Source of the DNA: a virus
IMG/VR virus record: IMGVR_UViG_3300030380_006186
Span: 669 to 23,788 of that record
Direction: 5' to 3' (one strand)
DNA: 23,120 nt
The notes below the pieces were generated by a model that did no database searches, was not told the DNA's origin, and saw only the letters and a program-made list of their open reading frames with translations. The translations under genes were made by a program, and so were the position numbers. Positions 1 through 23,120 of the stretch are shown one piece after another (position 1 is the first letter of the stretch; each line of letters starts with the position of its first letter).

Positions 1-1688
1 CCTGTAACCGTTTCCAACTTCTTGCTATTATCGAAATATAACTCAACCGCTCCGTCTTCAATCGCTTTCAGCATTGTCTCACTGAGACCGGAGTTTTTAA
101 CTTCAAGCGTACTTGCAGCGATTTGTAAATCACCCGTGCCAGTATCTTTGATTATGCTATTTGATCCATCATGTAAGATTTGAAGATCGTTACCAGTACC
201 AATTCTGAGTATTGCATTGTCAGCAAAGTCAAGTGTAGAACCTATCTCTGCTTGTGTGAATCCTACTTCGACTTCGATTGCAGAACCGTTGGGTGGAGCA
301 TCAGAGGAACTGCTACCAAAAGTAAGAGTCGTTCCGCTTACAGCATAACTAGCTTTTGCCTGATAGACACCATCTATCATTACTCGAGTATTATTTTTAT
401 TTACAGGATCAGAGGAAAGTGTAAAAGCTCTTGTACTACCATCCCCTGTAAAAGTATCTATTCCAACATTTGCAGTTACAATTTTTCGATTGAAAGCTAC
501 AATTTGTACATCATCTCCACTTACTGCGGCATCTGTTAAAACTACAGAAGTACCATTACTTGCAGTATAGTCAGTTGCAGGATCAAGTAATATACCATTT
601 AGAAATACTTGAATCGCGCCTGCTTCATATGCAAGAGTATTTGAGTTTGCATCAGAACCAGTAATTGTAGTAGTACTAGAGCTTATATCATACTTGAACT
701 CTTTAATTGATGATGCTGCATTTGCTACACTTGTAGCTCCACCTGTAGCCGTAATTGTGAGTTTATCGTTCGTAGTATCAGTAGCAAGACTTATACCCGT
801 TCCAGCTTCGAATGTAAGAGTATCTGTAGTAGAGTCTGCTTGTATCGTACCCTGTCCAGAAACTCCAATATTTGAGAATACATTTTGAGAACCTCCACCT
901 CCACCACCAGAAGATGCAAAAGTTACAGTATCACCCGAAGCATTTGTAGTAATAGTCATATTACTACCAGCTACAAAAGTTAGATTATCATTAGTTGTAT
1001 CAGCAGCTACAGTTGATTGTCCAGATACAAGTATATTTCCAAAAGCGTTTGCACCTGTAGCAGAGTTTGCAATAGTTACACTATCACCAGAAGCATCTGT
1101 AGTAAGAGTTATGCCTGTACCAGCAACAAGAGTTAGAGTATCGTTTGTAGAGTCTGCAGCTACTGTGCTTTGTCCAGATACTGCAATATTTCCAAAAGCA
1201 TTTGCCCCTGTAGCAGAGTTGGTAATTGTAATTTCATCATTTGAAGCATCGGTAGTAAGAGTAATACCTGTTCCAGCTACAAAGGTGAGCGTATCCGTAG
1301 TGCTGTCGGCAACTACATTGTTTTGACCAGAAACAGCAAACGTATTAAAAACATTTTGAGTACCACCGCCACCAGAAGACGCAAACGTAACTGTATCACC
1401 AGAAGCATTTGTGGTGATAGTCATATTGCTGCCAGCTACAAGAGTAAGCGTATCTGTTGCAGAATCAGCCACTACACTTGACTGACCTGATACAGCAATA
1501 GTTTTAAATGCTTCCGTTACAGTTCCAGAACTTCCTCCAATCTCTACTATAGAATCTGATCCATCATTTTTCTTGATGAACATCTTACCATCGTAGGTAT
1601 TAATTGCGACTTCACCCAGCTCTAAATCTGAGGTACCCGGAGTGTTTCCAGAAACGGAAGACCGCTTCAGTTTTATCGTTTGTGCCAT
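1..1688 (-). CDS. Tail fibre / receptor-binding protein, partial (C-terminus beyond window)
   Basis: An open frame starts at ATG 1686-1688 and stays open for 562 codons to the window edge, so the C-terminus is missing. A strong ribosome site (AGGGGAG, 7 bases before ATG) supports the start. The N-terminus (MAQTIKLKRS, then a LELGEVAIN stretch) resembles the start of the 641-aa fibre just upstream and the small N-terminal domain of many phage fibres. Residues about 60-315 are five tandem 51-55-residue repeats built on SGQ, ADST.DTL and AGTGI motifs, two of them ending in glycine-rich linkers. Residues about 330-460 hold modules common in T4-like marine phage fibres (VFLNGILLDPATDY; then TGDGSTRAFTLSSDPVN). 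Residues about 485-562 match the GNDLQI.HDGSN and VELYFDNSKKLE type repeats. Role by inference: elongated side fibre whose tip, presumably receptor-binding, is not seen here. Confidence 0.85.
   Translation of the reverse strand, partial: MAQTIKLKRSSVSGNTPGTSDLELGEVAINTYDGKMFIKKNDGSDSIVEIGGSSGTVTEAFKTIAVSGQSSVVADSATDTLTLVAGSNMTITTNASGDTVTFASSGGGGTQNVFNTFAVSGQNNVVADSTTDTLTFVAGTGITLTTDASNDEITITNSATGANAFGNIAVSGQSTVAADSTNDTLTLVAGTGITLTTDASGDSVTIANSATGANAFGNILVSGQSTVAADTTNDNLTFVAGSNMTITTNASGDTVTFASSGGGGGGSQNVFSNIGVSGQGTIQADSTTDTLTFEAGTGISLATDTTNDKLTITATGGATSVANAASSIKEFKYDISSSTTTITGSDANSNTLAYEAGAIQVFLNGILLDPATDYTASNGTSVVLTDAAVSGDDVQIVAFNRKIVTANVGIDTFTGDGSTRAFTLSSDPVNKNNTRVMIDGVYQAKASYAVSGTTLTFGSSSSDAPPNGSAIEVEVGFTQAEIGSTLDFADNAILRIGTGNDLQILHDGSNSIIKDTGTGDLQIAASTLEVKNSGLSETMLKAIEDGAVELYFDNSKKLETVT
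744..1511 (-). repeat. Five-copy in-frame tandem repeat in the partial fibre gene
   Basis: On the + strand the recurring block reading tgtccag or tgaccag/tgacctg starts at about 853, 1018, 1171, 1324 and 1483, giving unit lengths of 165, 153, 153 and 159 bases, all multiples of three. Each unit encodes a SGQ..V.ADST.DTLT..AGTGI.L.TDAS.D..TI motif. The two middle 153-base units are the most alike. The longer units carry an extra glycine-rich linker of about four to six glycines. Probable repeated beta-structure of the fibre shaft. Confidence 0.85.
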
Positions 1689-1705
1689 GTGGCTCCCCTA
1701 AAATT

Positions 1706-1717
1706 GCGTATATACGC
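1706..1717. other. Perfect 12-base palindrome between the two fibre genes
   Basis: gcgtatatacgc reads identically on both strands. It sits in the 40-base gap between the stop of the 641-aa fibre and the ribosome site of the next fibre gene. As RNA it would give only a 4-base stem with a 4-base loop and no following U run in the minus direction, so it is not a convincing terminator. It could be a protein-binding site, an RNA processing site or chance. Confidence 0.5.
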
Positions 1718-1728
1718 GGAGGAAAAAA

Positions 1729-3654
1729 TTAGAAAGTTCCGCCGTCCAGTGTGTTAGACCATTGTGCAGCACCGCTTGTATTCATAGAAAGAATATAATC
1801 ATGTGCTGTTGCATTTCCAGAAGGTTTTACTAATCTTGTATAACCTGCATTACTTGCTTGACCAATAAGTAAATCACCAACTGCTGTTGCTGAGATGCCT
1901 TTTATTCTGAGTGCATCACTGTTAACTTCAAGAGTTACATTATCATCATTTACATCTAGCTGATTACCCGTCTTTGTTAATGCGTCTCCAGCAGTAATTT
2001 GTCCTGCACCTGAAAACTGTGCAAAAGCAAGAGAAGTTGAGCCTACTGTAATAGATCCATCTGTTGTAAGTACAAAACCTGAATCAGCATTTACAGTACC
2101 TTCTTCAACAAAAGTAAACATTCCTGAAGTAACTTCTGCAGAAGAGTCTGCATCAGTTGCTCTTGTCATTGCAGAAGCAGCACCATTAAATATATAGATA
2201 CCATTTTCAGAAGCAGTTGACTGATTCTTTAAAAGTACTCGGTCATTGCTAGATAGTGTTACACCATCAATTGCTGCACCAGGTCCAGATACGGTTACAT
2301 TCGCGGTACTGGCAACGCGTACGGAGTCTTTAAAATCAAGTCCAACTTTTACTGCATCTACATATTCTTTTGAAACGAGTGAAGTTGCACCAAAGCCTGC
2401 ACGATTCTTATAGCCAGAAGGCACTGTTACTGTGCCTGTACCGTTTGGTGAAAGAACTAAATCTCCATTAGAGTTTGTTGTTGAAACAGTATTTCCATCA
2501 ACAGAAACATTATCTACCGCGAGAGAGGTACCCACAAGAGCAGCAAAAGTACCTGCTGCAGGTGTATTTGCACCAATTATTGCTCCATCAATCGCACCAC
2601 CATCTATGTCTGGTGTATTAATATCTGGTGACGTAAGAGTCTTATTTGAAAGAGTTGCAGTATCTGTTGTACCAATAAGTGTAGTTGTGCTATTTGGTAA
2701 AGTTACTGTAGGATTACCACTAAAGTTAGCATGTGCGGGTGCTTGTAATCTTACTCTATGTGCGTTGTTAACTTCGCAATAAAAATCTACATAAGATTGC
2801 GTGCCGCCATTCTTTATCTGAATACCGCCCTGAACTATTGTTACTCCTGCAGTGGAGCCTCCAGCAAAAGTTACATTACCAGAAAAATTAGCTGCAGCTA
2901 CTGTGGCTGTGCCTGTAAGAGTTGGTGAAGTCAATGACTTATTTGTCATTGTCTGTGTACCAGTATTTGATATTAACTCAGTACCCGCTGCAGGTAAAAG
3001 AAGAGTATTTGATGCAGAAGAAGAGTGCGGAGCAGCTTGTAGAGTTTGGAAGTGTGCATTTGAAGAAGCACAATAGAATCTTATACGAGACTCATTACCC
3101 CCACCATTCTTAAGATCAATTGTACCATTTTCAATGCTTACACCACCATTTCCGGTTGTGCCATCACCATCAACTACAAGAGTCTTTCCAGTTGTAATTT
3201 TTTCACCAGAGTTAGTGGTGATAAAACTCATGAATGTATTTGAGCCTTCTGCAATTGTAAGCGCAGTGGCAGAATTATCTACTATAGAAAACTGTGTAGC
3301 TTGAGAAGATAAATCAATAGTACCAGCATCAATATCGAGATTTGCTGCTGCAACTATATCTACATCACCTGATCCAGATGTAATTGAGTTTCCAGCTATT
3401 GTAAGATTTGCAGTTTTAAGTTGATCTATTTTACTGCTTGAATCTACAAGTATTGCACTCGAAGCAGTAAGAGTACCAGCAGTGTGATCAAGCATATCAA
3501 CATATACTTTACCACCAATTGCTGTTACTGCATTGTCTGAAGGCTGTCCGATAAACAGTTTATCACTGGCGTCGGAGTAAGCTAACTCACCCGCTACAAG
3601 AGAAGTAGGGGCTGAAGTACTGGTACTTCTTTTGATTTTAATTGTTTGAGCCAT
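1729..3654 (-). CDS. Tail fibre protein (641 aa)
   Basis: Complete frame with ATG at 3652-3654 preceded by GGAG at about 7 bases. The N-terminus (MAQTIKIKRS; SLVAGELAYSDASDKLFIG at about 18-36) is the IKIKR...GELAY....LFIG pattern typical of fibre and spike N-terminal domains, and resembles the next gene downstream. Residues about 170-345 contain two related segments, each with an FYC.....H...LQA stretch followed by a GT.T..NK(S/T)LTSP motif, consistent with beta-rich shaft repeats seen in T4-like marine phage fibres. A later segment (about 425-540; SKEYVDAVKVGLDFKDSVRVA, NDRVLLKNQ, ENGIYIFNG, DADSS.EVT.GMF.FVEEGT) is a recurrent fibre domain in cyanophages. It ends in TLDGGTF, like the small protein upstream (TLDAGAF). 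Role inferred: side fibre or fibre shaft; no enzymatic motif seen. Confidence 0.85.
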   Translation of the reverse strand: MAQTIKIKRSTSTSAPTSLVAGELAYSDASDKLFIGQPSDNAVTAIGGKVYVDMLDHTAGTLTASSAILVDSSSKIDQLKTANLTIAGNSITSGSGDVDIVAAANLDIDAGTIDLSSQATQFSIVDNSATALTIAEGSNTFMSFITTNSGEKITTGKTLVVDGDGTTGNGGVSIENGTIDLKNGGGNESRIRFYCASSNAHFQTLQAAPHSSSASNTLLLPAAGTELISNTGTQTMTNKSLTSPTLTGTATVAAANFSGNVTFAGGSTAGVTIVQGGIQIKNGGTQSYVDFYCEVNNAHRVRLQAPAHANFSGNPTVTLPNSTTTLIGTTDTATLSNKTLTSPDINTPDIDGGAIDGAIIGANTPAAGTFAALVGTSLAVDNVSVDGNTVSTTNSNGDLVLSPNGTGTVTVPSGYKNRAGFGATSLVSKEYVDAVKVGLDFKDSVRVASTANVTVSGPGAAIDGVTLSSNDRVLLKNQSTASENGIYIFNGAASAMTRATDADSSAEVTSGMFTFVEEGTVNADSGFVLTTDGSITVGSTSLAFAQFSGAGQITAGDALTKTGNQLDVNDDNVTLEVNSDALRIKGISATAVGDLLIGQASNAGYTRLVKPSGNATAHDYILSMNTSGAAQWSNTLDGGTF

Positions 3655-3674
3655 TTAAAACTCCGGGGTTAGCC

Positions 3675-4091
3675 TTAAAAGGCTCCTGCGTCTAGCGTAT
3701 CTGAATCACCTGAGGCATCACCTACTATTATAGGTACAAACTCAAAAGTTCCAGTGCTAGTTTCGCGATAGACTTTTATTTGATTATCGTCTGTATCGTA
3801 AAAAAGATCTCCTTCCTCTAAATTTGCGGTTCCATCTGCAGGAGGAGTAGTCCCTCTAAATTGTTGATCTGCAAGCTGCTTTAGTGCATCACTTACATTA
3901 GTTGCTGTAACAGTATTGTGACCAGCAAAAACCACATTTGCAGCATCCATAAAATTAACTGGAATTGCAAAATTATTTATAGAAATACTTACATCTTCTG
4001 TAGTAAGATCTACAGTAATAGCATTTGTATTATTAACAGTTACATCTGTAACTTGTTCTGTAATAGTTACTTGAGTAGCTGGAGCAGACAT
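3675..4091 (-). CDS. Small fibre-associated structural protein (138 aa)
   Basis: ATG at 4089-4091, with an AAGG ribosome site lying in the end of the upstream gene, whose stop is 2 bases away, so the two are probably translationally coupled. The N-terminal half is rich in T, V and N and looks like beta strands. Residues about 55-75 (TVTATNVSDALKQLADQQF) form a short helix. Residues about 83-118 carry an EEGDLFYDTDDNQIKVYRE segment, a pattern I associate with fibre-proximal proteins of marine phages. It ends in DTLDAGAF, close to the C-terminus of the 641-aa fibre downstream (TLDGGTF). No catalytic motif or membrane segment is visible. Position between the J gene and the fibre genes suggests an adaptor or fibre component; the exact role is unknown. 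Confidence 0.75.
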   Translation of the reverse strand: MSAPATQVTITEQVTDVTVNNTNAITVDLTTEDVSISINNFAIPVNFMDAANVVFAGHNTVTATNVSDALKQLADQQFRGTTPPADGTANLEEGDLFYDTDDNQIKVYRETSTGTFEFVPIIVGDASGDSDTLDAGAF

Positions 4092-4093
4092 AA

Positions 4094-4432
4094 TTACCTT
4101 GTGACTTCTTGATTTATAGTAACTTTTCCTTCAATAAGTCTTTTTACTATAGCATCATTTGCTGTATGAATTTCTAAATCATAAAAATAAACACCAGCCG
4201 CCATCGCAGTCGATGTAGTTGCTGGTAGTTCCATCTTTACTACTCCATTTGTAGGATTAGCAATGGTGCAAGTAAAAGAAGCTGCTACGGCTGAGGCGGT
4301 CTTAGATGAGCGCATCTGTGCCCTGCCTGAAAAGCCAGTCAAGTTTTTCAAGGATCCTGACTCTTTGATTGTTAAGTCAATCACAAAAGTCGATCCCTGG
4401 TCAATCACTAGGTCGTGGTTTGCTGCACTCAT
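4094..4432 (-). CDS. Small beta-rich protein, putative fibre adaptor (112 aa)
   Basis: ATG at 4430-4432 with GGAG at 4441-4444. It is the first gene after the promoter at 4453-4481. The sequence starts with a HDLVIDQGSTFVIDLTIKE strand pair, has a central GRAQMRSSKTASAVAASFTC stretch, and ends with VYFYDLEIH....VKRLIEGKVTINQEVTR. The DQGSTF... start and the RL.EG.V.I..EVTR end are a pattern common among small proteins of marine phages and resemble the N-terminal beta domain of BppU-type baseplate proteins. Function is unproven. Context (first gene of the fibre unit, directly after J) suggests an adaptor attaching fibres to the tail tip, or a chaperone-like partner. Confidence 0.75.
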   Translation of the reverse strand: MSAANHDLVIDQGSTFVIDLTIKESGSLKNLTGFSGRAQMRSSKTASAVAASFTCTIANPTNGVVKMELPATTSTAMAAGVYFYDLEIHTANDAIVKRLIEGKVTINQEVTR

Positions 4433-4452
4433 TTGAATTTCTCCATGATCAA

Positions 4453-4481
4453 ATTATATCAAAGCAGACGTGAGGAGTCAA
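4453..4481 (-). promoter_or_regulatory. Sigma-70-type promoter for the distal fibre unit
   Basis: Read on the minus strand: -35 TTGACT (4476-4481), a 17-base spacer, then -10 TATAAT (4453-4458), with TG one base before the -10 (extended -10). The -35 is preceded by C (CTTGAC). The expected start is near 4446, giving a leader of about 14 bases that holds little more than the GGAG ribosome site (4441-4444). It occupies most of the 67-base gap after J, the only real spacing left of the I/J overlap. It should let the four fibre genes be transcribed independently of J. Confidence 0.85.
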
Positions 4482-4499
4482 GAATTATTTTTATGTAGG

Positions 4500-7400
4500 T
4501 TATAATGCTCCGATTTTTACTCTAATTCTTGTGCCATCATGTATTTCCATTGCTGTAGTAGAAAAATAAATTCCTGCACTGCCAGAACTAGCGTTTGAAA
4601 TCTTTAACTCTCTTGCCGTAATTGAATTTGCTGCAATATGATTTGCATTAATTTCATTTGCTGTAATTACATCAAATATTACATTTCCTGATCCCGCTGT
4701 TACATTTCCACCACTAGCAGAAATTGTAAAAGTGCCTCCACTTTGACCAACAGTAACATTTGTTCCTGCAACTAAATTTATACTTCCTGTTTGATATGTT
4801 CCAGTATTATTTGCTCTAAGTTGTGTTACTGTATTTGTATCTGAAAAGTTTACTGTTTCTGCATTAGTTTGATTTAAGGTAACAGTATTTATAGTTGTAC
4901 CATTACGTTGAAATGTAATTGCAGTGTTATTAACAGTGGGAACCGTATTATTATCTGTTAAATTAACTGTTGTATTGCCACTTTGATTCATCGTGAACTG
5001 AGCAATCTGAGATCCAGCCTGATTAATTGTAACAGTTCCGTTTCCTACACTTGGAATTGATGGTGTGTTAGAAAAGTTATTATAATTTAGATAATAACTT
5101 CCATGCTGACCGTCTAGTAAATCTGCATCTAATCCTGAGTTTGCGCCATCATTTCCACTATTCCAAATTTTATACCAACTTCCCCAAGTGCCAGTATATC
5201 TTGATCTAAATGAAAACCCTGCCCCTGTATAAGGAACAGCAAGTTGAGTCATATTTCCATCGCCATCATAGCTTGCATATTCAAAACTAAAAGGATGATA
5301 ATAGCTACTACCACCGTAGTTTGAGGGTCCATTTGAGTGAGAGCCTAATAAAAGAGTGTGTCCATTTCCAGATCTTGCATTTGTAGAATGATTCCAGTCT
5401 GTACTACCTCCTGTAGTTCTTCCTCCAAAACCTCCAATAATTTGACCATATTTTACATTTAAAGTATCTCCAGTTCCGCTATCTCCTATAGTAAGACCTG
5501 TAGTAAATGTGTTTGAGCCACTGAATGTCTTATTTCCAGTAATCGTTTGAGAGTTTGCAATTGTAACAACTGCTGAAGTGTCTATAGCGATATCATCAGC
5601 ATTTACCGTAATACCTGTACCTTCTCCTACATTAAATGTGAACTGGGCAGCTCCAGAGTTTGTTGTAGATGTACCAGTAAGACCGGCTCCTGCTGTTGCG
5701 GCGACTTGAGTGATATCCCCCGTATTTGTAGTATAACCAAAGCTTTCAATTCTATCATTAATTGCAGCAGCAGTCATTAACTGAGTGTCATTATCTGCAA
5801 AGGTTTCTCCGGCTACAAGTATTGAACCAGAAGCTATCATGCTTGTAGTTACACCAGAGACAGCTATTCCGCTTCCAGATACGGAGATACCACTGCCGGC
5901 ATTTGCACTTATTGCTCCACTTGTACTATTATAGGAAATACCATTTCCTGCAGATAGTGCTGCTCTTGCTCTTGCAGTTGTAAAATAAAGATTGCTTGAA
6001 CCTTCTGCAAGATTATCTGTAGTAAGACCAGCAAGAGAAGAAGGAGTACCAGTTACATCTCCAATAAATGTACCAAAGAAAGTTCCTGCTTGTACTCGTT
6101 CGCTTCCAAACGTCCAGCCTGATGAAGTATTTCCACTCTCTCCAACCCCAGACTCTGCATAGACAAAGGATTTATTAGTTGAACTTCCTCTTTCTACTTC
6201 TATACCTGCTGTAACAGTTGATGCTGGAGTTCCTGTTTGAGAGCTATTTACTACAATTTTATTATCTTCTATTACAAGATTTGTTGTATTTATTGTAGTT
6301 GTTGATCCGCTTACTGTTAAATTACCACTAATTGACACGTTTGCAAGAGTTGTAGTTCCTGCAATACTCTGTCCACCTGTAGTACGGATAACAGTACTAT
6401 CAGCAACAACATTACCACCACTTATAGCAATACCACTACCAGTGCTTACAGCAATTGCACCCGTACCCGAAGTATAGCTTATACCATTTCCACCACTAAA
6501 CTTTCCTCGTATTGTGGCAGCTGTTGGTCCCGCAAAAGCATACTGTCCCTGAGTATTATCATATGTAAGGTCACCAAGATCACTATCTCCGGAACTTGCA
6601 ACACTCAGCAGACCTCTTACGGCAGCATCACTCGGACCTGTATAGCTTATTTGGCCTGTGCTTTGATTATATGTAAAACTTCCTAAACCTCCATTATCAA
6701 CTCCAGATAAAGAACCTCGAATATAAGGTTGGTTTACAGTCATTGTGGAACGAGTACCGCTTGCGGAAACATCAATTCCAGTACTAAAATTAAAAATACC
6801 TGTGCTGTTTGATTCTTGAACTCCATTATCTTCAACAACAGCAGAAGGAGTTGCAGTCGTATTTACAGTACTTGTAGCGTCAATTTCTACACCATTCAAT
6901 GTCATATTTGATCCATCAAAAGTAATATTTTTTGATGAATTACCAAACGTAAACTTACCGCCTGTTAAATCAAGAAATGCTCCCGCTTCGTTTCCAGATG
7001 GAGGATTGTTTGCGTCTGGTGGCGCATTTGCACCAGTACTTCTTAAAGTACCACCAGTGATTGCACCTAAGTTTGCACTCAAAGAAGATAAGCTCTGAGT
7101 AGTAATATGACAGGCCTCAACAGTCGTTGAAGCCAATAGTTCTGCAACTACTGAGTTTGCTTGTACAGATTCTGCTTTGACTGACCCCGCAGCTATCTGA
7201 GTAGTAGTAATTTGATTTGCTGCTATTGTATTTGTAGTAACAGAGTTTGCTGCTAACTCCGAAGTACTAATTTGATTTGCTGCAATAAGATTTGCGGTAA
7301 TTGCATTCGAAGCTATCTGATCGGCGGATATTTGGTTTGCTGCAATCTTATCTGCTGTGATTGCATTAGCAAATATTTTATCAGTAGTGACAGTGCCAGT

Positions 7401-10400
7401 TACAATTAAATCACCATCAATTATTTCAGCTTGATTTATCCAAATAGAGCCATCATAGCTCCATGTAGCTGTACCAGTAAAGTTTGCTATTGTACCTTCA
7501 AAGAAAGTGGCTTGATCGCCGATGACTGCATTTCCTGGTCGATCTGACCAATTGCTGTCCCAAGCTGCTTGAGCCTGTGCCGTATTTGTGGGTAAACTAG
7601 TTACAGGTATTTGCCAGCGACCGGGCCCTCTTCTTCCTCGTGAGTTTACATAAAACTCAGCAGCATAGGCAGCAGTATTACTTTTTTCTACTTTTCCTAA
7701 AATTGCATCAAAAGTAAAGTCTGGTTTTAAAGATTGCTTATAAGCTTTAACTGCAGAATGATTTTTTGTTAAACTTTGTTTTAAAATAAGAGATGTATTA
7801 CTTAACACTTCTGCAACTTCTGCATATTCTGCATCAGATTGCTGAGTTCCAGGTGCACTTGCTGCGGTAAGTTTTATTAGAGCTCCTGGTTCAAAATGTG
7901 CAACAAATGCAGTAGAAACACCTGTAATTGTAGTGCTACCAATAGAAGCTGTAATAGTGCCAGGAGTTGTAGCTAAACCATTATCAGATGCGCCCACTTC
8001 TTTGTAATAGTTAAAGTTAATAGGCTGTCCACCCACATCTATAGCAACAGTATCTGTATGTACTTGTACAGCTTTCCAAGGATCTGAAGATCGAGTGCTG
8101 TGGTCATAGTATAGATATGCTGTACTATTATTAGCCATTGCATTAAAAGCTTGTTCAGTACCATTCGTATTTCCAACACTGCTTACAGCTAAATTAAACC
8201 CAGATGGAGCTATATAGGTATATACCGCTTCTTCAAATATTACTTTTTGGCTACCACTATCAAACTCTACGCTGGTAGTAAGAGTGCCTCCTAAAGGAAT
8301 ATTTGTAATACGATTAAAATTAGGTGGAGGAGCTGTTACTGAACGAATGGCAGTTTGATAAACAGAGCGTGCTCCTGTATCTGAAATAGTACGAATACGA
8401 ATTTGAAAAGTACCTGCCGAAGCATTTGATATTCGTATATTTTGTGTTCCTGCTCCTACCTCTACTTGAGAAAAGCCACCCTCAAGAGGTCCGTCTGTTA
8501 AATTATGTGTTATTTCATATCTATCTATAAATCTATAAGGAACTACTCGTGCAGTTCCATTTGTATCTGTAATAGTTTCTTCTGGAGGAGTCCATCCAAT
8601 AATTGCATCTACTCCTTGATCTGCAGAGTCTACAGAAGTGCTAGAAGCAGGTACAAGTTCTAAACTTAAATTTGTCGGAGGAGGAACCTCAGTTGCAGCT
8701 CCTGAAAAATCAGAATAATCAGGAATAAAAACAGGTCTACCTACTTCTAATTCCTCATATTTATCTGTTACAACAATACCTCCAGTAATCTTATATCTAG
8801 AGTTTTCTTCCTCTTCTTCTATACCAAATACTCGAAACTGCCTTATGTCTGCATTTCCATGTTCTTCTGCGGGACCAATTGCCCAAATTGCATCAGAAAG
8901 AGGAGCAGCAGTTAATCCTAGATAAACAGTTAAAGATGCTGGCAAAGTTACATTTCCAGTGCCTGCACTTGTATTACCAATCTTTACTTTTTCAATACGA
9001 GTATTTTCAGAAAATTGAGTTACTACAGGATTTCCACTATCATCAACTAAATTTGCCGCTGCTTCCGCAGTCGTAATTGGGTTACCGCTAGCATCTCCAA
9101 GAATTAGGGCGCCTCTTTTATATAAAACACTATTTATTGTTGCATCTTCTGATTGATTTAAATAAGTCCCTGAATCAGGAAATACTAGATACAAAATATG
9201 AGTAGCATCAGCAGCTACTCCAGAGCCATGATGATATCCTGTTACAGGAACATCTCTATCAAGGACTATTGAAGTTGTACTCGAAGCAGCAGAAACTCTT
9301 CCACTCGCAATAATACTATCAACATAGTGATCTTGAACATTTATATGATCTCCGGGACGTATAAAAGAAGCATTTATTCCTGTGCTAAAAGCTACTAACT
9401 CTGTCTCTTGGGTGTCTGTGATCATATGCCACTTACCCAATCGCTGTGCTTGTCCTTCTGAAGTGCAACCAAAAGCAACAACATCTTTTGTAACTATTCT
9501 TTCTTGTGCAAGAATATTTGCAGTATCATCAATAGTTAATACACTCTGTTTAAATAATTCATCCGGATTTGACCAAGTTACATTAACTTGATTTGTTCTT
9601 GCTCTTTGACCTGTAAAAGTATATTCAAATAATCCATCTTGAACGTTTCCATTTGTAAAAGTATATACAGGTTCTTTAAAAATATCTTGAACAGCTGTTA
9701 TTTGCCCATCTATCCAGTACATCATTCCTCGAAAAGAAGAAGCTAAATCTTTTAAGACTTTATACGCATCTTCTTGTCTTTGTAAATATACATTACAAGC
9801 AAATCTTGGCTCTTGTCCTCCCTTCCCATCTGGTACTAGCTCATCACAGTGTCTCGCAATTTTATATAGTGAATATACATCTATATCTGTTTCTTTTAAA
9901 AAATTACCAAGACCAATTTCTTTATCTGTAAGAATATCATAAAATATCCACGCAGGATTATTTGTATATACTTTTGTTTTATTTACAGCATGCGAAGATG
10001 ATGTATCCCCTCTAAAAGTACCATCCCATGATACATAAGAACCCGTATTTGTACCGTTAGTTTTATGACGAGTATATTGTGCTTGATTACTACCCAGTTC
10101 TTCCCGAGTAATATAGTTAGAAGGTACCTTTAGTTTTTTACCACGAATATGGTATGCTCTTTTTGGAATGCTAGGAAAATCTTCTGCGGAAAATTCTACA
10201 ACTCCATATGCGGATAGAGGATAGCTTAACTTTTCTTCTATTATAGCCTCTACAGTTTTAACTCTGGCTGTAGCTATTACTGTATGATTAGATTGTGTAT
10301 AATCTGCAGAAGAATCAGGGCTTAGTCGTTTTACTGCAATACGCCAGTCTGCTAAAGGTTGAAAAGGTTTTAAATCTAAATCATACTCTTTTATAAAAGA

Positions 10401-11633
10401 TACTTTTTGATCTTTTTTACCTACTACTCCATCACTATTTCTAGTTCCTGGTCCTCCATAGAAAGTATCTCTATGAACTTCCATAGTTTTGCTCCAAGCA
10501 GGAACACTTGAAATAAAATCAGACCCTCCATAATTTCTTCCAACAAGTAATTCTTTTGTAAAAGAAGAGTCACTTGCATCATTTTTATATTCTAAAGCTA
10601 TTTGAAACTCTGCATATGCTCTGTGTTTATTACCTGCTTCAGAAGTAAAAGATAAACCCCCAGGAAATTCTATATTTATTTTTACTCTATCTACTTCTTC
10701 TTTTGAATTTTGCGAAAAAGAAAAACTATCAGCAGCAATAAAAAAAGTAGACTGACCACTAGAGCTGTCTTGAGATGTATGCCATTTTAAATCAAAGTTA
10801 GGACCAAGAGTATAAGAAGCAGCAGCAGAGCCTCTCGGAGAAGTATGTGCCGGTTGATTTCTTGTTCCCCTATAAAAGGTAGCTCGAGCACTTTCATAGT
10901 TTCTTTTACTAGTACCAGAGGTTAAAGCTGCACTTGTGTGAATAGAGCTGCTAACTCTTGCTGTTGTTGCTGTAGCTGCTCGAGTAACATTTGATGCAAG
11001 AGTTGCTGTAGTAGCAGATCCAATAGCAGTTATTTTTCTAACTTCATCAATTTCAAACGTAGCACCTGCACTAACTGCTTTTGTAATTGGAGGAGATAAT
11101 GTTGCACGATTTCCATTTCCAGAGCCGCTGTTTCCAACAGCTATGAGTATGCCTTTATAATCTTGCCCACTGGAACTAGCTCCGGGTATTCTTACAAGAA
11201 AAGCGACTGGAGAAGAATAGCCATAAACAGGTCCTGTTGCATCATCTTCATCTATGGGCTGAATCATAGAAGACAAAAAGATTGAATTATCTGAAGAAAC
11301 TAAATTAGTTGCTCCAACAGACATTGCTGAAGCAAGAGTAGAGGCTTTTCCTGCTCCCTTTATTTGTATATATCGAGGATTTAATGCTAATCCAGCTGTA
11401 GTTAATCCTGTAAATAAACCTACTCCCGCATTATTGACAGCATTAGTAATACTTGAACCATTAACAGTTACAAGTCCATGCAAAGGTTGATGCTGTTGAA
11501 TTGTATCTGCATCAACTATAGAAGTATCATTTAGATATACACCAGATAAACCTCCAACTACACCTTCAATTTCTCCAGCTGCAACAAGATCATAAATAAT
11601 TGCTCTTTGTTTTTCAAATGTACCTGTTGTCAT
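4500..11633 (-). CDS. J: Tail tip / host specificity protein J-like, enlarged with fibre modules (2377 aa)
   Basis: Its ATG overlaps the stop of the I-like gene (ATGA), with GAGG upstream. The start (IIYDLVAAGEIEGVVGGLSGVYLNDT) is the classic J N-terminus, and residues about 480-800 (AYHIRGKKLKVP, NNPAWIFYDILT, IGLGNFL, the Y..L..LASSFRGMMYWI region, then IRPGDHINV) match the J core that forms the tip hub and closes the tube. A fibronectin-III-like stretch lies near 1000-1110. Residues about 1415-1500 are I.A..I repeats. From about 1510 to 2315 come T4-like fibre modules: LTVSGSTTTINTTNL (about 1770), NLAEGSSNLYFTTARARAAL (about 1870) and TGTWGSWYKIWNSGNDG then LDADLLDGQHGSYYL (about 2145-2185). 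The last 60 residues return to I.A..I repeats and a typical J ending (IRVKIGAL). Lambda J is about 1130 residues, so this is twice as long. Likely acts in receptor recognition. Confidence 0.93.
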   Translation of the reverse strand: MTTGTFEKQRAIIYDLVAAGEIEGVVGGLSGVYLNDTSIVDADTIQQHQPLHGLVTVNGSSITNAVNNAGVGLFTGLTTAGLALNPRYIQIKGAGKASTLASAMSVGATNLVSSDNSIFLSSMIQPIDEDDATGPVYGYSSPVAFLVRIPGASSSGQDYKGILIAVGNSGSGNGNRATLSPPITKAVSAGATFEIDEVRKITAIGSATTATLASNVTRAATATTARVSSSIHTSAALTSGTSKRNYESARATFYRGTRNQPAHTSPRGSAAASYTLGPNFDLKWHTSQDSSSGQSTFFIAADSFSFSQNSKEEVDRVKINIEFPGGLSFTSEAGNKHRAYAEFQIALEYKNDASDSSFTKELLVGRNYGGSDFISSVPAWSKTMEVHRDTFYGGPGTRNSDGVVGKKDQKVSFIKEYDLDLKPFQPLADWRIAVKRLSPDSSADYTQSNHTVIATARVKTVEAIIEEKLSYPLSAYGVVEFSAEDFPSIPKRAYHIRGKKLKVPSNYITREELGSNQAQYTRHKTNGTNTGSYVSWDGTFRGDTSSSHAVNKTKVYTNNPAWIFYDILTDKEIGLGNFLKETDIDVYSLYKIARHCDELVPDGKGGQEPRFACNVYLQRQEDAYKVLKDLASSFRGMMYWIDGQITAVQDIFKEPVYTFTNGNVQDGLFEYTFTGQRARTNQVNVTWSNPDELFKQSVLTIDDTANILAQERIVTKDVVAFGCTSEGQAQRLGKWHMITDTQETELVAFSTGINASFIRPGDHINVQDHYVDSIIASGRVSAASSTTSIVLDRDVPVTGYHHGSGVAADATHILYLVFPDSGTYLNQSEDATINSVLYKRGALILGDASGNPITTAEAAANLVDDSGNPVVTQFSENTRIEKVKIGNTSAGTGNVTLPASLTVYLGLTAAPLSDAIWAIGPAEEHGNADIRQFRVFGIEEEEENSRYKITGGIVVTDKYEELEVGRPVFIPDYSDFSGAATEVPPPTNLSLELVPASSTSVDSADQGVDAIIGWTPPEETITDTNGTARVVPYRFIDRYEITHNLTDGPLEGGFSQVEVGAGTQNIRISNASAGTFQIRIRTISDTGARSVYQTAIRSVTAPPPNFNRITNIPLGGTLTTSVEFDSGSQKVIFEEAVYTYIAPSGFNLAVSSVGNTNGTEQAFNAMANNSTAYLYYDHSTRSSDPWKAVQVHTDTVAIDVGGQPINFNYYKEVGASDNGLATTPGTITASIGSTTITGVSTAFVAHFEPGALIKLTAASAPGTQQSDAEYAEVAEVLSNTSLILKQSLTKNHSAVKAYKQSLKPDFTFDAILGKVEKSNTAAYAAEFYVNSRGRRGPGRWQIPVTSLPTNTAQAQAAWDSNWSDRPGNAVIGDQATFFEGTIANFTGTATWSYDGSIWINQAEIIDGDLIVTGTVTTDKIFANAITADKIAANQISADQIASNAITANLIAANQISTSELAANSVTTNTIAANQITTTQIAAGSVKAESVQANSVVAELLASTTVEACHITTQSLSSLSANLGAITGGTLRSTGANAPPDANNPPSGNEAGAFLDLTGGKFTFGNSSKNITFDGSNMTLNGVEIDATSTVNTTATPSAVVEDNGVQESNSTGIFNFSTGIDVSASGTRSTMTVNQPYIRGSLSGVDNGGLGSFTYNQSTGQISYTGPSDAAVRGLLSVASSGDSDLGDLTYDNTQGQYAFAGPTAATIRGKFSGGNGISYTSGTGAIAVSTGSGIAISGGNVVADSTVIRTTGGQSIAGTTTLANVSISGNLTVSGSTTTINTTNLVIEDNKIVVNSSQTGTPASTVTAGIEVERGSSTNKSFVYAESGVGESGNTSSGWTFGSERVQAGTFFGTFIGDVTGTPSSLAGLTTDNLAEGSSNLYFTTARARAALSAGNGISYNSTSGAISANAGSGISVSGSGIAVSGVTTSMIASGSILVAGETFADNDTQLMTAAAINDRIESFGYTTNTGDITQVAATAGAGLTGTSTTNSGAAQFTFNVGEGTGITVNADDIAIDTSAVVTIANSQTITGNKTFSGSNTFTTGLTIGDSGTGDTLNVKYGQIIGGFGGRTTGGSTDWNHSTNARSGNGHTLLLGSHSNGPSNYGGSSYYHPFSFEYASYDGDGNMTQLAVPYTGAGFSFRSRYTGTWGSWYKIWNSGNDGANSGLDADLLDGQHGSYYLNYNNFSNTPSIPSVGNGTVTINQAGSQIAQFTMNQSGNTTVNLTDNNTVPTVNNTAITFQRNGTTINTVTLNQTNAETVNFSDTNTVTQLRANNTGTYQTGSINLVAGTNVTVGQSGGTFTISASGGNVTAGSGNVIFDVITANEINANHIAANSITARELKISNASSGSAGIYFSTTAMEIHDGTRIRVKIGAL
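6507..6719 (-). repeat. 34-36-residue repeats (IRG/VRG motif) in the J fibre region
   Basis: Three copies of an (I/V)RG.(L/F)S motif have their arginine codons at about 6717, 6615 and 6507, spaced 102 and 108 bases (34 and 36 codons). Between them lie related LTYDNTQGQYAFAGPTAA and FTYNQSTGQISYTGPSDAA segments. This is the YNS..G...YTGP....R..FS repeat of T4-like cyanophage fibres, embedded here in a lambda-type J protein. Confidence 0.75.
7134..7391 (-). repeat. I.A..I short-period repeats in J (residues about 1415-1500)
   Basis: A run of roughly 10-11-residue units such as ITADKIAANQ, ISADQIASNA, ITANLIAANQ, ISTSELAANS, VTTNTIAANQ and ITTTQIAAGS is encoded here. The regular spacing of I/V and A suggests a beta-helical or intertwined trimeric stalk, as in the C-terminal part of many J proteins. 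A short stretch of the same pattern (NEINANHIAANSITAREL) recurs near the C-terminus, at about 4600-4680. Confidence 0.8.
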
Positions 11634-12334
11634 GCTGCCGCCTCAAATTCATTATTATCATTTGGAACTGCAATATCGGGAGAGTTAGGTTTTAAAAAAT
11701 TATTGTACGCCACATAGTATCCTCCGATACCATAAGAAATAACCCCGTGTCCTCTACCTCTTTGATAAGAATTAGTAAAGTCTGGTCTAAAAGATAGACT
11801 CATAGGAGCGCCGCCTACAATTAATTCACCGTAACAAACGGGTACAGGAAGTCCTTGTTGCATATTATTTGTTGGCCCTTGAAATAAATAGCCTTCTTCT
11901 TGTTGTTTATCGGTTTCTGGTCCAGGCGCCATTAATTGAGCAATTCCTGTCATAGTAAGATTTGCTCCTACAGTAAATAGCATCATAGTTAATTTAGGGC
12001 CTAAAAATTGGCCAACACCAGGAATTAAAGATATAGCTATAATTGCTAATCCAGCAATTACTTTACCCATACCACTTTTTGCTCCAGCAGGAATTTCTGT
12101 AATTATTATATCTTCATCATTTAAAGATAGTAAAAGCTCTTCTCCTTCTTCAAGGTAGTCTTTACCTCTTTTTATTGTATAACCAACTCCCGCTTCAGCT
12201 CCTTCAACTAAATGCTGACGAAAGCCAGGAGTTTGACAATCTATAAGCTTAAATATATCAGCAATAGTTGCGCAGTTAGTTTCCCAACTACTACCAAATT
12301 TAGCTATTTCTCCAACTAATTTAACTTTTTGCAT
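11630..12334 (-). CDS. I: Tail assembly protein I-like (234 aa)
   Basis: ATG at 12332-12334 lies inside the end of the K-like gene (14-base overlap), and its stop overlaps the J start (ATGA), which points to translational coupling. The N-terminal 80 residues (MQKVKLVGEIAKFG, then GEELLLSLNDEDIIITEIPAGAKSG) match the ubiquitin-like beta-grasp start of lambda I family proteins. Residues about 88-132 are strongly hydrophobic and glycine-rich (KVIAGLAIIAISLIPGVGQF followed by further apolar stretches), also typical. The C-terminal third (GLPVPVCYGELIVGG.P.S) matches the VPV.YG.L.VGS pattern of the family. In lambda, I is needed to build the tip with J, K and L but is not found in the virion. Its place between K and J is the lambda order. 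Confidence 0.88.
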   Translation of the reverse strand: MQKVKLVGEIAKFGSSWETNCATIADIFKLIDCQTPGFRQHLVEGAEAGVGYTIKRGKDYLEEGEELLLSLNDEDIIITEIPAGAKSGMGKVIAGLAIIAISLIPGVGQFLGPKLTMMLFTVGANLTMTGIAQLMAPGPETDKQQEEGYLFQGPTNNMQQGLPVPVCYGELIVGGAPMSLSFRPDFTNSYQRGRGHGVISYGIGGYYVAYNNFLKPNSPDIAVPNDNNEFEAAA

Positions 12335-13019
12335 ATCTTGCGTACCTTAAAATATTTTTTGCCCAAAAAGGGTACAGATTTTCTCTACATGAAAGTCTAT
12401 TTTCTGCGTGGTGCATAAAAATATCTTCTTCTAAATAAACTCCACAATGGTTTGGAGTATTATTATATATTTTAAAAATAATAATATCTCCTTTCTGCGG
12501 CTCTTCTACCTCTTTAAATCCAAATGTATCAAATAAATCATCAAAATAATTTAATCCTTCCTCCCACCAATCATCTTTAAATTTCATTGTTGGAAGAATA
12601 ATATTGAATTCTTCTTTATAAAAATCTCTTGCTAAACTCCAACAATCATTTTCTCCAAAAATATAATCTCTACCTAGTAATCTTTTTCTCTCTGGTATAT
12701 ATTCTACTTTTTCTCCACTTGGTATGGAGTATACAATATAAGGTACTTTGAAATAATCACTTGCTTTTTTATCTGCATCGCTCAACTTGGGAGAAGCATC
12801 TGGGTGACTATGAACTATTGCGTAAATATCTCCTGTTAAACTTGCTCGTAAATAATCATCACTGTTTATTACAAACTCTTCTTCTGGATTTTCTGCCTCA
12901 TTTGTTGAAGGTATCCAAACTAGCTTTCCTTTTTTATTTTGTAATATTCCACAACCTTCTTCTGGATAAGCGTCTAATAAATGCTTTAAAATTTCTTTAT
13001 CTTCGTCGTTGTACAACAC
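12321..13019 (-). CDS. K: Tail assembly protein K-like: JAB/MPN plus NlpC/P60 domains (232 aa)
   Basis: I place the start at GTG 13017-13019, because GGAGG (13028-13032) lies 8 bases before it; the frame stays open further upstream only as a TTG extension inside the L gene. From this start, the JAB/MPN domain covers about 1-110, with an early EEGCGIL and HSH at 70-72 followed by SDAD, D83 fitting the HxH-x10-D metal motif. The NlpC/P60 domain covers about 115-232, with GENDCWSL (catalytic Cys126) and NHCGVYL (His191). Both active-site sets look intact. The two-domain layout is that of lambda K, thought to act in tip assembly and to have peptidase and murein hydrolase potential. It overlaps L by 23 bases and I by 14. 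Confidence 0.9.
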   Translation of the reverse strand: MLYNDEDKEILKHLLDAYPEEGCGILQNKKGKLVWIPSTNEAENPEEEFVINSDDYLRASLTGDIYAIVHSHPDASPKLSDADKKASDYFKVPYIVYSIPSGEKVEYIPERKRLLGRDYIFGENDCWSLARDFYKEEFNIILPTMKFKDDWWEEGLNYFDDLFDTFGFKEVEEPQKGDIIIFKIYNNTPNHCGVYLEEDIFMHHAENRLSCRENLYPFWAKNILRYARYAKS

Positions 13020-14175
13020 CTGGGTATCCTCCAAAAGGAAGTGCTTTTGTATTATCCTGTAAAGCAGAAAAAGCCCCAACAACGCTTGGATGTATTCTTG
13101 CTTGGAATCTGCGCTTACAAGAAGTTAATTGTTTTCCACATCTATCTGCTTTTGTCCAAAAATCTCCTTCCTGAACAGTATTATGCTCGTTAGCAAGTTG
13201 AGTTGTTCTTTTTACTCTCCAAAAAAGCCCGTCTTTTAATACATTTGAATTAAAGGCTTTATCTTTAAATCCGTAGTAAGTGCTGCTTGCACTATACGCA
13301 TGATACCTACGAACTTTTATAAAAGCAGCATTTGAATCTGCGGGAGCACTTGTGGTATCTCTTACACAAAGCCAATACTGATAAGTTAGCACACTACTTA
13401 CACTTGAAAGAATGCCAACCTCATCATACTGTTGCTGAGTAGTTGTTGTAAAATAAAAACTGTTTTGTGTAAAATTTGTAACACCTGAAGCATTTACTCC
13501 TAAAGCAGACGCTCCAAAAGGAATTAAATATTCATCATTTTCATTTAAAGCTATTACTTTATCTGTACCATTAATATTTAATGTATTATCTAGTCTCCAT
13601 GAGCACCCCCCTTCTTTTGCAGATTCTGTTAAAGTAGTAGAAGCTCCTTGATATTTCCAAGGACAAGCTCCACCAACTACAACTCTTCTTGGTAGTTTTA
13701 TTCCTGCTAAATCAAAAGGTGCTGCAAGTTCAAAAACTACACTCATAATCGTCTTTGAAGCAAGCCTATCAATAACATAAGTTACAGAGGGAAACTCTAC
13801 AGGAGGAGTACTATCTCCACTATTTCCTACTAGATACTTTTCTTGGGTAGTTCTACGAGTAATTCTTTTACCTATTAGATCTTCAAATCCCAATCCTCCA
13901 AGAGCATCTTTAAATGTGCTTTCTATATTTGCAACTGTCATTGTAGGCCGAGGTATTGAACCGTCTGATTGTACATCGAATCCTTCAAGTTCAATTGGTA
14001 TAGGAGTGTATGTTCGTATAGTTCCTCCTGTTTCTCTAAACTGTACCGAAGTTAAATCATTATCAATAGCACTCGTAAAATATGCAAAAGTTCCTGGTGC
14101 ATACTCTAGATCATACAGTGTAACTATTGAAGATTCTACTCCTTGTTTCTGTACATTTTGAACAATCGCAGTCAT
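12997..14175 (-). CDS. L: Minor tail protein L-like, with a large internal insertion (392 aa)
   Basis: ATG overlaps the stop of the M-like gene (ATGA). The start (IVTLYDLEY, then ELEGFDVQSDGSIPRPTM) and end (DRCGKQLTSCKRRF, then LPFGGYPG) are diagnostic of lambda L, which binds a [4Fe-4S] cluster through four cysteines. Here Cys171 (ACPWKYQG), Cys191 (GGCSW), Cys346 and Cys353 are the likely ligands; Cys270 is extra. In lambda L the second and third ligands are about 23 residues apart; here they are 155 apart, so about 130-150 residues are inserted and the protein is 392 rather than about 232 residues. The end of the insert (LFWRVKRTT...N.VQEGDFWTKAD) has paired W residues, as in small sugar-binding modules; that reading is inference. 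Likely role: tail tip next to J. Confidence 0.9.
   Translation of the reverse strand: MTAIVQNVQKQGVESSIVTLYDLEYAPGTFAYFTSAIDNDLTSVQFRETGGTIRTYTPIPIELEGFDVQSDGSIPRPTMTVANIESTFKDALGGLGFEDLIGKRITRRTTQEKYLVGNSGDSTPPVEFPSVTYVIDRLASKTIMSVVFELAAPFDLAGIKLPRRVVVGGACPWKYQGASTTLTESAKEGGCSWRLDNTLNINGTDKVIALNENDEYLIPFGASALGVNASGVTNFTQNSFYFTTTTQQQYDEVGILSSVSSVLTYQYWLCVRDTTSAPADSNAAFIKVRRYHAYSASSTYYGFKDKAFNSNVLKDGLFWRVKRTTQLANEHNTVQEGDFWTKADRCGKQLTSCKRRFQARIHPSVVGAFSALQDNTKALPFGGYPGVVQRRR
13028..13032 (-). promoter_or_regulatory. Ribosome site that fixes the K start
   Basis: GGAGG on the minus strand, 8 bases before GTG at 13017-13019 and inside the C-terminal codons of L. No comparable site precedes the longer TTG start at 13082, so the GTG is preferred. 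Confidence 0.75.
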
Positions 14176-14585
14176 TCATAAACCCTTCTAAATACTGCAC
14201 TTAAGCTGTAAAAATCTTCATATTGATAACTTTCTTGAAAGCTATCACAAACTACCCGTATCGATTTTTCATCATCAACAGTGTTGTCAAGAATACCTGT
14301 TGTTTCTTCTGTGGAAGCATGATCTGGAACCGTGAAAACAAAAGCAGTTACTCCTTTTAAGCTTTTTAAAAATCCTGCTATATTTTCTATTTCTCCCCGA
14401 GTACGATTTTTAAAAGAAACATTATATTCTTCTTTTACGCTATTTATTCCGTAAGTTGTTCTTTGCTCATATCCGTCTCCAAAATTTACTCTACGAACTT
14501 GAGGAACAGCTTTACGTGTCATTCCTTTATCAGGAAGAACAGTTAAACTTCCGAAAGCACTTGATGTTGTAAATCCTAAGGCCAT
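14172..14585 (-). CDS. M: Minor tail protein M-like (137 aa)
   Basis: The ATG shares one base with the stop of the tape measure gene (TAATG), and its own stop overlaps the L start (ATGA), so translation is probably coupled across all three. The sequence shows the family pattern: VRRVNFGDGYEQRTTYGINS at about residues 30-49, a YNVSFKNRT strand, then a helix followed by FVFTVPD, and a C-terminal CDSFQ...YEDFYSLSAVFRRV. This matches the phage minor tail protein M family (Phage_min_tail) in length and motifs. In lambda, M works at the tail tip with H, L, K, I and J. No odd features were seen. Confidence 0.9.
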   Translation of the reverse strand: MALGFTTSSAFGSLTVLPDKGMTRKAVPQVRRVNFGDGYEQRTTYGINSVKEEYNVSFKNRTRGEIENIAGFLKSLKGVTAFVFTVPDHASTEETTGILDNTVDDEKSIRVVCDSFQESYQYEDFYSLSAVFRRVYE

Positions 14586-17500
14586 TATCCTGATCCTGCA
14601 CCATAAGGACTTAACATTCCTCCGGGTCTTTTTTGTTTGTGAAGTTCTTGCTGAACGGCTAAAGCTATGGCTTTTCCAACATTACCTTGATCTTCTGTGC
14701 TTGTTTGACTTTGTACAGTTCCATCTGAAGACATAGCAACATTGACTGTTACATTATTTTGTTGATTCTGTCCGCCGCGTCCTGTAAATTCTACAGGTAT
14801 TGATTTTGCTCCTTGTGCTAAAGGAATCACGGCTTCAGTGCCATGTAAAATTGCTCCATAGCCAGCATGTCTACCACGAGCTATACCGCCCTCTCTATAT
14901 CCTCTAGGTTCTGTAAATCCTCCATATCTTGTTATAACACTTCCACCCGACGCTAGTTGAGCATTTATTTGTCCCTGACTCATATTCTGTGCAACAGGAG
15001 CACTTGAGCCTGCGCTAGCTCCAGGAGAAAAAGCCCCCAGAAAAGCACTTGCAATTTGAAGAGCAAGCATTTTAGCGATCATCTGGTTAAGGGCAGCTAC
15101 TACGGATTTTCCAAGATCAAGAAAAGACTGTTTTAAAGTTCCAATTCCTCCTGTTAAATTAGTTATTGAGGACTCAATGCCACTTTGAAAGGCTCCTTGA
15201 ATATTATTCAATCCTGTAGCAACAATTTTTTGCTGCTGTTGAGCACGAATATGTTCCTCTAACAACGCTAGCTGTTGTTGGTTTAAATCTTTTCTTTCAA
15301 ACCCTTTTTTAAGAAGAAATTCTTCCATTTCTCTTTGAATAGGATCTAGCATAAGCAAAGTACTTAAAGATGCATTTTTTTCATTATCTAATCTTAAAGA
15401 ATCTATTGCAATATCTAACGATTTTTCTTGAGTTTTAACCAAAGCATTTGCTTCAGCAACTTGTATTCTTGCTAACTCTATTTTTCGCTCTGCTTGAGCA
15501 ATAGTCATATCATTAAGTTTTAACTCTGCTTTTCTTTTATCTTCAAGAGCATCCTCAAAAGCAAGTTGAGCCTCTGAGGATTTACTTCTTGCTTTATCCA
15601 ATTTATTCTGTCGTACATCTTCTTGAATATTACTAAAAGATCTTCCTATAGAACCTGCTCCTTGTGTTTGGAATTGAGTAAATGCATCTCTTCGTCTTTG
15701 TGTAATAATTTCAGTACTTTGTCGTTTAAATATATCTAACTTTTCTTTTTCAATTTCTAATTCTTGCCTTTTTGCATGATTAATGTCAAATTGAGCATTT
15801 GCATTATTCATAGCTAAAGTTACATTATCATCTGCAATTCTCTTCATTCTTTTTGCATTTTCTAATGCTACTGTATCTTTGCCATTAGCATCTCGTTTAG
15901 CTATATCTAGAATTGCCTGGGCACTTATTTGATTTTGAAGGGCTGTTTCTACTCCATTCATCGCTCTTAGATCAGCATCATGCGTTCTTTCTCTTCTTGT
16001 ATCAAAATCTTGAAGAAGCTTACTTGTTTTTGATATTTCTAAATTATTATCTAAAATATTTTGAGCATGCTCTAATTGTCTAGAAGCAGAGTTTTCAAGA
16101 TCTATTGTAATCAGTCTATTTCTTTCATTTGTATTTTTTATAGCTTCAAAAACTTTTTTCTCTTTTGACATTACATTAACAAGTTCTTTTCTTTCATTTT
16201 GGATATCTACTATTTGTTGAACATAGAATCGATTTGCTTCACCCCCCTCTACAGAGGCTTTTATATTTTCTTCTGCATACTGAGAAAGCTGATTATCAAT
16301 TTCATTTAATCTTCCTTGATTTCGAGAACTATTTTGACTAAAAGTCTCTTGCTGTTGTATGAAAGCAACTGAAGCAGCTTCGCTTAAATTTTTATAAAGA
16401 ACGATTAAGTTTTCTAAAGGAGCTTTTGGTATTCCTTTAACAACATTAGCTATCTCTTGATTTAAAGATTTTTGAGTTTCTCTCATTGATGAAAGTGCTG
16501 CAGTAGCTGAAACTGCATCAGAGCCCAAAGCTTTCATTGCTTCTGTTTGTTCTTCAGTTAAAGGAACGCCTTGTCTTATTGCATCTAACAAAGGCTGAAA
16601 ACGACTATCTAGTTTTACTAAACTTTCTGCACTTCCTTCTGCGGCCGCTTTACTCTGTCTAAATACTTTATTTCTACGATCTTCTGTTTTGGATAAAACA
16701 TCAATTTCTTTTATAAACTTTGGTATATTTGCTTCTTGAACAGCATTTCCTAATTGAGAAACAGATTCATTTAAATCAAGAACATTTTTATATCTATGTG
16801 CAGCAACTTTTTCTAAGTGTTCATTAAGATCTCCTAAACGTTCTGCCATTTCTCCTAATTCTTCGTTTAATTTTTTTACAGCATCACTAACTGGGAAGAA
16901 GGCATCTAACATAACTTTTGCAAGATCAAGAAATATAAAAGCAAGTCCAGCAAAAGAGGCAAATCTAAATGCTTTATCTATTAGTTTAGGAGCCATTGAT
17001 CCCGCTTTTGCAATACCTACAAAAGCCTGTTTCCATGCGAGTCTAGTTTTTGCGGCATAAACTTTTTGTTTTGCTGATAACATTTGCCATTTAGTAGCAA
17101 TCTGTTTTGTAGCTGTAGAGGATGCTTGAACTCTTAACTTATAAGACTGTTGTAAATCTTTTAATTCTTGTTGATTAAATCCTTTAAGCTTTCCTCTACG
17201 AATTCTTCCATACTTATCAAACTCTTTTTGGGCAGCATCTAACACTCGTTTTGCATTTCTTTGTGCTAGTTTACTATCACTAGTGCCCGATAAAAAATCA
17301 ACAGCTCCTCTTCCTCCTTTTTTACCAGTGCCTAATTTACCTATATTACCTGATTCTGCTAATTTACTTGCTTTTCTAAGTGATTTTTCCTGGGAAGCGA
17401 CTAAATTTTCTGATGCTTCTTTTGCTTTATTTACTTCTGCTGTTGCACCGGATAAACCTTTTCTGGCAAGACGAGAAGCTTTCTTAGCAGACTTGCCAAA

Positions 17501-18427
17501 TCCTTCAAAACTAGGAATAATTGATTTTACGATAGGAGCCGCAAAAATAGATAAAGCCCCAGTAAGGGCTAGTGTGTTTTGAGAAAGAAACGCTAAAATA
17601 GGATTTAATACACCAACAATTGCAGATTTTATCGTATTTGATAAATCATCAAAAGATTTCATAAATCTTTGAACAGCTAAAGCTTCTTCATCTATTACTT
17701 GACCTACTGAGCCAAATTTTCTTTCTGCTTCTTCAAGAGTAAAATTAGCAACTGCCTGACTTCTTTCAAATGCATTTAACTGCTCTACATCTTTTCCTAT
17801 ACTGGCAGCGTAGGCTTCTGTAGCAGGTTTTAGTCTAAGTATAATACCAAGTTCATCTAATAGTTCTGGTTCAGCTTTTGTAACACCACGAATTAAACGA
17901 TTAAATGAATCTGTTAAGTCTCTACCTAAAGCAAAAGAAGCATTTTTAGCAGCAGTAGCTAATCCCTCTAGTTGCTCGCCCGATAATCCTGCTGCTGTTC
18001 CTATTGCTGTTGCTTGTGCCGCTTCTTGAAATCTTAATTGTCCATCTGTTGCTTCTTGCAAACTTTTTGTAATTCTATTATATGCTATCCCAGTTACGGC
18101 CCCATACTCTTCTTGAGCAGATATGAGATTACGAACATTTGCTGCTTCTTGTAAAAATTGAAACGCAGCAGTTACAGCAAAAACTTGAGCAGCTAAAACT
18201 GCATAAGCAGGAACTATTCCATTAGTTATTGAAGAAGCAAGATTTGCAAAATTTTTACCGCCGCTATTCGCAGTTTCTATTAAACCTCTCTGACGTTTTG
18301 TGGCACGATCTGTTGACTTTCCAGATTTTTCTAAAGCATCGGACAATTGTTTTTGACTAAGTGCAACTTTTTTGGTTGTGCCTTTATCATCAACAACTAC
18401 TTCAACTTCAATTTTTTTCTTTGCCAT
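14585..18427 (-). CDS. Tape measure protein (1280 aa)
   Basis: ATG at 18425-18427, 2 bases after the stop of the T frame, with only a weak ribosome site, so it is probably coupled to T translation. Features: hydrophobic segments at about 68-95, 266-304 and 486-512; long charged, glutamine-rich coiled-coil-like helix from about 515 to 1090; another apolar stretch near 1120-1145; then the tape-measure C-terminal signature (GGSVITRYGG, YREGGIARG, YGAILHGTEAVIPLAQGAKS), typical of the end that precedes the tip. It fixes tail length while wrapped in G and GT, and is later ejected to help DNA entry. At roughly 0.15 nm per residue, 1280 residues imply a tail near 190 nm (inference). No lysozyme or peptidase motif was recognised within it. 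Confidence 0.95.
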   Translation of the reverse strand: MAKKKIEVEVVVDDKGTTKKVALSQKQLSDALEKSGKSTDRATKRQRGLIETANSGGKNFANLASSITNGIVPAYAVLAAQVFAVTAAFQFLQEAANVRNLISAQEEYGAVTGIAYNRITKSLQEATDGQLRFQEAAQATAIGTAAGLSGEQLEGLATAAKNASFALGRDLTDSFNRLIRGVTKAEPELLDELGIILRLKPATEAYAASIGKDVEQLNAFERSQAVANFTLEEAERKFGSVGQVIDEEALAVQRFMKSFDDLSNTIKSAIVGVLNPILAFLSQNTLALTGALSIFAAPIVKSIIPSFEGFGKSAKKASRLARKGLSGATAEVNKAKEASENLVASQEKSLRKASKLAESGNIGKLGTGKKGGRGAVDFLSGTSDSKLAQRNAKRVLDAAQKEFDKYGRIRRGKLKGFNQQELKDLQQSYKLRVQASSTATKQIATKWQMLSAKQKVYAAKTRLAWKQAFVGIAKAGSMAPKLIDKAFRFASFAGLAFIFLDLAKVMLDAFFPVSDAVKKLNEELGEMAERLGDLNEHLEKVAAHRYKNVLDLNESVSQLGNAVQEANIPKFIKEIDVLSKTEDRRNKVFRQSKAAAEGSAESLVKLDSRFQPLLDAIRQGVPLTEEQTEAMKALGSDAVSATAALSSMRETQKSLNQEIANVVKGIPKAPLENLIVLYKNLSEAASVAFIQQQETFSQNSSRNQGRLNEIDNQLSQYAEENIKASVEGGEANRFYVQQIVDIQNERKELVNVMSKEKKVFEAIKNTNERNRLITIDLENSASRQLEHAQNILDNNLEISKTSKLLQDFDTRRERTHDADLRAMNGVETALQNQISAQAILDIAKRDANGKDTVALENAKRMKRIADDNVTLAMNNANAQFDINHAKRQELEIEKEKLDIFKRQSTEIITQRRRDAFTQFQTQGAGSIGRSFSNIQEDVRQNKLDKARSKSSEAQLAFEDALEDKRKAELKLNDMTIAQAERKIELARIQVAEANALVKTQEKSLDIAIDSLRLDNEKNASLSTLLMLDPIQREMEEFLLKKGFERKDLNQQQLALLEEHIRAQQQQKIVATGLNNIQGAFQSGIESSITNLTGGIGTLKQSFLDLGKSVVAALNQMIAKMLALQIASAFLGAFSPGASAGSSAPVAQNMSQGQINAQLASGGSVITRYGGFTEPRGYREGGIARGRHAGYGAILHGTEAVIPLAQGAKSIPVEFTGRGGQNQQNNVTVNVAMSSDGTVQSQTSTEDQGNVGKAIALAVQQELHKQKRPGGMLSPYGAGSG

Positions 18428-18429
18428 AA

Positions 18430-18843
18430 TTATCTACTTATAGATGCCTTTGCCTTGGCCCTTCTTTCTTCTGCTTTTTGCTTTCTACTAGCTTCTTCTA
18501 TTCTTTCTTTTGCTAGTATATTATCATATAACTTTGCAAAAAATATTGTAGTTTTAATATCTTCAATATCATAAGTATCAAAAATAAAATTTGCAGCGGA
18601 CCAATCCTTTCCTAAATATGTTCCGGAGGCTCCGTCCCAACGATCTGATAAAAGATCATGCACAAAAAATGCCACTTGCACCTCAACAGGAAATGCTGAA
18701 GCATCTAGTGGCATTTTATTCGGATCTGGTTCTTGTCCTAATTGTTCACATAGTGCCAAGTATTTACTTACATCTACTTTATTATGGGACTCTTTTACAT
18801 ATCTTTCAAATAAACGAATTACTTCATTTACTTGACTTGTGTA
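18430..18843 (-). CDS. T: Tail assembly chaperone T-part, expressed as G-T fusion by -1 frameshift
   Basis: This frame has no good start codon: its stop-free stretch opens exactly at the slippery site 18843-18849 (TGA lies just upstream in the same frame) and its first in-frame ATG comes deep in the frame. The only early candidate, TTG at 18757-18759, lacks a ribosome site. Reading from TAC at 18841-18843 gives 137 residues (YTSQVNEVIRLFERYVKE start; basic helical end KQKAEERRAKAKASISR). Fused to G residues 1-136, this makes a protein of about 273 residues, very close to lambda GT (about 279). In lambda, GT is made at a few percent of G and binds both the tape measure and the tail tube protein. 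The stop lies 2 bases before the tape measure ATG. Confidence 0.88.
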   Translation of the reverse strand, partial: YTSQVNEVIRLFERYVKESHNKVDVSKYLALCEQLGQEPDPNKMPLDASAFPVEVQVAFFVHDLLSDRWDGASGTYLGKDWSAANFIFDTYDIEDIKTTIFFAKLYDNILAKERIEEASRKQKAEERRAKAKASISR

Positions 18844-19250
18844 AAATTTTCAAGATCTCCTAAAGTTTCAGTAACCCAAGTATCAAAGTTATTTGCATTT
18901 TTCATTAATAACTCGGCATTTTCTAAAGTATACGGCAATTCATCCTCGGGATCAAGACTTGATATATCTACCAAAAGAAGCTCTTCTAGGTAACGATATT
19001 TTAACCCTTTCCATCCTTTTATGATAGCTTTGCTATATTCTGCTAAAAATTTATCCTCATCTAAATCTTCCTCTGGCTGATGAGTTTTTTTATTCCACTT
19101 TGTACTTATACATCTTTTTCTGAGCTTTATGAGTTCTTCTCTTGCTAAGTAACATAAGTCTACAGAAAATCCTGTGTATCCAGGAAAATCTATTTCAACA
19201 GTCTTACTTGGTGTCATAAGACTGGCTAAAGAAACGGGCGTATCGGTCAT
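18828..19250 (-). CDS. G: Tail assembly chaperone G-like (140 aa)
   Basis: ATG at 19248-19250, preceded by AGAGGA at about 7 bases, and the first gene after the promoter at 19291-19319. At 140 residues it equals the length of lambda G. It shows the chaperone pattern: FPGYTGFSVDLCYLAREEL at about 23-41, KLRKRC, DEDKFLAEYSKAIIKGWKGL, then YTLENAELLMKNANNFDTWV and a final DLENFTQVK. The slippery heptamer overlaps codons 134-136 (GAA AAT TTT), four codons before the stop, so most ribosomes make G and some make G-T. Role (established for lambda): soluble chaperone that coats the tape measure during tube polymerisation and is absent from the virion. Placement between the major tail protein and the tape measure is the standard one. 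Confidence 0.92.
   Translation of the reverse strand: MTDTPVSLASLMTPSKTVEIDFPGYTGFSVDLCYLAREELIKLRKRCISTKWNKKTHQPEEDLDEDKFLAEYSKAIIKGWKGLKYRYLEELLLVDISSLDPEDELPYTLENAELLMKNANNFDTWVTETLGDLENFTQVK
18843..18849 (-). promoter_or_regulatory. Programmed -1 ribosomal frameshift site (A AAT TTT)
   Basis: On the minus strand the G reading frame runs GA A AAT TTT ACA, a canonical X XXY YYZ heptamer with X=A and Y=T. Slipping back one base re-pairs AAT as AAA and TTT as TTT, and translation continues at TAC ACA AGT into the T frame. In that -1 frame the codon before AAA is TGA, so the T frame opens precisely here, and the G frame stops five codons later. No strong downstream hairpin or upstream ribosome-like site was obvious by eye. 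Confidence 0.9.
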
Positions 19251-19290
19251 GTATAAATCCTCTGTATAAAGTGGTAATTCGATAGTGTAT

Positions 19291-19319
19291 ATTCTACTGC
19301 ACTATAGGAGAAATGTCAA
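19291..19319 (-). promoter_or_regulatory. Sigma-70-type promoter for the tail assembly unit
   Basis: On the minus strand: -35 TTGACA (19314-19319), a 17-base spacer, -10 TAGAAT (19291-19296). The expected start is near 19284, with a leader of about 34 bases to the G start. The region upstream of and including the -35 (AATATTTCTTGACA) matches the fibre promoter (AATAATTCTTGACT) at 12 of 14 bases. It sits just downstream of the terminator after the major tail protein, so the tail assembly genes restart transcription here. Confidence 0.87.
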
Positions 19320-19343
19320 GAAATATTTTTGGAAGGTAAAAGT

Positions 19344-19369
19344 AAAAAAGGGGCCGAAGCCCCTTTTTT
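19344..19369 (-). terminator. Rho-independent terminator after the major tail protein gene
   Basis: On the minus strand an 11-base stem (six A, GGGGC pairing with GCCCC, six U) closes on a UUCG tetraloop with the stabilising C-G closing pair. The six U at 19344-19349 serve as the release tract. It begins 12 bases after the stop of the major tail protein gene. The symmetric A/U arms could also act in the opposite direction, but no + strand gene needs it. Confidence 0.93.
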
Positions 19370-19381
19370 ATTGCGTATTTA

Positions 19382-20524
19382 TTATACGTCTGGAGTTACT
19401 CCTCGATACTTGAGGGTGGTTTCATTTGTACCACCAATTGTTGATGGCAATGCTTGGAAAGTAGTTTCCAACGCAATAACATCCTCAATATTATGAGAAG
19501 GAATCTCAAAGTGTGCTGTAGGCATCGTAAACTTCAAGAAAGGAGAGCTTGCTCCACCTATTGCAAATACTGTTTGAAATGAATTTACAGTTTTTGCTTT
19601 TGCAGCAGCGCTAGTCATATCTGAGAAAAAGTCTGTTGAAGTACCGACGTTACTACTAGAATCAAGTCCTAAATAACAACTAAAGTTACCACTTATAGAT
19701 CTAGGTCCTGTTACATGTCCTATAGGAGTATTTACTGATCCTATTGTTTCTGGAGTAAGGAAAGTTATATTGTTAGATATTGTTATATTTCCACCAATAA
19801 GTGTTAAGTTATATACACCACTTCCTGCTCCTGGAAAAGTTGAAGTATCTGCTGCAGTAATTGCAAGAGAAGTAAGCCTATTTCTAATGTAATTATTTGT
19901 AGCATTAATCGCTTCATAAACAGTCTTTGTAGGCTTAGAATCCGCTGTAAGAGTACTTCCAAACCCAGACCAGTTAATTGTAGCAATACCTTCAATGTCA
20001 AAATCAATACTTGCTTCATTTATGACAGCGCCAGCAATCTTATAAACGGTTGGGTTTGATCCTCCATCGTCTAATGAAAAGAATACATCTGCAGTTCCCA
20101 ACTGAGATTTATTTGATTGATCAAAATCAATATCAAGGTCTGCGCCTGCACCACTTCCATGAGTAGTTGTATTTGTAAACGCATTACTTGAATAGGTAGC
20201 TGGGCCTGCCATAAGTGCCCAAAGTACTTCTTCTACTGCGTGTTGCTTTGCGCTGCCGTCTGCTGCACCTGCTCCAGAGCCTGCGGATAAAAATGGACGT
20301 GCATAAGTTGCAAATGAAAATTCAACGGGTGCTAATGAATCATTAAAAACTTTTCGTCCACGCTTACTTACTCCGGTGGAGCTTTCTGCTTCACTAAGAG
20401 TTACCTCTGTCGAGTTATTTCCTTGTGAAAAACTGAATCCATCTAGTACAGGAATCTCCCATATTGCTGATCCAATCTTAACGTACATTTTAGTATCGCG
20501 ACTAAAATATAATGTATCTGCCAT
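19382..20524 (-). CDS. Major tail (tube) protein (380 aa)
   Basis: ATG at 20522-20524 with a strong AGGAG (20531-20535) 6 bases upstream, as expected for a highly made protein. The N-terminus (DTKMYVKIGSAIWEIPVLDG, then FSFSQGNNSTEVTLSEAE and SKRGRKVFNDSLAPVEFSF) matches a tail tube family common in marine siphophages. The middle is rich in S, T, G and beta-prone residues, and it ends with an ETTLKYRGVTPDV strand. No cysteine-based or catalytic motif stands out. It follows the tail terminator gene, precedes the G/GT chaperone pair and has its own strong terminator, all typical of the tube gene. The call rests on context plus recalled family pattern; at 380 residues it is longer than lambda V (246), so an extra surface domain is likely. 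Confidence 0.87.
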   Translation of the reverse strand: MADTLYFSRDTKMYVKIGSAIWEIPVLDGFSFSQGNNSTEVTLSEAESSTGVSKRGRKVFNDSLAPVEFSFATYARPFLSAGSGAGAADGSAKQHAVEEVLWALMAGPATYSSNAFTNTTTHGSGAGADLDIDFDQSNKSQLGTADVFFSLDDGGSNPTVYKIAGAVINEASIDFDIEGIATINWSGFGSTLTADSKPTKTVYEAINATNNYIRNRLTSLAITAADTSTFPGAGSGVYNLTLIGGNITISNNITFLTPETIGSVNTPIGHVTGPRSISGNFSCYLGLDSSSNVGTSTDFFSDMTSAAAKAKTVNSFQTVFAIGGASSPFLKFTMPTAHFEIPSHNIEDVIALETTFQALPSTIGGTNETTLKYRGVTPDV

Positions 20525-20585
20525 AGTTTTCTCCTATGAAACTTGAAAAGACTTGGACGTGAACTTTTGTTCGTGCCAGTATTTT

Positions 20586-21041
20586 CTAATAACGAACCTC
20601 TATATTCATCTCACCGACGGCTAAAGGTTCGAGTACACCTTCATCAGTATTTATACCAATAATTGTGATCTGTTGAGTATTAAAAGTATTATTCTGAGCA
20701 TCAGAATACTCTAGTCTTGAATTATCTTCTATTACTGTTTCTATGTCTTCCATTAATAAATTTAGCCCTTCAGTTGCATCTTCTTCATCTTGAACATAAC
20801 AACGAATTGTTACAGCTAAAAATCTATCTTTATATCCTCCGCCTTGATATTGGCGAGTTTCTGCTCCTGCATTTAGATGAACTGCGGGAAATTCTACAAC
20901 TTCATCCCAAAATTTAAGTCTTGGTTCCACATTGTTTTGTAAGTCTGTAAGAAAAGCACCAGAACCATCAATATCTTTTAACTTCTCTGCAAGAGCTTTT
21001 AAAATGTTTGCTCTTCTTGAAGTATATGTTCTTGTGCTCAC
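20586..21041 (-). CDS. Tail terminator / minor tail U-like protein (151 aa)
   Basis: Starts at GTG 21039-21041, sharing one base with the stop of the upstream gene (TAGTG), with AGGAG about 6 bases before the GTG. The sequence has an N-terminal helix (RANILKALAEKLKDI), a FPAVHLNAGAETRQYQGGGY segment, a FLAVTIRCYVQ strand, a LNLLMEDIETVIEDNSRL helix and a C-terminal TDEGVLEPLAVGEMNIEVRY. This helix-strand order with a final P...GE..IEV.Y strand is typical of phage tail terminator and U-like proteins, which cap the finished tube and join it to the head. The position directly before the major tail protein supports this. Specific lambda U homology cannot be confirmed by eye. Confidence 0.8.
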   Translation of the reverse strand: MSTRTYTSRRANILKALAEKLKDIDGSGAFLTDLQNNVEPRLKFWDEVVEFPAVHLNAGAETRQYQGGGYKDRFLAVTIRCYVQDEEDATEGLNLLMEDIETVIEDNSRLEYSDAQNNTFNTQQITIIGINTDEGVLEPLAVGEMNIEVRY

Positions 21042-22471
21042 TAAACTCTCCTAGTATATAATCTACCTGTAACCAACTGTGCTGCAATTTCTCTTATTGA
21101 TGCATCAATAAGAGTTCTAGGATCTCTATCTACGCTTGCAAATCTACTACCGCTTGAAGCTTCGAATACTCCATATGGCTGTCTTTGATAAGTATACCCT
21201 ATACTTGGAAATCCTTGAGGAGTTCTTGAAGCATCTACAGCTCTTACTGAAGAAGCAAAAGTACCGGTTCGATTTTCTAATCTAGGAGCTCCCATATTTT
21301 TTAAAACTGTTTGAGGTAGTTTTGAATTTATTAGAACCATTAAGTTTATAGGAGACTCTCTATTTTCTTCTTTTTGAGCGCCTGGTTTTATTCGTCCTGC
21401 TTTACTTTTATCTGTAAAGCCTCTACCTTTTGTAGCCTTCATTTTACCTGCTTCTATTGAAACTGGTTCTTTTTTTCTTGGCTTTGGTTTTTTCTGTTTA
21501 AAGTTCTTTTTACCTGGCATTTTTCCAAATCTATGTAAAACGCCTTCCTCTATATTTTCCAAGTAGTCTGAAGACATAGATGTAAACATTATACCATCTT
21601 TATCTTCGCCAATTAATTGAAGTATTGCTTTTTCTAAATCTTTATTTAAATCATCAAACATAGAGAGATCTTCCCCTCTATTATCGCCGGCTGATTCAAA
21701 TTTTATCTCTACAACTTCTTTACCACCATTTGTTTTTGCAACAGATTTCTTTCTTGCAATTAAAGCTACGCTTCCTTCAAGCTGCTTTAAAAAAGCTGTA
21801 AGAGCTGGAGTATTTGCTCTTGAACTTATATCAAGCAAAGTATCTTGAACCATAGCATTTCTTTGTCTTGCTACTGCCGATTCTCCAACGTGACCAAGAT
21901 CTAAAAAATTATTTTTCCCAAACTCAGCATCTACCATTTTTCCTGTAAATACCATTTGTTTAGTTTCTTTATCCCTTGTCATCTCCTTCATAAGACGACC
22001 TTCTGATTTTAATTCTCGATTAAGATCGTCTATAAAATCTCTTTGAGCATCTTGTTTAAATTTTTTAAATCTTGTAAATACATCTTCACTGCTAGTTTCA
22101 TCTGTACCTGTACTTGTTGCAAAAACAAAACTAAAAGTTCTAAATCCTTTTCCGCCTTTTATAGGAGAATCATCTGTTACTTGATATTTTTTCATCGTCT
22201 TTTTTGCAGCGCGAACTTCTGCTACAAATTTATCAAACATATCTGCAACTCCTTGATTCACTACTTTTTTCATGCCTTCAGGAATTTCTCTTACATTTTT
22301 ATATCCAGCAACATTTATTAAGGATCTATAAATCTGTTGCCGGAGTTCTGACTCTTTAAAATTTATATAATGTGCTTTTTTATTTGAAACTAATTTTCTA
22401 AACTCGGAACTGTCCTTTTTTAGTCTCTCTAAAAGTTGATTTAGCTCTTTTTTTAACTGTCTTTTTGACAT
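21041..22471 (-). CDS. Neck / tail completion structural protein (476 aa)
   Basis: The ATG shares one base with the stop of the connector gene (TAATG). Residues 1-345 are highly charged, lysine-rich and mostly helical, with no recognised domain. A basic linker lies near 327-375 (KKNFKQKKPKPRKKEP). The C-terminal 95 residues (LINSKLPQTVLKNMG, NRTGTFASSVRAVD, PYGVFEASSGSRFASVDRDP, then TLIDASIREIAAQLV) are a distinct conserved-looking domain. Its TGTFASS and late A...IA helix recall gp10-like tail completion proteins of the HK97 type, though much longer overall. Place between connector and tail terminator fits a neck or head-closure protein. The specific family is not certain; a fused N-terminal domain is possible. 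Confidence 0.7.
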   Translation of the reverse strand: MSKRQLKKELNQLLERLKKDSSEFRKLVSNKKAHYINFKESELRQQIYRSLINVAGYKNVREIPEGMKKVVNQGVADMFDKFVAEVRAAKKTMKKYQVTDDSPIKGGKGFRTFSFVFATSTGTDETSSEDVFTRFKKFKQDAQRDFIDDLNRELKSEGRLMKEMTRDKETKQMVFTGKMVDAEFGKNNFLDLGHVGESAVARQRNAMVQDTLLDISSRANTPALTAFLKQLEGSVALIARKKSVAKTNGGKEVVEIKFESAGDNRGEDLSMFDDLNKDLEKAILQLIGEDKDGIMFTSMSSDYLENIEEGVLHRFGKMPGKKNFKQKKPKPRKKEPVSIEAGKMKATKGRGFTDKSKAGRIKPGAQKEENRESPINLMVLINSKLPQTVLKNMGAPRLENRTGTFASSVRAVDASRTPQGFPSIGYTYQRQPYGVFEASSGSRFASVDRDPRTLIDASIREIAAQLVTGRLYTRRV

Positions 22472-23061
22472 TAGAAATTCTTGTACAAGTCCAAAACTCG
22501 CTTTATGTGATCTGGAAATGCCACATTATCTCTTTGTGTAGTAGAACTTTGATTTTGTATACTCGCACCCCCAAGTGTTCTACGTTCTTTATGCTCATCT
22601 TTTAAGTAGTATGTAACTAGATCAAAGACAGCAAGTTTTAAATCAGCTGGAGTTTCACTATATCCTGCGGTATATGTAACTTTTACCGCACCAACGCCAT
22701 GCTTCCAATTAAGACGAGTGCCAGACTCGTTAGTTCTAATAACACTATCGGTACGCTTATCAAGATAGAATTCATATGCGCCCGTAGTGAGAGTAGTATA
22801 AGATTGATCATATCCACTCCTTTCTTGTACACTCACTATAGCATTTACTGGGCTTTCAGTAAGTTGTACTGCAAAAGTATCCCAATAAATATCAAATTCT
22901 TCAACTTTATTATTTGAGAAAAAATCTATAAAACTGTTTCCACAGTAGGTTTTTACTAATTCACTTACGGAAGGTATGATACGAGAAATACGCAAGTCCT
23001 CTTTTGGACCTGTTATTCCTTCTGCATCTTTATAGTCTGATATTGTAACTAAGTCTGCCAT
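22471..23061 (-). CDS. Head-tail connector, gp6-like (196 aa)
   Basis: I choose ATG 23059-23061 (MADLVTISDYKD). The frame extends to a TTG at 23103, but that codon lies inside the terminator hairpin and a start there would add a non-family leader. The chosen ATG lacks a clear ribosome site, so the start is less sure than the gene. The N-terminal LVTISDYKDAEGI, followed by a long helix and YCGNSFIDFF at about 40-49, is the classic pattern of small connector proteins that bind under the portal (HK97 gp6 type). The middle is beta-rich, and the C-terminal half includes TYTAGYSETPADLKLAVFDLVTYY, also typical of this family. Its stop overlaps the next start (TAATG). Confidence 0.85.
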   Translation of the reverse strand: MADLVTISDYKDAEGITGPKEDLRISRIIPSVSELVKTYCGNSFIDFFSNNKVEEFDIYWDTFAVQLTESPVNAIVSVQERSGYDQSYTTLTTGAYEFYLDKRTDSVIRTNESGTRLNWKHGVGAVKVTYTAGYSETPADLKLAVFDLVTYYLKDEHKERRTLGGASIQNQSSTTQRDNVAFPDHIKRVLDLYKNF

Positions 23062-23073
23062 AAGTAAATTAGT

Positions 23074-23104
23074 AAAAACCTGGGGAAGCCGAAGCTCCCC
23101 CAAG
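23074..23104 (-). terminator. Rho-independent terminator upstream of the connector gene
   Basis: On the minus strand an 11-base stem with two G-U pairs (left arm 23094-23104, right arm 23079-23089) closes on a UUCG loop (23090-23093) with a C-G closing pair, followed by five U (23074-23078). It shares loop and architecture with the terminator after the major tail protein. The 16 bases upstream (23105-23120) contain TAA in two frames and could hold the stop of a gene beyond the window, plausibly the major capsid gene (inference from gene order). No promoter is visible between it and the connector start, so connector genes probably depend on read-through. Confidence 0.85.
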
Positions 23105-23120
23105 TTTGCTGGTTATTAAG

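Follow-up and report, generated by a model that had tools for sequence, protein, structure and literature searches.

Conservation and a covarying hairpin point to −1 frameshifting in a viral tail chaperone gene pair whose T5-like homologues appear to shift in the +1 direction

Two small overlapping open reading frames, G and T, lying between the major tail and tape measure genes of a virus, very probably yield two tail assembly chaperones from one mRNA through a programmed −1 ribosomal frameshift. We analysed a window of 23,120 nucleotides from a virus record of 23,788 bases. Its minus strand carries a tail module in the order head-tail connector, tail terminator, major tail protein, G, T and tape measure protein, and the same module encodes minor tail proteins and a long central fibre. 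A preliminary description of this DNA had read G and T as a G/GT chaperone pair joined by frameshifting, and that reading is now supported by gene order, chaperone family membership, conservation of the heptamer, constraint on the slip codons, a covarying hairpin and the absence of a usable start for T; its coordinates and lengths were all correct. The surroundings of the pair are as follows.

19382..20524, minus strand: major tail protein (V equivalent), 380 aa, matching PHROG 3575 (9e-46).
19343..19370, minus strand: strong intrinsic-terminator-like hairpin between the major tail gene and G, symmetric and also readable on the plus strand.
19291..19319, minus strand: sigma-70-like promoter, TTGACA-17-TAGAAT, just upstream of G, by consensus match only (11/12).
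19258..19263, minus strand: ribosome-binding-site-like AGAGGA, 7 nt before the G ATG, by direct reading.
14585..18427, minus strand: tape measure protein (H equivalent), 1280 aa, matching PHROG 3779 (3.5e-39).

The succession of a terminator-like hairpin and a promoter suggests that G, T and the tape measure gene may form a separate transcription unit; the promoter upstream of G is near consensus, and the total of promoter-like sites in the window was not above that in shuffled sequences. The window also encodes a 476-aa protein (21044-22471, minus strand) with a long N-terminal extension, the C-terminal part of which weakly resembles T5 tail completion protein p143 (PF25747, E 0.003; PHROG 3725, E 0.011).

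The join itself reads GAT CTT GAA AAT TTT ACA CAA GTC AAG TAA on the minus strand, and its parts are these.

18828..19250, minus strand: G, predicted tail assembly chaperone and zero-frame product, 140 aa, by PHROG 313 and predicted fold.
18850..18852, minus strand: TGA closing the T frame directly 5' of the slip site.
18843..18849, minus strand: slippery heptamer A_AAT_TTT (GAA AAT TTT ACA).
18430..18849, minus strand: T, −1-frame open reading frame, 139 aa from stop to stop, by PHROG 3914.
18830-18828, minus strand: G stop codon TAA.

As the preliminary description had it, the heptamer lies in register at 18849-18843, with four codons between its TTT and the G stop, and the T frame is shut by the TGA at 18852-18850 immediately before it. 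The predicted GT fusion comes to 136 + 137 = 273 aa with the crossing at ENF/YTSQ, the T residues from YTSQ on being the part that would join G, in agreement with the earlier estimate of about 273 residues. The remark that an ordinary gene call would begin T at the TTG at 18759 and lose 28 residues also held, the first ATG, GTG or TTG of the frame standing 28 codons past the slip site.

Conservation of the heptamer in homologues, proposed earlier as a check on frameshifting, was assessed by alignment. An in-frame canonical XXXYYYZ heptamer occurs at the G/T overlap in 340/340 of the loci fetched with T in the −1 frame (325 AAATTTT, 15 GGGAAAC), counts that are not independent, given shared ancestry and overlap between some of the contigs. 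GGGAAAC is the heptamer of a nested clade (L161-L183), in which G_GGA_AAC, one codon upstream, stands in place of A_AAT_TTT and the T frame is unchanged. Loci selected through a different DNA element in G gave the same picture, with an in-frame heptamer and a −1 T frame in 115/115. Among 93 non-redundant homologues (mutual identity <90%), both slip codons were invariant (AAT 93/93, TTT 93/93), and the codon before AAT was GAA in all 83 homologues with E there, compared with usage elsewhere in the same genes of 64% for AAT, 83% for TTT and 70% for GAA (AAC 36%, TTC 17%, GAG 30%). Other conserved Phe and Glu codons near the slip site do vary, among them a conserved Phe 13 codons upstream of AAT (77 TTT, 15 TTC). 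As a measure of chance occurrence, in-frame XXXYYYZ was found at 19 of 6,696 codons (0.28%) elsewhere in the G genes of the 93 homologues, and AAATTTT at 1 of 6,696. In the papers covered by our library search, no mention of a phage tail frameshift at AAATTTT/AAAUUUU was found.

Directly downstream of the heptamer we identified a putative stimulatory hairpin, HP1, by folding and covariation.

18806..18835, minus strand: HP1, putative stimulatory hairpin, 13 bp, GTAA loop, containing the G stop codon.

The statement in the preliminary description that no stimulatory structure was obvious is thus wrong. HP1 in the window folds at −12.5 kcal/mol (z = −4.1, with 0/200 shuffles as good), and over 93 loci the mean z was −2.25, with stems of 9-13 bp. 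Paired cells amounted to 65.9% in register versus 25-44% when the alignment was slid, and compensatory double changes, counted on a tree of upstream G sequence alone, numbered 37 in register versus 0-15 in the slid registers. The spacer between heptamer and hairpin is 7 nt in the window and 8 nt in most homologues, within the distance of about 5-9 nt expected of stimulated −1 frameshift cassettes; a spacing of 7-8 nt is that of known −1 stimulators. HP1 was not consistently present in the GGGAAAC clade or the T5-like clade, and is therefore not universal.

Upstream of the heptamer, an SD-like stretch is suggestive of a second frameshift element.

18856..18861, minus strand: SD-like AGGAGA (AGGTGA in most homologues), core 7-9 nt before the heptamer.

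AGGTGA/AGGAGA corresponds to the SD segment that base-pairs with 16S rRNA, and anti-SD pairing upstream of the heptamer exceeded that in synonymous shuffles, a test that ignores shared ancestry and so makes the evidence suggestive only. The Gly codon in the stretch is GGT in 54/68 versus 24% elsewhere in the same genes, again with ancestry uncontrolled. A second stretch of G, codons −44 to −38, gives a larger anti-SD z for reasons unrelated to the slip site, and we therefore do not take the pairing test as proof. Internal SD-like elements have been described at 9-14 nt upstream (PMC5009743), compared with 7-9 nt here.

Alternative origins of the T product were weighed against this evidence. 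T might be a separate protein made from its own start (the TTG at 18759 or the KMPL-motif ATG), perhaps coupled to the end of G, as the start chosen by a mechanical ORF call and the downstream starts of T in most T5-like records would have it. Across homologues, the first ATG, GTG or TTG of the T frame is usually an ATG 41-43 codons past the slip site, and homologues with an independent T start were looked for and not found, an SD-like 4-mer preceding this first start codon in only 3/93. Conservation of the T frame reaches all the way to the slip site, and in the stretch from the G stop to the first start codon, third positions change most often (734/491/918 at positions 1/2/3, then 667/296/1274), so that this stretch evolves like T-frame coding sequence. 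T is without a credible start of its own, as judged from these sequences, and a separate T would leave the invariant AAT TTT codons unexplained; we consider it very improbable. That the split reflects gene decay or an error in sequencing or assembly could be entertained only in that the window is a fragment of an IMG/VR virus record, and the idea is refuted by the identical split and heptamer in hundreds of contigs from different samples, which leaves it with a negligible probability.

Two further alternatives concern the slip itself and its stimulators. RNA polymerase might slip on the A4T4 run to give mRNAs with altered base number, so that the fusion would arise in transcription; the slip site is indeed made of A and T runs, a type of sequence on which this alternative is known from bacteria. 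Four A and four T make a short track for a slipping polymerase, however, and the exact phase of the heptamer relative to the codons, the fixed 7-8 nt distance to the hairpin and the replacement by GGGAAAC all fit a ribosome better, making a transcriptional origin slightly less probable still than an independent start for T. HP1 and the SD-like stretch might also be kept for another reason, such as mRNA stability or re-initiation, with the heptamer alone driving the frameshift. Inclusion of the G stop codon in HP1 and the lack of a consistent hairpin at this place in the GGGAAAC relatives would fit such a role, whereas the spacing expected of −1 stimulators and the confinement of HP1 to the AAATTTT clade argue against it, and we regard it as unlikely, if the least improbable of these alternatives.

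Under programmed −1 ribosomal frameshifting, most ribosomes would read G through to its stop and release the 140-aa protein. A minority, with Asn-tRNA (P site) and Phe-tRNA (A site) positioned at AAT TTT, would be slowed by the hairpin 7-8 nt downstream, and base-pairing between AGGTGA/AGGAGA and the 16S rRNA 3' end probably pulls them back. Moving back by one base, the tRNAs would pair again on AAA TTT, and translation would continue in the T frame to give the 273-aa GT (...LENF/YTSQ...). By analogy with lambda, G would coat the tape measure protein, the T part of GT would recruit the tail tube protein, and a low GT:G ratio would be what counts. We infer the slippage, its efficiency, the roles of the two stimulators and the chaperone function from the conserved features described above, the reading-frame anatomy, the HP1 covariation and the missing T start being observed directly.

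Two other conserved elements lie inside T and G. HP2, a strong conserved hairpin in T (18666-18717, minus strand; AAAATGCCACT...AGTGGCATTTTTT), is located about 125-177 nt past the heptamer, where most ribosomes would not translate. Its mean z over 92 homologues was −5.1, its outer stem was 93% paired in register versus 12-56% when slid, and the Val codon in its 3' arm was GTG in 72/72 versus 9% elsewhere. With a T run at its end, HP2 resembles an intrinsic terminator or an attenuator. Within G, a 27-nt stretch (18966-18992, minus strand; TACCTAGAAGAGCTTCTTTTGGTAGAT, encoding YLEELLLVD) is nearly free of synonymous change in the large marine clade to which the window belongs, unlike the codons on either side. 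Its 24-nt core is exact in >100 viral contigs, always in frame in G, and was absent from the 84,980 bacterial and archaeal genomes scanned. A hairpin can be drawn for the stretch (UACC U AGAAG AGCUU CUUUU GGUA), which might be an operator, an RNA element or a recombination site.

Family assignments place G and T with the T5-like tape measure chaperones. G matches PHROG 313 (5e-12) and T matches PHROG 3914 (1e-17), both families of tail assembly chaperones, and homology to the T5-like tape measure chaperone family (PHROG 313 / 3914) was found for both proteins. Their closest named relatives are T5-like phages (tblastn of G against T5-like phiAPCEc03, E 4e-18). We dropped the hhalign score of the G profile against T5 in favour of that independent tblastn, the score being circular because the profile includes a T5 contig (L133). 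The fold of G, predicted from 52 sequences (pLDDT 80, against a poor 59 from 8 sequences), resembles those of T5-like 'tape measure chaperones' (Foldseek E 4e-15 to 1.5e-9). Weaker matches were to tail assembly chaperones from other phages, Mu and Loki among them. Searches of Pfam and NCBIfam gave no match for G or T, a sequence search of solved structures gave one weak match (TMH4C4, E 0.001) and chance matches, and Foldseek of G against the PDB gave only a weak top match (YqbN, E 0.49).

Similarity to lambda, which the preliminary description had noted, held for arrangement and not for sequence. The window shares with lambda the order V-G-T-H, a 140-aa G, a fusion of about 270-280 aa, a −1-frame T overlapping the end of G by a few codons and a canonical X_XXY_YYZ a few codons before the G stop. 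It differs from lambda, whose G/GT slip heptamer is G_GGA_AAG, in its heptamer A_AAT_TTT, its covarying downstream hairpin and its SD-like element. Profile comparison with the lambda proteins detected no sequence similarity for either G or T (hhalign E 0.13 and 0.52, probability <1%), so we do not class the window G as a lambda G orthologue and limit the comparison to how the genes are arranged and what they probably do; among named phages the T5-like ones are closest, and their T is in the +1 frame. Caulobacter phages also have a chaperone −1 frameshift, at GGGAAAC in Colossus and AAAAAAC in phiCbK (PMC3556154). The Colossus heptamer is that of one sub-clade of the window's relatives as well; in the fold comparison Colossus gave only a weak match (E 0.014).

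The T5-like relatives differ from the window in the direction of the frame change. T lies in the +1 frame relative to G, and TTT_CGN occupies the homologous Phe in 47/47 (41 TTTCGT, 6 TTTCGA), with no X_XXY_YYZ at this codon. The join-site Phe codon in T5-like G was TTT in 23/23 versus 56% in the rest of these genes, and TTTCG was found in frame nowhere else in T5-like G genes. This Phe, invariant in the G alignment, is the join point common to the window and the T5-like pair, and the window, though its G and T are homologous to that pair, is −1 with A_AAT_TTT and not +1 with TTT_CGN. In T5 itself (AY543070, L129) the homologues are the following.

12055-12459, minus strand: T5.143, G homologue.
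11625-11993, minus strand: T5.142, T homologue, frame +1 to G.

The T5 join reads GAT ACT TTT CGT AGC; both genes are annotated as hypothetical proteins, and the T start is placed well after the join. UUU_CGU is the +1 site of influenza PA-X (PMC3498833), UUU_Ynn has been described as prone to +1 shifting in bacteria (PMC5009743), and TTT-CGC was proposed, without experiment, for the tail chaperone of HF1-like haloviruses (PMC7230728). The UUU_CGN of PA-X and the HF1-like haloviruses is the motif of the T5-like relatives and not of the window, which shifts −1. T5 and Sugarland have been said to lack a predicted frameshift signal (PMC6256483). The record of the T5-like phage Shivani holds a joined chaperone CDS of 277 aa over an 832-nt span, which implies a −2-type join and means that a GT-type fusion was itself annotated before. 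We disfavour a −2 shift in T5-like phages, as re-pairing would be poor at AAC TTT and GGG TTT, and for that reason +1 on UUU C would be preferred in all members seen. The record of Aeromonas phage AhSzw-1 (NC_047950) is largely unannotated, and many stop codons break G, T and their neighbours, possibly through base-calling errors in the deposited sequence.

The three kinds of slip site were placed on a tree of the joined proteins (49 rows). All +1 members fall on one side of one branch (support 100/99), and the tree needs two changes in all, a switch between the +1 and −1 frames and, inside the −1 group, an exchange between AAATTTT and GGGAAAC; the direction of the +1/−1 change depends on where the root lies. 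We consider it likely from these comparisons that the tail chaperone of one lineage switched frameshift direction at the same Phe, with +1 at UUU_CGN in T5-like phages, −1 at A_AAU_UUU with a hairpin in the marine clade and G_GGA_AAC in a sub-clade, the fusion remaining homologous throughout.

Tail-chaperone frameshifting is present in most long-tailed phages, and its seeming lack in T5 would be explained if T is read in the +1 and not the −1 frame, with a known +1-prone motif at the join. At the level of annotation, a mechanical gene call loses the first 28 post-slip residues of T in the window phage, and gene calls miss the GT protein wholly there and in hundreds of related contigs. The locus is of the known G/GT sort, and its interest for specialists lies in the change of direction within one homologous family and in the +1 reading of T5. 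Three kinds of slip site at one homologous position would amount to a natural experiment in which the site and direction change and the protein ratio is kept.
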